This document shows, piece after piece, positions 1 to 64,000 of a stretch of DNA of 64,000 nt. The stretch covers positions 1 through 64,000 of the forward strand of contig CAIYJE010000178.1 of assembly GCA_903926465.1 (NCBI GenBank). Reading direction: 5' to 3'. Position 1 is the first letter of the stretch. Each line of letters begins with the position of its first letter. This DNA is from an uncultured Planctomycetales bacterium. GTDB lineage: Bacteria > Planctomycetota > Planctomycetia > Isosphaerales > Isosphaeraceae. The translations under genes were made by a program, and so were the position numbers. The notes under the pieces were generated by a model. It was not told the origin of the DNA, ran no database searches, and worked only from the letters and a program-made list of their open reading frames with translations.

Positions 1-81
1 GTCCGTACCCAGTGGTGCCATGCAAAGAGTTGAATGCCACGAAAGGCAAAATGCAAGGGGTTACTGAATTCGGCTGAATGC

Positions 82-381
82 TTACGAATTGTGCCCTTTT
101 TTGATTTGGAAGCCATCTTTGAGAAACAACAGAATCGTTCTCAATCGCTGTTGGCCATCTACGACTTCCCGAATTGACTTTTTTGTTAGAACGTTGAGCT
201 TCTGCCTTATGAACACCTTAGGAATCGGCTTGCCTCGGATAATCGTATCCATCAGATAAGATCTGGCACTGTCGGTCCAAACAGAGCGGCGTTGAAATCG
301 CGGATTCAACTCGAGTTGGCTGTTCTTTTCCCACTCGAGAAAATCGTTGATGCTGTAGGTTCGAGAGTCAAAACTTTTCAT
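82..381 (-). pseudogene. DUF262 (GmrSD-like) protein, N-terminal fragment
   Basis: The 99 residues from the ATG at 381 match the beginning of a DUF262 domain: an N-proximal NPRFQRRSVW motif and the hallmark DGQQRL motif about 70 residues in. DUF262 proteins are ParB-like nucleases/NTPases, often part of GmrSD-type type IV restriction, and are normally several hundred residues long. This one stops at TAA (82-84) just after the DGQQRL segment, and neither other minus-strand frame clearly continues the domain in the remaining 81 bases. It lies 50 bases downstream of the restriction endonuclease stop on the same strand, so it is probably the third gene of that cassette. An upstream in-frame TTG at 402 is an alternative start. 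I infer truncation by frameshift or by a junction near 85; a genuinely short protein is less likely. Confidence 0.6.
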
Positions 382-431
382 TTTGGGTTTTCCCCGAAAC
401 AAAATGACTCATACCGTATGGCTTTATCCTC

Positions 432-1148
432 TTACTGGCTATCGAGAAACGTAACTACATGCCCCCTCAAACTCGCCACGAACCTTTGAAAAGTCAGATC
501 GTTTGCAGGTTCCGTGATCCTGGTGGCTTTTTCGTTAGTGCTCAGTAGCAAGCAGGCGGCATCGTAAAGACGTTCATGAACCAGCCTGCGGCAAAGAATC
601 TCTGCTCGTTTGGCGTAAGAGGCTGCCTGGAAGACAGGATCAACCGCAAAATGTGGCTCTTTGTTGGATACCGTTTGCAACACTTTTGGTTCATCACGCA
701 GCAAAAACAGGTAGCCTAACATCGGCCGGGGGCCTTTGCCAAACCGCCCTTCTCGGTATGCTGTCCATACGTCGTTGGCGTTGCCCAAAGCTTCTTCTGT
801 TCGGTTATTCAAGTTATTGCCAAAGGAACCGCCGATAGATTTAAATTCAATAGCCATCACCAGTTGTTGCTTGGAAACAACGAGCAGATCCCATTTCTTC
901 GTCGAGCGAAAGTAACCCGGCAACTCTAACTTTTGTTTGGTGAATATATCAGATTCCTCGATTCCAAATTTGATCAGCAAATCCTTGACCAGAAGTTCGA
1001 GCGCTGCCATGTGCCCGCCAGCGGTCACGTCGCCACGGCTACCAGCATCGGTCTTTCCAGCTTTTGATTTCTTTTCCCTTTGCTGTTGTCGACCAGTCCA
1101 GATGTACTGGATGGCATCGCGGTAGCGGGCATCAAGATCAATCGGCAA
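432..1148 (-). CDS. Type II restriction endonuclease, PaeR7I/XhoI family
   Basis: This 238-residue protein resembles PaeR7I/XhoI-family endonucleases, which cut CTCGAG. Family features seen are GSRGDVTAGGHM (residues 36-47), the segment around WD at 86-87, and EFKS at 101-104, followed by a conserved NNLNNR-EEA block. D87, E101 and K103 form a plausible PD-(D/E)xK catalytic centre. The TTG start at 1148 is preceded by GGAG at 7 nt spacing and overlaps the end of the methyltransferase gene by 11 nt, so the two genes are translationally coupled with the protective methylase first. Cleavage specificity cannot be proven here; CTCGAG hexamers at 310-315 and 334-339 lie within the cassette itself and would need methylation. 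Confidence 0.82.
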   Translation of the reverse strand: MPIDLDARYRDAIQYIWTGRQQQREKKSKAGKTDAGSRGDVTAGGHMAALELLVKDLLIKFGIEESDIFTKQKLELPGYFRSTKKWDLLVVSKQQLVMAIEFKSIGGSFGNNLNNRTEEALGNANDVWTAYREGRFGKGPRPMLGYLFLLRDEPKVLQTVSNKEPHFAVDPVFQAASYAKRAEILCRRLVHERLYDAACLLLSTNEKATRITEPANDLTFQRFVASLRGHVVTFLDSQ

Positions 1149-2817
1149 TTTCGATCTCCGTTGCTTTTACCTGATAGACTTCAAGGGCTACGCTTGTTGC
1201 AAGCTGGCGATCCCTCTTGCGGAATGCTGTCCTGAGCCGCTCCAAATGGGAAACGGTCAACTGATCGGGATTTGGCACGCGAATGCGTCGAAGATACTGG
1301 GCCTGAAAGCGGAGATAACCGCCCCTCATCTTTACCCCATAAGCTTCGATGAATAGTTGTCCGATGGAAGAAATAAGCAAGCCTCCAAGCACTTCCAGAT
1401 CCCATCGCTCCGAGAGGAGATAATACAGATTGTGGTGTGGATAGGTTTTGCCTTCGTCAAGTACTGGATCGAAGACATTCTTTATATCTGGGATATATAA
1501 TTTTTTCTTCTGCGAGAGATCGACATTCACCCGGTCGATCGTGCGAAACCAGCCCTCCGGATTTCGCTGTGCGGTATTCCTCTTCCTGATTTCTTCTTGG
1601 TGAACATCGAAATAGGCTTGCAGGCGGGGATATGCCTTTAGATTAATCAGGCCGCTCTGCTCCCAGGGATTGACGAGGAAATGACCAGACCATAGGAATT
1701 GACCGGTGATCGTGTCCTGAGCCATCGCCAGCGGTAGAAGACGGGAAGATTCGACGAGGATTTCATTCTTCGTGATATAGACCTTGTCGAGGCCAGTCGC
1801 CACGCCAATCCCAACTTTGGTTTCTGTCGTTTCCGATTCGAGTGGTTCGAACTGATCTTCCAGCCGACGAAGCAGCGCCAAACGACCCGGCGAACTGCAA
1901 GGCCAGGGATCGGAACCGCTGAACCAGCTCTCCACCACCGCCACCGTCAGCCCTTTTGGCAAGGCCTTTGACTCGCCCGCAACCGCGGCTTGGAGAGAGG
2001 CGGCCAGCGTGCCACCATCGGTCGAATCAACGCCCAGTCCGGCGCTCGCCACCAGGGCCTTGCCCTGCCGCTGCCGGCGGATAACGGTAACTGCCGGATA
2101 CGCACTGACTTCATCGTCGAACGGATCGGCGTTATGCATCTCAACGACGGCTTCAACCCCGAAACCCGTCGTCACAAAAGATCGCAATTCTGCGCCATAC
2201 TGATTGAGCATCCAGCGGTCGGCACAAATATAAGCACATACGCCAGAAGGCTTGAGTTTCCGCAGGGCGGCTTCAAAAAACGCAACATAAAGATCCGCCC
2301 GGCCTCGCATGGTTGAGTAGGAATCGCGGTAAATGCTGGCGGTTTCCGCAGGAATATCTTCCAAACGAACATAGGGCGGATTTCCGATGACGTAGTCCGC
2401 GCGGGGCAGGCGGGCGACGTCCAATAGGAAATCGCCCGTACGTACCCACGCCTCTGCCAGACTTTCAGCGATCTCGGCAACGATACCGACTCCGGACAAG
2501 GCACGAGTAACAGCTTCTCGGGCCGCCTCAGCACTCCGTTCGTTCAATTCGTAGGCGATGAGCGAAGCTTTGCAGTCAGTGAGCGGACGTTTTTGTCGAA
2601 GGCACGAAGCTACCAGCCGCATCACCATCGGGACCAGGAATGCACCCTCTCCAGCGGCCGGCTCGACGGCCAGGGCGTCTACCAGATTCGATTGTTCAGT
2701 ATATTTGGCAAGATCAAGAACAAGCTCGACTACCCAAGGTTTGGTGTAAACAACGCCTTTAGGCTCCAGCAGCGGGACAGGCCCGGGGTAACTCAGCGGA
2801 AGCAACGGTTGAAACAT
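1138..2817 (-). CDS. Type II DNA N6-adenine methyltransferase (PaeR7I/Eco57I-like)
   Basis: A 559-residue gamma-class amino-methyltransferase. Motif I (VEPAAGEGAFL, residues 51-61) binds S-adenosylmethionine and motif IV NPPY (146-149) is the catalytic motif of N6-adenine enzymes. The N-terminal GVVYTKP segment and a long C-terminal target-recognition region are typical of TaqI/Eco57I-like methylases. It is the partner of the PaeR7I-like nuclease encoded immediately downstream (11-nt overlap) and is inferred to methylate the adenine of the same target. The ATG at 2817 is the first good start, and about 420 bases of non-coding DNA lie upstream. Family assignment is firm; target specificity is inferred from the neighbour. 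Confidence 0.88.
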   Translation of the reverse strand: MFQPLLPLSYPGPVPLLEPKGVVYTKPWVVELVLDLAKYTEQSNLVDALAVEPAAGEGAFLVPMVMRLVASCLRQKRPLTDCKASLIAYELNERSAEAAREAVTRALSGVGIVAEIAESLAEAWVRTGDFLLDVARLPRADYVIGNPPYVRLEDIPAETASIYRDSYSTMRGRADLYVAFFEAALRKLKPSGVCAYICADRWMLNQYGAELRSFVTTGFGVEAVVEMHNADPFDDEVSAYPAVTVIRRQRQGKALVASAGLGVDSTDGGTLAASLQAAVAGESKALPKGLTVAVVESWFSGSDPWPCSSPGRLALLRRLEDQFEPLESETTETKVGIGVATGLDKVYITKNEILVESSRLLPLAMAQDTITGQFLWSGHFLVNPWEQSGLINLKAYPRLQAYFDVHQEEIRKRNTAQRNPEGWFRTIDRVNVDLSQKKKLYIPDIKNVFDPVLDEGKTYPHHNLYYLLSERWDLEVLGGLLISSIGQLFIEAYGVKMRGGYLRFQAQYLRRIRVPNPDQLTVSHLERLRTAFRKRDRQLATSVALEVYQVKATEIEIAD

Positions 2818-3174
2818 CTATGTTTTCTACAATTGATGTTTTGAGCGAACACGTCTAACCCGGTTGGATGTCCAGTAACAGCCACTAAACCGGTGTACAG
2901 ATAATTCTATCGCAAGCGAGATAGATTTACCATCCGCATTGAAAGCCACTAAACATTACGACAGCAAACAGGTTGGAAAGGCCGCGAAAGGACAGGTAAG
3001 TCGTCCTTGGTAAGAAGGTTGCTATTCATGAAATTTGCCGGGCCTACACCTAACGTAGCCCGATGTACTCATCACGCGGATACGCATAGTCCTGAGAGCA
3101 AGCATGAACGTGAGTGCATCCGGCTTGTCGGGCTCGCGTGGAAGCTCGCCCCACCAAGAACGGGGAAAGAAGCA
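2818..3174. other. Intergenic region upstream of the RM cassette
   Basis: No convincing gene; the short ORFs here have no recognisable content. It probably carries the cassette promoter. Two exact 11-bp direct repeats (AGCCACTAAAC at 2880-2890 and 2944-2954) flank an inverted repeat with arms CTATC (2907-2911) and GATAG (2920-2924). Such paired repeats upstream of a methylase gene could be regulator-binding sites, but no controller (C) protein gene is visible. Confidence 0.4.
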
Positions 3175-3208
3175 GGGCCGGGGCCAAGCATTCGCTCAGC
3201 CCCGGCCC
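3175..3208 (-). terminator. Intrinsic terminator of the cupin gene
   Basis: Perfect 10-bp GC-rich inverted repeat (GGGCCGGGGC at 3175-3184 and GCCCCGGCCC at 3199-3208) with a 14-nt loop, about 34 bases beyond the stop of the minus-strand gene ending at 3242. Read on the minus strand it is followed by a pyrimidine-rich stretch. Confidence 0.6.
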
Positions 3209-3241
3209 CTCGTATGCGTCAGCTCTTAACAAGAATTACAC

Positions 3242-4486
3242 TCAGTGCTTGATGTGCTTCTTGTAGTCACCGACCTTGGGCAGATCCTTGTGGGTATCTG
3301 GCCCGAAGTAGCGGAGGCTTACAAACGGCTCGCTGCCAGTGTTCTTGAAGGTCACACCCTCGGCGGCCTTGGTGGCCGAAACGAACACCTCGTCTTCCGT
3401 GATCTCACCGAACCGGATGTAGTTCGGGCTATCCACGGATAGCTTGCCAATGTGGCCACTGCCCTGAACCACGATCAGGCCGTAAGCACCAGGGTCCTTG
3501 ATGGTAACCTGATGGCCTGGCAGAACTGTCAGCTCGCAGGCGCTGAAGAGCTGCTTGCCGTTAACCGTGCCATACACGACCCACTTATCGACATAGCCTT
3601 CCTTGGCGCCGCCGGTGCGAACGATCGGCTCCAGGTAGTTGTTGTCCTTGAAGTAGGGGTCGACGTTCTTCTCCCAGTCAAGCTGGTCGATGATGTAGTC
3701 GAGGTCGTGGTGGTACTCCTTGGGCACATCCTTGACGAGCAGATCCCAGGGAACTCGACGCCCTTCCACCAGAGACTGGTACATGCCGAAGACGTCCGAG
3801 CCCCACTGAGGCTCATAGGTTACCAGTGACCCTGGTGCGTGCAGCACGCAAGGAGGGACCAGCCAGCCGGTACCGGGCTTCAGGCGAGCGGCCTTGGAAA
3901 GATCGAGGATGCCGTTATCCCCCTCATTCCAGCGCTCCAGGCAACGCTTGAGGTCGGCCTTGGTCGTTCCCGGCTCCAGGCCAAAGAACGTGTACGGGAA
4001 GTTGTTGCCGGTCCAGTTCAACTGAGGTGGGTAATAGTAACTCTCTGGCTTCCCCTCCTGACCCACCAAAGCCGCTTGCTCTTGGCTCTGGTGCATGTGG
4101 TGCGGAATTGGGCCGGCATTGTCAAAAAACTTGCTATAAACCGGCCATTTCTTGTACGACTTCCACATGGCTTCACCGATCAGCTCGGAGCCATGATCGT
4201 GAACCGCTTCCTTCAACGTAAACGCTTTCTTGCCGTCCACAACCACGTAGCTTAGCCCCTCGTCGGCTGGTGCCCCTTCGTTGGCTGCCACGGTGGTGGA
4301 ACCGAACCAACGCTCGTCGATTCCACCCCGATGGGTGCCCAGCGCGTAAAGATCTTGCTTGGCCAGCTTGAGCCGACCACCGGGCATCAGGAACGATCGG
4401 GGCACCCAGGTGGGGGCCAACCGCAAGATCCCGTCATTGGCATCAAGCGCGGCTCTGGCCTGCTTTTCAACGCTCGTTTTCGACAT
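3242..4486 (-). CDS. Cupin-fold protein, mannose-6-phosphate isomerase-like
   Basis: A 414-residue soluble protein with no signal peptide. The metal-site-like motif HHMHQSQEQ (residues 129-137) matches the H-x-H...Q/E pattern of type I phosphomannose isomerases and other bicupins. A later segment (LPGHQVTIKDPG, then VVQGSGHIGKL) looks like a second cupin barrel. The likely role is sugar-phosphate isomerisation or sugar binding in the cytoplasm, but the protein departs enough from ManA that the substrate is unknown. It stands alone, with a terminator downstream and about 200 bases to the upstream membrane protein. Confidence 0.55.
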   Translation of the reverse strand: MSKTSVEKQARAALDANDGILRLAPTWVPRSFLMPGGRLKLAKQDLYALGTHRGGIDERWFGSTTVAANEGAPADEGLSYVVVDGKKAFTLKEAVHDHGSELIGEAMWKSYKKWPVYSKFFDNAGPIPHHMHQSQEQAALVGQEGKPESYYYPPQLNWTGNNFPYTFFGLEPGTTKADLKRCLERWNEGDNGILDLSKAARLKPGTGWLVPPCVLHAPGSLVTYEPQWGSDVFGMYQSLVEGRRVPWDLLVKDVPKEYHHDLDYIIDQLDWEKNVDPYFKDNNYLEPIVRTGGAKEGYVDKWVVYGTVNGKQLFSACELTVLPGHQVTIKDPGAYGLIVVQGSGHIGKLSVDSPNYIRFGEITEDEVFVSATKAAEGVTFKNTGSEPFVSLRYFGPDTHKDLPKVGDYKKHIKH

Positions 4487-4688
4487 GATCCGCGAACTCC
4501 ATCCAGCAAAGAAGCGAGCTGCAATACCATCGCCAGGGTCTTGAGTTCACCCTCAAACCGGTGGCCCGCCCGCAGGTTCTGACTGATTGATTGATTCCGA
4601 CCGGTCAGGAGCCGCACGACCGCTTGTGCTCCATCACCGATCAGGTTCAACTCTTGTTGTAAAGGGGACCCCGCTTTTACGCAAGCGA

Positions 4689-6854
4689 TCAACGCGTAGG
4701 AACCGAAACGGCTTGCCCAGCTTGACCAGCCCCAGCAGTTGGCCAGTAACGGGCGTTCAGGCGGGCCGCATCGGCCTCGGTCACCTTGTACAGCAGGATC
4801 GAATAGCCAATCGACTCCGGCAACGGTGTGAGGTCGCGGAAATAGGCAAAGGCCTGTTCCCTGGAATTCCAGGTAGGAATGACCCAGGGAATCCCGGATT
4901 CCGGGGGAACCGAATCATATAATCGCCAGGGCAAGCCTCTGACCAGGGATGCACTCACGGCATAATACCCAGGCCTCAAAGGGTTTGCTTTCACCGGAGC
5001 CGGTTGACCGTTCGAAAGCCGGTCGAGTCGGCCTGGCAACGCCGGAGGCATGAACCAGTCAAAACCCTGCACGTCTGATGATCCAAAATATCGAAAGATA
5101 TCCGGCGAGATCTGCCCAAAATAAGCCAGTCCGATCGGCTGAGACTCGGGATGAGCCCGGATCCAGCTCCTCAGGCCCCTGAGATCCTGTCCCCAGTCCA
5201 GGTTGGAGTCAATCAGGTGATCTGAACCATGGCTGGGGCCGCCCGCCGCGGCATTGAAGAATGCCAGATAATGGGGATGGATCGATACCACGGCCCCCAC
5301 CACCATCAGCAGGGGAACGGCCAGAACGCCCCAGGCCCAGCGCCGACCTTCAGCCGCCAAGCGCTCGGCCCAGGGAACCAGACAACCACAGCCAATGTAG
5401 ACGTACGGAAAAATAGGCAAGATATACCGGAGACCCAGGTTGATATCGGTCAGGAACGTCATCGAAAACATGACAACCGCGGGCACCATCGCAATGGTGA
5501 ACGTGTTGAACCAGTCTCTTGACCGGCGCAGCGAGGCCAGGCCAACTCCCGAGGCAAGCACCACAATCATCCAGGTTCCCAGCGGCACCTTGTAGAGCAA
5601 GGTTTTCAGGTAATAAACCCGCCAACCGGTCCTGCGAAGCACACCATCCAGATAGACCGGATAGCCGGTCACCTCGTCTGAGTTCTTGGCCTTGGGGTCC
5701 AGCCAGGCCAGCGGAACTCCATCGGCCTCGATCTTCTGTTCGTCAAACCCCAGCAGATAATGCCGGGGCAGGGGGCTGGGAATTGCCCCCAGCCAGGTCC
5801 CGCGGAATCGGTTCACGCGGTGCCTCCATGACTCATCAATCAACGGATTGCCGCTCAGGTCGCCACTCTGAACCCGCGCGTCTACTCCCGGCTGGGTGAG
5901 CGTTTTGCTCGCGAAACTGAAACGTCCGAGCGGCGTGCCGACCCCCTCGAACCCGTAGCCCAGATCAATGACCAGGACACTGAGTGCGAAAGCGGCACCA
6001 ACCTGAACCGCTCGCTTGAGAACGGCTCCAACCACCAGCCCATGCTCACGCCAACCCTTGAATTCATGAACCAGCCAGAGCAAGGGGATGATCCCGTAGA
6101 GCAGCAAGGCGCTGAACTTGGTGAGCTCGGCCAAGCCAAGAACCGCACCCGTCAGAATCACCCGCCACCATCTCGGGTTCTGCAGGTAGCTCCAGAAGGC
6201 GTACACCGTCAGGCAGCCGAAGACGGCGGCCCCGACGTCGGAGGTGATCAAACGCGTATGAGCCAGGATATTGGGACAGAGGCACCAGAGCGCCAGGCTC
6301 AACATCGCGCCTCTTCGACCGTGCAGCCGATGAGACCAGCGGAGCACCACGAGCCCACCCAAGACCGAAAACAGCGGCATGATGAGCCGCGGCAGAAGGA
6401 ACACATCAAAATAATGTTGCGCGTTATAGAGCTGAAAATATTGTCCGAATGTGGCCTGCGACGGGTACTCGGAAAGCCAGGCCCGTTGCGACTCATAAAT
6501 TGGAGTCGTCACATGCCTGCCCCGCTCGGTAAAGGCCGCGACCAGCTTCACAAGCGGAGGGTTGTGGCGATAAAGCTTGAAGGATCCGGTTTCCCAGTAG
6601 CTGATCCCCGCTGGCAGGTGGAGCACTTCATCCACCGTGGGGTTCTCACCGATCCCGCTGAGTGCCGCCAGAACGTAATGAAGAAGTAAAAGAATCAGCG
6701 CACCGAAGATCATGTAGATCACGCCATCGGGCATCGCATCCAGCATCGGCCTGGCTTGGGGAGCAGGGGGTTGCGCCTGGGGAATGGGTTCGGCCGGGTT
6801 AAGGCCGGCTTTGCGATTGTGTTTGCGACCCACGCTGTCACGCTCCCTCACCAT
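4689..6854 (-). CDS. GT39/ArnT-like membrane glycosyltransferase
   Basis: A 721-residue integral membrane protein. After a polar N-terminus of about 44 residues comes the first membrane helix, then an acidic pair in NPTVDEVLHLP (D75-E76), which is the catalytic-loop signature of the PMT/ArnT GT-C superfamily. Many further hydrophobic segments follow, then a periplasmic-type C-terminal domain with DWGQDLRGL. Such enzymes move a sugar from a polyprenyl-phosphate donor onto protein or lipid on the outer face of the membrane. The donor and acceptor cannot be told. A second family member lies at 23491-25038 with little similarity outside the motif. Confidence 0.7.
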   Translation of the reverse strand: MVRERDSVGRKHNRKAGLNPAEPIPQAQPPAPQARPMLDAMPDGVIYMIFGALILLLLHYVLAALSGIGENPTVDEVLHLPAGISYWETGSFKLYRHNPPLVKLVAAFTERGRHVTTPIYESQRAWLSEYPSQATFGQYFQLYNAQHYFDVFLLPRLIMPLFSVLGGLVVLRWSHRLHGRRGAMLSLALWCLCPNILAHTRLITSDVGAAVFGCLTVYAFWSYLQNPRWWRVILTGAVLGLAELTKFSALLLYGIIPLLWLVHEFKGWREHGLVVGAVLKRAVQVGAAFALSVLVIDLGYGFEGVGTPLGRFSFASKTLTQPGVDARVQSGDLSGNPLIDESWRHRVNRFRGTWLGAIPSPLPRHYLLGFDEQKIEADGVPLAWLDPKAKNSDEVTGYPVYLDGVLRRTGWRVYYLKTLLYKVPLGTWMIVVLASGVGLASLRRSRDWFNTFTIAMVPAVVMFSMTFLTDINLGLRYILPIFPYVYIGCGCLVPWAERLAAEGRRWAWGVLAVPLLMVVGAVVSIHPHYLAFFNAAAGGPSHGSDHLIDSNLDWGQDLRGLRSWIRAHPESQPIGLAYFGQISPDIFRYFGSSDVQGFDWFMPPALPGRLDRLSNGQPAPVKANPLRPGYYAVSASLVRGLPWRLYDSVPPESGIPWVIPTWNSREQAFAYFRDLTPLPESIGYSILLYKVTEADAARLNARYWPTAGAGQAGQAVSVPTR

Positions 6855-7200
6855 CTCGACCAGACTTCAACGTGCAGAAGTAGTTATAGCCATTTGGCAC
6901 AGGCGTTGCACGCCGCTGGCCTTGCTACAGCTCAACCTACCTGATGAACTTGAACCCTGTAGTCCTCAGAATTAAGCCTATCTGGGCCGCCGATCCGGGG
7001 TGAACGTGGTTCCAGGCATGTTCAGGCGTCTCACAAGCCTTCGTGCATACGGTCATGGTAGACGCCTGCGTTCAGCAGACATTCCGGTTCCTTGAGATTT
7101 GCTCAAATCACCATTCGATAGGCAACGAAGTCAGACAACGTGTAAACGTACTGGGAGCCCATTGCGGATCCCAGGTTTGTTCAAAAGCTCTTGGCCTCCT
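6855..7200. other. Intergenic region, nothing recognised
   Basis: About 350 bases between the start of the GT39-like gene and a decayed P450. No ORF with recognisable protein content, no tRNA and no strong hairpin. It should contain the promoter of the glycosyltransferase. Confidence 0.3.
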
Positions 7201-7488
7201 TCACAGGCGTTGAACGCGTGATTTCAGAGACTTCTGGCGTACGGGCTGTACTGCAGTTGCCAGACGCAGATTGGGTAGACGGGCAAAGAGCCGAGTCAAC
7301 CCGAGCCCAGTCTGCTCTCGGGCGAGGGGTGCACCGAGACAGTAGTGGATTCCTGCGCCGAGGGCGAGGCGTGGGTTGGGCGATCGTTGAATGTCAAAAC
7401 GATCCGGATCAGGGAAGACCCTCGGGTCACGATTGCCTGCGTCAACACCCAGATCCATGAACTCCAGGCTTGCACAGTTAGTACTCAC
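7201..7488 (-). pseudogene. Cytochrome P450, C-terminal remnant
   Basis: The 95 codons preserve the last quarter of a bacterial P450: the AGNRDP..FPDPDRFDI segment, then the haem-binding loop with its cysteine ligand (LGAGIHYCLGAPLAR), and a terminal segment typical of the family. A complete P450 is about 400 residues, and nothing like the I-helix or the ExxR motif can be found upstream in this frame. In another minus-strand frame near 7500-7560, residues such as LGVKIGESVP resemble the segment that should precede the AGNRDP motif, which suggests at least one frameshift. A GTG at 7488 is the only nearby start and is unlikely to be used. Confidence 0.7.
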
Positions 7489-7802
7489 AGGTACTGGTTG
7501 GTTCGATTTCGACCCGCGGTGGCACGCTCTCCCCGATTTTCACGCCCAGAGATTCAAACATCCAAAAGTGATCGCCATTCGGCTCCGGCCTCGCACGCGT
7601 TGGCTGGCCCCATGCGCAGGAAGACGGTGATCCCTCTGATCTCGTTTCCAAAGCGGGGTTATTCCGCTGGTTCTTGTTTTGAGGCTACCCCTGACAAAAT
7701 CTATCAACTCTTCCCCAAGCGGAATCCAAAGATTGCCGATGTCATTCTTGAAACGACTCAGCTTGAAACCAGATTCGCACCTTGAGTTTCGATAGACCAC
7801 CC
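7489..7802. other. Non-coding stretch, probably degraded P450 DNA
   Basis: No intact gene. The part next to the P450 remnant may be its decayed upstream portion, but similarity is lost beyond about 7570. The rest should hold the promoter of the esterase gene starting at 7803. Confidence 0.3.
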
Positions 7803-9728
7803 ATGAATCGCAAGTATGCACCGTTTATTCTGACCGTGCTGCTTGGATTTTTTTCGATCGGCTGCGCTGGCTCATTTCGCGCACCTGCGGTTTATCGAGC
7901 CACCAAGTTTGTACAGAACGCGACCAACCCAGAACCAGAGCGACTTCTCAGAGCCACTCTCCAAGCCGACAATATCCATGGCCTGGACCGGCTCAACCCG
8001 CACCTGATTGAGGATCTGGCAGCCAAATTTGATCAGTCGCCCACGCCCGAGCGAGCCCTGGCACTGGCCGAACTGTCATTGAAACAGGGAAAACGCGGCC
8101 TACCAGCCTTCCGCCACAGCGCCCTGATGGACCTCCGCAATGCGGCCGCCTACGCCAGTTTCGCCAGCTCACCCCCGCTGGTTGACCGAGCCGCCGCCAT
8201 TCACAACGACGCCCTTGAAGAAATTATTCGGGCTATCCACAGCAGCCGAAAGTCCGAGCCTGGCGCCTGGCTGGAACATCTGGCCAAGTTGAATATCGAG
8301 GTCGATGGCGGCACACCCTTCCAAGCTCCCGAGCGGCTTGAGAGAGTTGATCTCGCTGCCAACTTTCAGATTCAATCGTTCCAGAACCGGTACAGGCAGA
8401 ATGGCCTGGGTGTGCCGCTGATTACGCAGTGGATCAACGAAGAGGGTCGGGACCGCCCCGAATTCCCTGCCTTTCTCGGTAAGAAAATCATCAATAGCGT
8501 CACGGCCGTAGCAACCCCCACAGCACCCGCCATCGCCGGGGCCTGGCGAACCGCCCCCCTCAAAATCACGCTTATCAACACCCAGGACACGGCAGCCACA
8601 ACCTGGGCAGGACAGCCCATGCGCCTGGCCTACGATCGCACGGCCGACATTGCGGATCTAGCTTCAGAAAACCGATTATTGACTGCCGTAGCGGCGGCGG
8701 GGGTCCTTCAATCGGCCCTCCCCGAAGCCGATCCTGGCATCTACACCAGAAAGCCATACCAGAAGGGCAAGATCCCGGTCATCCTGGTCCATGGCCTGAA
8801 CTCTAGCCCGGCAACCTGGATGAAAGACCTCAACGAACTGGACAATGCTCCCGAACTCTCTCAGCGTTACCAGTTCTGGGCGTTCTTCTATCCCACCGGA
8901 CAGCCTATCCCGGTGTCTGCCCACCGCCTGCGTGTAGCCATCCAGGAGACGCGTGACGCTTTCGACCCACTTCATGAAGATCCCGCGTTTGACCAGATGG
9001 TGCTCATCGGCCATAGCCTTGGTGGAATTCTCGCCAGAATCATGACCCTGGAAAGCGGCGAGGCCGTGTGGAATGCCGTGTTGGCCGTGCCATCTTCCGA
9101 ATTACAGGCCTCGCCCCATACTCAAGAATACCTTCGTACGGCCCTGTTGTTTCACCCTGTGCCATGCGTAGCACGCACAATCTACATCGCCGCGCCACAC
9201 CGTGGCAGCCCCGTGGCCGAGGGACCCGTTGGGCAGTTGACCACGCGCTTGTCTCGCCCAAGCCCAGAACTGACCGCCATTCGAGAGGAACTGACCGCCA
9301 CCTACGGAGAGGGCGTTATCCTGGGGCAGACGTTCCGCTCTGGCTTCGTGATCCAGAACCTCAGGCAAGATAGCCTGTCACTTCAGGCCATCGCTAACCT
9401 TCCCTCAAATCCAAGCGTGCCGTATCACTCGATTATCCTGCAACGCCTTTGGCGCGATACTGATGGACTGGTCTCATACGAAAGTGCCCACCTCGATGGT
9501 GCACAGTCCGAAATCTTGGCCCGGTCTCGACACACCCGCCACGAGATTCCCGAGGTCATCCACGAGGTCAAACGGATCCTTGCCGAACACCTCCTGACTC
9601 TGAGGGACACGCCCCCAAGCCCCAATGGAGATGCTCAGTCGATCTCCGTTGGCCCTGCAATCCCGGCACCCGTCAGTAGCCCAGCCGAGTTCGATCCGCT
9701 GCCTCCGGCACTGCCATCGGTTTATTAA
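7803..9728 (+). CDS. Lipoprotein alpha/beta-hydrolase (esterase/lipase)
   Basis: A 641-residue predicted lipoprotein. A short signal peptide ends in FFSIGC with the lipidated cysteine at position 21. The N-terminal 300 residues are unassigned and rich in helix-forming sequence. The C-terminal half is an alpha/beta-hydrolase: IPVILVHGLNSSPATW (oxyanion-hole HG) and the nucleophile elbow GHSLGG with Ser405; the late DGLVSYESAHLDG segment probably contributes the acid. It likely hydrolyses esters or lipids at the cell envelope. The ATG at 7803 is preferred over an upstream TTG because it puts the signal peptide at the N-terminus. A terminator follows at 9818. Confidence 0.75.
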   Translation: MNRKYAPFILTVLLGFFSIGCAGSFRAPAVYRATKFVQNATNPEPERLLRATLQADNIHGLDRLNPHLIEDLAAKFDQSPTPERALALAELSLKQGKRGLPAFRHSALMDLRNAAAYASFASSPPLVDRAAAIHNDALEEIIRAIHSSRKSEPGAWLEHLAKLNIEVDGGTPFQAPERLERVDLAANFQIQSFQNRYRQNGLGVPLITQWINEEGRDRPEFPAFLGKKIINSVTAVATPTAPAIAGAWRTAPLKITLINTQDTAATTWAGQPMRLAYDRTADIADLASENRLLTAVAAAGVLQSALPEADPGIYTRKPYQKGKIPVILVHGLNSSPATWMKDLNELDNAPELSQRYQFWAFFYPTGQPIPVSAHRLRVAIQETRDAFDPLHEDPAFDQMVLIGHSLGGILARIMTLESGEAVWNAVLAVPSSELQASPHTQEYLRTALLFHPVPCVARTIYIAAPHRGSPVAEGPVGQLTTRLSRPSPELTAIREELTATYGEGVILGQTFRSGFVIQNLRQDSLSLQAIANLPSNPSVPYHSIILQRLWRDTDGLVSYESAHLDGAQSEILARSRHTRHEIPEVIHEVKRILAEHLLTLRDTPPSPNGDAQSISVGPAIPAPVSSPAEFDPLPPALPSVY

Positions 9729-9738
9729 GTGGCAATTT

Positions 9739-9785
9739 CAAATCCTGGGACAGGCACCTCGCGGACTTGGCGCCAGTCCCGGTTT
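9739..9785. repeat. Dispersed palindromic element, copy 1
   Basis: Imperfect palindrome: GGGACAGGCACC, a 10-nt spacer, then GGCGCCAGTCCC, flanked by CAAATCCT and GGTTTC. A related copy with the same spacer length lies at 58527-58575. Both are intergenic. Confidence 0.6.
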
Positions 9786-9881
9786 CTCGCGGTTCACGAT
9801 TGGGTTGGATATGTAGCACAGCCGCCCCCGGCTGTCTCTTGGGTTGTTTTTATGTGCAATCTAATCGTGAACCGCAAGAGA
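9785..9881. repeat. Inverted-repeat element enclosing a hairpin (MITE-like)
   Basis: Terminal inverted repeats: 17 nt at 9785-9801 and 19 nt at 9863-9881, sharing GCGGTTCACGATT exactly plus a TCTC tip with a 2-nt gap. They enclose 61 bases holding an inner stem-loop. It directly abuts the palindromic element at 9739-9785. It could be a very small non-autonomous element or a two-tiered terminator; no target duplication is obvious. Confidence 0.45.
9818..9851 (+). terminator. Intrinsic terminator after the esterase gene
   Basis: Stem ACAGCCG/CGGCTGT with a CCCC loop (9818-9835), followed after a few bases by a run of five T (9847-9851), about 90 bases beyond the esterase stop. Confidence 0.55.
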
Positions 9882-9889
9882 GACGGCTT

Positions 9890-10702
9890 CTAAACCAGCA
9901 GGAAACCACGAACCACGGTCACGGCCTTCCCAGATAGCACGGTACGGGCTCCCTCATATCGAATATGTACAAGCCCACCACGTGGAGAGACCTGATATCC
10001 GGTGAGGTTTGTCTTGCCAAACCGTTCGTACCAGTACGGAGCCAGAACGCAGTGCGCAGAGCCTGTAACGGGATCTTCGTCCACACCCGCCGCCGGCGCA
10101 AAGAATCGAGATACGAAATCGATACCATTCCGTTGCAGTTCCTGCGATGCCTCCGCCGTGACGATCAGACCACGGAACGGCATCTGCCTGAGTCGGGCCA
10201 AGTTCGGACGCAACGCCCGGACGTCGGCTTCATTCTTCAGTTGGAGCAGAAAATCATACTGACTGCGAACTTCGTTCAGGACCACGAAATCCTCGCCAAT
10301 CAACTCATGAACAGGAATACCCAAGGGCTCCGAACTGGATGGGAGACTGGGAAAATCGAGTTCGATCCGGCCGTCTCGCTGCGATGCTAAAAGAACCCCG
10401 CTCCGAGTTTCAAACTGAATAGGCACCGCACGGTCCAGCCCGCAACTACTCCAAAGCACATGCGCAGCCGCCAGCGTGGCATGACCGCACAGGTCAACCT
10501 CCGTGGTGGGCGTGAACCAACGGAGCCCAAACCTGCTGGGGTCATCCTCAACAGGCGTGAGAAAGGCGGTCTCAGACAGGTTCATCTCCTGTCCAACCCG
10601 CTGCATCCAGTGAGCGTCAACCTCACCCTCAACCATCACCACCGCCGCCGGATTCCCGGTGAAGGGGGCCTCGGTGAACGAATCAACCAGCCAGATCTTC
10701 AT
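9890..10702 (-). CDS. PhzF-family isomerase/epimerase
   Basis: A 270-residue protein matching the PhzF fold (diaminopimelate-epimerase-like). Seen are the N-terminal WLVDSFTEAPFTGNPAAVV, the catalytic glutamate in MNLSETAFL (E44), a CGHAT motif in the first domain and a DEDPVTGSAHC motif in the second. Length and motifs are complete. PhzF itself isomerises a phenazine precursor, but most family members outside phenazine producers have unknown substrates, and no phenazine genes are present here. It is downstream of the xylulokinase gene on the same strand with a gap of 162 bases, so co-transcription is possible but unproven. Confidence 0.85.
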   Translation of the reverse strand: MKIWLVDSFTEAPFTGNPAAVVMVEGEVDAHWMQRVGQEMNLSETAFLTPVEDDPSRFGLRWFTPTTEVDLCGHATLAAAHVLWSSCGLDRAVPIQFETRSGVLLASQRDGRIELDFPSLPSSSEPLGIPVHELIGEDFVVLNEVRSQYDFLLQLKNEADVRALRPNLARLRQMPFRGLIVTAEASQELQRNGIDFVSRFFAPAAGVDEDPVTGSAHCVLAPYWYERFGKTNLTGYQVSPRGGLVHIRYEGARTVLSGKAVTVVRGFLLV

Positions 10703-10864
10703 CGGGGAAACACTCGCCTGCGATCGTACGGGAACCAGTAAGCAGACACGGCTGGGGGGATGAGAGGATGTTGGGGGAGGATGCTTCCAGAGACCCGCCA
10801 GCCTGAAACCACGGCTAGATCATGCCGGCGGGCACAGAACAACGACCAAACGTGGGCTGGCCGA

Positions 10865-12400
10865 TCACGCCTCGTCCAGTGCTGCCATTTGCTGGAAGCT
10901 GGATTTGAGATTGGTGTAAAGCGACCGGTAAATCGGATACGCCCGGTCATAATACCTGGCAACCTGTTCCTGCTTCGGAGTCCGGCTCACCACCTTGATG
11001 GTGGCGTCACAAGCTTCAGGGACCGAACTGAACCCACCGGTGCCAACCTGCGCCAGAATGCCAGCTCCGAAGGCTGGCCCTTCGTGAGCGTTGATCGTGC
11101 AGACCTCATGTCCGTAGATGTCCGCCTGCATTTGCCGCCAGAGGTTGCTTCTTGCCCCACCGCCAGAGACACGAATCTCCGTGAGTTCCACGCGCATCTC
11201 ACGAATCAGTTCCAAACTGTCTCGCATCGCATACGTCGCCCCTTCCAGAACCGATCGCAACAGGTCGCTTCTGGTATGGCGCACCGTCAATCCAATCCAG
11301 CCACCCCTGGCGTCTGGGTCGAAGTGAGGCGTTCGTTCCCCGGTCAGGTAGGGCAGGAAAAACAGCCCCTCACAACCCGGTTTGGCCAGAGCCGCTTCCT
11401 CGCAAAGCAACTCGTAAGGGTCTACGCCCCGCGCTGGTGCGGCTGCAATTTCCAGATCACCCAGCTCATCGCGAACCCAGCGGAAGCTGCCGCCGGCAGA
11501 AAGAATAACCCCCATCACGTGCCAGGCCCCTGGCACCGCATGACAACCCCGCTGAAGGCGGCCAAGCGGATCAAAACCAGGCTCAGGGGTGTGGGCAAAG
11601 ACCACTCCCGACGTTCCCATGGTGGCAGAAACTGCACCCGACCGAACAATGCCGTTACCCACGGCGCCTGCGGGCTGGTCTCCACCGCCACCCACGATCG
11701 GAGTTCCCCGGAGCAACCCGGTGGCCTCGGATCCAATATCGCTGACCGTCGATGAAACCTCCGGACTCTCGTAGCAAGCCGGCAACAGGGCCCGGTCAAT
11801 ATCGAGCCGGGAAAGCAGCTCACCACTCCAGCACCGGTTGGCAACGTCCAGCATCAAGGTGCCGGAAGCATCACTCACCTCGGTGGCATAAGTACCGCTA
11901 AGCCGGTAGCGGATATAATCTTTGGGGAGCAGTACCTGGCGGACATTGTCCCAGATCTGCGGTTCATGCTTACGCACCCACAGCAACTTGGGAGCGGTGA
12001 AGCCAGTCAGAGCCGGATTCCCTACCATGCGAACCAGGGCCTCTCGACCACCGGCTCGCTGCTCAATTTCTGCACATTCAACGCGGGTGCGCTGATCATT
12101 CCACAACAACGCCTTGCGCAAAACCTGGCCGTTCTCGTCCAGAAAAACCGAGCCGTGCATCTGGCCGCTCAGCCCAATCCCCGCAATGTCGGCCGGTTTC
12201 AGATGCCCCTTGGCCAGCACATCGCGGATGGTGGCAACCGTGGCACTCCACCACAGATCCGGATCCTGTTCAGACCAGCCAGGCTTGGGATAGTCGCACG
12301 GATACTCGGCCGAGGCCGAGGCCAGGATTCGCCCCGTCTCGTCCATCGCAATGGTCTTCGTACCCGACGTTCCGATATCAATCCCCAAAGTAATGCTCAA
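10865..12400 (-). CDS. xylB: Xylulokinase (FGGY kinase)
   Basis: Phosphorylates D-xylulose to xylulose 5-phosphate in the cytoplasm. The 511-residue protein has the N-terminal phosphate-binding GIDIGTSGTK, the XylB-type substrate motif GLSGQMHG, LLPKDYIRYRLSGTYATE, and GGGGDQPAGAVGNGIV carrying the catalytic aspartate. I place the start at the TTG at 12400: GGAGG lies 7 nt upstream, and the start overlaps the upstream stop as TTGA, indicating translational coupling with the UlaG-like hydrolase gene. A GTG at 12427 is in frame but less well placed. The presence of a lactonase-like partner leaves open a related ketose or sugar-acid substrate. Confidence 0.85.
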   Translation of the reverse strand: MSITLGIDIGTSGTKTIAMDETGRILASASAEYPCDYPKPGWSEQDPDLWWSATVATIRDVLAKGHLKPADIAGIGLSGQMHGSVFLDENGQVLRKALLWNDQRTRVECAEIEQRAGGREALVRMVGNPALTGFTAPKLLWVRKHEPQIWDNVRQVLLPKDYIRYRLSGTYATEVSDASGTLMLDVANRCWSGELLSRLDIDRALLPACYESPEVSSTVSDIGSEATGLLRGTPIVGGGGDQPAGAVGNGIVRSGAVSATMGTSGVVFAHTPEPGFDPLGRLQRGCHAVPGAWHVMGVILSAGGSFRWVRDELGDLEIAAAPARGVDPYELLCEEAALAKPGCEGLFFLPYLTGERTPHFDPDARGGWIGLTVRHTRSDLLRSVLEGATYAMRDSLELIREMRVELTEIRVSGGGARSNLWRQMQADIYGHEVCTINAHEGPAFGAGILAQVGTGGFSSVPEACDATIKVVSRTPKQEQVARYYDRAYPIYRSLYTNLKSSFQQMAALDEA

Positions 12401-13254
12401 GGCCCAACCTCCCAGCGCTCCGCACACCGGAGCACCCGAGGCCCAACCCCAGGCGGCAAGCGGTGCGACTCGGCCTCAAATTCAGAGACCGGCACAGTGT
12501 TGAAAGTAAACATATCGAAGTGATGCGGAACCAGAAACCGCGGCTTCACCACCGCAGCCAGATCGACAGCCTCGCCAGCCGTCATATTTCCAGGCACCCC
12601 ACGGCCAGGGTCCCGACCATTGATCGGTAAGAGCATGAGATCCAAAGGCTTGCGAAGCAAAGACTCCACCAACCCCTCATACACCACGCTATCGCCACTA
12701 TGATACAAACAGATGCCGTCCACTTCGATGACGAATCCGAGATAGAGGTGCCGCCCCACCGAGTCACGGTCAATTCCTTCATGTGCCGAGGGAATCGCCT
12801 CGATGTGAAATCCTGCCCAGTCATAGGTCCATCCAGCGTCTAGCCCGAAGAGACGACGACCCGGCAAACCGAATTTTTCACCGTGATGGATCAATGATTC
12901 GGGAACCCCGATCTCAGCCAATGGATTGGCACCCAGCAGTGGAACCAGGCTCTCTGGGTCCATGTGATCGGAATGCTTATGGCTGCAAAGCACCAGGTCG
13001 ATCCCGGACAGCTCGGCGGGCGCAATCGGGATCTCGGTCATCCGGATATGGGGACGGTCCGTGGCGGCATATTTCCGGGTCAGAGAGTCCGTCAGGTAGG
13101 GGTCAATCACCAGCGTCCCATACCGAGACTTGATCACAAAGCCACTTTGCCCCAGCCACCACACAACCACGGTCCCAGGCGCAGGCGTGGCGGAATGAAT
13201 CTCAGAACAAAGGTGTTGGCCCTGGAGCGCAGGCTGGATCAGAGGAGAAGTCAT
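12397..13254 (-). CDS. UlaG-like metallo-beta-lactamase-fold hydrolase
   Basis: A 285-residue metal-dependent hydrolase. The HxHxDH site is SHKHSDHMD (H92, H94, D96, H97), preceded by WLGQSGF and DPYLTDS; a late HHFDMF segment supplies a further ligand. It is closest to L-ascorbate-6-phosphate lactonase UlaG, which opens a sugar-acid lactone. Position supports a sugar-acid role: it sits between a MetE-like gene (55-base gap) and xylulokinase (4-nt overlap). The ascorbate PTS genes of the classic ula operon are absent here, so the true substrate is unknown. Confidence 0.75.
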   Translation of the reverse strand: MTSPLIQPALQGQHLCSEIHSATPAPGTVVVWWLGQSGFVIKSRYGTLVIDPYLTDSLTRKYAATDRPHIRMTEIPIAPAELSGIDLVLCSHKHSDHMDPESLVPLLGANPLAEIGVPESLIHHGEKFGLPGRRLFGLDAGWTYDWAGFHIEAIPSAHEGIDRDSVGRHLYLGFVIEVDGICLYHSGDSVVYEGLVESLLRKPLDLMLLPINGRDPGRGVPGNMTAGEAVDLAAVVKPRFLVPHHFDMFTFNTVPVSEFEAESHRLPPGVGPRVLRCAERWEVGP

Positions 13255-13309
13255 GAGCTCTGGCCCCGCCCGTTACCATGTTTTGAACGCACCCGGTCTT
13301 GCATGCCCA

Positions 13310-14347
13310 TCATTCTCCCAACCCCAGCTCTTTACGCACCGCTCGAACTCCCTGCACCATGGCTGCGGCCTTGGCCACCGCCACGTGTCTTGCCGTCTGA
13401 GAGAAGCCACAGTCCGGCGTGACCGAGACCCGTTCAGGTTCGATATGTCTTAGCACAAGACGGAGCCTTTCGGCGATCAGGGCAGGGGGCTCGACCCAGG
13501 TATTTTTCACATCGACCAGCCCCACCGCAACATCCATCGACGACGGCAACTCTCTGAGCAACTCCACTTCCGCCATCTCACGGCTGGCAAACTCAAGCGA
13601 AAGCTGCTGCACACACGCCTTGCCGATCTGTGGAAATAGGGGGCGATAACTCCTCCAACCCACGGCTCTGGCCCGATAATTCCCGAAGCAAAGATGCATG
13701 CCCACGTAGCTTTTAACCCCTTCGACGGTTCGGGAAACCACGTCCAGGAAGTAATCCGCATCGGCTGGATGACAGGCAAAGCTCGGCTCGTCAAGCTGGA
13801 GAAAATCAACGCCCGCCTGAGAAAGCGACCGTAATTCCGCGTTGACAATCGGGATCAGGGCCTCGGTCACCGAACGGCGGTCGGCATAGATCTCACCGCC
13901 CGAAATACAGCCTGCAAGCGTGAACGGGCCCGGCACCGGGACCTTGGCCGATGCACCGGTCACTTCCCGGAACCGCCGGTATTCCGACAATGTACCCAGC
14001 CCCTGGGGTGCGGCCAGCGGTTCCATTGCGCGATACTTGGCCCGCTGATCATGGGCCGGTGGACCCAGGAAACGGCCCTTGGGAATCGCTTCAAGACCGG
14101 TCAAATAGTCATAGAATCCCAGGTTAAAATCGACCCGCTGCATCTCGCCATCGGTGATCCGATCCAACCCGGCCCGAAGCTGGTCATCCACGGCCAGCCG
14201 AACGGCATCCCTGACCGCTTCCTCGCGATCGAAAGGCCCAACCTCGGCCGGCCTGGCCTGGCTCTCGTGAATGAATTTCTCATACCACCCGGGAAACGCC
14301 CAGCTACCAATGACAGAGGTCGGAATCCAAGGGTGGTTGCTGCTCAT
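13310..14347 (-). CDS. MetE C-terminal-domain-like (cobalamin-independent) methyltransferase
   Basis: A 345-residue protein corresponding to the catalytic (C-terminal) half of cobalamin-independent methionine synthase, lacking the N-terminal half. The zinc site is intact: HLCFGN (His and Cys) and the final cysteine in TPDCGF; LQLDEPSF is another family motif. Stand-alone members of this family transfer methyl groups to or from thiols, with several reported donors and acceptors, so methionine synthesis should not be assumed. It is the first gene of a minus-strand operon with the UlaG-like hydrolase and xylulokinase. Confidence 0.75.
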   Translation of the reverse strand: MSSNHPWIPTSVIGSWAFPGWYEKFIHESQARPAEVGPFDREEAVRDAVRLAVDDQLRAGLDRITDGEMQRVDFNLGFYDYLTGLEAIPKGRFLGPPAHDQRAKYRAMEPLAAPQGLGTLSEYRRFREVTGASAKVPVPGPFTLAGCISGGEIYADRRSVTEALIPIVNAELRSLSQAGVDFLQLDEPSFACHPADADYFLDVVSRTVEGVKSYVGMHLCFGNYRARAVGWRSYRPLFPQIGKACVQQLSLEFASREMAEVELLRELPSSMDVAVGLVDVKNTWVEPPALIAERLRLVLRHIEPERVSVTPDCGFSQTARHVAVAKAAAMVQGVRAVRKELGLGE

Positions 14348-14688
14348 GTGAACTTTCTAGGAGCGGCAATTCAGGGCACTGCATGCAAGACAGAGACAGG
14401 CGACCTGTCCCAAAAACGCTGAGCCTGATTGCGTAGATCAACAGGGCCGGAATGACCGGCCTCATCTCTCGGTGGTTCGAACTCTCATTGTCCGTATCCC
14501 CGGAAAACTCGGCTAGAGAGCCGCACCGAAAAAAGGAGGCAGAGGTCGGTTAGTGACTTCCTGAGCACCCAGCAGGTTTGAGATCCACGCCCAGGCCTTC
14601 AGGTGAGAGCCATCGCGAGTTTTTTCGACGATGAGCCGAACTCATTTGCGCTTCATCAGCCAGTTCGCTTGAGAAAAATATGGAAACT
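14348..14688. other. Intergenic region with a small palindrome
   Basis: About 340 bases without a recognisable gene, between the start of the MetE-like gene and the stop of the flippase. A perfect short palindrome GACAGG-CGA-CCTGTC is at 14395-14409, similar in its core to the dispersed element at 9739 and 58527. Confidence 0.35.
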
Positions 14689-16272
14689 CTATCGCCCAGT
14701 CAAAGCCAGCAACCGTTTACCCCAGACCTTGCGCTCATCCACGGAAAGTAGAAAAAACCAGGCTAGTATCAGCCCAATAAGCTCTAGCAGAACACCTTCA
14801 ACCAGCAGGCCGACCCAGCCCGTGATCTGGTAAGTTGATCGGCGCCCGATGAAATAACAGACAATCCCCCAAAACGAACCCAATCCCACGGCTCGCAATG
14901 TTCCGTCAACAATTCCTTTCAAGGAAACCTGGTAATCCCGAATCAAGATCAGGGGATTGAACCAAGCATCAAAGGCCAAAAAACCCAGGGCTGTTGCCAG
15001 CGGAATCCCTGCGACACCAAGCCACTTGACCAGAGGATAAAGCAACGCCAGCTTGACCAGAGTGCCAAACGTGCTGATCCAAACTCGTTTTCGAGTTTGA
15101 CCCAGTGAATCAATGACGGCGGTATAGAGACAAACTGCGTTAAAAATGCCGATCTGCAACATCACGCAGACCGTCAACGTATCTCCCCCGTATAAGTCTT
15201 CCCCAACCCACAAGCTAACAAAACGACGATTACAGGCAAGAACTGGACCGAGTACCAGAAGATTGATGCCAATGTTGAGCTTGGATACTTCTGCGAACCG
15301 AGCCGAAAACGCTTCGGGACCAACTCGGGCTCTCAGGTCAACCAATCCGGTCCACATCCCGTTCCCGTTCAAGGAACCAGCAACCGTACGACAAAGCTGA
15401 AACAAGCGTTGCGTGATAATTAGAGGCGTAACCGATGCCGCGTTCACCAATAGACCCGTTGCAATATTGTCCGATAAAACATTGATCTGGTTGCCGATGC
15501 TGGCAATAAAGATTGGCCACTGCAGTCCCCAAAGCCGTTGCGAGCCGTCGATGGGGGGAGACGGTTCCCAGAATGAGCGATTGAACCCGCCCACCTGGAA
15601 AACGCAGAGCCCAAAAAACGCCACCGCTCCGAGAGTGGTGGTCCAAAGCTGCCCTGTGAGCCCAAACCCAAAATAGGCAAATACGATACCCAATACCGTA
15701 ATCACCAGAAACTGCACCATCAGTGCAAACTCTGCGAGATATCCGGTCTGTCTCGCTTCAAGGGCAAATCGAAATATCACCCAGGGAGTCAGGGCAATGC
15801 CCAGCAAAATGGCCGGAGATCCCCAGTAAAACTCGTTTCTTAATTCGGGGGTGAGCTTAAAAACGAACGGAAAAACGAGGATCATCACGAGACCAACTGG
15901 CAAAATCCAGACGAACTGACGATAAAGACACCGGATCCCATATTTCACGACCCCAGGCAGAGCCGATCGAGGCTGGGTTGTTGCCGTATGAATTAGCAAG
16001 ATACCGATGGCCGACGATAGCCCAAACGTCAGCAGGTCGAGATATAAAAACCACTGCGTGGACATTCCCACCACGCCAAAGCGTTGCGACCCAAGCATCC
16101 GGAGCAAAATGGGGGTCGCCAGCATTCCAATCGTCAGCGTGATCGCCGATCGAACCCACCCCGAGAGAATGGTGGCGAGCAACCGAGAACTACGGCTCGA
16201 GGTCCTAGTTCCGGATTCGGGGATTGTCTCAGTAGGCTTTTGGTCAGGCGTGCCGTCTGATGTCGAATTCAT
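14689..16272 (-). CDS. Polysaccharide flippase (Wzx/MVF-like)
   Basis: A 527-residue polytopic membrane protein with about a dozen hydrophobic segments, beginning after a polar N-terminus of about 45 residues. The segment with ATPILLRMLGSQRFG is typical of polysaccharide biosynthesis flippases, which move undecaprenyl-linked glycans across the cytoplasmic membrane. I choose the ATG at 16272 because upstream codons encode a basic, cysteine-bearing stretch that looks untranslated. It begins a region (14.7-26.6 kb) rich in envelope glycan functions. Substrate unknown. Confidence 0.75.
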   Translation of the reverse strand: MNSTSDGTPDQKPTETIPESGTRTSSRSSRLLATILSGWVRSAITLTIGMLATPILLRMLGSQRFGVVGMSTQWFLYLDLLTFGLSSAIGILLIHTATTQPRSALPGVVKYGIRCLYRQFVWILPVGLVMILVFPFVFKLTPELRNEFYWGSPAILLGIALTPWVIFRFALEARQTGYLAEFALMVQFLVITVLGIVFAYFGFGLTGQLWTTTLGAVAFFGLCVFQVGGFNRSFWEPSPPIDGSQRLWGLQWPIFIASIGNQINVLSDNIATGLLVNAASVTPLIITQRLFQLCRTVAGSLNGNGMWTGLVDLRARVGPEAFSARFAEVSKLNIGINLLVLGPVLACNRRFVSLWVGEDLYGGDTLTVCVMLQIGIFNAVCLYTAVIDSLGQTRKRVWISTFGTLVKLALLYPLVKWLGVAGIPLATALGFLAFDAWFNPLILIRDYQVSLKGIVDGTLRAVGLGSFWGIVCYFIGRRSTYQITGWVGLLVEGVLLELIGLILAWFFLLSVDERKVWGKRLLALTGR

Positions 16273-16477
16273 ATCACTCAAGGTTCTGTCTTGTGAATTG
16301 CATGCCGCCCATGACCTCGGCGATCGCTTGACGGGACAGCGGTATTCAACCAGTGCACCAACTCGTAGCACCAGGACTCAACCTGCCATTCAGGAGTTCA
16401 ACGCCAACGGTTCCGGTTCAAGGCATCAACCTTCCGCTCAACCCGACAAGGGTCCATCTAGCAGCCTACCTGCGGTC

Positions 16478-18400
16478 TCACTCGGTTGCGTCCCTGGCAT
16501 TGAGGAGTTTTGAGATCGACTCTATCGCAATCGGATGATACCCAGCGCGGGCTTTCTCGAAGATTTGCTTGGCCCGCTCAGTCCCCGCTGGCGTCTGCAT
16601 CAGTGCTTTGTACAGAGGAACAATAAACTTCCTCCGCCCCACAGACCGCAGATAGGCTTCCAGTGGTTCCACCGACGGTGCGTATCCCGCTCGGATCGCC
16701 ATCTGGAACCACTGACAGGCAACCTCGGCGTTCCCGGTCTTGGTGAAGCCATAGGCCCGATCGAGCTGCGCCAGTCGCTCAGAACTCAGATCCCTGGGCA
16801 GTGAGCGCAGGAACTGAAGCCATTCCAGAGTGGACCATTCCTGGGTTTCGTCGGCCAAGGGAAGGGGGGCTCCCGCCAACCAGTCTTGGGCGGTCTTGGT
16901 AATCATCTCGAACCGTGGACTTTCAAACCGAGGCACATTGGTCGGCAACCCAGGTTCGTGCAGCCAGGCTTGAAGGTTCAGAGGAACTTCCATTCCAGGG
17001 AAAAGCGTCATTTTCAGGTAGGCTTCAAACTCGGCGGTAGTGATACTGCGGAACGCAAAGTGGTCAAAGTAGCCGGCCAGGAACTGCCTGAGCTTTTCGC
17101 GGCCCACCTCGCGAGCAAGTGCCTCCAGGAAAAGGGCGCCCTTCTCGTAGGGGATTCGGGTCACGCCCTCGTCGGGGTCACGCCCCTTCAGGTTGATGTG
17201 AAGGATCTGGTCAGATGGAGGAAGCGAGGCCAGCCCGTCTTTCAGATCCCCCTCCCCGAGCACTTGCTCCATCTCGACCCGGTTCACACCGATAACGGCC
17301 TCGACGATGCGTCGTTCGAGATAGACGGTAAAACCCTCGTTGAGCCAGAAATCAGCCCAGGTGGCGTTCGTCACCAAATTACCGGACCAGGAGTGAGCCA
17401 GTTCGTGGGCAATAAGTGCCACCTGGGAACGATCGCCGGCAAGGACCGTCGGAGTGGCGAAGGTAAGAAGCGGGTTCTCCATGCCACCGTAGGGAAAGCT
17501 GGGCGGAAGCACCAGGATGTCATATCGTCCCCAGCGGTATGGCCCAAATGCCGCCTCAGCGGCCTGAATCATCTTCTCCGTATCCGCAAATTCCCAGGCC
17601 GCTTTATCGACCACGGACGGCTCAGCCCAGATGCCGGTCCGGTCGCCCATGGGCTTGAAAACCAGGTCACCCACGGCAAGTGCGATCAGGTAGGAAGGGA
17701 TCGCCCGGGTCATCTCGAACTCAGCCGTCGGCTTACCAGCCACCGCCTGGGCCGAGGTTCGAGGCTCAGCCGCCATCACCACCCGGAACGGCCCCCCAGG
17801 CCCGGTCGGATCCGGCGTGGTGGACACGGAGGCGCGGTACGTGATCCGGACCGATGGAGTGTCTTGGCAGGGAATCCAGGAACGAGCATGAATGGCCTGA
17901 GACTGCGTGAACAGGAACGGGAGTTTCTTCCCGGCTGTTCCACCCGGCTCGACCCACTGAAGCGCAGAGGCCGTGGGGGACGTTTCATACCGAACCTGCA
18001 CACGGGTCGCCTCGACGGGTAGCCAGACCGTCAGGGGTGCACCCAGGATCGCATCGGCTTTTCCAAGCTCGAAACGAACCTTTTGCCAGGGCTGCGTCCC
18101 TTGGGAAGTACGGACGTCAATAACGGTAAGCCCCTTGGTATCCAGTACCAACGAAGCGTCTACCGGACAGCCAGGCTGACGCTCCAGACTCCAGATGGCT
18201 TCACCCACCAGTACCTTACGGGCAAAATCCACGTCGAGGTCAAGATCCAGGTGCCCAACGCGGACCTGGCCTGGGTTACTGTAAGAATGGGGGTCGAGTT
18301 CCGCTCGACCACTCGGACCTGCGAGGGCGACACCGGAAACCAGGAACCCAAAAATGATCATGAAATCTGCAAACCAAGTTCTCGGCCACTCAGAAAACAT
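16478..18400 (-). CDS. M1-family zinc aminopeptidase (LTA4 hydrolase-like), exported
   Basis: A 640-residue peptidase with an N-terminal signal peptide ending near ALAGP. The M1 signatures are complete: the exopeptidase motif GGMENP (about residue 306) and HELAHSWSG with the downstream glutamate in NEGFTVYLE, i.e. HExxH-18-E (about residue 331). The C-terminal part, with WLHEPGLP, matches the leukotriene-A4-hydrolase type rather than PepN. It removes N-terminal residues from peptides, here probably in the periplasm. The ATG at 18400 has AGGA at 7 nt spacing. Confidence 0.88.
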   Translation of the reverse strand: MFSEWPRTWFADFMIIFGFLVSGVALAGPSGRAELDPHSYSNPGQVRVGHLDLDLDVDFARKVLVGEAIWSLERQPGCPVDASLVLDTKGLTVIDVRTSQGTQPWQKVRFELGKADAILGAPLTVWLPVEATRVQVRYETSPTASALQWVEPGGTAGKKLPFLFTQSQAIHARSWIPCQDTPSVRITYRASVSTTPDPTGPGGPFRVVMAAEPRTSAQAVAGKPTAEFEMTRAIPSYLIALAVGDLVFKPMGDRTGIWAEPSVVDKAAWEFADTEKMIQAAEAAFGPYRWGRYDILVLPPSFPYGGMENPLLTFATPTVLAGDRSQVALIAHELAHSWSGNLVTNATWADFWLNEGFTVYLERRIVEAVIGVNRVEMEQVLGEGDLKDGLASLPPSDQILHINLKGRDPDEGVTRIPYEKGALFLEALAREVGREKLRQFLAGYFDHFAFRSITTAEFEAYLKMTLFPGMEVPLNLQAWLHEPGLPTNVPRFESPRFEMITKTAQDWLAGAPLPLADETQEWSTLEWLQFLRSLPRDLSSERLAQLDRAYGFTKTGNAEVACQWFQMAIRAGYAPSVEPLEAYLRSVGRRKFIVPLYKALMQTPAGTERAKQIFEKARAGYHPIAIESISKLLNARDATE

Positions 18401-18578
18401 CAAGGAATCCTGACTAAGAGGAAATAGAAGTCACCGAACTCCGTCTCAACAAGTCACGTGGAACCTGAATCGGACTGCACACAACCGACTTCCTGAAATC
18501 TATCAACGTTAACGCACAGTTTCACGCAACTCAAATCATCGCCTGCAAACAGAGCGTCTCATCGAAATTGGAAGTCTT

Positions 18579-19424
18579 TCATGAAAAAACCGGCGGGTCA
18601 CTGAATGTCGGGTTGGGGTTCTGGTTCATCAGACTGATGATGCTGTCACTCCGTAGATTCAGCTTCAGGCCAAGCGCCTCCGCAGTTCGCAACGCAAGCC
18701 AAACCGGTTGCCATGGCAATGGAATCAGCAATCTACGGCCTAGCTGATTCTTCTGGATCAATGACCGCACAATCTCGTCCAGGCTTTGACGCTCGGGCCT
18801 TGCGGCCACCACAATCGCGGCTTCCACGCTAGGCGGCGGGGCCTCCACCAGTTGTGACACCCATTTCGACAGTACGCTGGCCTCGATCGGATTCAAGACC
18901 CGCTTGCCATAGCCCAGAACCGGGACGATAGGCAATTTTTTGACCAACTTGAGCATCACGCCGACGATTCCCCCAGGCTCGTCACCTTGAATCAGGCCGG
19001 GCCGTACCACCCAGAAACCGCGCTGAAGGGCCTCTTGTTCGGTCTCGCGTTTGATCTGCCCGTATAAACTTTTTGCGCCGTCGAACGCGGCGATCGTGGA
19101 GATAAAAATCCCCGTTCCACCGCCCGCAGCCAGAAAGGAATCGAAAAGGCGGATGGACCCATTGCGGTTCACACGTCGAATCGTATCGGAGGTCACCTGC
19201 TTGAAGTCCCAAGCGACATGAATTAACCCGTTCACGCCCAGATCCCGAAGCACACTTGGATCAAGCTGCTGAGATAGATCGAACATCACCTGCTTACGTG
19301 GAGCGTCGATTTTCGGACGCCGAACCAGCTCGACCACGGTGTGACCGCGAGCCTCAAGGGCATTCGCAATCAACGAACCCGCGTAACCCTGCGCCCCTGT
19401 AACCGCGACGGTGAGTCGGCTCAT
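18579..19424 (-). CDS. NAD(P)-dependent epimerase/dehydratase-like SDR
   Basis: A 281-residue extended/atypical short-chain dehydrogenase. The Rossmann glycine motif is TGAQGYAG at the N-terminus, and a YGQIKRETE segment supplies the Tyr-x3-Lys active-site pair. It likely acts on a nucleotide sugar or other envelope metabolite. The start at 19424 (ATG) is preferred because it places the dinucleotide-binding strand at the N-terminus; a longer frame would overlap the GMC gene. It lies 31 bases downstream of that gene and is very probably co-transcribed with it. Confidence 0.7.
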   Translation of the reverse strand: MSRLTVAVTGAQGYAGSLIANALEARGHTVVELVRRPKIDAPRKQVMFDLSQQLDPSVLRDLGVNGLIHVAWDFKQVTSDTIRRVNRNGSIRLFDSFLAAGGGTGIFISTIAAFDGAKSLYGQIKRETEQEALQRGFWVVRPGLIQGDEPGGIVGVMLKLVKKLPIVPVLGYGKRVLNPIEASVLSKWVSQLVEAPPPSVEAAIVVAARPERQSLDEIVRSLIQKNQLGRRLLIPLPWQPVWLALRTAEALGLKLNLRSDSIISLMNQNPNPTFSDPPVFS

Positions 19425-19455
19425 CAACGTACCACTCCGCTCATGGAACACGACA

Positions 19456-21048
19456 TCATTTCGAGTGTGAGTCAATCTGGCTGGCCAGGGTCGCAATTCT
19501 ATGCGCGTTGGCCATCACCGTATAGGTAATCGTTGTCGCTGGAATCGTTGGAAAAACTGAGGCATCGACAAGATGCACACGAGGCAAGGCGGTGAGTTGG
19601 CCCAGCGTATCCACCTGGAACTCACCGGGCGTCTCGGACATTGGGAACGATCCGCCAGTATGGAAACCCCGACCAGGAGGGGTAATATGAACCGCAGGTG
19701 CAGCCGCCATCAAACCGAGTGAGGACGAGTGCCGGAACAATTTCCAGGAGAGTCGCTTGACGATTGCCGCCGCACTCGAAGATGGCACTGTCTCAGCCAC
19801 CATGCGCCCTGGCCGTCCTTCACCGTCCGACTCTAACCGGAGCGTGAGATGGCCTGACTCGTCCGAATGCAAGTAACAGAGCGCAACCAGAAGTCGCCCC
19901 AAAAACTGCCCGCGCAACCCTGGCACCTTGGCGGCCAACCCACCAGCAAGCTTGGAAAATGCTTCGTTAAACATATCGCTATAGCCATACAACTGAAGAT
20001 GTATCCCATGACGACTCAACGAAGAGTCGTTGACTTCGAGAAACATCTGACAGAGTGAGTGCGAGCGCTCTTCACGCACACCTTTGGGATTACGAAACAT
20101 CAGCAAAGGCAAGACATTATGCTGGCTATCAATCATCCGCACGGGCCGATCAAATCGCTTCAAGGATTCCAGAACAATTCTGGCCGTTCCGAGCACACCG
20201 GCACCCAGAAAACAGCGGGCGGCTTTGAGGTCACGCATTTGACCCGTCTGAAAATCTTCCACACGCACCAACACCTGGTCGTCTTGGTTACTAACGGCAC
20301 GAACCACCTGCGACGGCAAATACGTGAACCGAGGATTCTGTTTCAACAGCTCAATAGTCTGCCTTGAGTTGTAGATAAGGTCATAAGGACACCCATGAAG
20401 ACACAAACCACACTTCTGACAATCGCGAGACCTCATTGCAACCCGGGCATGGCCGAACGAAATCCCAGCTCGGCTCAATGCTTCACGACGCTTGCTCATA
20501 TGAGTCAGAATATGACTCACTTGCCGACCAGGCAAGGATGGCTGCGGACTTTCATGATAAATGGGATGATTTGCCGATAGATCATCGACGCTTGCGATGA
20601 TGGGCATGAACTTGCAAACACTGCGATAATGCGGGGCCAACTCCGCCTCTCGGATCGGCCATCCTGCCAAGTCCGTGTCATTGTAGGGCATGACCACAGC
20701 GCCCCACGTATTGCTTAACCCTCCCAGGGCGAACGATGGCTTGAGGGTTCCAGTCGGAATCTCCAGACCAAGCTTCTCACTTGCAGACCGATAGGGAAAG
20801 TCGGAACCAAATAGCCGCTTCAGAGACAATCCCTTGGCATCCGCATTCGCGCCTTCATAAAAAGGAGCGAGATCACGGCGATCCCATTGATCTGGAGTCT
20901 GTTGCGCGACCCGCTCGACTAATTCTTGACGCGCCGATTCCAGACCAAGGCCGACGTCAACCAACGTGACCGTCCGCCCACAATCAAGGAGAGCGGACGC
21001 GGCAGACACACCCGCTGGACCTGAGCCAACGACTAAATATTCACTCAA
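19456..21048 (-). CDS. GMC-family FAD oxidoreductase with a cysteine cluster
   Basis: A 530-residue flavoprotein. The FAD-binding motif GSGPAGVSAASALL is at residues 8-21, and the C-terminal GMC segment contains VDASVFPTIPATTITYTVMANA. About residues 206-220 hold CQKCGLCLHGCPYD, a C-x2-C-x2-C-x3-C pattern like a ferredoxin iron-sulfur site, unusual for classic choline or glucose oxidases but known in GMC-like dehydrogenases of environmental bacteria. The start is a TTG at 21048 with GGAGG 9 nt upstream. It forms an operon with the SDR downstream. Substrate unknown; a sugar alcohol or polyol-like compound fits the context. Confidence 0.78.
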   Translation of the reverse strand: MSEYLVVGSGPAGVSAASALLDCGRTVTLVDVGLGLESARQELVERVAQQTPDQWDRRDLAPFYEGANADAKGLSLKRLFGSDFPYRSASEKLGLEIPTGTLKPSFALGGLSNTWGAVVMPYNDTDLAGWPIREAELAPHYRSVCKFMPIIASVDDLSANHPIYHESPQPSLPGRQVSHILTHMSKRREALSRAGISFGHARVAMRSRDCQKCGLCLHGCPYDLIYNSRQTIELLKQNPRFTYLPSQVVRAVSNQDDQVLVRVEDFQTGQMRDLKAARCFLGAGVLGTARIVLESLKRFDRPVRMIDSQHNVLPLLMFRNPKGVREERSHSLCQMFLEVNDSSLSRHGIHLQLYGYSDMFNEAFSKLAGGLAAKVPGLRGQFLGRLLVALCYLHSDESGHLTLRLESDGEGRPGRMVAETVPSSSAAAIVKRLSWKLFRHSSSLGLMAAAPAVHITPPGRGFHTGGSFPMSETPGEFQVDTLGQLTALPRVHLVDASVFPTIPATTITYTVMANAHRIATLASQIDSHSK

Positions 21049-21347
21049 TTATGAAATCCTCCGTCCAATTTTCAGTCACTCCAATCCCAGAGAATCCTAA
21101 TCAACCCTGTTCAGACCGAAAACAATAATTTAAAATCTTACTCGCTACACACTGTTCCTGCACCTTGTTTTCGTACCACAAAAAGACGCCACTACTCGTG
21201 TACACCCTGTGATTGATTTGAGACGATGGCCCCTGCCTGATTTGATGAACCCCACCAAAGGCCCGTTTACAATTCTACAGGCAAGGTTTAACAACTCTCG
21301 ACGATCATTCAGGGGCTGGCATCCAGGTCCTCTCTTGGGAATCTTTG

Positions 21348-23375
21348 ATGAGTCTGATCGCGTATCGACGGGAAATTGATGGATTACGAGCGGTTGCGGT
21401 CGTACCTGTCATCCTGTTCCACTTACAAGTCAAGGCGTTATCAGGAGGATTCCTGGGAGTCGATGTTTTCTTTGTAATCTCCGGCTACCTCATTACCTCG
21501 ATCATCCTGGCCGAGATGAGTGCTGACCGGTTCAGCTTTCGCGAATTCTGGGCACGGAGAGCCCGGCGAATTCTGCCAGCGCTTCTCGTTGTTATCGCAA
21601 CTTCACTCCTGGCGTATTGGTGGTTTCTCTCCCGCACCGAATTACCGGGAGTTGGCCAGGAGGCGATGGCGGCACTGGGCTCGGTTTCGAATATCTACTA
21701 TCTCACCACGTCCATCAGTTACTGGGGAAATGCTGCTGATTATTTGAACTTCCTCCATTGCTGGTCGCTTTCCGTGGAGGAACAATTTTATCTGGTATTT
21801 CCGCTCTTGGTCTGGCTCCATGTCCGGTATCGACCTCAAAACCTGATTGCCTTTCTTGTAACGCTCATGGTCCTGAGTTTTGCACTCGTCATTCTGACTA
21901 CCAAAAAGTTTCCAGATGCCACCTTTTACCTGTTACCAACGCGTGCCTGGGAACTCGCGGCCGGCGCTCTGCTCGCTGCGTTGGAAAGAACGCCTGGACA
22001 ATCTGGTGCGAGAGCAATCGGATTGCCCGCCACGTGGTCTGGACCGGCTGAATGGGCTGGCCGCTGGTGTGCCTTGCTGGGGATAGCCGGTTTATGCCTG
22101 ATCGCGTTCAGTTACTGCGTCACCCTGAGAAGGTTCCCGAAATCCATCATTCCTGTTTACGGCACCTGCCTGGTGATCGGATTTGCACGGACTGGGCTTT
22201 CTCGGAATCTGCTCTCCCATCCAAGTTTACTCCATATCGGAAAACTCTCGTACTCGTTGTACCTCTGGCACTGGCCAGTCATGGTTTTTGCCCGCAAGCT
22301 TGACGTGGCAGTGAATTCCTGGATTCTGTTGATCCCCATTTATGTACTTTCCCTCGCAACATATCACGCTGTCGAGCAACCTGGCCGTAAGAAACACGGT
22401 ACGCTGGCCGTGATCGGCGTCGCTTATCTCACTCTGCTGATCGTCTCTGGACTTTTTGCTTCTTCTGACGGCAAGTACGATACCTCAGAATTCAACCGTC
22501 CAGAATATGCCGGAATTTCCTACAACGTACTCCCTAGACCGCAAGTTCATGAAGCTTTGCAACGCATCACGGCCGGTTGTTCTGTACCCGATCGCTTGGC
22601 AAAGCCTGATGCCTATAAAGCAGGTGGGATCATTGTGGGAGAGGGAAACTCACCACCAGATGTTGTCGTGCTCGGAGACTCACACGGTTGCATGTGGTCC
22701 AAGGCGATCCACCATGTGACGGATGAACTGGGAGTCAAGGCATCGTTCTGGTCAATCGACGGCGTAGATCCGTTCAGTTCCAGCGCCACCCAGGCTGTAC
22801 TTCCCAGCTTCATTGACCTCACCGCCAAGGAGTTTCGCGATTATTCTCAGGGGCGTCGCGAACTCATTAAACAATGGCATCCCAAACTGGTGATCGTGTG
22901 TGCCCGCTGGGCCAAGTATGACCACGAGCCTGAAAATGAGTTTTTACGTTTCCTCAGCCAAAATGCAGACGAGGTTCTGCTCATCGAGCAACCCCCAGAG
23001 CTCACGATCGGGAAACGTAGTGTCTTGCAGTACCTCTGTTATCAACAGATCAAGCCCGTGAGCGGTACACGCCAGTACTTGCCTCTCAATCAGACGATGA
23101 CTCAGAAGGCATCTCAGCGATTTCGTGATCTGCTCCACGAGAACCCCAATTGCAAGGCCGTTCGTACGGCAGATCTCTACACTCACGGTGCAGAAGCTCT
23201 GTGCCTGGACAGCAAAGAGGTTGTCTACTTGGATGATGACCATCTCACGACTTTTGGATCCTTGCTATCGCTCCCACGCCTTGAGGAAACGATTGGCAAG
23301 GCCCTGAAAAATGTGCCCCAAGCATCAAGGACACCTGAAAACGGGGCATCATTCTCACCGGATCAGCAGCTTTAA
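21348..23375 (+). CDS. Acyltransferase-3 with C-terminal SGNH domain (OafA-like)
   Basis: A 675-residue membrane protein. The N-terminal acyltransferase-3 domain starts with YRREIDGLRAVAV and has about ten membrane helices. The C-terminal periplasmic SGNH/GDSL-like domain contains LGDSHG (catalytic Ser near residue 443) and the late DDDHLT motif with the Asp/His pair. Such fusions O-acetylate surface polysaccharides or peptidoglycan. The ATG at 21348 is preferred over the adjoining TTG at 21345. It is transcribed away from the GMC operon, with about 300 bases of non-coding DNA between. Confidence 0.85.
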   Translation: MSLIAYRREIDGLRAVAVVPVILFHLQVKALSGGFLGVDVFFVISGYLITSIILAEMSADRFSFREFWARRARRILPALLVVIATSLLAYWWFLSRTELPGVGQEAMAALGSVSNIYYLTTSISYWGNAADYLNFLHCWSLSVEEQFYLVFPLLVWLHVRYRPQNLIAFLVTLMVLSFALVILTTKKFPDATFYLLPTRAWELAAGALLAALERTPGQSGARAIGLPATWSGPAEWAGRWCALLGIAGLCLIAFSYCVTLRRFPKSIIPVYGTCLVIGFARTGLSRNLLSHPSLLHIGKLSYSLYLWHWPVMVFARKLDVAVNSWILLIPIYVLSLATYHAVEQPGRKKHGTLAVIGVAYLTLLIVSGLFASSDGKYDTSEFNRPEYAGISYNVLPRPQVHEALQRITAGCSVPDRLAKPDAYKAGGIIVGEGNSPPDVVVLGDSHGCMWSKAIHHVTDELGVKASFWSIDGVDPFSSSATQAVLPSFIDLTAKEFRDYSQGRRELIKQWHPKLVIVCARWAKYDHEPENEFLRFLSQNADEVLLIEQPPELTIGKRSVLQYLCYQQIKPVSGTRQYLPLNQTMTQKASQRFRDLLHENPNCKAVRTADLYTHGAEALCLDSKEVVYLDDDHLTTFGSLLSLPRLEETIGKALKNVPQASRTPENGASFSPDQQL

Positions 23376-23490
23376 GCCTGGATTTCCAATCACGACCGCG
23401 AAGGCTGTTACCATGAACCTCAATGGCGGTTCACGCTTCATTCATAATCGAATGTCTGATTGATGATGATCAACGCTTGTTAACACGTAA

Positions 23491-25038
23491 TCAATACTCA
23501 ACTCGGACCGCCACGTAATTTGCCCCTGCTGCCTGATCTGGAAAAAAGACTTCGAGCTCAGGTTCTTGCTCACCGGTTCCTTCCGCCGAACTGGCCTTGT
23601 GTCTGAGTTTGGCCAAATCCGTGTAGGGTCCGATGTACAGGAAGGAACCTTTGACTTGCGGCGTCAGCGAGTCAACACTCGCGATTGGCTTGGCCCGCGC
23701 AAGCAGATCGGGTCTGAGTGGATAGGCGGAATTGACAATACACAAGAGATAATCACGCAGCAGTGGATCATCCGAATGTGCCAGCATAACGGATTCCGCC
23801 AACCCACAAACGACGTAGACCGGTAGATCGGACGGTACTGTTGCATTAACCTGAGTCACAAGACTTCGGCAGTCTCGATATCCCACTTTTTCATTATCAA
23901 CATTCCTGAGGAACGACATTGAAATCATCAGCATAACCATCGCCACAATTGCCGTCGTGATCTGCCTGGCTACTCCAAAACATAACGAAACAAGCAACAA
24001 TGATGGGATCAGCATACTCGCTACCGAAGATGAGATCACGTACCGATCTAGCGTGATATTCACAAGTCCCAACTTGGCAAACAGATAGACCAAGACTGAC
24101 GGAACAAAACCCCAGAGAGCAAGCCGGGTGGCGTTGTCGCGGAAGTTTCGGCCCTGCTCACCCGGATGCCGAAGTTCGTCAGAATGTTTCTCGAAAATAA
24201 AGCTCACCAGAAGAGCAAGAATCGGAAATGCAATGACATACAGACTCACATTGAATCGAGTGAGTGAGTCTGTGAAACTTGGAATTGTGAGGTGGACAGC
24301 CAGGGCACCCTTATTCGATAGCAGATAAGCAATCCGTGTCATCGCAGGAATGATCGAAACAGCAAAGGCAGCGCCAGCTATGACAAGCGCACCCAACTCT
24401 TTACGTGAGGGCAGTGGACCGCGAATCCAGCTAAGGACCAGAAGCAGTCCATCAACCAGAATAAACAACGCCGATGTATAATGAAGATAAAACAGCAAAG
24501 CGGCATTCATGAACAGCATCAGGGCCGCAAACAACGATCGCCGGCGATCATAGTGAATGAACAGCACAATATTCAGCAAGGCGAACAACTGAATCAGTGC
24601 GTAGGGTCGGGCTTCGATAGAGTAATGGGAAGCCGTGGGATCAAACGCCGCAATCGTCGCCGAGAGAATCGCCGCCGTGCGAGATCCCGAGAGGGAACGG
24701 GCAACAAAATAAACCCCAGGAACCAGGAGCACCCCTGCCGCAAATGATGGAAATCGTAAGCCGACTTCGTTGTAGCCCCAAACCCTGTCGGAAATCCAAA
24801 CCAAGACATAGTAAAGAGGACTGAGGTTATTGAGTACAGATCTGGGAAAAATCTCGCTGAAGCCATCACGTACGACCCACGAGGTTCCCAGTTCATCGAC
24901 CCATAAACTTCGGTGGATTCCAAACCATCTGATAACCGCAGCCACGACGGTTATCAAAAGAACGAAGACTGGTTCAAACCGTTGCAATCCTGTACGCGAT
25001 GTTTCCTGGCCGCTGCGGGTGAAGACGTCAAAGATCAT
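23491..25038 (-). CDS. GT39/ArnT-like membrane glycosyltransferase
   Basis: A 515-residue polytopic membrane protein with the GT-C acidic pair in SLWVDELGT (D48-E49) directly after the first membrane helix, followed by about ten further hydrophobic segments and a soluble C-terminal tail. Such enzymes use polyprenyl-phosphate sugars. Together with the GT2 protein upstream, which resembles polyprenyl-phosphate mannose/glucose synthases, it could form a donor-synthesis plus transfer pair. It is convergent with the acyltransferase gene. Confidence 0.72.
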   Translation of the reverse strand: MIFDVFTRSGQETSRTGLQRFEPVFVLLITVVAAVIRWFGIHRSLWVDELGTSWVVRDGFSEIFPRSVLNNLSPLYYVLVWISDRVWGYNEVGLRFPSFAAGVLLVPGVYFVARSLSGSRTAAILSATIAAFDPTASHYSIEARPYALIQLFALLNIVLFIHYDRRRSLFAALMLFMNAALLFYLHYTSALFILVDGLLLVLSWIRGPLPSRKELGALVIAGAAFAVSIIPAMTRIAYLLSNKGALAVHLTIPSFTDSLTRFNVSLYVIAFPILALLVSFIFEKHSDELRHPGEQGRNFRDNATRLALWGFVPSVLVYLFAKLGLVNITLDRYVISSSVASMLIPSLLLVSLCFGVARQITTAIVAMVMLMISMSFLRNVDNEKVGYRDCRSLVTQVNATVPSDLPVYVVCGLAESVMLAHSDDPLLRDYLLCIVNSAYPLRPDLLARAKPIASVDSLTPQVKGSFLYIGPYTDLAKLRHKASSAEGTGEQEPELEVFFPDQAAGANYVAVRVEY

Positions 25039-25354
25039 GGTATGCTCAATGCCCAGAACGATCAGAGTTTATTCACGTGGTAATTCGAACTTTACAAGCG
25101 GTACAGTTCGAGTATCGAATGGCACCAGGACTCCAGCTTTGAGCAGCCCGAAAAGAGCCTGAATCACAACTTCAGATCCAAGTACCATAGATCGTCAGAC
25201 AGAAGTACGGGGCATAGCAATCTATCATCCCACCGCGTAGACCTAGTGTGACAACGAATCATCGACTCGCGTCAGCAACATGGCGAGGTCTGCCAACTCA
25301 TCAGGTTGCGGGGGCCGAGCCGAACCACCCAAGGTTCGACCCGAGCAGGCCGAT
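25039..25354. other. Intergenic region, nothing recognised
   Basis: About 315 bases between the GT39-like gene and the GT2 gene on the same strand. No plausible ORF, RNA gene or strong hairpin. The length suggests the GT39 gene has its own promoter. Confidence 0.3.
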
Positions 25355-26581
25355 TCATGAGTGAATCGACGGTTCAATCCGACGAACCTGCAATCCCAAA
25401 ATGGAAAGGAAAAAACTGACAACCACCACTTCAGTTCCAAGCGTCAACGCTGTAGCCGCAGGAATCACCAACCGCATCATCCGTGTGGGATCGAGTAGGC
25501 CGAACGACGTGGTATTCCAGGTCCAGTAAGCTGAAATTGTGCCACCAAGCCCAGCCAAGATCAGCGCAAACCCCACAATTAGACCGGTTTCTAGCGTGAT
25601 ATAACGAAATAAGCCCATAAACTTAGGATCTGGTGGCCTGAGCTTTTCATTGATACTGAACACCTTGGTCAATACGGCAAAAGCAATCCCCTGGAAGCCT
25701 ACGAGTATCGCCATCGAACCATAAAGCATGGTATGAATGTCAAAAGCTACCGAGCCAATCTGGCGCGGCCCCGACCAGAGCCAGGCCAGCAGGAAACACC
25801 CAAACCCAAAGAGCGCGACCCCCGGATAGAAAAAGAGCCAGCGGGGGCTGTACAAGAGCATGAATACGAGATGCCGCCAGCCGTCACGCCACGGACGAAG
25901 ATGGGGGGGACGAGAACGGCCATCGGGGCTGAGCGTGGTTGGAACCTCAGAGATCTTCAGATCAAGCAATGTCGACTTGATTACCATCTCCGAGGCGTAT
26001 TCCATACCGGTGGTCCGGAGATCCATCAATCGATAGGCGTCTTTGGCATAACCCCGAAGCCCACAATGGAAATCGCCAGAAGGGCACTTAAAAAAGATCC
26101 GACCAATCGCCGTCAGGATCGGGTTGCCAATGTATCGGTTTTTCCAGGGCATGGCACCAGGCTTGACGCCACCAAGAAACCGGTTGCCCATGACAAGATC
26201 GTCACCCGCCCGAAGCCGCTCTAGGAACGGTTCCAGCCGGGTGAAGTCATAACTATCATCCGAATCACCAACAATAATGTACTTGCCGTGTGCCGCGAGC
26301 GAACCGTAATGGATGGCCGCGCCATAGCCTCGCACCGGCACGTCTACCACACGCGCACCATTGCGTCGGGCAATCTCCTGAGAACCATCGGTCGATCCGT
26401 TATCCGCAACAACAACTTCGCCATCGACTTGGCACCGCTCCAGCCAGGCCCGAGCCTTCTTTACACAGGTTTCCAGAGTCTCTGCTTCATTCAGACACGG
26501 CATCAAAATCGTCAATTCGCAGGCGGATTCGCTGTCTTTCACTGAACCTGCTGGTGCACTAGGTGTATCGACATTCATCAT
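25355..26581 (-). CDS. GT2 polyprenyl-phosphate glycosyltransferase-like
   Basis: A 408-residue protein with a cytoplasmic GT-A catalytic domain: LTILMPCLNEAETLE, VVADNGSTDGSQEI, and the DxD-type motif GDSDDSYD (about residues 106-112). Toward the C-terminus are four or so hydrophobic segments, as in dolichol-phosphate-mannose synthase-like and DPM1/GtrB-like proteins. It most likely attaches a sugar from a nucleotide donor to polyprenyl phosphate, supplying the GT39-like enzyme nearby. Sugar identity cannot be read from sequence. Confidence 0.78.
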   Translation of the reverse strand: MMNVDTPSAPAGSVKDSESACELTILMPCLNEAETLETCVKKARAWLERCQVDGEVVVADNGSTDGSQEIARRNGARVVDVPVRGYGAAIHYGSLAAHGKYIIVGDSDDSYDFTRLEPFLERLRAGDDLVMGNRFLGGVKPGAMPWKNRYIGNPILTAIGRIFFKCPSGDFHCGLRGYAKDAYRLMDLRTTGMEYASEMVIKSTLLDLKISEVPTTLSPDGRSRPPHLRPWRDGWRHLVFMLLYSPRWLFFYPGVALFGFGCFLLAWLWSGPRQIGSVAFDIHTMLYGSMAILVGFQGIAFAVLTKVFSINEKLRPPDPKFMGLFRYITLETGLIVGFALILAGLGGTISAYWTWNTTSFGLLDPTRMMRLVIPAATALTLGTEVVVVSFFLSILGLQVRRIEPSIHS

Positions 26582-27616
26582 TGACGCCTGCTCAACATTG
26601 TGGTTGCTGGATCATATCAAAGAACGCTTAGATCAGAGTCTGTTGCGTCTGGCCAAAATCGTTGGTCCAACTTCAGAGGGTTGCCGCAAACGCGTCTACC
26701 CAATCTGTCCTCATACCTTCGGCATCACAAAAACAGCACATCTCGGTAGGAAAATGATCTCACCAAAACAGAAACAAGAAGCTCAGATCTCAAGTTATTG
26801 AAAACCGAGGAAACTTGGAGCGACCTTGTGTGCAACACTGGAAGAATTTGAGGGATGTTGATCCTAATGCTGCTAAATAGTGATACAACAGAATCAGGTT
26901 GAGCGTCAAGGGACCGTCGGAGACGAGCTGGCTCCTTGACCGTGATGTTCAGGAGTCTCTGAAACCAAGCCCTTGAACGTGTTTTTGAGAGCCGTGAATT
27001 GAACCACGAATTGGGCCATTGTCGAGTGTCCGAGTATCAGCCAGAGCCCGCGCAATTCTGCCTATGGTACGAAATCTGATCTTGGGCCGATCCTGTACCC
27101 GCTCAATTTGAGGACCTCCAAGCCATGCTAAACTTTTTCCAGCCTGGAACCCATCGGCCACCCTCAAGCTCCGCGTCCCCTCGTTCCCCAAACTCGAACG
27201 ATACGCAAGGGGCCCACTCCGCGTTGACTTGAGTCTGAAAAGTTGCACTTGCCAGTTTTGCGCCAACACCTTGACCCTAAAAACTCGTAACGATGTTAGT
27301 GTCCCTTCGGTTTAATGAATCACCTCATCGAACCTAACCTGTTTGCCAGCAAAGGCTAGCAAAGACCGTTGCAGATGACGGCACATTTGTTATACAATTG
27401 TTGTTGAACAGTCTCCAGGGGATTTTGGTAGTTGGTACGGCTTGTTCCGAAGAAGCTGGGTCGCCCAGGCGGAGCGAATGCCTGCTCGATCTCAGCAACA
27501 GCAATACCAACAAAGACCAGCGGTGACACGATACCCTGAGTTGAGTGATTAACTAGAGTTGATGGGGCAACTGTGCCTGTGGCACGGTAAAACTTCATCG
27601 CGGAGGAGATTCGGTA
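26582..27616. other. Long intergenic region (about 1 kb)
   Basis: No convincing gene on either strand. A 106-codon minus-strand ORF (26949-27269) has no recognisable domain, and part of it reads through a sequence around 27160-27200 (CTCCGCGTCCCCTCGTTCCC) that resembles a common palindromic repeat of bacterial genomes. The region separates the glycan genes from the DUF1501 cluster and should include the promoter of the latter. Confidence 0.35.
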
Positions 27617-28927
27617 ATGGCCGATCGAAGCAGCGGACAAACGATGTTCAGCCGTCGTGGCTTCCTCACGGTTGGCACCTTTGGCTTTGGCCTCACCCTG
27701 GCCGACTTCCTCCGGATGCGGGCCCGCGCCGATCAGAAGCAATACGACGCAATTGCCGCCAAGGCTGACTCGGTCATTCACATCTTCCTACCCGGCGGCA
27801 TGGCTCACCAGGAATCATTCGACCCCAAGCCGTACGCACCCATTGAATACCGGGGTGAGATGGGGACCATTCAGACCAAGATTCCGGGCGAAGTTTTCTC
27901 CGAAACGCTTCCTAAAACCGCCCAGATTGCCGACAAACTTTGCGTACTCCGCGCCATGACACACGGTGAGGCCGCCCACGAACGTGGCACTCACAACATG
28001 TTTACGGGGTACAAGCCCAGCCCCGCGCTGCTCTACCCCAGCATGGGAAGCGTGATTGCCCATGAGTACGGGCCCAAGAATAACCTTCCTCCCTACGTCT
28101 GCATTCCCAGCCAGCCTAACGTCTATGCTGGCACCGGTTACCTGAGTTCGGCTTTCTCGCCGTTTTCCTTGGGCGCTGATCCGGCCAGCAAAGGGTTCCG
28201 GGTCCAGGACCTCAACCTGCCAGGCGGCATTGATGATTCCCGGTTTGCCACCCGCCGCTCCGTGCTTGAGGCTGTGAACTCCCATTTCCGCTCCAAGGAA
28301 TCGTCCGACAACCTGACCGCCATGGATACCTTCTATGATCGGGCCTACAGCCTGATCAGCTCTCAGAAGGCCCGTGAGGCGTTCAATATTGAAGCCGAAA
28401 CGAACGAGGTTCGCGATTCCTACGGCCGCAACGAGGCCGGCCAGCGTATGCTCATGGCTCGCCGCCTGGTTGAAGCAGGTGTGCGGTTTGTGGTGCTTCA
28501 GTATGGCGGCTGGGACATGCACAACCAGATCACGGCCGGTATGAAGGGTCAGATGCCTGCGTTTGACCAGGCCTATTCCACCCTGATCTCCGACCTGTCC
28601 ACCCGTGGTCTGCTCGACCGCACGCTGGTGGTGGTGTCGAGCGAGTTCGGCCGTACGCCCAAGATTAATGCCACCGCCGGCCGCGACCACTGGCCCAAGG
28701 TGTTCAGCGTGGTTCTTGCCGGCGGCGGTACCAAGCCTGGCTTCGTGCTTGGCGCAAGTAATTCCACAGCCAGTGAGCCGGATCGCGACGCCATTGGCCC
28801 TGAAGACCTGGCCACCACAATCTATCACCAGCTTGGGGTTGTGGCCGACAAGGAACTGATGGCGCCAGGTCCACGTCCAATCGAGATCGTCGACGGCGGT
28901 AAGGTCCGGACCGAAATTCTGAGCTAA
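27617..28927 (+). CDS. DUF1501 protein, twin-arginine exported
   Basis: A 436-residue protein of the DUF1501 (alkaline-phosphatase/sulfatase-like fold) family, greatly expanded in planctomycetes. The twin-arginine signal SRRGFLTVG is at residues 12-20. Family motifs seen are IHIFLPGGMAHQESFDPK, ERGTHNMFTGY, the GWDMH segment and SSEFGRTPKIN followed by GRDHWPKV. A strong Shine-Dalgarno (GGAGG) precedes the ATG. It is the first of four same-strand genes with PPC, DUF1549/DUF1553 and cytochrome/WD40 products, a common planctomycete combination of unknown biochemical role. Confidence 0.88.
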   Translation: MADRSSGQTMFSRRGFLTVGTFGFGLTLADFLRMRARADQKQYDAIAAKADSVIHIFLPGGMAHQESFDPKPYAPIEYRGEMGTIQTKIPGEVFSETLPKTAQIADKLCVLRAMTHGEAAHERGTHNMFTGYKPSPALLYPSMGSVIAHEYGPKNNLPPYVCIPSQPNVYAGTGYLSSAFSPFSLGADPASKGFRVQDLNLPGGIDDSRFATRRSVLEAVNSHFRSKESSDNLTAMDTFYDRAYSLISSQKAREAFNIEAETNEVRDSYGRNEAGQRMLMARRLVEAGVRFVVLQYGGWDMHNQITAGMKGQMPAFDQAYSTLISDLSTRGLLDRTLVVVSSEFGRTPKINATAGRDHWPKVFSVVLAGGGTKPGFVLGASNSTASEPDRDAIGPEDLATTIYHQLGVVADKELMAPGPRPIEIVDGGKVRTEILS

Positions 28928-28944
28928 ACTGCAAAGCCAGCGGC

Positions 28945-28978
28945 GTTGCGTCCGGCGTCTGTCAGGCCCAGACGCAAC
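28945..28978 (+). terminator. Stem-loop after the DUF1501 gene
   Basis: Perfect 8-bp stem GTTGCGTC (28945-28952) / GACGCAAC (28971-28978), extendable with GC-rich flanks. No T-run follows, so it may be a weak or attenuating terminator, or an RNA processing structure. Confidence 0.35.
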
Positions 28979-29160
28979 CGCCGGTCATCCACTCAGTCCC
29001 CTCGCCATTGGCCTGGGGATTGCCAGTTGGATCCTGCCCACTGACCGCTCACAGCCGTGGCTACCCCAGGCACACGCCCTCTGCGGCACCCGCTGGCCAC
29101 ACTCGCCACGCCATCAGCCCTCCATTCATTCACTCCTTGCGATTGCTCTGGGCCAACACC

Positions 29161-31626
29161 ATGCGAAGGATCTTCACACTCGGCGTTTGTGGTGTGTTTC
29201 TGAGCGTTGCCGCTCTCTGCCACGCTGCCACTCCATCACTGACGGCCGTCCGACCCGCCGGTGCACAACGGGGAACCGAAGTTGAGGTCATGCTCTCTGG
29301 CGCACGCCTGGGAGACGCACAACAGATCCTCTGGTATCAGCCTGGGATCGAAACCCTGAGTATCGAAAAGGTCGATGACAACAAGGTGAAGGCCAAGCTC
29401 AAGCTTGCTGCCAACTGCCCACTTGGGCTCCATGACCTTCGCCTTCGCACGGCCACCGGCATCAGCGAACTGCGCACCTTCAGCGTGGGGGCCTATCCTG
29501 AAACGCAGGAAATTGAGCCCAATAACGACTTTGCCGCCCCACAGGCAATCACGCTGGGCTCGGTGGTGAACGGTGTGGCTGAGAACGAAGATGTTGATTA
29601 CTTCGTGGTTGAAGCCAAGCAGGGACAACGGATCACGGCCGAAGTGGAGGGGATCCGGCTTGGGATCACCCACTTCGATCCTTATGTGGCAATCTTGAAT
29701 GCCAAGCGGTTTGAACTTTCGTCCAGCGATGACCTCTCCCTGGTTCGCCAAGATGGACTGGCCTCCATTGTGGCCCCTGAAGATGGTCGATACATCATTC
29801 AGGTTCGAGAATCGGCTTATGCTGGCAACGGCGGTTGCCTCTATCGCCTCCACGTGGGTGACTTTCCTCGACCCCGGGCCCTGGTGCCGGCCGGCGGCCA
29901 GCCAGGCCAGACCGTAGATGTGAAATGGATCGGTGACGTGGCCGGTGACCGCACCACCCCGGTGGCAATCCCCGGTGAGGCCGCTTTTTCCACCGGCCGA
30001 TATCAGCAAGATCAACTCTTCGGACTTTATGCCGAGGATGATCACGGCATGGCCCCATACCCCACACCTTTCCGAATTTCACCGTTCGGGAACGTGATCG
30101 AAGTTGAGCCCAACGACAACCATGACCAGGCCACGCCATTCACGGCTCCGCTGGCTCTCAACGGGGTGATAGAGAAGCCTGGCGATGTTGATCACTTCGC
30201 GTTCTCCGCCAAGAAGGGCCAGGTGTTTGATATCAATGCCTGGGCCCGCCGGCTCCGGTCGCCGCTTGACCCGGTCTTGCACATTGCCAAGAAGGGCGGG
30301 GCCTACATCGCCGGCGCCGATGACAGCCAGGGGCCAGACTCGGTGCTCCGGTTCACAGCTCCGGACGATGGCGAGTATGTTGTCTACATCCACGATCACC
30401 TGAAAAAAGGAAGTCCCACTTCCTTCTATCGAATCGAGCTGACCCCCGTTGAAGCCAAGCTCACCACCAACTTCCTGAGCGAGCAGGCGGCCATTGGAAC
30501 GCCCAACGTGACGGTCTCGGTCCCCAAGGGTAATCGTCAGGCTGCGCTGGTTTATGCGAGCCGCGTTGATTTTGGTGGCGATCTCAAAATTGCTCCAGAG
30601 TCTTTACCGCCTGGCATGAGCGTGGAGAGTGACATCATGCCCGGCAGTCAGCCGGTGGTTCCGGTGCTGTTCACGGCTGCTGCCGATGCTCCCGTGGGGG
30701 GGGTACTCACCCGGATGATGGGCACTCCGGTTGATGAGAAGATCAAGCTGGCTTCTCAGGATTTCACTCATCTGAGTGTGCTCGTCTTTGGCGCCAACAA
30801 CGTCGATTTCTGGTCACGTACAGTCGATCGAGCGGCAGTGGCGGTGACCGAGGAATGCCCGTACACCATTGAGGTTGTGGAACCCAAGGTGCCTTTGGTC
30901 AATAGCGGGACCATGAACCTCAAGGTGGTTGCCAAGCGCAAAGAGGGGTTCAAAGCCCCCATCAACATCAGCTTCCCTTGGTTGCCACCGGGCGTGGGGG
31001 CATCGGGTAACGTGACCATCCCTGAAGGGAAGGACGAGATCGTTATGCCCATGAACGCCAACGGGGCAGAGGCCAGAGCCTGGAAACTGGTTGTTCATGG
31101 CGACTCAACGGTACCCACGGGCCCGATCCGGGTTTCGTCTCAGCTCTTCAACCTGCGAATCGACCAGCCCTATGTGGCGTTTGCCTACAACAACACGGCC
31201 TGTGACCAGGGCAAGGAAACCGATCTGGCGGTAAAGATCACCAAGGCCAAAGACTTTGAAGGCGAGGCCACGGTCACGCTGATCGGCCTGCCAAACAAGG
31301 CCACCAGCGACCCAAAGACGATCAGCAAAGACACCCAGGACTTGCTCTTTCATATCAAGACCGCAGCCGATACCCCGACCGGCAACCATGCCAACCTGTT
31401 CTGTCAGGTGGTGGTGACCCAGAATGGTGAACCGATTGTGCATAACCTGGGCACGGCGGCACTTCGCGTGGATGTTCCCATTGCCCCCAAGGCCGACGCA
31501 CCCATGCCGGCCGCCGAGGCTGCCAAGCCAGAACCGGCGGCAGCCCCGGCCAAGCCGCTGTCTCGACTGGAACAACTCCGCAAAGATGCTGCGAACAAAG
31601 CCAAAGCGCCAGAGACTCCCAAGTGA
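29161..31626 (+). CDS. Secreted protein with PPC (bacterial pre-peptidase C-terminal) domains
   Basis: An 821-residue exported protein. The ATG at 29161 gives a classic signal peptide (MRRIFTLGVCGVFLSVAALC, cleavage near AHA-ATP). The next segment looks like an IPT/Ig-like fold (VRPAGAQRGTEVEVMLSG). Two PPC-type beta-sandwich domains follow, each introduced by an acidic-Asn motif (EPNNDF and EPNDNHDQATP) and each with a DVDYF/DVDHF strand. The C-terminus is Ala/Pro/Lys-rich. No catalytic domain is visible. It is likely a surface-binding or scaffold protein of the cluster. Confidence 0.8.
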   Translation: MRRIFTLGVCGVFLSVAALCHAATPSLTAVRPAGAQRGTEVEVMLSGARLGDAQQILWYQPGIETLSIEKVDDNKVKAKLKLAANCPLGLHDLRLRTATGISELRTFSVGAYPETQEIEPNNDFAAPQAITLGSVVNGVAENEDVDYFVVEAKQGQRITAEVEGIRLGITHFDPYVAILNAKRFELSSSDDLSLVRQDGLASIVAPEDGRYIIQVRESAYAGNGGCLYRLHVGDFPRPRALVPAGGQPGQTVDVKWIGDVAGDRTTPVAIPGEAAFSTGRYQQDQLFGLYAEDDHGMAPYPTPFRISPFGNVIEVEPNDNHDQATPFTAPLALNGVIEKPGDVDHFAFSAKKGQVFDINAWARRLRSPLDPVLHIAKKGGAYIAGADDSQGPDSVLRFTAPDDGEYVVYIHDHLKKGSPTSFYRIELTPVEAKLTTNFLSEQAAIGTPNVTVSVPKGNRQAALVYASRVDFGGDLKIAPESLPPGMSVESDIMPGSQPVVPVLFTAAADAPVGGVLTRMMGTPVDEKIKLASQDFTHLSVLVFGANNVDFWSRTVDRAAVAVTEECPYTIEVVEPKVPLVNSGTMNLKVVAKRKEGFKAPINISFPWLPPGVGASGNVTIPEGKDEIVMPMNANGAEARAWKLVVHGDSTVPTGPIRVSSQLFNLRIDQPYVAFAYNNTACDQGKETDLAVKITKAKDFEGEATVTLIGLPNKATSDPKTISKDTQDLLFHIKTAADTPTGNHANLFCQVVVTQNGEPIVHNLGTAALRVDVPIAPKADAPMPAAEAAKPEPAAAPAKPLSRLEQLRKDAANKAKAPETPK

Positions 31627-31733
31627 GCCTGGCGAAATCGCTCGCATGCCGGAAACACCGGCAACCATATTCTTTCAAGGCGTGAGGCTTCGCCTCGCTG
31701 ACTATCGACTTCTTGATCCCTGGTGAACCACTC

Positions 31734-34172
31734 ATGAAACTGCCATTCTCGCTGGCCCTGAGCGTTGCCCTGGCGCTGGCCTTTCCTGCACCTGGCCAGC
31801 AACCTGGTGTGAACCCCGCCAGACTTGAGGTCTTTCCGCCTGATATTCAGCTCTCGGGCGTACGAGATCGGCAGCTCCTGGTGATCCAGGCCACCTACCC
31901 AGATGGCATCACGCGAGATGTCACGACCGAGGCCCAAATCAAGCTGGCGAACCCCGGCCTGGTGCGTCGCGAAGGGCCAACCTTCTGGGCAGCCGCCGAT
32001 GGTGAGACCACACTGGCTGCCGAGTTCGGCGGCCAGACCGTGACGATTCCGGTCAAGGTCAGCCAGGCTGCGGTCACTGCGCCGCTCTCGTTCCGCCTGG
32101 ATGTGATGCCGATTTTCATGCGTACCGGCTGTAACACCGGCAGTTGCCATGGCGCAGCCCGCGGCAAAGATGGGTTTCGCATCTCGCTGTTCGGCTTCGA
32201 TCCCGATGGTGATTACAACCGCATTACCCGTGAGATGGTTGGCCGCCGTGTGAATCTGGCCGTGCCCGGAGAAAGTACGCTGATCGAAAAATCGCTGGGC
32301 TCGGTACCCCACACCGGTGGTAAGCGATTTGAGGCCGGCAGCGAATATCACCAGGTGATGCTGGAGTGGATCAACGCTGGTGCGGTGAATGATGATGCCA
32401 GCAAGTTGCCCAAGGTGGTCGGGGTTGAACTTTACCCCAAAACGATCGTGCTTGATGGCCCAGGTGCCACCCAGCAGATGACGGCCCGGGCCAAATACTC
32501 TGACGGCTCAGACCGCGATGTGACTAGCCTGGCGGTCTTCCTGACCAATAACGAGACCTCTGCAAAGATTTCAGAGGGCGGTCTGATCACCGGCGCGGAG
32601 CGAGGCGAAGCCTTTGTGATGGCCCGGTTTGAGACGTTTACCGTGGGGTCTCAGGTTCTGGTGCTCCCCAAGGGACTGCAGTTTCAGTACCCAGAAGAGT
32701 CTGAGGTCAACTATGTCGACGCGATGGTGGCAACCAAGCTCAAGAAATTGCGCATGGCTCCCTCTGGCGTTTGTAGTGATGAAGACTTCCTTCGCCGCAT
32801 CTTCATTGACATTGTCGGGCTGGTCCCCACGGTCGATGAATACCAAAAATTCGTCAGCTCCACCGAGGCCGATAAGCGTTCCAAGCTGATCAACGAACTG
32901 CTGGAACGGAAAGAATTTGCCGAGATCTGGGTGAACAAGTGGGCGGAACTGCTACAGGTTCGCCAGATTCCGAACCAGATCAGCCAGAAGGGGATGTTCC
33001 TCTACTACAATTGGCTTGTGGACATGCTCCAGAAGAACACGCCAATGGACCAGTTCGTCCAGGAATTACTGGGGGCCAGCGGCGGTACCTTCTCGAACCC
33101 GGCCACCAACTTCTATCAGGTCACCAATGACCGTCTGCTGCTGACCGAGAACGTAGCTCAGGTTTTCATGGGGATGCGGATCCAGTGCGCCCAGTGTCAC
33201 AACCATCCGTTTGATCGCTGGACCATGGACGACTACTACAGTTTCTCGGCGTTCTTTGCCCAGATCGGACGGAAGCAGGGTGAAGATTACCGAGAAACGA
33301 TCGTCTTCAATGCCGGCGGTGGCGAAGCCAATCATCCGGTGGGCGGACGCGTGATGAAGCCCAAGTTCCTGGGCGGCGAGGAACCGGACACGGCTGGTAA
33401 AGATCGGCGGGCCACCGTGGCTGCCTGGGTTGGGTCAAAAGAGAATCCGTTCTTCGCGCGCAGCTTTGTCAACCGGGTCTGGGCCCACTTCTTCGGGCTG
33501 GGGATTGTGGAACCGGTGGATGACTTCCGGGTATCTAACCCGGCGTCCAACCCCGAGTTACTGGATGAGCTGGCCAAGCGATTCACCGACTCCAAGTATG
33601 ACTTGAAGCAACTGGTGCGTGAGATCTGCAACTCACACACCTATCAGCGGTCCACTCAGCGCAATGAGACCAACCAGCTCGACGAGAAGAACTTCGCCCA
33701 TGCCAACCTGCGCAGGATCAAGGCGGAGAACTTGCTGGACGTGATCAGCGAGGCCACTGACACCCGCGACAAGTTCCCTGGACTGCCGCTAGGTGCGCGG
33801 GCGGTCCAGATTGCAGACGGTGCGGTTTCGACCTACTTCCTGACCACCTTCGGCCGTGCCACCCGGGAAACGGTCTGCTCTTGCGAGGTGAAGATGGAGC
33901 CCACCCTGTCTCAGGCGCTCCACTTGCTCAACGGTGACACCGTCAACTCCAAGATCAACCAGGGCGGGGTCATCAAGAAGCTGCTCGCCGAGAAGAAGTT
34001 CCCGGAAGAGCGAATTGTCGAACTCTACGTTCGTACCCTGACTCGCATGCCAACCAAGGCCGAGGTTGATCAACTGGTCAACGTCTTGAACACGGCCCCC
34101 AATGCCGAACAGGGCCTGCTAGACATTTACTGGGCTCTGCTCAACAGTCGCGAGTTTCTGTTCAACCATTGA
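31734..34172 (+). CDS. DUF1549/DUF1553 protein with BIG-2-like domains
   Basis: An 812-residue exported protein; the ATG at 31734 gives a signal peptide ending near PAPGQQ. Ig-like BIG-2 segments (SGVRDRQLLVIQATY; then ATQQMTARAKYSDGSDRDVT) lie around GCNTGSCHGA at about residue 131, a Cys-rich site resembling a cytochrome-like motif. Then come DUF1549 (FLRRIFIDIVGLVPT onward), the haem-type CAQCHNHPFDRW (about residue 484), and DUF1553 (FARSFVNRVWAHFFGLGIVEP). These domains are a planctomycete hallmark, usually encoded beside DUF1501. Function unknown; CxxCH implies haem attachment outside the cytoplasm. Confidence 0.88.
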   Translation: MKLPFSLALSVALALAFPAPGQQPGVNPARLEVFPPDIQLSGVRDRQLLVIQATYPDGITRDVTTEAQIKLANPGLVRREGPTFWAAADGETTLAAEFGGQTVTIPVKVSQAAVTAPLSFRLDVMPIFMRTGCNTGSCHGAARGKDGFRISLFGFDPDGDYNRITREMVGRRVNLAVPGESTLIEKSLGSVPHTGGKRFEAGSEYHQVMLEWINAGAVNDDASKLPKVVGVELYPKTIVLDGPGATQQMTARAKYSDGSDRDVTSLAVFLTNNETSAKISEGGLITGAERGEAFVMARFETFTVGSQVLVLPKGLQFQYPEESEVNYVDAMVATKLKKLRMAPSGVCSDEDFLRRIFIDIVGLVPTVDEYQKFVSSTEADKRSKLINELLERKEFAEIWVNKWAELLQVRQIPNQISQKGMFLYYNWLVDMLQKNTPMDQFVQELLGASGGTFSNPATNFYQVTNDRLLLTENVAQVFMGMRIQCAQCHNHPFDRWTMDDYYSFSAFFAQIGRKQGEDYRETIVFNAGGGEANHPVGGRVMKPKFLGGEEPDTAGKDRRATVAAWVGSKENPFFARSFVNRVWAHFFGLGIVEPVDDFRVSNPASNPELLDELAKRFTDSKYDLKQLVREICNSHTYQRSTQRNETNQLDEKNFAHANLRRIKAENLLDVISEATDTRDKFPGLPLGARAVQIADGAVSTYFLTTFGRATRETVCSCEVKMEPTLSQALHLLNGDTVNSKINQGGVIKKLLAEKKFPEERIVELYVRTLTRMPTKAEVDQLVNVLNTAPNAEQGLLDIYWALLNSREFLFNH

Positions 34173-34290
34173 TGGCCGGGGGCTGGCTGTCTCGGCTCGC
34201 CAAGCGGGCGGTCGTGAATCTGGCCATGTTCTGAACAATCGATCCTGCAATTGATATTCAACCCACGCGGTAAGAACGAGGACTTTCGTC

Positions 34291-36438
34291 ATGTTGGCTC
34301 GCGTAATCGCATATTCATGCGTGATGATCGGCGGCGTGTTCGCCCCGGTCTCGCTGGCTCAGGAGGCAGCCAAGGCTCCCAACTACAAGGACGACGTTCT
34401 GCCGGTTTTCAATGCCCGCTGCAACTCTTGCCATAACCCGGACAAGAAGAAGGGCGGCCTGGTTCTTGATAATTATGCTGGCATGATGCAGGGGGGAAGT
34501 TCAGGCAAGGTGATTGAGCCAGGAGACGCCGACAATAGCCGGCTCTACCTGCTGACGGCCCATGAAGAAAAGCCGGAGATGCCGCCCAGCAGCCCCAAGA
34601 TTGCGGACGAGGAACTCGCCGTGATCCGCAAGTGGATAGAGGGGGGCGCACTTGAGATGTCGGGCAGCACGACCATGGTGAAGGCCAAGCCCAAGGTCGA
34701 GTTCAAGCTTGACCCCTCCAGCATTGGCAAGCCGCAAGGCGAGCCGGCCATGCCCCAGTCTCTGCCCACCGAACCGGTAGTTATCAGCCCGCGCCCCAAC
34801 GCCATCACCGCCCTGGCGCATAGTCCCTGGGCACCTCTGGCCGCGGTTGCCGGCCACAAGCAGGTTTTGCTGTACAACACCCAGAGCCAGCAACTGATTG
34901 GGGTTCTGCCCTTTGCCGAGGGAATCATTGAGGTTCTCAAGTTCACGCTGGACGGCGACCTGCTGCTGGCGGGCGGCGGCCGGGGTGGCCAATCGGGCCG
35001 CGTGGTGGTTTGGGACGTGAAGACCGGCGAGCGGCTCTTTGAAGTTGGCAAAGAGTACGACACCGTGCTGGCCGCCGATATCAGCCCAGACCGCAGCATG
35101 GTGGCGCTTGGTGGGCCAAGCAAAGTGCTGCGGGTTTATAACTCGTCCGATGGTGAACTGGTTTACGAGTGCAAGAAGCATACAGAATGGGTTACGGCCG
35201 TTGGCTTCAGCCCCGATGGCGTGCTGCTGGCTTCTGGTGATCGCAATGGCGGGCTGCTGGTCTGGGAGGCCCCGACCGGTCGGGAGTTCTATGACCTGCG
35301 CAACCATACGGCGATGATCTCCGATCTCTCGTGGCGGCTCGATTCCAACCTGCTGGCCTCGGGCTCGGAAGACGGTTCGATCCGGCTCTGGGAGATGGAG
35401 AAGGGGACCCAGGCCAAGACGTGGGCAGCCCACCCCGGCGGGCTGGAAAGCGTGAAGTTCGCCAAGGATGGTCGGCTGGTTTCGACCGGTCGTGACCGGC
35501 TTACCAAGGTGTGGGATCAAAACGGCGCGGAGAAGAAAAAACTCGAGCCGTTCCCAGATGTGGCCACTCGCGCGGTCTTCAACCAGGACGACACCATGGT
35601 CGTCTCTGGCGATTACTCGGGCGAGGTCCGAATTCACGAGGTGAACGAAGGCAAGCGTATTGGCGCACTTTCGGCCAACCCGCTACCGGTGGCAACCCGG
35701 CTTGAACAGCTTCCGGCGACCCTGGCCCAGGCCCGGACCGATGCCGAGAAGGCAGCCATGTCCATCGCCCCGCTCCAAGAGCAGGTCAAGGCGCAGCAAG
35801 CGGCCGTGGCCAAGGCCCAAGAGGGGGTGGAAGCCGCCAATAAGGTCGCTGCCGAAGCCCAGGCGGCAGTCACTGCCGCTGAGGCCTTGCTACCCCAGAA
35901 GGTGGCTGCCGAGCAAGAAGCCGCTAAACTGGCCACAACCGCGGAAGAGACGCGTGTCAAAACCGTTCAGGTTCGCGAGAAGGCCTTCCAGGAACTGAAG
36001 GCCAAGACCGAGGCCGCGACCAAGGCGGCAGAGGCTTTTGCAGCCTCAAAGAAAACCGATGCCGACAAGAATACCGCGACCCAGGCAGCCACTGCGCGTG
36101 ATACTGCAATCCGTGAACTGGATGCCGCCCTGCCAGGCTGGAACGCAGCCATTGAAGCCAGCGGTACGGCCCGGCTTGCACTTGAGCAAGCAACATCAGC
36201 CCGATTGCTGGTCGAGGCCAAGGTCCCCGCTTTGAAGCTGGCCATGGCTGGCCCTCAGGGGGCCGTGGATGGAGCCAAGGCCGCCATCACGGCCGCTCAG
36301 GCGGCCCAGCAGGCGGCTGAAAAAGCGGTGGCAACGGCCACGGCCGGAGCCGAAGCCGCCAAGGTCCGAATCACCACGCTTGAGGCTGAAATCGAACGGC
36401 TGAAAGCCGAGAAAGACAGGCTGAGCGCGGCGAAGTAG
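34291..36438 (+). CDS. Planctomycete cytochrome-c / WD40 repeat fusion
   Basis: A 715-residue exported protein with GAGGA-type SD. The signal peptide ends near SLAQEAA. The first domain is a planctomycete cytochrome-c type (PSCyt1) with CNSCH at residues 44-48. Several WD40 repeats follow (GHKQVLLYNT, VWDVKTGERLFEV, SEDGSIRLWEM, TKVWDQNG), forming a propeller from about residue 155 to 450. The last 250 residues are Ala/Glu/Lys-rich coiled coil. It may be an extracytoplasmic electron-transfer or binding scaffold linked to the DUF1549/DUF1501 proteins. Confidence 0.85.
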   Translation: MLARVIAYSCVMIGGVFAPVSLAQEAAKAPNYKDDVLPVFNARCNSCHNPDKKKGGLVLDNYAGMMQGGSSGKVIEPGDADNSRLYLLTAHEEKPEMPPSSPKIADEELAVIRKWIEGGALEMSGSTTMVKAKPKVEFKLDPSSIGKPQGEPAMPQSLPTEPVVISPRPNAITALAHSPWAPLAAVAGHKQVLLYNTQSQQLIGVLPFAEGIIEVLKFTLDGDLLLAGGGRGGQSGRVVVWDVKTGERLFEVGKEYDTVLAADISPDRSMVALGGPSKVLRVYNSSDGELVYECKKHTEWVTAVGFSPDGVLLASGDRNGGLLVWEAPTGREFYDLRNHTAMISDLSWRLDSNLLASGSEDGSIRLWEMEKGTQAKTWAAHPGGLESVKFAKDGRLVSTGRDRLTKVWDQNGAEKKKLEPFPDVATRAVFNQDDTMVVSGDYSGEVRIHEVNEGKRIGALSANPLPVATRLEQLPATLAQARTDAEKAAMSIAPLQEQVKAQQAAVAKAQEGVEAANKVAAEAQAAVTAAEALLPQKVAAEQEAAKLATTAEETRVKTVQVREKAFQELKAKTEAATKAAEAFAASKKTDADKNTATQAATARDTAIRELDAALPGWNAAIEASGTARLALEQATSARLLVEAKVPALKLAMAGPQGAVDGAKAAITAAQAAQQAAEKAVATATAGAEAAKVRITTLEAEIERLKAEKDRLSAAK

Positions 36439-36444
36439 AGAAGC

Positions 36445-36531
36445 ATGGACGGTATGGACCCACCCTGACGAAATTCAGTTGGTCCTGTGACTCTTCATGA
36501 TATTGTCCATTCCGTCCATCTCGTCCATTCC
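36445..36531. repeat. Long inverted repeat with short tandem units, copy A
   Basis: Arms ATGGACGGTATGGAC (36445-36459) and GTCCATTCCGTCCAT (36505-36519) pair at 14 of 15 positions across a 45-nt loop. The right arm continues as a 9-bp tandem unit GTCCATTCC/GTCCATCTC/GTCCATTCC. A degraded copy lies near 61061-61087. Confidence 0.55.
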
Positions 36532-36574
36532 GCTCATAAATGCTGTTGTCTCAGTTTTGCTTTGGTTCTTAGGG

Positions 36575-36606
36575 AGGCCGTGCCAATTATTGGCGCGGCC
36601 TTTTTG
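36575..36606 (+). terminator. Strong intrinsic terminator of the secretome cluster
   Basis: Ten-base-pair stem (36576-36585 with 36591-36600, one G-U pair) with a 5-nt loop followed by TTTTT. It ends the DUF1501-PPC-DUF1549-WD40 transcript. Confidence 0.8.
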
Positions 36607-36674
36607 TTGGGCGGAACGATGAATGGCCCGAAGCAATAATCATGCTAATTGCCACTGTTTCATTTGTTTAAATC

Positions 36675-36684
36675 GGAGGTGATC
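36675..36684 (+). promoter_or_regulatory. Extended Shine-Dalgarno sequence
   Basis: GGAGGTGATC is complementary to ten consecutive bases of the usual 16S rRNA 3' end; the GGAGG core ends 6 nt before the ATG at 36686. It is much stronger than most sites in this window and predicts efficient initiation. Confidence 0.7.
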
Positions 36685-36685
36685 C

Positions 36686-37783
36686 ATGACGGATGAACAG
36701 ATCAACCGGCGTAACGAAGTCTATCGCCTGCTGCAAGAGACCGCGGACTTGAAAAGGATGAAAACCGCTCCCCATGGAGTGATGGAATCTGCTGAGAAAG
36801 CGTACAAGCTGGCCACTGAACCGACCAAACTCGACTTTCCATTACCACAACTAGCCGCCTATCGGCGTGCACATTTGATGCTCAGACGTAATCCATCAGA
36901 AGAGAATCTTGAGGAAATCGATCAACTGCTAGTTGTTGCCACAGCCAGAACCGACGCCGACACAAATGACCTCGGTTTGGTGCCAACGATTTACCGGTTG
37001 GCAGTACTCCAGCGTCTGAGCCTTCTCGCCAAGACCAAGGAGGCCCAGGAAGAATACAGAGTGGACATCCAAAACACATTCAAACGAGCATGCCAATTTG
37101 TTCGTACTCAGAATGCAGCCCAGCTTGATAAGTCTTCCACGACATCAAGAGACCCTCTACTGAGAGGCCCTATCCAGAATCCCCATTTCAATTTGCTGGA
37201 ACTGGCGACCTACTTCCTGGGCGCGGAATATCAGGATTTGGAGGGACTCGGCGCGAATTGGGACACAGAATGGATTGTCCCCACAAAACACAAGGCATGG
37301 ATTCTCGTTGGACCGAATCGGTCAATCTCGGAAATCCACTTGCATCAGAAGTTCGCATTCGCTGAACTGGATAACCGACGTGACCATGACCCCGGCTCAA
37401 TCGTGTTCCGACTCGGCGAAAACTTAAACGAGTGGCAGCAGCCTCGACAAACTGAGTGGGAGGAGATGAATGCCGACCAACTATTGATACTGTCAATCGT
37501 TCTCAAGAATCCAAGGATCTCCGAACAGGAGATGAGAAATCTCGTCGTTGGCGAATTAGTGAAAAAAGCCGAACAAAATAGGGATTATACGCCTGATCAA
37601 GAGCGAAAAAGTGGCAACAAATACCGTAAGGATAAAGAGAGACTGGGAGAAAAGCTAAGCATCGCAAGCGGACTTCCAGAAGAGTGTTTCTTGAAGCTAG
37701 AGGAAAACGGCGATTACATTCCACCTGAAGTCACGATCTACGGAGCCGTCCAACTCGGGTATCTTCCTAGGCCTGGTCAATAA
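36686..37783 (+). CDS. Hypothetical protein (365 aa)
   Basis: I do not recognise a family. The protein is soluble, without signal peptide or membrane segment, and mostly helical and charged. The first 140 residues (ERRAxx-type repeats such as ETADLKRM, EKAYKLATE, RRAHLMLRRNP, EEIDQLLVVA) could be TPR-like helices. The C-terminal third is rich in Lys/Glu/Arg with DQERKSGNKYRKDKER. The gene is flanked by a strong terminator upstream and has an unusually strong ribosome-binding site, so it is an independent unit. Codon use looks less GC-biased than in the neighbours, which may indicate acquisition. Confidence 0.65.
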   Translation: MTDEQINRRNEVYRLLQETADLKRMKTAPHGVMESAEKAYKLATEPTKLDFPLPQLAAYRRAHLMLRRNPSEENLEEIDQLLVVATARTDADTNDLGLVPTIYRLAVLQRLSLLAKTKEAQEEYRVDIQNTFKRACQFVRTQNAAQLDKSSTTSRDPLLRGPIQNPHFNLLELATYFLGAEYQDLEGLGANWDTEWIVPTKHKAWILVGPNRSISEIHLHQKFAFAELDNRRDHDPGSIVFRLGENLNEWQQPRQTEWEEMNADQLLILSIVLKNPRISEQEMRNLVVGELVKKAEQNRDYTPDQERKSGNKYRKDKERLGEKLSIASGLPEECFLKLEENGDYIPPEVTIYGAVQLGYLPRPGQ

Positions 37784-37885
37784 GCCTGTCACACCTCTGT
37801 CACACCCGACAATCCATAATCATCCCGTGGTCACCAAACGGCCGGCAATCACCGGCCACCACACTTTGATTCACGGGAGATAGCG

Positions 37886-39028
37886 ATGAACAAAACGACA
37901 AATCAGTCTGCTCAGTTTCCTATCCCAGCCGGGAAGCTCTACTTCCCATACGGCTCGAACCTGCATGATTGGCGACACGATAGCCGCTTAGCCGGCCTGC
38001 TCAAACCGGTTCGCCGGGCGGTTCTGCCGGACCATGCTCTCGGGTTCAACCGCTATTCCAGTAACAGGGAAGGCGGCGTCCTGAACATCATCCCTTGTCT
38101 CGGCCTTACCGTGACCGGTTACCTGTTCGAGGTGCAGGGCAAAGCGGGTTGGGACGCACTCAGAAAGAAGGAGGGCGCCAAGGCAGACGGCACCGGGGCC
38201 TACAAGGAGATTGAAAAGGTCGTACTCGACGACCACGGCCGAGAAATCACGGCGATCACCTACGAGGTGACTCGCCGGTGTTTCAAGGATTTCGTACGAC
38301 CCTCCGAGGAATACCTGAAAGTCGTCTGTGCAGGCTTTGAGGCGTTCGAGCTTGACCCTTGCGGCCTGGAACGAGCGGCGCAAGACCTCGCTCCCGTCTC
38401 AGACATCGATTCAATCTTCGTCTACGGCACCTTACTGCGGGGCGAGTGCCGGCACCACATCATCCAGAAGTATAAACCCCAATGCATTCTGCTGGCCGAG
38501 GCACCAGGATCGCTGCTGGATCTATGTGCGTACCCGGGAATGATCCCTCCCTTGGATAGCAACTCCCACGTTCAGGGCGAGTTCATGCGGTTCAACCCCG
38601 AGGTCATGGCGGATTTGCTGAAAGAGCTCGACCAGATCGAAGGGTTCCGCGGTTTCGGTCAGCCAGGCTCTCTTTTCAAACGGGGTCTGACCGACGTGCA
38701 CGTGGGCGATGGCCGGGTTCGCCAGGCCTGGGTCTACCGATGGGCAGATCAACCCGGCGATACCCCGGTCATTCCTGCTGGCGGTTGGCGCGAGCATCAA
38801 GGTAAACTGTCCAGCTTCCTTGAGAAACTGGTGCAGGCTCACACCGGCGGGAATGAGCAGGCAGCGGCCTTGATGATTGCCAGCAGTGCTAAGTGGGCTA
38901 ACACGGAAGAGGGAATTGCCGAGGCGGTGAAGCAACTGCTTCCTCTTCGATTGGCTCTGGAGCAGGGCCGGCTCTCGGAACGGGTCCTGGCCAAGTTCAG
39001 TCAAAACTGGGCCACCGTGCCGGACTGA
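37886..39028 (+). CDS. Tandem gamma-glutamylcyclotransferase-like (GGCT/AIG2) protein
   Basis: A 380-residue protein with two GGCT-like domains. The first begins with LYFPYGSNLH (YGSN at residues 22-25), the classic substrate-loop motif; its neighbours NRYSSNREGGVLNIIP and GYLFEV fit the fold. The second begins at about residue 176 with SIFVYGTLLRGE, the AIG2-type variant, with LAEAPGSLLDL and VQGEFMRF. Family members release 5-oxoproline from gamma-glutamyl compounds. The two domains diverge in sequence, so this may be an old fusion instead of a recent duplication. GGGAG lies just before the ATG. A link to the 5-oxoprolinase genes at 63-64 kb is suggestive only. Confidence 0.8.
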   Translation: MNKTTNQSAQFPIPAGKLYFPYGSNLHDWRHDSRLAGLLKPVRRAVLPDHALGFNRYSSNREGGVLNIIPCLGLTVTGYLFEVQGKAGWDALRKKEGAKADGTGAYKEIEKVVLDDHGREITAITYEVTRRCFKDFVRPSEEYLKVVCAGFEAFELDPCGLERAAQDLAPVSDIDSIFVYGTLLRGECRHHIIQKYKPQCILLAEAPGSLLDLCAYPGMIPPLDSNSHVQGEFMRFNPEVMADLLKELDQIEGFRGFGQPGSLFKRGLTDVHVGDGRVRQAWVYRWADQPGDTPVIPAGGWREHQGKLSSFLEKLVQAHTGGNEQAAALMIASSAKWANTEEGIAEAVKQLLPLRLALEQGRLSERVLAKFSQNWATVPD

Positions 39029-39046
39029 TCCCATCCGACCGCGCTT

Positions 39047-39080
39047 CGGGAGTCTTTGGCGACCCAGCCAGAGACTCCCG
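39047..39080 (+). terminator. Stem-loop after the GGCT gene
   Basis: Perfect 9-bp stem CGGGAGTCT (39047-39055) / AGACTCCCG (39072-39080), 18 bases after the stop. No T-run follows, so termination may be partial. Confidence 0.4.
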
Positions 39081-39208
39081 GCCCGGCCGGGGCGTTTGGA
39101 TTCCCTGGCTTGTCAGTCGTTAAGAATTGCGGCGGGCGCTTCTACGATGAAGGCAGCCAAGTTGACCGGCTGCCTGATGACCCACCTCTCTCCAAGGAAC
39201 CCACTGGC

Positions 39209-40681
39209 ATGGCTACCACCTCAATGCCCAACACGCAGACACACAAAGCTTTCCCCACCAAGCTACTGATCGGCGGACGCTGGGTCGAGAGTCTGTCTGG
39301 CAAGCGATTCCAGACCATCAACCCCGCAACCGAGGACGTGATTGCCGAGGTGGCCGAAGGGGATGTCGCCGATATTGATCTGGCCGTGAAGGCCGCACGC
39401 AAGGCATTCGAAACGTGCCCCTGGCGCACCATGGACGCCCGCGATCGAGGTCGGCTCATATACCGACTCGCCGACCTGATCGAGAGCCACAGCGATGAAC
39501 TGGCCGAACTGGAAACGCTCGACAACGGTAAACCGATCGGCGAAAGCCGAAAGGCCGACCTACCGCTGGTTATTGATTGCTTCCGTTACTACGCAGGCTG
39601 GGCCGACAAACTCACCGGCCAGACCCTGCCCATTCGTGGCGACCACTTCTGCTACACCGTACGCGAACCGATGGGAGTGGCCGGCCAGATCATCCCCTGG
39701 AATTTCCCAATGCTGATGGTGGCCTGAAAATGGGCCCTTGCGCTGGCAGCTGGCTGCACGATTGTGCTCAAACCGGCAGAACAGACCCCGTTGACCGCAC
39801 TCCGGATGGGTGAACTGGCCCAGGAAGCCGGTTTCCCAGACGGCGTCATCAACATCGTGCCTGGCTACGGCGAAACGGCCGGAGATGCCCTGGTCAAACA
39901 TCGAGGTGTGGACAAGATCGCATTCACTGGCGAGGGGCGCACGGCTGAAATCATCATGGCCAACGCCGCCCCCACTCTGAAACGGCTCACGTTCGAACTG
40001 GGCGGGAAGAGCCCGAACATCGTGTTCGCTGATGCTGATCTTGAGGCCGCCGTTGATGGAACCATGGTTGGCATGTTATTGAATCAGGGGCAGTGCTGTT
40101 GCGCAGGCAGCCGACTTTTCGTTCAGGATGCCATTTATGATGATTTCGTAGAGCGGGTGGCCGAGAAGGCCAGGGCTCGCAAGTTGGGTAATCCCTTTGA
40201 TTCCACAACGGAGCAGGGGCCGCAAGTGGACCAGGCCCAGTTCGATAAAATCATGCGCTACATTCACCAGGGCCGAACCGAAGGGGCCAAGCTGGCAGCC
40301 GGCGGTGAGCGTTGGGGGACCAAGGGCTATTTTGTGCAGCCCACCGTATTCAGCCATGTCCGCGATGATATGCGGATTGCCACGGATGAGATTTTTGGTC
40401 CAGTTCTGTGCGCTCTGCGATTTTCCGATCTGGAAGAGGTTGTAGCACGATCCAACGCCACCGAGTACGGCCTGGCTGCCGCTGTTTGGACCCGCGACAT
40501 CTCCAAGGCACACGCGATCGCCGCACAGGTTCGCGCAGGAACCGTGTGGGTGAACTGCTATGACGCCTTCGATGCAGCGGCCCCCTTCGGCGGCTTCAAA
40601 CGAAGCGGCATCGGCCGAGAACTTGGCGAGAAGGCACTTGAGAATTACACCGAACTCAAGACCGTGAACATCAAACTCTGA
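39209..40681 (+). pseudogene. Aldehyde dehydrogenase interrupted by an in-frame UGA
   Basis: A full-length (490-codon) NAD-dependent aldehyde dehydrogenase: [10 protein letters not shown] at the N-terminus, IPWNFPMLM before the Rossmann fold, the catalytic glutamate in FELGGKSPN, the nucleophile in GQCCCAGSR, and EIFGPV near the end. Codon 173 (39725-39727) is TGA where the family has an almost invariant Trp (family: AWK; here A-stop-K). Frame is the same on both sides and no other disruption is seen. The simplest reading is a recent TGG-to-TGA nonsense mutation or a base-call error. ATG at 39209 is preferred over the longer frame from 39056. If truncated, the product loses all catalytic residues. 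Confidence 0.8.
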
Positions 40682-40724
40682 AAGAGCCACGAACTTTCGC
40701 TAGGGGGCCAAACCGTCCCTAGGT

Positions 40725-40767
40725 AAAAAACAACCCAAGGCAATCTTCGTAGGAAGAGGCCTCGGGT
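40725..40767 (-). terminator. Intrinsic terminator of the tig-clpP-clpP unit
   Basis: On the minus strand, stem ACCCGAGGC/GCCTTGGGT (plus-strand positions 40759-40767 and 40733-40741, one G-U pair) is followed by six T. It lies about 35 bases after the clpP stop. The convergent aldehyde dehydrogenase gene ends on the other side. Confidence 0.75.
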
Positions 40768-40800
40768 CGTTTCAGAGTTCGAGAAGTCAGCTCGGGGAGA

Positions 40801-41415
40801 TCAGACGCTCTTATTGGGGTTGAGCGAAAGCTTAGGTTCGCGGTCGAGCACGTTATCAATCAGGCCATATTCCCGAGCTTCCTCGGGGCCCATGAAACGA
40901 TCTCGATCGGTGTCCTGCTCAAGTCGTTCCAGCGTCTGACCGGTATGCTTTTGATAGATGCCGTTGAGCTGCTTTTTCATCCTGATGAACTCTTCAGCAT
41001 GAATCAGGATATCGGTCGCGGTCCCTTCCATGCCGGCAAGCGGCTGGTGGATCATGATCCGACCATGTGGCAGGCAGTTTCGCTTACCAGCGGCACCCGC
41101 CGCCAGAAGGAGCGATCCCATGCTGGCACATTGACCAATACAATAGGTAGCCACATCGCAGGGCACATATTGCATGGTGTCATAAATCGCCATTCCGGCG
41201 GTCACGCTACCGCCTGGGCTGTTGATGTAAAGATGAATGTCAGCCTTATCATCCTGGTGGGCAAGCACCAGCATCTGGGCCACAATCAGGTTCGAAATAT
41301 TATCATCAATGGCGGAGCCAAGAATGATGATCCGGTCCTGGAGCAACCGGGAGTAGATGTCCATCGCCCGCTCTTCGCGACCGGAGCGTTCGATGACGAT
41401 CGGGATCAGAGGCAT
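40801..41415 (-). CDS. clpP: ATP-dependent Clp protease proteolytic subunit ClpP (canonical copy)
   Basis: A 204-residue serine protease subunit that forms the tetradecameric barrel fed by ClpX/ClpA unfoldases. The catalytic triad is S98 (GQCASMGS), H123 (MIHQPL) and D172 (DTDRDRF); YINSPGGSV is intact. Length and sequence are typical. ATG at 41415 has GAGG 8 nt upstream. It is 178 bases downstream of a second clpP copy and ends the unit. No clpX follows, unlike the tig-clpP-clpX order of many bacteria. Confidence 0.95.
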
Positions 41416-41593
41416 AATTCGATCCTCGTGTCGGGAAGGCGATCTCGTGTAGGAACTTGACCCGGACTCAACCGAAGTACGATCGGTAGGGGAGGGCCAA
41501 ATACATGGTTAGCGGTGGCATGAAGGGGGAGATGTTCAGAACCAGAAAAGGCACCATCCACATGATGCCAACCCAAAGTCATGAACTGGCGTG

Positions 41594-42286
41594 TTAGCTC
41601 GCGGGAGTGGGGTCGATAGGCTTCTTGGAGGCCTCAGTCATCGCACCCAGACCAACCACCTCGTCCACCAGACCATATTCCTTGGCCTGGACCGCCGTGA
41701 GATAGCGATCGCGTTCGGTATCGCGGGCAATCCGCTCCAGCGGCTGTCCCGAGTGCTTGGCCAGGATCTCATTGATCACTTGCCGGCTATGAATAATCTC
41801 TTGCGCCTGGATTTCGATATCCGAGATCTGACCGCCAACCTGGCCGTAGGGCTGGTGTATCATGACCTTGGAATTCGGCAGGGCGAATCGCTTCCCTTTG
41901 GCTCCACCAGCAAGCAACACCGCAGCACCAGAGGCTGCCAGTCCAATGCAGTAGGTTGCAATGGGGGCCTCAATAAACTGCATGGTGTCATAAATCGCCA
42001 GTGTGGAAGAAACGCTTCCGCCAGGGCTGTTGATATAGAACTGGATGCCCTGGGTACGGTTCTCAAACTGCAGGAAGAGCAGTTTCATGACCAGCAGGTT
42101 AGCAACCCCGTCGTTGATCACTCCCTCAAGGAAAATGATCCGATTCTCAAGGAGCAGGTCCCCAAGAGTCATCTGGCGTTGTCGCGCATATTCACGATTA
42201 CGCTGAAGGCGGGCGGGGGATAACGGATGGTCGAAAGCCGAGCCGTGCGGCTCATGGTCGGCAGACCAGGGAGAGTCGAACGCCAT
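41594..42286 (-). CDS. clpP: Second ClpP paralogue
   Basis: A 230-residue ClpP paralogue with a longer N-terminus (about 38 residues before the conserved core). The triad is present: S119 (GLAASGAA), H144 (MIHQPYG) and D193 (DTERDRY), so it is probably active. The oxyanion/nucleophile region differs from the canonical GQ-AASMG pattern. Tandem ClpP pairs often assemble into hetero-oligomers in which each ring has a different paralogue, and this pair may do so. ATG at 42286 has AAGGA 8 nt upstream and is preferred over the longer frame from 42355. Confidence 0.9.
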   Translation of the reverse strand: MAFDSPWSADHEPHGSAFDHPLSPARLQRNREYARQRQMTLGDLLLENRIIFLEGVINDGVANLLVMKLLFLQFENRTQGIQFYINSPGGSVSSTLAIYDTMQFIEAPIATYCIGLAASGAAVLLAGGAKGKRFALPNSKVMIHQPYGQVGGQISDIEIQAQEIIHSRQVINEILAKHSGQPLERIARDTERDRYLTAVQAKEYGLVDEVVGLGAMTEASKKPIDPTPAS

Positions 42287-42510
42287 CGGAAGTGTCCTTA
42301 ATATCGGCAAAAGCCAAAAATGGATCAGGCGACCGAACTCAATCGTCGGCTCCAAGCCGAGATCAAGAGCAGGCCGAGACTTAACCGAAGCAGGATCAGA
42401 CTGATTGCTCAGTCCGATCCTTTTCAGTTTCGGTAAGCCTCACAACGCTGTTATTCTACGCGAGCAATAGGCCAGGAACAGCTTCTTGCGTAAAACTCGC
42501 TTCAGAATTT

Positions 42511-43998
42511 TCACTCAGCCGAGGAATCGCTCGCTTCGTCGCCAGCTTCAGGCGTCGCAACCGCAGATTCATCCACGGTTTCGACGGCGTGTTCCTCATC
42601 CATGGCAACATCCTCGATCTTGGCAGAATCGAGAATCATATCAAGAGCTTTCCGCTCCAAGATCTGCTGAGCCAAGCCTTCGGCCAGGCCGTCTTTCTCA
42701 ATCCGGGCGCGGATCCGGCGGGGAGACTCATCGGTACGAGCGGCAATGGTCTCGATCTCTTGATCGAAGTCTTCCTGCTCGATTTCAATCCCCTCGGCGG
42801 TGGCAATCTTCGAGAGCAAGAAGTATTCCTTCAAGCTGCGAAGGGTCTGCTCATGAGCGTTGGCACGCAGTTCGGCTTCACGGGCCCGGATTTGAGAATC
42901 CGAGAGGCCGTTATTCCGCATCTCTTCAACCTGCTGACGCAGCGTAGAACGTTCCTGGCGAGCAACCAGGTCGTTCGGCAGATCGAAAGGAACCTGTTGA
43001 ATCATGGTATCCAGCAGTTGACGACGCAACGCCTGACGCTGCTGGAACTTGATCCGACGCTCAAGCAACTCACCCAGGGCACCCCGTAGTTCCTCAACGG
43101 TTTCAAAACCGATCGAGTCCAGGAACGCCTCATCCAGTTGTGGGAGGCGGAGCCGTTTGAGATCGTGTACGTGAATCGTCACCTGGACGTTCTGGCCACG
43201 CAGGGCAGGGTCCGGTGAAGAACTTCCGACCTGAGCTTCGGTATCACGCACATCGCCAGGCTTCGCCCCGACCATGCACTTATCGAATGCCGAAATCTTG
43301 CCGTCCTGAAACCGAAGTTCAGGCTGCAGCCGGAACTGGAGTTCTTTGGAGGTGTTGAGCGCCACGCCATCTTTGTGGAAAGCGACATCCGCGGTGATGA
43401 AATCACCGAGTTCCGCTCCACCTTCAAGCTTGGGGATCAACTGAGCATAACGCTCCATGAAGGTATTGAGCTGGGTGTCGATGTCACGGTCAGAGATCGT
43501 TTTCACGGGTCTCTTGAGGCTCAAACCTTTGTATTCGGGCAGGTCGAAGTCTGGCTGAACTTCAACATCAATCTCGAACTTGAGGGGACCGTGCTCAGGA
43601 ATTTCCAGAGCATCAAGGTCCAGGTTAGGCTGCGTGATGGGGTTCAGCTTGTAATCTTCGTCGAGCTGTTCCATGCAGGCCATGAGCAGGTTGGATTTAA
43701 CCTGGCCGGCCACTTCTTTCCGGAACCGACGCTGAACCAACACCCGCGGAGCTCGACCGGGCCGAAAGCCTGGCACCTGAGCATCTTTCCGCAAACCTTT
43801 GAGCGTGTCTTCAAACTGACGCTCAACTTCAACCTGAGGGACCTCGATAGCAATATGCTTCTTGCATGGTCCCGTGTCAGTGATCGCGATATTCAGATCA
43901 AGCTTTCGCTTAACTGGCTCATCCAAGATTGAGGCCACAGCCAAATCCTGTGCGGCAGCCTGATCCGCTAAGCCCCGTTCGTCTTCGGCGGTGGTCAT
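42511..43998 (-). CDS. tig: Trigger factor
   Basis: A 495-residue ribosome-associated chaperone that binds nascent chains at the exit tunnel. The ribosome-binding signature VPGFRPGRAP is at residues 75-84, after an N-terminal extension of about 30 residues. The middle PPIase-like domain (about 190-280) includes GDFITADVAF, and the helical C-terminal chaperone arms follow. The end is acidic (many Asp/Glu/Ser/Ala). It lies between tRNA-Gly and the two clpP genes and is likely transcribed with them. Confidence 0.93.
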   Translation of the reverse strand: MTTAEDERGLADQAAAQDLAVASILDEPVKRKLDLNIAITDTGPCKKHIAIEVPQVEVERQFEDTLKGLRKDAQVPGFRPGRAPRVLVQRRFRKEVAGQVKSNLLMACMEQLDEDYKLNPITQPNLDLDALEIPEHGPLKFEIDVEVQPDFDLPEYKGLSLKRPVKTISDRDIDTQLNTFMERYAQLIPKLEGGAELGDFITADVAFHKDGVALNTSKELQFRLQPELRFQDGKISAFDKCMVGAKPGDVRDTEAQVGSSSPDPALRGQNVQVTIHVHDLKRLRLPQLDEAFLDSIGFETVEELRGALGELLERRIKFQQRQALRRQLLDTMIQQVPFDLPNDLVARQERSTLRQQVEEMRNNGLSDSQIRAREAELRANAHEQTLRSLKEYFLLSKIATAEGIEIEQEDFDQEIETIAARTDESPRRIRARIEKDGLAEGLAQQILERKALDMILDSAKIEDVAMDEEHAVETVDESAVATPEAGDEASDSSAE

Positions 43999-44110
43999 CG
44001 ACTATATCCTCTCAACGCGATCAGAAAGCTTACATGTGACGGCTGGGGACCGCCACCACGCTAACTGATGCGATCGAGGCATTACCGCCAGCCAGGTTGA
44101 CAAAAACAGA

Positions 44111-44182
44111 GCGGGCGATGAGATTCGAACTCACGACAATCACGTTGGCAACGTGATGCTCTACCAGCTGAGCTACGCCCGC
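44111..44182 (-). tRNA. tRNA-Gly (anticodon GCC)
   Basis: Seventy-two nucleotides fold as a complete cloverleaf: 7-bp acceptor stem GCGGGCG/CGCCCGC, D-arm with GCTC/GAGC, anticodon stem TCACG/CGTGA with loop TTGCCAA (anticodon GCC), and a T-arm with TTCGAAT loop. No CCA is encoded. It lies 112 bases upstream of tig on the same strand. Confidence 0.95.
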
Positions 44183-44233
44183 AAACTCGTCAGAAGCTTT
44201 TGTCCTAAAACAACTGCGTTCGACGATAGGAAG

Positions 44234-44261
44234 ATTATATCTCGATTCCTCAGGAACGCAA
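44234..44261 (-). promoter_or_regulatory. Sigma-70-type promoter for tRNA-Gly (and probably tig)
   Basis: On the minus strand, TTGCGT (44256-44261) and a perfect TATAAT (44234-44239) are separated by 16 nt. The -10 box lies about 50 nt before the tRNA 5' end, leaving a short leader to be removed by processing. Confidence 0.65.
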
Positions 44262-45094
44262 GACCCTCTTTCAAGAATCTTCTTTCCGGCCTCGGGGGAG
44301 ACGAGGCTGACCGGGTCGCTCAAGCTAGTCACCGCCAAGGGCGGGCTTAACCAAGGCTCGGGCATTTTAACGAATCTGAACGGCTCTGTTTCCAGCTCAC
44401 AATGAATCGGATCAGGCTTGATCATAGAGCACTCCCCCCACAGCCCCAGACTGAGGGAAATGCGGAGCCCCAGGCTTCAGCTCCAATCGCTTGATTCCTG
44501 ACGGAGAAACCGCGACTTCTTATCCCTCGGGAATCACTTGGGATCACGAAACAAAAAACACCCTCTCATCTTGTAAGCTTCGGACGAAGAAGAGACAGCA
44601 TGGACCACAACAAACCCGGCTGACTGGATCCTGGGTCCAGCATCGCCTGTGCGCTCACTCATCTGCGGAATCGCTTCCTAAATCCAGAGATTCGTGGTCG
44701 GACTTCTATTTCTCATCGTGACCAAAGCTTCGTTTGAGGCTTTCGGTACGGTTTCCGGTGCCTAGTTAGATGTGTATTTTCAAAACTTGGGCGGATCCTG
44801 CCCTGGAAACGGAGATAAAGTGCACCGTGACCAAGGTCTTCTGGACCCACGCCCAATCGGGTGATCCGCGTTTGAGGATTCCGAATTGCCTGTCGATTCA
44901 AACCTTCATTTTCCAGGTCGATGCGGTCGCGGCTTGTTACACGCCCATCCCACGGGATATCTTCAACCAATCCTTGGGAGCCGCGGTGTGTTCCGGCGTT
45001 CCCTCGTGCTCCATCACGAAGGCTGCCGTCACCAATCCTCAATGCTCACGTTTTGCCGAGATCTCGATCAGGCCCATCAAGAGGCGCCGTCAGC
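44262..45094. other. Long intergenic region between tRNA-Gly and the FHA gene
   Basis: About 830 bases with no gene I can support; the overlapping short ORFs have no recognisable domain. It includes the divergent control regions of the tRNA/tig unit and the FHA gene. A 16-bp segment (44687-44702) recurs exactly at 61094-61109, also intergenic. Confidence 0.35.
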
Positions 45095-45658
45095 ATGGCC
45101 TACCAGCTTGTGATTGTTAAGGGTCGTAGTTCCAACGAAGCCGTTCTGATCTCTTCGGAGGCGGCCTTGACCATCGGTCGTCAGGACGGATGCCAGCTTC
45201 GCATCGTGTCCTCGCAGGTAAGCCGGAAACATTGCGAACTGCGTTCGCAGGATGGCAAGCTCTTCGTCAAGGACCTGCAAAGTTCCAACGGAACGTTTGT
45301 TGATGGCCTGAAAATTGAGGACGAGACTGAAGTCCAGGCAGGACAGCTTCTCACAATTGGGAATGTGGTCTTTCGGATCGAGGAGGCTCAGGCAGGTCGG
45401 CCGTCGGAAACGGGAGCCAAGCCACACAAATCGGCCGTTGCTCAGGCCGCATCGCCTGCGGGTGAGCACGCGGATTACGAGATCGAAGCCGACGATTCCA
45501 CCACTCTACCGCCAGCACCACGCAAACCTCCTGTTTCTAAAGCCCCAAGCCCACCAACGGTAACGTCTGCAGAGACCTCAGACGATGAACTTATCGAGCT
45601 GAGCGAGGATGATGTGATCGATTTCCTGAGTGAAATGGATCCTGATTCCAAGAAATGA
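45095..45658 (+). CDS. FHA-domain protein
   Basis: A 187-residue cytoplasmic protein with an N-terminal forkhead-associated domain (about residues 5-95) that binds phosphothreonine peptides. The conserved contacts are visible: GR (28-29), S43-R-K-H46 and S63-S-N65-G-T67. The rest is low-complexity, Pro/Ala-rich and then strongly acidic, ending in an Asp/Glu/Ser-rich tail. It likely serves as an adaptor in Ser/Thr-kinase signalling, which is abundant in planctomycetes; no kinase is encoded here. GAGG precedes the ATG by 10 nt. Confidence 0.85.
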   Translation: MAYQLVIVKGRSSNEAVLISSEAALTIGRQDGCQLRIVSSQVSRKHCELRSQDGKLFVKDLQSSNGTFVDGLKIEDETEVQAGQLLTIGNVVFRIEEAQAGRPSETGAKPHKSAVAQAASPAGEHADYEIEADDSTTLPPAPRKPPVSKAPSPPTVTSAETSDDELIELSEDDVIDFLSEMDPDSKK

Positions 45659-45742
45659 GCTTGGACCGAATCTCCACCTTCGAACCTGGGTCCCATCGCC
45701 CCAGGTTTCGATGCCTTCCTGCCATTCTTTGCATCTATTGCA

Positions 45743-45770
45743 TTGACCCGCCCCCGACTCTCGCTATAAA
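45743..45770 (+). promoter_or_regulatory. Sigma-70-type promoter for the S24-like regulator
   Basis: TTGACC (45743-45748) and TATAAA (45765-45770) with a 16-nt spacer, about 105 bases upstream of the start at 45878. Confidence 0.5.
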
Positions 45771-45877
45771 TAACAAGTAGGACACATTTCACCCTGGTAT
45801 AGGCTCGCAGAATCTCGCACAGATTCGTTGGCCCAACTGGCGGCACGAATCTCTCTGGATATCGGAGTCATCCGTCG

Positions 45878-46711
45878 ATGGCCAGACGCAAAAACAAGCC
45901 CGAATCGGTTGAGGAAAAGAACGTACTGGCCGACCGGCTCCGAGCAATACGCGTGGAGCTTTTCGGCGAGCGCGGTGGGTCAGAGATGGCCCGTAGGCTC
46001 AGCCTCCCCGTGAGAACCTGGTACAACTATGAATCCGGGGTCACCGTTCCGGCGGAAACCATTCTCCGATTCATGGAACTGACCTCTGCCGAACCCCTGT
46101 GGCTGCTGCACGGAACCGGTCCGCGGTATCGGTCGGTCCCAGAGCCAACGCAAAACGCCTCCTCAGACTCGGTTCGTGACCTGCTTTGCATCGCGCTTCA
46201 AAGACTGGAACAGCGAGAAGCAACCGCCGGCGAGGTCACCACAGCCCGCGCCCGTGCCTTAGGTTCAAGCTCACGTGCTGGCAATGCCGGATATAATCCG
46301 CCACCCACCCAGATCGCCGCGTTGCGTGAACACCCCCCCGCGTTTGAATCTCGCCAGGTGCCACTGCATAGCATCATGGACCAGGCGCAGCGAGTTCCCG
46401 TGCCAGGTAGCACTCAGGCTTACCAGTGCGTTCGGGTTGAGGGGGACGCCATGACACCCCTGCTTTCCGATGGCGCCTACGTGGTTTATAGCGAACACGA
46501 AGACCCGCCACAACGTCTTGCGGGGCAACTTGTTGTGGCGTGGGTCGACAACCAGCCTCAGGTCCGCTGGTTTGATCTTTCTGGGTCTCAGGGAATTCTT
46601 CGAGCCGAGAATCCTCAGTTCGCGCCTCACACCCTGAAAATCGATCTCGAAGCACCGCACGCCCATGATTATCGGCTTCGCCGCGTGGTCGGAACCAGCG
46701 CCCCTCATTGA
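45878..46711 (+). CDS. XRE/S24-like repressor with a degenerate peptidase site
   Basis: A 277-residue DNA-binding regulator. Residues 15-70 form a helix-turn-helix domain of the XRE type (SEMARRLSLPVRTWYNYESG). After a linker of about 85 residues, the C-terminal domain matches S24/LexA/CI autoproteases (VRVEGDAMTPLLSDGAYV). The catalytic serine of the GDSM motif is replaced by Ala (A191), and the partner lysine appears as Arg (R230). It should therefore dimerise like LexA/CI but not self-cleave or be induced through RecA. Related repressors with inactive sites occur in phages and bacteria. It stands next to PII and a lipoprotein; its target is unknown. Confidence 0.8.
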   Translation: MARRKNKPESVEEKNVLADRLRAIRVELFGERGGSEMARRLSLPVRTWYNYESGVTVPAETILRFMELTSAEPLWLLHGTGPRYRSVPEPTQNASSDSVRDLLCIALQRLEQREATAGEVTTARARALGSSSRAGNAGYNPPPTQIAALREHPPAFESRQVPLHSIMDQAQRVPVPGSTQAYQCVRVEGDAMTPLLSDGAYVVYSEHEDPPQRLAGQLVVAWVDNQPQVRWFDLSGSQGILRAENPQFAPHTLKIDLEAPHAHDYRLRRVVGTSAPH

Positions 46712-46764
46712 TCTCGGGTAGCGGCCCCCCCAGACGACGCTTGGCACTTCGTGAGGAACCGACT

Positions 46765-47076
46765 TCACCAGGCGGCGAATTCATCCAAACAGGGCAGCAC
46801 CAGAATTTTGCCGTCTCCCATCCGGCCGGTCTGGGCCGAGGCTGCAATGCAGCGTAGGGCTTGGGCCACATCCTCATCGCGGATGATCAACCTCAACTGA
46901 ACCTTGGGGACGAATGACGTGTTGTATTCCGAACCCAGGTAACGATGCAGACCGCTCTTCTGCCTGCCATATCCCATGACTTCGCGAACGGTGCCGCCCA
47001 GAATTTCGATATTCTCCAGGGATTCCAGTACCGCACGGGCCCGAAACGGTTTGACGGTTGCAATGATCAACTTCAA
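46765..47076 (-). CDS. PII nitrogen-regulatory protein
   Basis: A 103-residue PII (GlnB/GlnK) protein, the trimeric sensor of 2-oxoglutarate and ATP/ADP. Seen are KLIIATVKPF at the N-terminus, the T-loop GYGRQKSGLHRYLGSEY with Tyr51 (the uridylylation position) and Q39, the B-loop TGRMGDGKI, and an ending shorter than usual. I place the start at the TTG at 47076, preceded by AGGAGAG; the longer frame from 47217 adds 47 residues of no PII character. It is not next to amtB or glnA, so its partner is unclear. It is divergent from a lipoprotein gene. Confidence 0.88.
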   Translation of the reverse strand: MKLIIATVKPFRARAVLESLENIEILGGTVREVMGYGRQKSGLHRYLGSEYNTSFVPKVQLRLIIRDEDVAQALRCIAASAQTGRMGDGKILVLPCLDEFAAW

Positions 47077-47107
47077 GGCTGCGCTCTCCTTCCACGGTTG
47101 GCCAATC

Positions 47108-47121
47108 TTGACCAGGGTCAA
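47108..47121. promoter_or_regulatory. Palindrome in the PII/lipoprotein divergent region
   Basis: TTGACC-AG-GGTCAA (47108-47121) lies 32 bases before the PII start and 80 before the lipoprotein start. It could be an operator for a dimeric regulator; one candidate is the adjacent S24-like protein, without proof. Confidence 0.35.
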
Positions 47122-47201
47122 CTCTCTTGACAAGCCGTTGGATCTGGCCCGAGATTGAGTTTCGTAAAACTGACCTGTCACAGCAGCAGTCCGAGGCGAC
47201 C

Positions 47202-47822
47202 ATGAAGGCGTATGCACCGTTAGGTTTGGTTCCAGCTCTCTTGCTGATGGCGGGCTGCCTCGGAGAAGGAACCTACTCTCAGAGGGTTGATGGCTACATT
47301 GACGAACTTCAGCAGGTTGCCAAACGAGATACCTATCTGAATGCGCCCGAAGGAGGGCCGTACAGCCAGGTTGGGGTCACATTCCGACTGCCCAAATCGA
47401 TGACGGCCGCCCAACCGTTCCTTCAGATCACCCCGGGATCATTCGATCTGGCTCAGTTTTATAATGATTCGAAAAACAGTGGCGTTCAGTTGGCAGTGCT
47501 TTCCCGGCTCAAAAATCCACCCCCGCCTCCAGAAGGTCAACCACCGGTCCAAAGAGACTCCACGGCGTTCCCGATGCTGGTTGGGTCACTGGTCGGGCAG
47601 GCTGCCCCTCCACTCGAAAACGCGGCTCACGGAGGTGTTGCCTACAAGCGATTCGTGCTTAATGCCGAGGAAGCCAATCCCAATGCCCTGATCCAGGCCT
47701 ACCTGTATGACCGGGGAAACCATGAGGTTGCCATTCTGGCAATTATCCCCAAGCCGGCCGCCAACAGTCCGCTGGTCCAGACCGAAATTCCGCTCAGCCT
47801 TGGTTCACTCCAGACGAACTGA
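47202..47822 (+). CDS. Lipoprotein of unknown function
   Basis: A 206-residue predicted lipoprotein: LLLMAGC places the lipidated cysteine at position 19. The mature part has no recognised domain; a Pro-rich stretch (NPPPPPEGQPP) is in the middle. Motifs like VGVTFRLPKSM and the final hydrophobic strand recall small planctomycete envelope proteins. It is divergent from PII and has no obvious operon partner. Confidence 0.6.
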   Translation: MKAYAPLGLVPALLLMAGCLGEGTYSQRVDGYIDELQQVAKRDTYLNAPEGGPYSQVGVTFRLPKSMTAAQPFLQITPGSFDLAQFYNDSKNSGVQLAVLSRLKNPPPPPEGQPPVQRDSTAFPMLVGSLVGQAAPPLENAAHGGVAYKRFVLNAEEANPNALIQAYLYDRGNHEVAILAIIPKPAANSPLVQTEIPLSLGSLQTN

Positions 47823-48015
47823 ACGACCCTTCAACAGCATTCCAGGCCTTTGAGGTCCACCTGCATAAACTCTCTGGCCGAGAGGTCTCGTCGCTGGAGG
47901 CCCGGATGCATAAAATGGGAGCAGCGGACCACTCTTCCCATCAACCCGAGTCTCCGCTGCCAAAACTCCATGACTCAAGGGTCGGCAGTCCCCGACCCCT
48001 GTAAGGAAAGTGTCG

Positions 48016-49158
48016 ATGAAGAAGCCGCGTTTGATGACTCCCGGTCCAGCACCAGTACCGGAAGATGTTTTGCTGGAAATGGCCCGGCCGATTATTCACC
48101 ACCGGTCGGCGGAGGCCAAGCAGGTCATCACCGATTGCGCGGCGGGCCTGAAGTACACCTTTCAGACCCAGAATGACGTCCTGATTTTGACCGCATCAGG
48201 TACCGGCGCTCTGGAAGCGGCCCTGGTGAATACCGTTGCCCGCGGTCAGAAAGTTATTGTTCTGAACGCCGGCTGGTTCGCCCAGCGATGGCAAAAAATT
48301 GCCCAGGCCTACGGAATTGAAGTGGTTTCCCTGGATTTTGAATGGGGTCAGGCAGTTGAGCCGGCCCAGCTGGAAGCCGCCCTCAAGCAGTACCCAGACA
48401 CCGTGATGGTGTGCGCCACCCTGAGCGAAACCTCTACGGGCACCGGCCACCCGATCGAAGAAATTGGCAAGATCGTGGCTCGGACTAATGCCGTTCTGGC
48501 GGTTGATGGCATTTCTGGAATTGGGGCCATGGAGTGCCGCACCGACTCCTGGGGCATCGACTTGCTTTGCGTTGGCTCCCAGAAGGCCCTGATGCTGCCA
48601 CCCGGCCTCGGCTTTATAGCCGTGAGTCCAAAGGCCTGGGCCAAGATTGATGCCTTCGACGCCCCCGCCTACTATTTTAACCTCAAGGCCGCCCGCAAAA
48701 AGATGGTGGACTTTGATACCCCGTACACCCCAGCCCATACCCTGTTGATGGGTCTCCGAGTGGCGCTCCGCCGCATTCAGGATGAAGGAATCGAACAGGT
48801 TTGGGACCGGCACCGCCGCATGAGCGAAGCCTGCCAGGCCGGGATTCAGGCCCTGGGCCTGGAACTCTTTAGCGCACGGCCCGCCGAGGGGCTGACCGCG
48901 TTCCGCGTTCCCGAGGGCTTCAAAGAAGGGGATATTCGCGGCAAGCTGTCCGACCGTTTCGGAATCACCACGGTTGGAGGCCAAGATAAACTCAAAGGTA
49001 AGATTGTCCGAATTGGCCATATGGGGTATTTCGACGAACTCGATGTTGTGGCAGGCCTGGCCGCGCTCGAAATGGTACTCTGTGACCTCGGATACAAAGT
49101 CGTTCCGGGAATCGCGGTGACCGCGGCTCAGAAGGTCCTCCTCTCAGCCAAGGCGTGA
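48016..49158 (+). CDS. Class V aminotransferase (alanine-glyoxylate/serine type)
   Basis: A 380-residue PLP enzyme. The N-terminus LMTPGPAPVPEDVL and IIHHRS are family motifs, and LSETSTGTGHP and VDGISGIGAMEC bind cofactor. The Schiff-base lysine is in VGSQKALML (about residue 189). The family includes alanine/serine-glyoxylate aminotransferases and a phosphoserine-aminotransferase-like branch. serA lies two genes downstream on the same strand, so a role in serine synthesis (SerC-like) is plausible. ATG at 48016 has AAGGA upstream. Confidence 0.8.
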   Translation: MKKPRLMTPGPAPVPEDVLLEMARPIIHHRSAEAKQVITDCAAGLKYTFQTQNDVLILTASGTGALEAALVNTVARGQKVIVLNAGWFAQRWQKIAQAYGIEVVSLDFEWGQAVEPAQLEAALKQYPDTVMVCATLSETSTGTGHPIEEIGKIVARTNAVLAVDGISGIGAMECRTDSWGIDLLCVGSQKALMLPPGLGFIAVSPKAWAKIDAFDAPAYYFNLKAARKKMVDFDTPYTPAHTLLMGLRVALRRIQDEGIEQVWDRHRRMSEACQAGIQALGLELFSARPAEGLTAFRVPEGFKEGDIRGKLSDRFGITTVGGQDKLKGKIVRIGHMGYFDELDVVAGLAALEMVLCDLGYKVVPGIAVTAAQKVLLSAKA

Positions 49159-49367
49159 ACCCGGTTTCCCGCTCGAGTCCCAACCAAACTCGCTCGCTCT
49201 TTCTCAGTCATGTTCGCCGGATCTCGCCTTCATGGTCGAGATTCGGTTAATTTTTTTACCTCTGGCACAATTTTCGTATTGGCTTCGTAGGAGTCTCTGG
49301 ATCTGTCGGAGAATCACCGAATAATTCACCCGTCCCCCTGTTCCATCTGTCCACAAGGAGCGTGGTA

Positions 49368-50198
49368 ATGCCTAAGAAGTACGGGGTAATCCCACTTCTC
49401 TGCACCTTGTTCCTGCTCGTTGGGTCTAGTGCCCAAAAAATGAGCAACGCAAGCCCTCCCAAAGGGCAACTCGTGATCGTTGGGGGTGGTGACGAAGTTG
49501 AATCGGTGCATCGCAAGGCACTTGAGCTAGCGGGCGGGTCGTCTGCGCGAGTGCTCGTGGTACCGCACGCCTCCGAGGATTTACTTTCCGGCTACTGGAT
49601 GGTGGATACCTGGACCGAACTCGGTGCCCAGCAGGTGGATGTTCTGGACCTGACCGACCCTAGGGCTGCCCGAGAGCTGATCAAGAAAGCGGACCTGATC
49701 TGGCTGAAAGGGGGCGAGCAAGAGCGACTGATGGCGGCTCTGAAAGAGGCTGGACTGGTCGATGCGATTCGTGACCGCTTCACCGATGGAGCCACTATTG
49801 GCGGCACCAGTGCAGGGGCAGCCGCCATGTCTCGCCTGATGATTGCTGGGCCGCCTCGGACCCCCGAAGAGATCACCTACATGCGGCCCCGTATGGCAAC
49901 CGGGCTGGGCCTGTGGCCCGAAGTGGTGGTCGATCAGCATTTTCTGGTTCGCAACCGCCTGCACCGGCTCATGAACGTGGTTACTGAAAACCCAGGCCTG
50001 GTGGGGATCGGTATCGACGAGCGTACCGCCGTGGTGGTGCGTGGTCAGCAATTTGAAGTGATTGGCGAAAGCCGCGTGGTGGTCGTGGATTCCCGCAATG
50101 CCCGCAAGCACCACGGCATCCCAACCGTGGCCATGCTTGAGCCCGGAACCGTCTATCACCTGGAACGCGGAATTCTGGATCGCGGTGATTCTCGCTAA
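49368..50198 (+). CDS. Cyanophycinase-like S51 peptidase, exported
   Basis: A 276-residue protein with an N-terminal signal-like segment (LLCTLFLLVGSSAQ). The catalytic domain is that of the S51 family: GGGDEVES, DLIWLKGGEQERL, and the nucleophile motif GGTSAGAA with Ser148; VVVDQHFLVRNR and IGIDERTAV are conserved. Cyanophycinases release beta-Asp-Arg from cyanophycin. No cyanophycin synthetase is in the window, so the substrate may be other peptides. ATG at 49368 has AAGGAG 7 nt upstream. It is 210 bases after the aminotransferase gene and 103 before serA. Confidence 0.8.
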   Translation: MPKKYGVIPLLCTLFLLVGSSAQKMSNASPPKGQLVIVGGGDEVESVHRKALELAGGSSARVLVVPHASEDLLSGYWMVDTWTELGAQQVDVLDLTDPRAARELIKKADLIWLKGGEQERLMAALKEAGLVDAIRDRFTDGATIGGTSAGAAAMSRLMIAGPPRTPEEITYMRPRMATGLGLWPEVVVDQHFLVRNRLHRLMNVVTENPGLVGIGIDERTAVVVRGQQFEVIGESRVVVVDSRNARKHHGIPTVAMLEPGTVYHLERGILDRGDSR

Positions 50199-50300
50199 GG
50201 ATCCTGCCGACCCGCGCTGTCAGGAACGGCCCGCTCCGGGTATCTTCTACTCTTTGAACGCCCAAAAGGCTGAGTGGAAGTTTCCGGAGTGATTATTCCG

Positions 50301-51950
50301 ATGGCGCGGATACTGGTAACAGATAAGCTGGCGGACGAGGGCCTGGCCCTGCTCAAAAACGACCCAGACATCGAAGTGGTCGTTCGAACCGATCTTGCGA
50401 AGGACGTGGCTGGACTGCGTGCCGCACTCGCGGAATCGGACGCTTTGATCGTACGTTCAGGAACTCAAGTCACCGCCGAGGTGCTGGAGGGGCAGACCAG
50501 GCTCCGAGCCATTGCCCGAGCTGGTGTGGGCGTCGATAACATCGACGTTGCGGCGGCCACCCGCTGTGGCATCGTGGTCATGAACACACCCGGCGGCAAC
50601 ACAATCTCAACCGCCGAACAGACCACGGCGCTCATGCTCTCTCTGGCCCGGAATATTCCCCAGGCAAATTCGAGCCTCAAGTCCGGTAAATGGGAACGGA
50701 ACAAATTCACGGGGACCCAGCTTGAGGGGAAGACCCTGGGCATCATCGGGCTGGGCCGGGTGGGTCTGGCGGTCGCCCGGCGCGCCCGTGGTTATGACAT
50801 GAAGGTTCTTGGTTACGATCCCTTCATGACCACAGAGCGGGCCGCCGAACTGGGGATCGAGAGTGTGACGACCCTCGATGACCTCTGGCCCCAGTGTGAT
50901 TTCATCACACTGCACACGCCGCTTTCGGCCGAGACGCGGAACGTGATCGATGCCAAAGCCCTCGAACGGATGCGGACCGGTGTCCGGATCATCAATTGCG
51001 CACGCGGGGGCCTGATCGATGAGGTGGCCCTGCTGGAAGCCCTCAACTCTGGCAAGGTCGCCGGCGCGGCTATCGACGTGTTCGAACCGGAACCACCAGC
51101 GGCCGACCACCCGCTGATTGTGCATCCCAAGACCGTAGTCACCCCGCACCTCGGGGCCTCAACCGAAGAGGCTCAGGTGGCCGTGTCCGAGGAAGCCGCT
51201 CGGCTGCTGATTGATTTCTTCAAACGCGGCCAGGTCCGGTTCTCCGTCAATCTTCCCAATCTCAATCGCGCGGAACTCGAAGACCTGCGAATGTATCTGG
51301 AGCTTGGACGCCGGCTTGGCATGCTCCACGCTCAGATGGATCGCGGTTCGCCCAAAAGCGCCACCCTTCGCTACCGGGGTGAAGTTGCTCACAAGAATAC
51401 CCGCCTGATCACCGCCAGCTTTGCAGCAGGATGGCTAGAGTCGGCCCTCGAAGCCGGCCAGGTCAACCTGGTCAACGCCGAGGTCCTGCTTCGTGAGCGC
51501 GGAATCCAGGTTGTCGAGGAAGTCTCGACCGACACCGGCGACTTCGGCACCATGATCCAGGCCGAAGTGACCACCGATCGGAAAACCTATATTGCGGCCG
51601 GCACCCTGTTCGGTCGCCGTTACCTCAGGCTGGTCCGGCTGGGCGAATACCTGATGGAAACCCCGCTTGATGGCACCCTGCTGATCTTCAGCCATAACGA
51701 TCGGCCCGGCGTCATCGGTGCCATCGGCACGGTCTTCGGTCGCCAGGGGGTCAATATCGCCCACATGAGCGTGGGCCGTCAGCGCATCGCCGGCAAGACG
51801 GTCGGCGGCGAAGCCATCGGGGTCGTCAACCTTGACGCCGTTCCCAGCCCCGAAGCAATCGCAGCCGTGGAGAGCCAGCCCGACGTCCTCAGCGTCAGCG
51901 TGATCACGCTACCAGAGGAAGGGGCCATGCCTCCCTGGCTCGCAAGCTGA
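50301..51950 (+). CDS. serA: D-3-phosphoglycerate dehydrogenase
   Basis: First committed step of serine synthesis: oxidises 3-phosphoglycerate using NAD. The 549-residue long-form enzyme has the Rossmann motif GLGRVGLAVARRARG, the catalytic Arg in NCARGG, DVFEPEPP with Glu, and TPHLGASTEEAQ with His. The substrate-binding/intervening domain follows (about 315-455), then a C-terminal ACT domain (LLIFSHNDRPGVIG onward) for serine feedback. ATG at 50301 has GGAG upstream at 11 nt. A clear terminator follows. Confidence 0.93.
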   Translation: MARILVTDKLADEGLALLKNDPDIEVVVRTDLAKDVAGLRAALAESDALIVRSGTQVTAEVLEGQTRLRAIARAGVGVDNIDVAAATRCGIVVMNTPGGNTISTAEQTTALMLSLARNIPQANSSLKSGKWERNKFTGTQLEGKTLGIIGLGRVGLAVARRARGYDMKVLGYDPFMTTERAAELGIESVTTLDDLWPQCDFITLHTPLSAETRNVIDAKALERMRTGVRIINCARGGLIDEVALLEALNSGKVAGAAIDVFEPEPPAADHPLIVHPKTVVTPHLGASTEEAQVAVSEEAARLLIDFFKRGQVRFSVNLPNLNRAELEDLRMYLELGRRLGMLHAQMDRGSPKSATLRYRGEVAHKNTRLITASFAAGWLESALEAGQVNLVNAEVLLRERGIQVVEEVSTDTGDFGTMIQAEVTTDRKTYIAAGTLFGRRYLRLVRLGEYLMETPLDGTLLIFSHNDRPGVIGAIGTVFGRQGVNIAHMSVGRQRIAGKTVGGEAIGVVNLDAVPSPEAIAAVESQPDVLSVSVITLPEEGAMPPWLAS

Positions 51951-51978
51951 AAGAACTCGCGCCAAATCCAAAATCAAA

Positions 51979-52009
51979 GGCCGGCCTCCCAAGAGGCTGG
52001 CCTTTTTTT
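51979..52009 (+). terminator. Intrinsic terminator of serA
   Basis: Ten-base stem GGCCGGCCTC / GAGGCTGGCC (51979-51988, 51993-52002) with a 4-nt loop and a run of seven T. Confidence 0.85.
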
Positions 52010-52092
52010 ATGGCCTCAAAAGGCTGTTTACCTGCCACCGTCTCCTGACTGGGCTCCCAGAATCGGTGGCACTCAGCGTCATCGTCCGCGAC

Positions 52093-53409
52093 TCACAGGC
52101 CGGTCACGACCGCTTGTTGATAAGCAATGAACGGGCGGCTCTTGCCGGAAGGGGCGGATTCGATGGTCTTAACCATGTTCAGCCGGAACGACGCACAACC
52201 GGCCAGCACCTGGCGCGCGGCTTGCTCGATCGCTTGAATCTCAGACTCGGCCGGCGTTCGAGCCGCTAGCACCCGGTACACGATCTCACCCGGAGCGGTC
52301 TGTACCATCTGGAACTGTCTGACCCAGCCGGTGTAGGGCCTGATGACGTTGAGAATTTCCCAAGGGTGAAGTACACGACCTCCCGGAAGAGCGAAGCAAT
52401 CAATCGTGCGGCCACGCACCGCGAGCAGAGTGGAAAACGGCGAGCCACAGGCACACCAATCTGGTCCTCGTACGGCCAGGTCACCAATCCGGTACCGGAT
52501 CAGTGGCATCGCGTAGGAAATCAGGTTCGTCACCACAACCTCACCCCACTCACCCACCGCCGCAGGTCGGCCATCGGCGGTCAGCACTTCCACGATGTGA
52601 GCATCATCACAAATGTGGTATCCCTCAGCATTGGCCGGGCATTGCCAGGCCATAAAATTGCACTCGTTCGCTCCATAAACATCCACAATTCGGGAACCAA
52701 GAGTTCCAATGCGTTGCCGCAAGGGATCAGTGAGCAACTCTCCGCTGGTCAGAACGAACCGCGGTTGAAGGGAATAACCACCCGTCTGCACGTCTTCCAC
52801 CAGTTTCGCGATGGCGCTGGTCATTCCCATCAACGCCTGAGGTGCATACCGTGCAGCCGTTTGGGCCACCCCGGGGTCTCCCAGTACGTCCAGAATGAGC
52901 ATCTGCCGCACCCCCACCCGCTGGGCCAGCCGAAAGAGGGCCTGGCTATCCCTTGGATCCTTTGCGCCATGGAAAAGCGCCACCGCAACTCGCTCACACG
53001 GCCCAAGGCCATATTCGCGAAGCACACGCCAGCGAAACGCGTTCAGCAACCGCTCCTCAAACCAGGTCCGCTTCACGAGCATCCGTTCGCCCGTCGATCC
53101 GCTGGTCGAACGGTCTAGCAGCCGATCGATACGCGCATTCCGAGCCACCACTTGCATCAGCCCCGCGTCTTGCAGCTCACGTTTACTGCTGAGAGGGAGC
53201 GCAGCCAGATCGCTCACCGACCGAATGTCGGCCGGAACCAGACCGACACGCCTGAACAACGACCGCACATACGGGACTTGTCCATAAGCGTTTTCGACCA
53301 GGTCTCTTACACAGCCATCACGCCAATGCGCAAGCTGATCAGCTTCACGAAAGGGCTTGAACGCCAGTGACAGGGCCTGAACTCGACGAAACGGATGCAC
53401 CTGGACCAA
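52093..53409 (-). CDS. PaaK/CapK-like adenylate-forming ligase
   Basis: A 438-residue ANL-superfamily protein related to phenylacetate-CoA ligase. Seen are the P-loop STSGSTGERM, the adenylate segment VYGANECN, YRIGDLAVRG with the sugar-binding Asp, and RGRTIDCFALPGGRVLHP before the C-terminal lid. The protein activates a carboxylate with ATP and transfers it to CoA or another thiol/amine. It is the third gene of a minus-strand unit after bshB1 and bshA (66-base gap), which raises the question of a role in bacillithiol assembly. A TTG at 53409 is the annotated start; the exact start is uncertain. Confidence 0.75.
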   Translation of the reverse strand: MVQVHPFRRVQALSLAFKPFREADQLAHWRDGCVRDLVENAYGQVPYVRSLFRRVGLVPADIRSVSDLAALPLSSKRELQDAGLMQVVARNARIDRLLDRSTSGSTGERMLVKRTWFEERLLNAFRWRVLREYGLGPCERVAVALFHGAKDPRDSQALFRLAQRVGVRQMLILDVLGDPGVAQTAARYAPQALMGMTSAIAKLVEDVQTGGYSLQPRFVLTSGELLTDPLRQRIGTLGSRIVDVYGANECNFMAWQCPANAEGYHICDDAHIVEVLTADGRPAAVGEWGEVVVTNLISYAMPLIRYRIGDLAVRGPDWCACGSPFSTLLAVRGRTIDCFALPGGRVLHPWEILNVIRPYTGWVRQFQMVQTAPGEIVYRVLAARTPAESEIQAIEQAARQVLAGCASFRLNMVKTIESAPSGKSRPFIAYQQAVVTGL

Positions 53410-53475
53410 TCCCTTTCTGGCCAGACCGATACTGGCAGAGCCATCAACCCTCTTCGGTCGGTGAATCAGCCGGGC

Positions 53476-54642
53476 TCAACGCACGAACCGGGCCTCTGGT
53501 GCCCCCATCGCGGGCTTGAACTGGTCTATCACCTGACGGTAATACTCAAGGTACAAAGGGACCACTCGATCCGCTGAAAACCGGTTGATCGCGGTGGCTC
53601 GCCCCGCCCGGCCGAACGAAGCCCCCATCTTTTCATTGGCCAGGATCTCTGCTGCCGCAACGGCCATCCCATCCAGATCGCCACAAGGCAGCAAGCGACC
53701 AGAAATGCCATCATCCACAACCTCCGGAAGACCACCCACCAGGCTGGCAACCACCGGTACCTCGCAGCTCATGGCCTCAAGCGCAGCCAGACCAAACGAC
53801 TCGGTTTTGCTGGGCAGCAACAGCAAGCTGGCAACCCGCAGGTAATCGACAACCCCCGCTTGCTCACCGACAAACACGACATCACGTTCCACGCCAAGTT
53901 CCCTGGCCAGCTCTTGCGTACGATGAACCTCAGGGCCGTCTCCCACCATGACCAGGCGGCAGCGAATTTTACGCCGTATCCGTGAAAAAATTTGGACGCA
54001 GTGGCCAGCCTGCTTGATCGGGCGAAAGTTGGAAATATGCATGATCAGCTTCTCACCCGAAGGTGCCAGCCGTTCACGCAGTCCGGCAACGCTGGCTCCC
54101 GGCTGAAAGTTATCCGTATCCACGAAGTTCGGAATCACTCGCACTCCAGGCACTTGAAACCTGTCCGCAATCTCACCCGCCAAGAAATTGGAGACGGTGG
54201 TCAGGCCATCGCTCTGAGTCATTGCATACTTGGCTAAAGCATAAGTCGAAGGATCGCGTCCCAAAATCGTGACATCGGTGCCGTGAAGCGTGGTGATAAC
54301 GGGTAACGAGAAACGGCCACGCAGCAGCTCCCGGGCCAGACAAGCACTGACCGCATGAGGTAAGGCGTAATGGGCGTGAACCAGGTCCAACCGCTTTCGT
54401 TGCCCCACGTCGGCCAGCTTTGCCGCCAACGCAAACGCATGATCGGCTGGATCAAAGAGCGGATAATCGAACCCACGCACCTCTTGAAATTGAACCCGCT
54501 CACTCAAACAGGCCAGCCTGGGCGGACGATGGGGAGCGATGAAATCAACCGAATGCCCCAGGCTCGCCAGCGCCTGACCAAGACCAACCGCCACGCTGCC
54601 GCTCCCCCCAGAGGTTCCAAAGCAGGCGATCCCGATCTTCAT
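53476..54642 (-). CDS. bshA: BshA-like N-acetylglucosaminyl malate synthase (GT4)
   Basis: Transfers GlcNAc from UDP-GlcNAc to L-malate, first step of bacillithiol synthesis. The 388-residue GT4 protein is close to Bsh[64 protein letters not shown], and [20 protein letters not shown]. The ATG at 54642 shares one base with the stop of bshB1, so the genes are translationally coupled. The pairing with a BshB1-type deacetylase strongly supports the assignment over a generic glycosyltransferase. Confidence 0.87.
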
Positions 54643-55388
54643 CACTGGAACAAGCCCATGGGACGTGGAAACAACTGCACGGGATCATTGACAACCAGCG
54701 CTTCCCGGACAAAAAACGCCTCGGCATGCGTTTCCTGAATCAGCGTACCATAAGACCGGTGCCGGGCATCCACATGGTTCAGGAAACTCACGGCCGAGAC
54801 CGACGTCTGGAGCCCACCACCGCCAGGGGCATGAAGCTGGGAGGCATGGCAGCGAATCGCCTGTTCCTTGCGTTCGGCCCAGTCACTCACATCAACCACC
54901 AGACTGGGCGGCACCCACCTGGGCAGCCCAAAGTGAAGGATGGCGTGCGGTCGATAACGCTCCACGCCCTCAGTTGGCGACCACGCGGCCAAGCCCGCCA
55001 GGTAGGCCGCCGCACGCACAATTTGGGCGGTAGCCACATGGTCCGGGTGCGGCTCTTCCCAGTGGTGCGTCAGGATGATTCTTGGCCTGAGTCTGCGGAA
55101 AGCAGCCACCAACGCAGTGCGGGCGTCGAGCGTGTCCACCAGCCGGCCATCACCCAGGTCAAGCGTTTCCCGATGCAAAAGGCCCAGCACCCGCGCGGCC
55201 TGGGCCGCCTCCAAAGCGCGTTCCTCGGGTGTGCCACGCGTACTGGACTCACCCCGGGTCATGTCCAGGATGCCGGTTTGGTACCCAAGTGCGGCCATCC
55301 GGAGCAGGGTGCCGCCAGCGTGGATCTCAGCATCGTCGGGGTGGGCCCCAATCGCCAGCACATCAATCACCGCACCATTCTTGCTCAT
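54642..55388 (-). CDS. bshB1: BshB1-like N-acetyl-alpha-glucosaminyl malate deacetylase
   Basis: Removes acetate from GlcNAc-malate in bacillithiol synthesis. The 248-residue LmbE-like zinc deacetylase has AIGAHPDDAEIHAGGT (zinc ligands H16 and D19, catalytic D18) and the third ligand in HPDHV; DMTRGESSTRGTPEERA is a conserved BshB1 stretch. ATG at 55388 is preferred over the longer frame from 55472. It is coupled to bshA by a 1-nt overlap. No bshC is seen in the window. Confidence 0.87.
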   Translation of the reverse strand: MSKNGAVIDVLAIGAHPDDAEIHAGGTLLRMAALGYQTGILDMTRGESSTRGTPEERALEAAQAARVLGLLHRETLDLGDGRLVDTLDARTALVAAFRRLRPRIILTHHWEEPHPDHVATAQIVRAAAYLAGLAAWSPTEGVERYRPHAILHFGLPRWVPPSLVVDVSDWAERKEQAIRCHASQLHAPGGGGLQTSVSAVSFLNHVDARHRSYGTLIQETHAEAFFVREALVVNDPVQLFPRPMGLFQ

Positions 55389-55494
55389 AAACACCGATTC
55401 TAACCGGTCTGGGACGGCCAAAGCCTTCTCGATTCTCCGCCCGGGCCATTCAGGCCATGGACCTTGCTCCATGAACCCATGGACTGCACTTGGT

Positions 55495-56832
55495 TCAACC
55501 GATCAGCTCACGGATCGGCTCGCGATGCTCCAGAAGCGGCAGCGGACGCCCCAGGCGGTCACTCAGCAAGGTCCGCTCAGGATCGATTCCAAGGTGCTGA
55601 TAAAGCGTGGCGAACACGTTCTGGTAATGGATCGGTCGATCCACGATCGAGCTGGCCCAGCGATCTGTGGACCCAATAACCTGACCAGTTCGGAACCCGC
55701 CGCCGGCCAGAATTGCCATCGAAACAGCCGGCCAATGATCACGCCCGGCGTCTTTATTGATCTTCGGGGTACGGCCAAATTCACCCCACACAACCACAGC
55801 CAGGTCTTGGTCCAGCCCTCGGGCCGAAATGTCGTCAATGAGCGCCGACAGCCCCTGATCGAGCCTGGGAAGCGAGTAAATTAGCCCGTGCCCTTGCCGG
55901 TCACTGAAGTTATGAGAGTGGGTATCCCAGAGCCCAAACGCGATGGTCACCACACGGACTCCCACTTCAAACAGCCGCCGGGCGATCAGGAACTGCTCCA
56001 TGAAATAAGGCGCATAGGCCGGGTCGGCGGGCGGATGACCCCGGCCGTACCGGGCAACAAGCCGCGGATCCTCGCGGGAAAGGTCCAAGGCGTTCGCCAC
56101 ACGCCTGGAGGTCAGTAACTCGAACGCTTGCCTGCTATGGTGATCGTACCCGAGCTGGGAGGGGTCTGCCTCCAGGTCTCGCCGGAGGTCCTGAATGGTT
56201 GAGAGCAAGACGCGGCGATCTTGCATCCTGGGCAGCGCCAGGCCAGACAAATCTAGCACGGTTTCCGCTGCTGAGTCTGGCCGAAACGCAGACACGCCCC
56301 GCCCCAGCACGCCAGGTTCCCCCACGTTGGAGCCAATGGTCCCCACCAGGGGTGCAATCCCCACAAACGGTGGAACGGCCGGGTGCACCGGGCCCAGCAA
56401 ATGCGCAGCCGCCGGCCCAATCGCCGGATGATCCCCTTGCCGGCGCCCATCCGCACTCATCGGCCAGCCGCTCACGCAAAGGTCTGAGAGGTGCTGCTCC
56501 ACACCGCCACGCAGCGACCGGATGATCGCGATCCGGTCCATCCGCTGCGCCAGGCCAGGCAAATGCTCACAAAGCGAGAATCCAGGCAACTGCGTCTGAA
56601 TGGGCTGAAAGCTGCCCCGGATCTCGGCCGGCGCATCTGGCTTCAGATCAACCGTGTCGATATGGCTGGGTCCACCCACCAGAAAAATATTGATGAGGCC
56701 GCGGTGGCTGCCGCTCCGGCCCACCGATTCCGTAGCCGCAGTCAGCCGGTTCACGCGTGCCAGGCTGCCGGCCGAAGCCAGCAAGCTGGCCTTCAGATAG
56801 TCTCGGCGGCTCAAGGGGGTAGAGATAGCCAT
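55495..56832 (-). CDS. DUF1501 protein, twin-arginine exported (second copy)
   Basis: A 445-residue DUF1501 protein. The Tat signal LSRRDYLKASLLASAG is at residues 7-22. LINIFLVGGPSHIDTVDLKP, the GLWDTHSHNF motif, and WGEFGRTPKINKDAGRDHWP are family features also found in the first copy (27617-28927), though overall similarity is moderate. It is not accompanied by DUF1549 or PPC genes. It ends 106 bases before bshB1 and may be transcribed with it by read-through. Confidence 0.87.
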   Translation of the reverse strand: MAISTPLSRRDYLKASLLASAGSLARVNRLTAATESVGRSGSHRGLINIFLVGGPSHIDTVDLKPDAPAEIRGSFQPIQTQLPGFSLCEHLPGLAQRMDRIAIIRSLRGGVEQHLSDLCVSGWPMSADGRRQGDHPAIGPAAAHLLGPVHPAVPPFVGIAPLVGTIGSNVGEPGVLGRGVSAFRPDSAAETVLDLSGLALPRMQDRRVLLSTIQDLRRDLEADPSQLGYDHHSRQAFELLTSRRVANALDLSREDPRLVARYGRGHPPADPAYAPYFMEQFLIARRLFEVGVRVVTIAFGLWDTHSHNFSDRQGHGLIYSLPRLDQGLSALIDDISARGLDQDLAVVVWGEFGRTPKINKDAGRDHWPAVSMAILAGGGFRTGQVIGSTDRWASSIVDRPIHYQNVFATLYQHLGIDPERTLLSDRLGRPLPLLEHREPIRELIG

Positions 56833-57035
56833 CAGCTCGAACTCCCGGAACGGCGTGATCCAGCCCTTGATTGCAGCCGTTCAAACGGCCCTCCGTCAAT
56901 CCCCTTGATACACCCACCCTCCAACGTCTCACGTTCTCCACCGCATCGCTGTAAGCTGGTGACCAGCGCAATCCGAGCCAAGAACTTCGACTCCTTTCGG
57001 TCGACCCATCTAACGTGAATTCCAGGAGCCTTGGA

Positions 57036-57500
57036 ATGGGTGGTCATCGCGATCTCTACGGTCAGGCCGCATATGCCAGAGACCAGATGATCCAGCATCG
57101 GGCCCGGGGAGAACGACTGTTTGGGGACCTTCTGGAGGAACAGCCCCGGGCAGGGCTGGTTTATCTGATGCGGGCGGAAGCCCTGCGGGCGCTGGGTGAC
57201 CAGGAGCAAGCCCAGAATGACTACCAAAGGGCGGAAGAGCTTTTGGTGGGCGACGACTGGAAAACCAGAGCGAAGCAGGGCGACGAGCGGGCCAAGGCCG
57301 GCGTTCGCAACCCGTTGCCCCTGGATCAGGCCTTTGGTTCAGAGACTTCAAGTCTACCGTTAGATACTGGTGGCACAGGCAAGCCGAACATTGCGGCTTT
57401 GCTGGGGTTCTTGGGTGTGGTGGCAACCCTGATTGCGGTGGGGATCACGGCCTGGCGGCAACGTGCCAATGACCAGAACACCCCCAACGCCAAGCCCTGA
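57036..57500 (+). CDS. Small membrane-anchored protein with a TPR-like segment
   Basis: A 154-residue protein. The first 80 residues (GLVYLMRAEALRALGDQEQA and neighbours) look like one or two TPR helices. A C-terminal membrane segment (ALLGFLGVVATLIAVGITAW, about residues 122-141) is followed by a short basic tail, so it is tail-anchored with the TPR part in the cytoplasm. The ATG at 57036 has AGGAG 8 nt upstream and is preferred over the GTG at 57015. Partner unknown. Confidence 0.6.
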   Translation: MGGHRDLYGQAAYARDQMIQHRARGERLFGDLLEEQPRAGLVYLMRAEALRALGDQEQAQNDYQRAEELLVGDDWKTRAKQGDERAKAGVRNPLPLDQAFGSETSSLPLDTGGTGKPNIAALLGFLGVVATLIAVGITAWRQRANDQNTPNAKP

Positions 57501-57539
57501 TCGGGAAGCATCCCGTTTTGCGGCAACACCGATTTTCCG

Positions 57540-57974
57540 TTAGCCGGCCGCCTCGTTCAGCAGTTCCGCGATAATGGGCGCATTGGCTCCGGGGAACTCC
57601 AAGCCGGGCAAATCGGTTACCGGCACCCAGCGGAAGCCGGTTGCCGGGTCTGGTTCTGCGGTGGCCTGGGCCAACCGGCAATCGAAAAAATGCAGCAATA
57701 CATGACCGTGTGGATAAACATGGTCTATCACCTGACGTAAGCGAGCCACTTCGATCGGTAGCCCGACCTCTTCCAGAATCTCGCGCTGGACGCAGGTCTC
57801 GGGAAGCTCATCCGCTTCACACTTGCCGCCTGGAAACTCCCACTTGCCGGGCATTGGCGAGCCGGGCAGGGGAGGACGGCGCCGGATCAGGTACGAATTA
57901 CCTCGCGAAATCAGGCCAATCGCAACCAGAGTTGGTAAGGACCCGGCTTCGGACGCTGCCGTGGGACCGGTCAC
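57540..57974 (-). CDS. Nudix hydrolase (MutT-like)
   Basis: A 144-residue Nudix protein with a complete Nudix box (GGKCEADELPETCVQREILEEVG pattern: G-x5-E-x7-REUxEExGU). IRRRPPLPGSPMPGKWEFPGG before it is typical of MutT-like enzymes, which cleave damaged nucleotides such as 8-oxo-dGTP. I place the start at the GTG at 57974, which overlaps the DinB stop as GTGA and has GGGAG upstream. The longer frame from 58043 would overlap DinB by 73 nt without adding conserved sequence. Exact substrate unknown. Confidence 0.85.
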   Translation of the reverse strand: MTGPTAASEAGSLPTLVAIGLISRGNSYLIRRRPPLPGSPMPGKWEFPGGKCEADELPETCVQREILEEVGLPIEVARLRQVIDHVYPHGHVLLHFFDCRLAQATAEPDPATGFRWVPVTDLPGLEFPGANAPIIAELLNEAAG

Positions 57975-58492
57975 GGGTGCCCACTCCCGTCCATGCGCTG
58001 CCCTTGTGAATCGTAAAGGCTGAGGTCCACATCTTTGATCCACTTGGTGGCGTGCACAATTTGCCCAGCATGAAACGCAAAGTGTTCAACCACGTGCAGA
58101 ACGGCCGTTTGCACGCTGACTTCATAGCCCTGAATCGTGGAAACTTCGGTCAGCTCAGCGGCTTGAAGTTCCGAGAGTACCGAGATTGCATCACACACCA
58201 CGGCCGTCAGACCGGCCAGCACGTCGGGTGCGGCCTGGTGGTCTCCACGGGCGGCAAACTCGGCCGGTCGATCGCGTTCCACCGGTATCCCGGCCACGCC
58301 ACCAATAATCCACTGACGGACGTTCCCGGTGAGGTGCAGCACCAGGTTTGCCACGCTGTTCACGTGCGCATTGGGCTGCGACCAAAGCTCTTCAACCGAA
58401 AGCAATTGCACACAGCGTGCAACCTGACCCCGGTAATGCTCAAGCCGTTCACATGCGTGGCTCAGCTCACCCAAAGCCAGATCGTGGCTCAT
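57971..58492 (-). CDS. DinB-family protein
   Basis: A 173-residue four-helix-bundle protein of the DinB/DUF1572 superfamily. The putative metal-binding histidines are in LHLTGNVRQW and HVVEHFAFHAGQI. This superfamily includes thiol-dependent S-transferases such as bacillithiol transferase BstA, as well as isomerases and proteins of unknown role. The nearby bshA-bshB1 pair makes a thiol-transferase role worth considering, as inference only. It is translationally coupled to the Nudix gene (4-nt overlap). Confidence 0.8.
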   Translation of the reverse strand: MSHDLALGELSHACERLEHYRGQVARCVQLLSVEELWSQPNAHVNSVANLVLHLTGNVRQWIIGGVAGIPVERDRPAEFAARGDHQAAPDVLAGLTAVVCDAISVLSELQAAELTEVSTIQGYEVSVQTAVLHVVEHFAFHAGQIVHATKWIKDVDLSLYDSQGQRMDGSGHP

Positions 58493-58526
58493 CGCAGGCC
58501 TCTCTCAACGATCCCAAATGCCGTTT

Positions 58527-58575
58527 CAAAACCTGGACAGGCGCCAGGTCAGCCTGGGGCCCGTCTCAGATTTTG
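58527..58575. repeat. Dispersed palindromic element, copy 2
   Basis: Imperfect palindrome with CAAAACCTGGACAGGCGCC, a 10-nt spacer and GGGGCCCGTCTCAGATTTTG. It has the same design as the element at 9739-9785 and sits between the DinB and fabI genes. Confidence 0.55.
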
Positions 58576-58587
58576 GCATCACCCGGT

Positions 58588-59463
58588 TCAGAGTGAGCGA
58601 ATGTCTTGGTCTTCCAGCAGCGCCTTGGCCGTTTCCGGGCTGTGGGCCGAGACCTTATCCACGAACATTCGCTTGACCTTCTCAATCGCCCGGCCAGGCG
58701 AGCCCATGATCGTGTAACCGCAGTCGACGTGCATGATTTCGCCGGTGATTCCACGGGCCAGATCCGAGAGCACGAACATGCCGGCCGACCCGACCTCGTC
58801 GCGCTCAACGTTCCGTTCCAGCGGCGAAACCATCTCATACAGGCCAGAAAGCTTGTCGTGGTCACCCACGGCCGAGGCGGCCAGCGTTTTGATGGGACCG
58901 GCCGAGATCGCATTCACGCGGATCTTCTTCGGGCCCAGATCGAACGCCAGGTACTTCATGGCGGCATCGAGGGCCGCCTTACAAACGCCCATCATGTTGT
59001 AGCCGGGCACAACCTCTTCGCCGCCGAAGTAGGTCAGGGTGGCAATGGAACCACCGTTGGGCATCACCAGACTGGCCTCGCGTGCCACGCGAATCAGCGA
59101 GTAAACGCTGATATCCATGGCCGTTTTGAAGCCTTCGCGGCTGCATTGCAGCACCGGGCACTTGATATCGTCAATGGGTGCAAAGGCAATGGAGTGCAGC
59201 ACAAAGTCCAGCGGCCCGAGCGCAGCATGGGCTTCCTGGAACACCCGTGCAACGTCATCGTCCTTGGAAACATCGCACGGAACCAGAAACTTGGTATCGG
59301 CGGGAATCGTTTTCCGGACCCGCCGTTCCATCTTCTCGCCTGGTAGATGGGTGAACCCAACCTCGGCACCCTGCTCGATCAGTTGCTTGCTGATGGCCCA
59401 GGCAATGCTGTATTCGTTGGCAACCCCTAGAACCAGGCCCTTTTTCCCCGTGAACAGGCCCAT
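58588..59463 (-). CDS. fabI: Enoyl-ACP reductase (NADH) FabI
   Basis: Final reduction step of each cycle of fatty-acid elongation. The 291-residue SDR has the modified glycine motif GVANEYSIAWAI at residues 13-24 and the FabI-type Tyr-x6-Lys site (Y155 and K162 in YNMMGVCK). ATG at 59463 has AGGA at short spacing and is preferred over the frame from 59577. The C-terminus is longer than in E. coli FabI by about 30 residues. Confidence 0.93.
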   Translation of the reverse strand: MGLFTGKKGLVLGVANEYSIAWAISKQLIEQGAEVGFTHLPGEKMERRVRKTIPADTKFLVPCDVSKDDDVARVFQEAHAALGPLDFVLHSIAFAPIDDIKCPVLQCSREGFKTAMDISVYSLIRVAREASLVMPNGGSIATLTYFGGEEVVPGYNMMGVCKAALDAAMKYLAFDLGPKKIRVNAISAGPIKTLAASAVGDHDKLSGLYEMVSPLERNVERDEVGSAGMFVLSDLARGITGEIMHVDCGYTIMGSPGRAIEKVKRMFVDKVSAHSPETAKALLEDQDIRSL

Positions 59464-59747
59464 GGCGGCAATCCTTTCGTCCGGAATCCAACAGTGTACA
59501 GATGTGCGGAAGCCCCAGCCCAGGCCGGGACAATACCTGAAGATACTCACCATAGCGAGCCTCTGGACATGCGACAACCGCAGACCGGGCCAACCTTTGG
59601 GGCATGAGACTCTGGCCCGCAGTCAGGCCAGGGGTCACAATGAGATGCCTACCCTGGCCGCAATAGAGCGTCAAACTGCCGTACGCCGTCCTCATTGAGA
59701 GCATCGAGTGCGATGGTTTGATTTGGCTTTTTGCTTTCGTCCGGGAC

Positions 59748-59948
59748 TCACTTTGGTTTGGGAATGCGATAAACAGGAGAGCCGACGATGCAAGGAATAC
59801 CAATCAAACCTGGAAACAGTTTGGCAGCTGTCTTCTGTTCTGTCGATTCTGAGGCTTCTCCAAATGCCCCCTGAAACACCTTGAGCAATTCGTACTGATG
59901 GGGATTGTCTCTTGGCAAGCTCTTGCCGCGATCGGTAACGAAATAAGA
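59748..59948 (-). other. Possible remnant or unrecognised short ORF
   Basis: A 66-codon open stretch with protein-like composition (YFVTDRGKSLPRDNPHQYEL, then FPGLIGIPCIVGSPVYRIP) but no ATG start. Just upstream, in a different minus-strand frame, a hydrophobic segment (LLLIAFGLGWIVLF, around 59955-59985) could be its lost N-terminus if one frameshift is assumed. I recognise no family. It may be the tail of a decayed small membrane protein. The rest of the 590-base gap between fabI and the gene at 60053 shows nothing. Confidence 0.3.
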
Positions 59949-60052
59949 CTATCCAACCAAGCCCGAAGGCAATCAAAAGTAATTTCTCAGATGATCTTCA
60001 CTGGTCGGTTAAGTGATCCCTCATAATCAAAGCAAGTAAAAAAGGTTCCGCG

Positions 60053-60313
60053 ATGAATTTACCTTATACGATTGATACGACACCAGAAGCGGAAGAAACG
60101 CAATTGGACTGCCTTCGTAACATGTCACCCCAGGAACGTATTCGGAAAACATTTGCAATGTCTCGCAACTTGCGTCGAATGGCTTTCGATGCGATCCGAC
60201 GTCGGCATCCCGAGATGAGGGAACCTGAGGTGAAGCTACTCTTTATCGAACTGACGTACGGAAAATCGCTGGCAGATGAAATCCGTCTATTTCAGATGGG
60301 GTCAGTCCGTTGA
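60053..60313 (+). CDS. Small hypothetical protein (antitoxin-like partner)
   Basis: An 86-residue soluble, charged, mainly helical protein. Motifs such as LRNMSPQERIRKTFAMSRNL, FDAIRRRHPE and FIELTYGKSLADEIRL recur, to my recollection, in small proteins encoded next to nucleotidyltransferases. The gene overlaps the next one as TTGA, so the two are coupled. A toxin-antitoxin-like pair is a reasonable inference. I do not recognise a defined Pfam-type family from the sequence alone. Confidence 0.6.
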   Translation: MNLPYTIDTTPEAEETQLDCLRNMSPQERIRKTFAMSRNLRRMAFDAIRRRHPEMREPEVKLLFIELTYGKSLADEIRLFQMGSVR

Positions 60314-60886
60314 ACGAATCAGATGACTTAGTCGAAGCATTGAAGCCGGTTGTTCTCGCACTCAAGGGAGCTTTTGATTCCGCATGATATTGGTGGCTCC
60401 GTGGCCAGTTCTTTCCACGGGGCTACTCGTTCAACAATGGATGTTGATCTGGTCTGCGAGCTAACCGAAAACAAAGTCACACCCTTCGTGGGCCGGTTTA
60501 CAAAAGACTTTTACATCAGCGAAACGGCAATTCGAGAGGCGGTTCGGCGTAAGTCCTGTTTCAATCTTGTCCATCTTCCCACGTCATTCAAAGTCGATAT
60601 TTTTGTCAGTCGCGGACGTCCGTTTGATCTCGAAGCAATGCGCCGAGCAAACCTCGAAGTACTTGGGGATACAAGCAGCGTGTCTGTTCCGATCGCAACC
60701 GTGGAAGATTCTATCGTCAGCAAACTCAAATGGTTTCGATTGACCAATGAGACCTCGGAGCGGCAATGGAATGATGTTTCACGACTGATAAGGCTGTCAG
60801 GCGAAACCGCAGATCTATGCTACCTCCGAAAAGCTGCCGATTCCGTTGGCGTACGTGACTTACTTGAACGTCTCTTATCCGACTAA
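60310..60886 (+). pseudogene. Nucleotidyltransferase (AbiEii-like), frameshifted
   Basis: The conserved frame from about 60368 to 60886 encodes the nucleotidyltransferase signature GGSVASSFHG followed by R-S-T-M-D-V-D-L (active-site acidic residues), then VKVDIFV-like and VEDSIVSKLKW segments, as in AbiEii/MNT-type toxins. The N-terminus (NESDDLVEALKPVVLALK) is in another frame, starting at the TTG at 60310 that overlaps the upstream stop. Reading AAG-G-GAG-CTT at 60363-60370 shows one extra G; removing it joins the two parts into a normal protein of about 190 residues. So this is a one-base insertion, a base-call error or, less likely, a +1 frameshift site. Confidence 0.7.
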
Positions 60887-61185
60887 GCAGAAACCAAGCC
60901 TTTGACTCGGAAATGAATCCAACGAGAGTGCCCGAGTTTAAGGTTTAGAAAAACTCATAGAATGGGCACAGGAATCTCGCAAGCGGAAGAGAAGCATGGT
61001 CGGAAATAACAGGATCGAGCAGAACGAAACCGAGCCAGCTGTATCCGGGTGATTATCCCTGTCCATTCCGTCCAGCGAGTCTATTCCTATCCTGAGATTC
61101 GTGGTCGGATTCTTGAATATGAAAAGGCATGACAGGCCTTGCATCGCCAGGAAACTGGAGACGTCGGGGTATCAACTTTTGCCAA
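60887..61185. repeat. Intergenic region with degraded inverted-repeat element, copy B
   Basis: No gene seen. GTCCATTCCGTCCA (61061-61074) repeats the right arm of the element at 36505-36519, and AGAAGCATGGTCGGAAAT upstream recalls its left arm in degraded form. The 16-bp segment at 61094-61109 is an exact copy of 44687-44702. Confidence 0.4.
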
Positions 61186-62478
61186 TCACTCACTGTCCCC
61201 CAGTGAGAGGGCCAGTTTTTCTAGGTCGGCATTGGCCTGGGTGCGAACCTCGGCAAGTGCGCGCTGGGTGGCCGCGCCAATCAGCAGGGCACGCTGCTTC
61301 ATCTCGCCATTGATCTGCCCCAACCCCAGCCCATCCACCATTTCGAAGATCTTCTTGATCTGGGGATCGGCCTCAAGGTTGCCTGCGGCGTTGGCGGCAA
61401 GCTGGGCGGTGGTGACCTGAGCGGTACGTCGGCCGGCCGATTGCCAGGAATCGGGATTGGGGCCCACATTCACCCAGAATTCGGACGTGACCTCGACCCC
61501 ACTCAGATCCTCGGCCGTTTTCAGTGTGGTGATCACCGCCCCCATGCGACCGGTACCGGCCAGAGTTTTCAAGCGTTCTGCCAGCGGGTCCTTCTGCGCC
61601 TGCTGCGGCTTCTGCGCCAGCGAATCATCACCGGTGAGTTCGCGGAGCAAGCGGCCGATATCGCCAAGCCCACCAGCCCCACCAAGGCCGCCGGCCAGAC
61701 CCGAAAGACCACCAAGACCACCCAGTCCTCCGAGCGCATTCATATCCATGGCCTGGCCGGTCCCACCATCGGGGATCAGCATCGAGCCGTGCCGAACGAA
61801 CCAGCCGGCCCGTTCGGTTTTGACCTCTGTCGCCGCACGCTGGAGCCGCCACTGGGGTTCGGTTTGCAGGGGCAGCGGGAGCAGATGGTCAATGGTCACC
61901 GGTTCGTCCCCCTGAACGGGGAAGTTCCGGCCTTCCAGAGCCCCCTTCAAGTCGGCTGGCTGCATGGTCTCGCCCTCACCAAAACCAGCACGCCAGCCCA
62001 GCCTGAGCATGCGGAGATTGGCGGCGCTGGCTCGTTCTACCCGGGCCACCTCCTTGCGATCGAGCGGCACCATCATCAGCCGGGCAGGGCGGTTTGCGTC
62101 CGGCCCACTCAGCCGCTCCACTTCCCCCTGAATCGATTTCAAGAGGGAGTCATTCGCTTCAACCCCAGCCGCTTTCGAACGATCTTGGCTCCAGACCTTG
62201 AGCCTGACCAACCGCTCGGTGGTGGCCTGACGGGAATAAGGCGCCTCAAACCTTTCCCATGCTTTGGCATGTTCCGGCAAATTCTTTTCCGCCCAGTCTC
62301 GACGTACAATGAACACCAGCTTGCCACGGTCGGACGGGTTGAAAACCTCACCCAGAATCACGGTGCCGTCCTTCATGGTCACACGATCGGCCACGCCGGT
62401 TGTGATCAGCGGTTTCGCAGGCTTCTGAGGCGCCAGGGTAACCGCCAGCAGTAGCCCCGCGATCGTCACGTTCACCAT
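61186..62478 (-). CDS. Secreted Gly-rich protein of unknown function
   Basis: A 430-residue exported protein: VNVTIAGLLLAVTLA is a signal-like segment at the N-terminus. The first 170 residues (TMKDGTVILGEVFN and so on) may form a small beta-rich domain. A Gly/Leu-rich low-complexity stretch (repeats of GGLGGL, about residues 243-274) separates it from a helical C-terminal part. No catalytic motif is recognised. The ATG at 62478 has AGGAG 7 nt upstream; the longer frame from 62610 is not favoured. It is divergent from the AhpD-like gene, with about 160 bases between them. Confidence 0.6.
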   Translation of the reverse strand: MVNVTIAGLLLAVTLAPQKPAKPLITTGVADRVTMKDGTVILGEVFNPSDRGKLVFIVRRDWAEKNLPEHAKAWERFEAPYSRQATTERLVRLKVWSQDRSKAAGVEANDSLLKSIQGEVERLSGPDANRPARLMMVPLDRKEVARVERASAANLRMLRLGWRAGFGEGETMQPADLKGALEGRNFPVQGDEPVTIDHLLPLPLQTEPQWRLQRAATEVKTERAGWFVRHGSMLIPDGGTGQAMDMNALGGLGGLGGLSGLAGGLGGAGGLGDIGRLLRELTGDDSLAQKPQQAQKDPLAERLKTLAGTGRMGAVITTLKTAEDLSGVEVTSEFWVNVGPNPDSWQSAGRRTAQVTTAQLAANAAGNLEADPQIKKIFEMVDGLGLGQINGEMKQRALLIGAATQRALAEVRTQANADLEKLALSLGDSE

Positions 62479-62636
62479 GAAAGCGCTCCTGCAATGGGAG
62501 ACGTACGGCAAAGCCTGTCCATGTTCAGTTACTGACCGATACGATAGACGTGGGCGAACCGGACGCCTGGACCCGGATCTTTTTTGAAGGATACCGGTTT
62601 CCCGTTTCAATTATTCTACCGCAGAGGACCACGCCG

Positions 62637-63266
62637 ATGGCACGAATCCGCTGGATCCCTGAAACCGAAGCTAGCGGCGAGTCGGCTCAGGTCTACGCTG
62701 ACTGGTTTCAGAACAATCCAGGGCGACCGCGCGTTCCAGACATCCTCAAGTGTTTCAGCCTCAGGCCCGACTTTTTCCAGGATGTGGTTGGCTTCTCGAA
62801 CCGGGTCCACTTTTCAGACGGTCATCTGACCCGGCGCCTCAAGGAAATGATTGCCACCTACGTCTCTGGCCTCAACCATTGCCCGTACTGAACTGGCTCG
62901 CACGCCTTCTTCCTGCAGTTGCAGGAACCCGATGCGCTGGTTCAACAGGCCCTGGCCCAGGGAAATCTGGATGCCGCCCCGCTTGATAACGCCGAACGCG
63001 GACTCATGGAGTTCGTCAGGCTCGTCACCCTGCACGCCTACAAAACCACCGATGACGACGTTCAGCGTCTCAAAGAACTCGGCTGGACCGATCCCCAGCT
63101 TGCCGAATGCGTGTACATTACCGCCCTCTTCGCCTTCTTCAACCGCGTGGCAGACGCCTTCGGCCTGGAAGACCCCAACTACTTCAAAAGCCCGCCCGTG
63201 CCAGGTTCCAGCGCGTCAACCCCCGGAGATGACTCTGACCCAACCTGCAGGGGTAGCCGCTCATGA
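62637..63266 (+). CDS. AhpD-like (carboxymuconolactone-decarboxylase fold) protein, probable selenoprotein
   Basis: A 209-residue reading frame if codon 85 (TGA, 62889-62891) is decoded. The family is that of AhpD-like peroxidase-related proteins: N-terminal ARIRWIPETEASGE, SLRPDFFQDV, TRRLKEMIATYVSGLNHCPY, then TGSHAFFLQ, DDDVQRLKELGWTD and FNRVADAFG. In the family the site reads C-x-x-C-x3-H. Here C82 and H89 are kept and the second cysteine position is UGA, giving CPY-U-TGSH. No other disruption occurs, and the end overlaps pxpB as ATGA. GAGGA precedes the ATG at 8 nt. I interpret UGA as selenocysteine. Without decoding, the product is an 84-residue fragment lacking half the redox pair. 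Confidence 0.75.
62910..62927 (+). promoter_or_regulatory. Candidate bacterial SECIS stem-loop
   Basis: TTCCTG-CAGTTG-CAGGAA: 6 bp minimum stem with a G/U-containing loop (8 bp with a GT loop if fully paired). The loop G lies 26 nt after the UGA at 62889-62891, within the 16-37 nt range usual for bacterial SECIS apical loops. It is inside the coding sequence, as expected. Confidence 0.55.
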
Positions 63267-63937
63267 CACAGCTTGCACCGTTGGGAGAATTCGCATGGCT
63301 GGCGAGGTTTTCAACCGAAGTGGCAGCACAGGCCTGGGCGAGCGCGGCCCGCACAGCCCTGGAAGCCCAGCCCGCGGCATTTGATGTGGTTCTGGCCTAT
63401 CAGTCCGTCGCCGTGTTTGCGGATAGCCCTGGCTGCCATCCGGAAACGATCGAAAAACTGCTGCGCATATTGACACCGGCCAAGCTGGATCATGAACCAG
63501 GACCATTGATCCCAGTGCCGGTGCTCTATGATGGGGACGACCTCCCAGACGCGGCCATCCACCTGGGCTGCTCGGTTCAAGAGTTGATTGCGTGGCACAG
63601 CCAGCCCATTTACACGGTTTACGCGGTGGGCTTTTTACCAGGGTTTCCCTACTGCGGATACCTGAGCGATGCCCTGGCGGGGCTTCCCAGGCGAGCCCAA
63701 CCGCGAACCCGCGTTCCCGCCGGTTCCGTGGCCATTGCAGGGCGCCAGACCGGCATTTATCCCCAAGACTCGCCAGGCGGCTGGCACCTGCTGGGCAGGA
63801 CGCCGCTCACCATTGTGGATCTGGCCGAAACGTTCTTCCCAATCCGGGCCGGCGACCGAATCCAGTTCCAGCCGATCAATGCCGCGGAATTCGCGCAGCT
63901 CCACGGCCAGCGATTGCAGGTCAACCGACCTTGCTAA
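63263..63937 (+). CDS. pxpB: 5-oxoprolinase subunit B
   Basis: Part of the ATP-dependent 5-oxoprolinase PxpABC, which opens 5-oxoproline to glutamate. The 224-residue protein matches the KipI/allophanate-hydrolase-subunit-1 family: YTVYAVGFLPGFPYCGYL, PRTRVPAGSVAIAGRQTGIYP, SPGGWHLLGRTPL. The ATG at 63263 overlaps the stop of the AhpD-like gene by four bases (ATGA). pxpA follows 23 bases later; pxpC is presumably beyond the window. Confidence 0.88.
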   Translation: MTQLAPLGEFAWLARFSTEVAAQAWASAARTALEAQPAAFDVVLAYQSVAVFADSPGCHPETIEKLLRILTPAKLDHEPGPLIPVPVLYDGDDLPDAAIHLGCSVQELIAWHSQPIYTVYAVGFLPGFPYCGYLSDALAGLPRRAQPRTRVPAGSVAIAGRQTGIYPQDSPGGWHLLGRTPLTIVDLAETFFPIRAGDRIQFQPINAAEFAQLHGQRLQVNRPC

Positions 63938-63960
63938 ACGAACTCAACCAGGACCTTTCC

Positions 63961-64000
63961 ATGGAATTGCGAATGGATCTGAACGCGGATCTGGGTGAAG
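63961..64000 (+). CDS. pxpA: 5-oxoprolinase subunit A (LamB/YcsF family), partial
   Basis: Only the first 13 codons are in the window: MELRMDLNADLGE matches the highly conserved N-terminus of the LamB/YcsF family (DLNxDLGE). AGGA lies 7 nt before the ATG. Its position right after pxpB supports the name. The gene continues past 64000. Confidence 0.8.
   Translation, partial: MELRMDLNADLGE

Follow-up and report, generated by a model that had tools for sequence, protein, structure and literature searches.

A single TGA interrupts an otherwise open frame in the 64,000-nucleotide stretch of planctomycete DNA analysed here (the window), and the question it raises is whether the gene is broken at this codon or encodes selenocysteine (Sec) there. 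The frame starts at an ATG at position 62637 on the + strand, contains its only in-frame TGA at 62889-62891 (codon 85), stays open for a further 124 codons in the same frame and terminates in a TGA at 63264-63266. The gene accordingly occupies 62637..63266 (+), and its coding part without the terminal stop 62637-63263 (+), or 209 codons. By the sequence evidence it most probably encodes a selenoprotein of the AhpD-like/TIGR01926 "peroxidase-related" family (a probability of about 95%), with Sec as the predicted residue 85 of 209. The initial annotation had placed the TGA at the second cysteine of a C-x-x-C-x3-H active site, with 124 codons continuing in frame and overlapping pxpB. Both observations stand: the site reads C82-P-Y-U85-T-G-S-H89, and the stop codon and the pxpB start (ATG at 63263) share the sequence ATGA. 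An open stretch of 124 codons has a likelihood of ~1% by chance at 57% GC, and is by itself weak to middling proof of a real frame. (Genes of this form are split by annotation pipelines or labelled as pseudogenes.)

Read through the TGA, the protein is a member of TIGR01926 (92.1 bits against a curated cut-off of 81.8); it also matches the Pfam CMD domain (44 bits, cut-off 23), in an alignment that spans the TGA, and the AhpD core domain. The AhpD-type active-site segment is encoded at 62844..62903 (+) and extends from E70 through C82-P-Y84-U85-T-G-S to H89. E70, C82, Y84 and H89 are invariant among 20 homologues, and U85 takes the second redox position of C-P-Y-U, four residues ahead of H89. 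The relay residues of AhpD (Glu, Cys, His/Tyr, Cys/Sec and His) are thus all present at the spacing of the family, which is also that of Glu36, Cys48, Tyr50, Cys51 and His55 in PA0269 (PMC3141380). Mycobacterium tuberculosis AhpD (1gu9) shares the Glu-Cys-X-X-Cys-X3-His relay with equal spacing (PMC3141380), but its overall similarity is very low; its His132 corresponds to Tyr84 and its second Cys to Sec here. NF041238 (AhpD_rel_CFYUT, alkylhydroperoxidase-related (seleno)protein) was weighed as an alternative assignment and discarded on score: its C-terminal half is homologous and carries C-x-Y-U, but the family is 357 positions long and the planctomycete protein scores 56.6 bits, below its cut-off of 175.

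Insertion of Sec requires dedicated machinery, and the initial annotation had proposed a search of the genome for selA, selB, selD and tRNA-Sec. All four are found in the source genome, a draft in 207 contigs with a size of 6.9 Mb and a completeness of 99.7%: selA (508 bits) and selB (353 bits) adjoin on one contig (C111), selD scores 353 bits, and tRNA-Sec scores 64 bits and has the anticodon TCA. The selD gene of this genome (L017, G000:C159:16444-17373) itself reads CAG-U-AGKL across an in-frame TGA; its product, selenophosphate synthetase, thus belongs among the selenoproteins, as it does in many bacteria.

The TGA is conserved. Eleven genomes besides the source, among 59 searched, carry an orthologue with 53-74% identity, and all 11 have TGA at the same codon. 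Three more TGA-containing orthologues come from a separate metagenome-assembled genome (MAG; L023) and from two genomes elsewhere in the phylum (G399 and G120), so that codon 85 is TGA in the orthologues of 14 other planctomycete genomes (13 of 13 among the aligned orthologues). Orthologues with TGC at this position, 52-55% identical, are found in three genomes that are 98-100% complete (G305, G338 and G379), where they form one uninterrupted protein. tRNA-Sec was not found in these three; their best matches (44-46 bits) fall short of the gathering score of 47 and resemble in score the ordinary Ser and Leu tRNAs of the source genome. TGA-bearing genomes, in contrast, have tRNA-Sec in 14 of 14 tested cases, G399 and G120 included. 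(The corresponding p-values, hypergeometric 2e-4 for tRNA-Sec in 12/12 orthologue-bearing genomes vs 32/59 overall and Fisher 0.0015 for TGA with tRNA-Sec (14) vs TGC without it (3), overstate independence, the counted genomes being related.) The alignment of close relatives that the initial annotation had called for therefore has UGA where the Sec machinery is present and Cys where it is absent. Across orthologues, pN/pS is 0.33 before the TGA, 0.45 after it and 0.42 in the core; the value after the TGA implies protein-level selection on the downstream half as well, and both sides lie below 0.5. Because the TGA is kept at the same codon in 14 other genomes and is followed by sequence under protein-level selection, the interrupted frame is, as judged from these comparisons, not a chance occurrence.

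The Sec codon varies further among more distant homologues. One of these (L061 in G103, about 1808-1810, - strand) carries GGG (Gly) in place of the Sec codon, next to an intact SECIS-like hairpin and in a genome that is positive for tRNA-Sec, possibly a recent Sec-to-Gly loss; the Sec residue is therefore not indispensable everywhere. Relatives in the same family also contain a second group of AhpD-like selenoproteins (L038-L042, L044-L052), with the motif C-H/K-Y-U-I-x-SH, ~33% identity to the CPYU protein and a hairpin of its own (ACGCAGA-GUU-UCUGCGU, loop ~17 nt after the UGA). In a single genus this second group has TGA in one genome (G028), TGC in another that is without selA and tRNA-Sec (G036), and TGC in a third that has kept both (G013). 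The homologue tree, which bears on whether Sec or Cys is ancestral, has many open forks.

Sec insertion in bacteria also depends on a hairpin (SECIS) downstream of the UGA. The initial annotation had named no such element; a conserved hairpin is found here, as the selenoprotein reading predicts. The predicted bacterial SECIS, UUCCUGC-AGUU-GCAGGAA, lies at 62910..62927 (+). A bacterial SECIS model specifies a loop of 3-9 nt, a stem of 4-16 bp, G in the first two loop positions, a spacing of 16-37 nt and a minimum free energy (MFE) of at most -7.5 kcal/mol (PMC13188914); the hairpin conforms to it, with its 4-nt RGUY loop 25 nt after the UGA, a stem of 6-7 bp and an MFE of -9.7 kcal/mol for its 18 nt (0 of 200 shuffled sequences are as stable). 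The element of E. coli fdhF, with GGUC between UGCA arms, has the same RGUY form (a search with its sequence finds it in 5,368 of 5,426 E. coli genomes). The form UUCCUGC-RGUY-GCAGG follows the TGA in all 13 aligned orthologues (with UUUCUGC in one), and codons +5 to +14 show about two-fold less synonymous change than the rest (0.29-0.32 vs 0.60-0.88). The stem is almost invariant. Covariation is confined to the loop-flanking pair, which is A and U in nine of the 13 orthologues and G and C in the other four, and covariation adds just -0.2 kcal/mol in RNAalifold. Since this exchange falls within codons, Gln-Leu in the protein becomes Arg-Ser at the same time, which indicates that the RNA hairpin constrains the protein sequence that follows the active site. 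An Rfam scan of the window returned tRNA-Gly only and no SECIS family. Scanning the window for a TGA followed by an RGUY hairpin gives ten matches, of which three (32003 +, 39115 - and 62889 +) are flanked on each side by no fewer than 25 open codons; the sites at 32003 and 39115 are possibly chance matches.

These observations bear on the other ways in which the interruption might arise. A nonsense mutation, or a TGC misread as TGA, can be entertained on the grounds that a one-base difference suffices and that the source genome is a draft assembly; either origin is exceedingly improbable, since a TGA that recurs across genera in the orthologues of 14 other genomes, with purifying selection downstream, would call for one error common to all or for 15 separate pseudogenes, neither of which is credible. 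The apparently interrupted gene is almost certainly intact. Two genes, the second starting from the TTG at 62919, or termination at the UGA with reinitiation, might be imagined because a 115-aa ORF with a TTG start does exist after the TGA. Such a division, however, would cut apart the E-C-x-Y-C/U-x3-H site together with its pair of helices. The hairpin is located within coding sequence and has conserved synonymous sites, and the Cys orthologues form one continuous protein; there is hardly any likelihood of two genes or of reinitiation. Reading of the UGA as some other amino acid, for example Cys or Trp, by a near-cognate tRNA or through a changed code, would have to be reconciled with the use of UGA as the stop of this very gene and of many orthologues; tRNA-Sec(UCA) is present, TGA tracks tRNA-Sec across genomes and the SECIS hairpin is conserved, and this reading, too, is very improbable. 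The Sec machinery, the UGA/Cys pattern and the conserved hairpin support instead the proposal of the initial annotation, a probable AhpD-like selenoprotein with CPYU. Ribosomes would read the UGA at 62889-62891 (+), the predicted Sec codon at the second redox position of CPYU, as selenocysteine by means of SelB, tRNA-Sec and the hairpin just downstream; actual Sec insertion at this codon is predicted from the TGA/TGC pattern and the other sequence comparisons.

The predicted structure of the protein matches the AhpD-like all-helical fold. The best AlphaFold2 model has a mean pLDDT of 80.5, with a low-confidence tail starting at residue 184 (the five models range from 58 to 80.5, from an input alignment of four sequences). 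Its best match in the PDB is 6k40, the AhpD-like DR1765 of Deinococcus radiodurans (TM 0.76/0.84), and the best solved matches (6k40, 2prr, 3c1l, 2oyo and 2pfx; TM 0.73-0.76 by query) are also found by sequence. These proteins share the fold, the active-site helix pair and the E-C-x-Y-C-x3-H pattern; they differ in having Cys in place of Sec, and are ~25% identical. The protein would be an all-helical AhpD-like subunit, probably oligomeric, in which C82 and U85 would form a redox pair under the tuning influence of E70, Y84 and H89, with U85 as its nucleophile. From the fold, the relay spacing, the invariant residues and the DR1765 data we infer that U85, beside H89, attacks and that C82 resolves. 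The reaction would most likely be peroxide reduction, or electron transfer to a peroxidase partner, in a catalytic cycle that may pass through a selenenylsulfide resolved by a thiol reductant.

The selenoprotein gene appears to stand first in an operon with the 5-oxoprolinase genes pxpB-pxpA-pxpC, and would be co-transcribed with them. pxpB (5-oxoprolinase subunit, CT_C_D domain) is at 63263..63937 (+); pxpA (LamB/YcsF) starts at 63961 (63961..64000, +), runs past the end of the window; pxpC (CT_A_B; L062) comes next. Nine genomes have pxpB downstream of the orthologue and in the same orientation; the two genes mostly overlap or are no more than a few tens of bases apart, and at one locus (L033) the gap is larger, with space for another frame. 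In the remaining orthologues, Sec or Cys, pxp linkage was not seen within the flanks examined. A divergent gene at 61186-62610 (-), of up to 474 codons and with no Pfam match, precedes the selenoprotein gene, and the same gene is conserved upstream of the orthologue in most pxp-linked genomes.

What the protein does is less securely assigned than what it is. By analogy with its relatives, a peroxidase or thiol-redox role is probable. DR1765, the closest solved relative with genetic data, is tied to H2O2 resistance through its CxxC: loss of the gene makes cells sensitive to H2O2, and versions with a mutated CxxC complement it poorly (PMC8945050). Alternatively, the selenoprotein might work as a dehalogenase or disulfide reductase, or on a metabolite connected with the breakdown of 5-oxoproline. 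The AhpD-like fold includes the debrominase Bmp8, PA0269 with its C-x-Y-C site has only weak activity on H2O2 (PMC3141380), and pxpBAC follows the gene, with pxpB next to it in nine genomes. Given DR1765, and the restriction of pxp linkage to part of the family's orthologues, a non-peroxidase function is somewhat unlikely. That the Sec-dependent enzyme is functionally part of a planctomycete pxpBAC operon is doubtful; the gene order is a lead, a hint at physiological role and not proof of shared function.

AhpD-like selenoproteins with CxxU were described in 2005 (PMC1088965), abound in marine metagenomes (PMC2398784) and have an entry in a 2026 review ("AhpD-like protein, TIGR01926, CxxU"; PMC13188914), in agreement with the initial annotation; the planctomycete gene is therefore one more case of an established type of protein rather than a new type. 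It shares with them the family model, Sec at the second CxxC position and a downstream bacterial SECIS, and differs in its planctomycete lineage, its CPYUTGSH sequence and its placement before pxpBAC. Selenoproteins have been reported from other planctomycetes (PMC4807772). No description of the pxpBAC placement or of the planctomycete Sec/Cys contrast was found in the open-licence papers searched.

The gene adds a well-supported selenoprotein lineage, and its natural Sec/Cys pairs (TGA with tRNA-Sec, TGC without) are suited to asking why AhpD-like enzymes keep Sec. The pxpBAC gene order offers a lead to the role of a family whose role is mostly unknown: if the functional link is real, oxidative state or selenium supply would be coupled to the use of 5-oxoproline, or the enzyme would act on a metabolite of the pathway.
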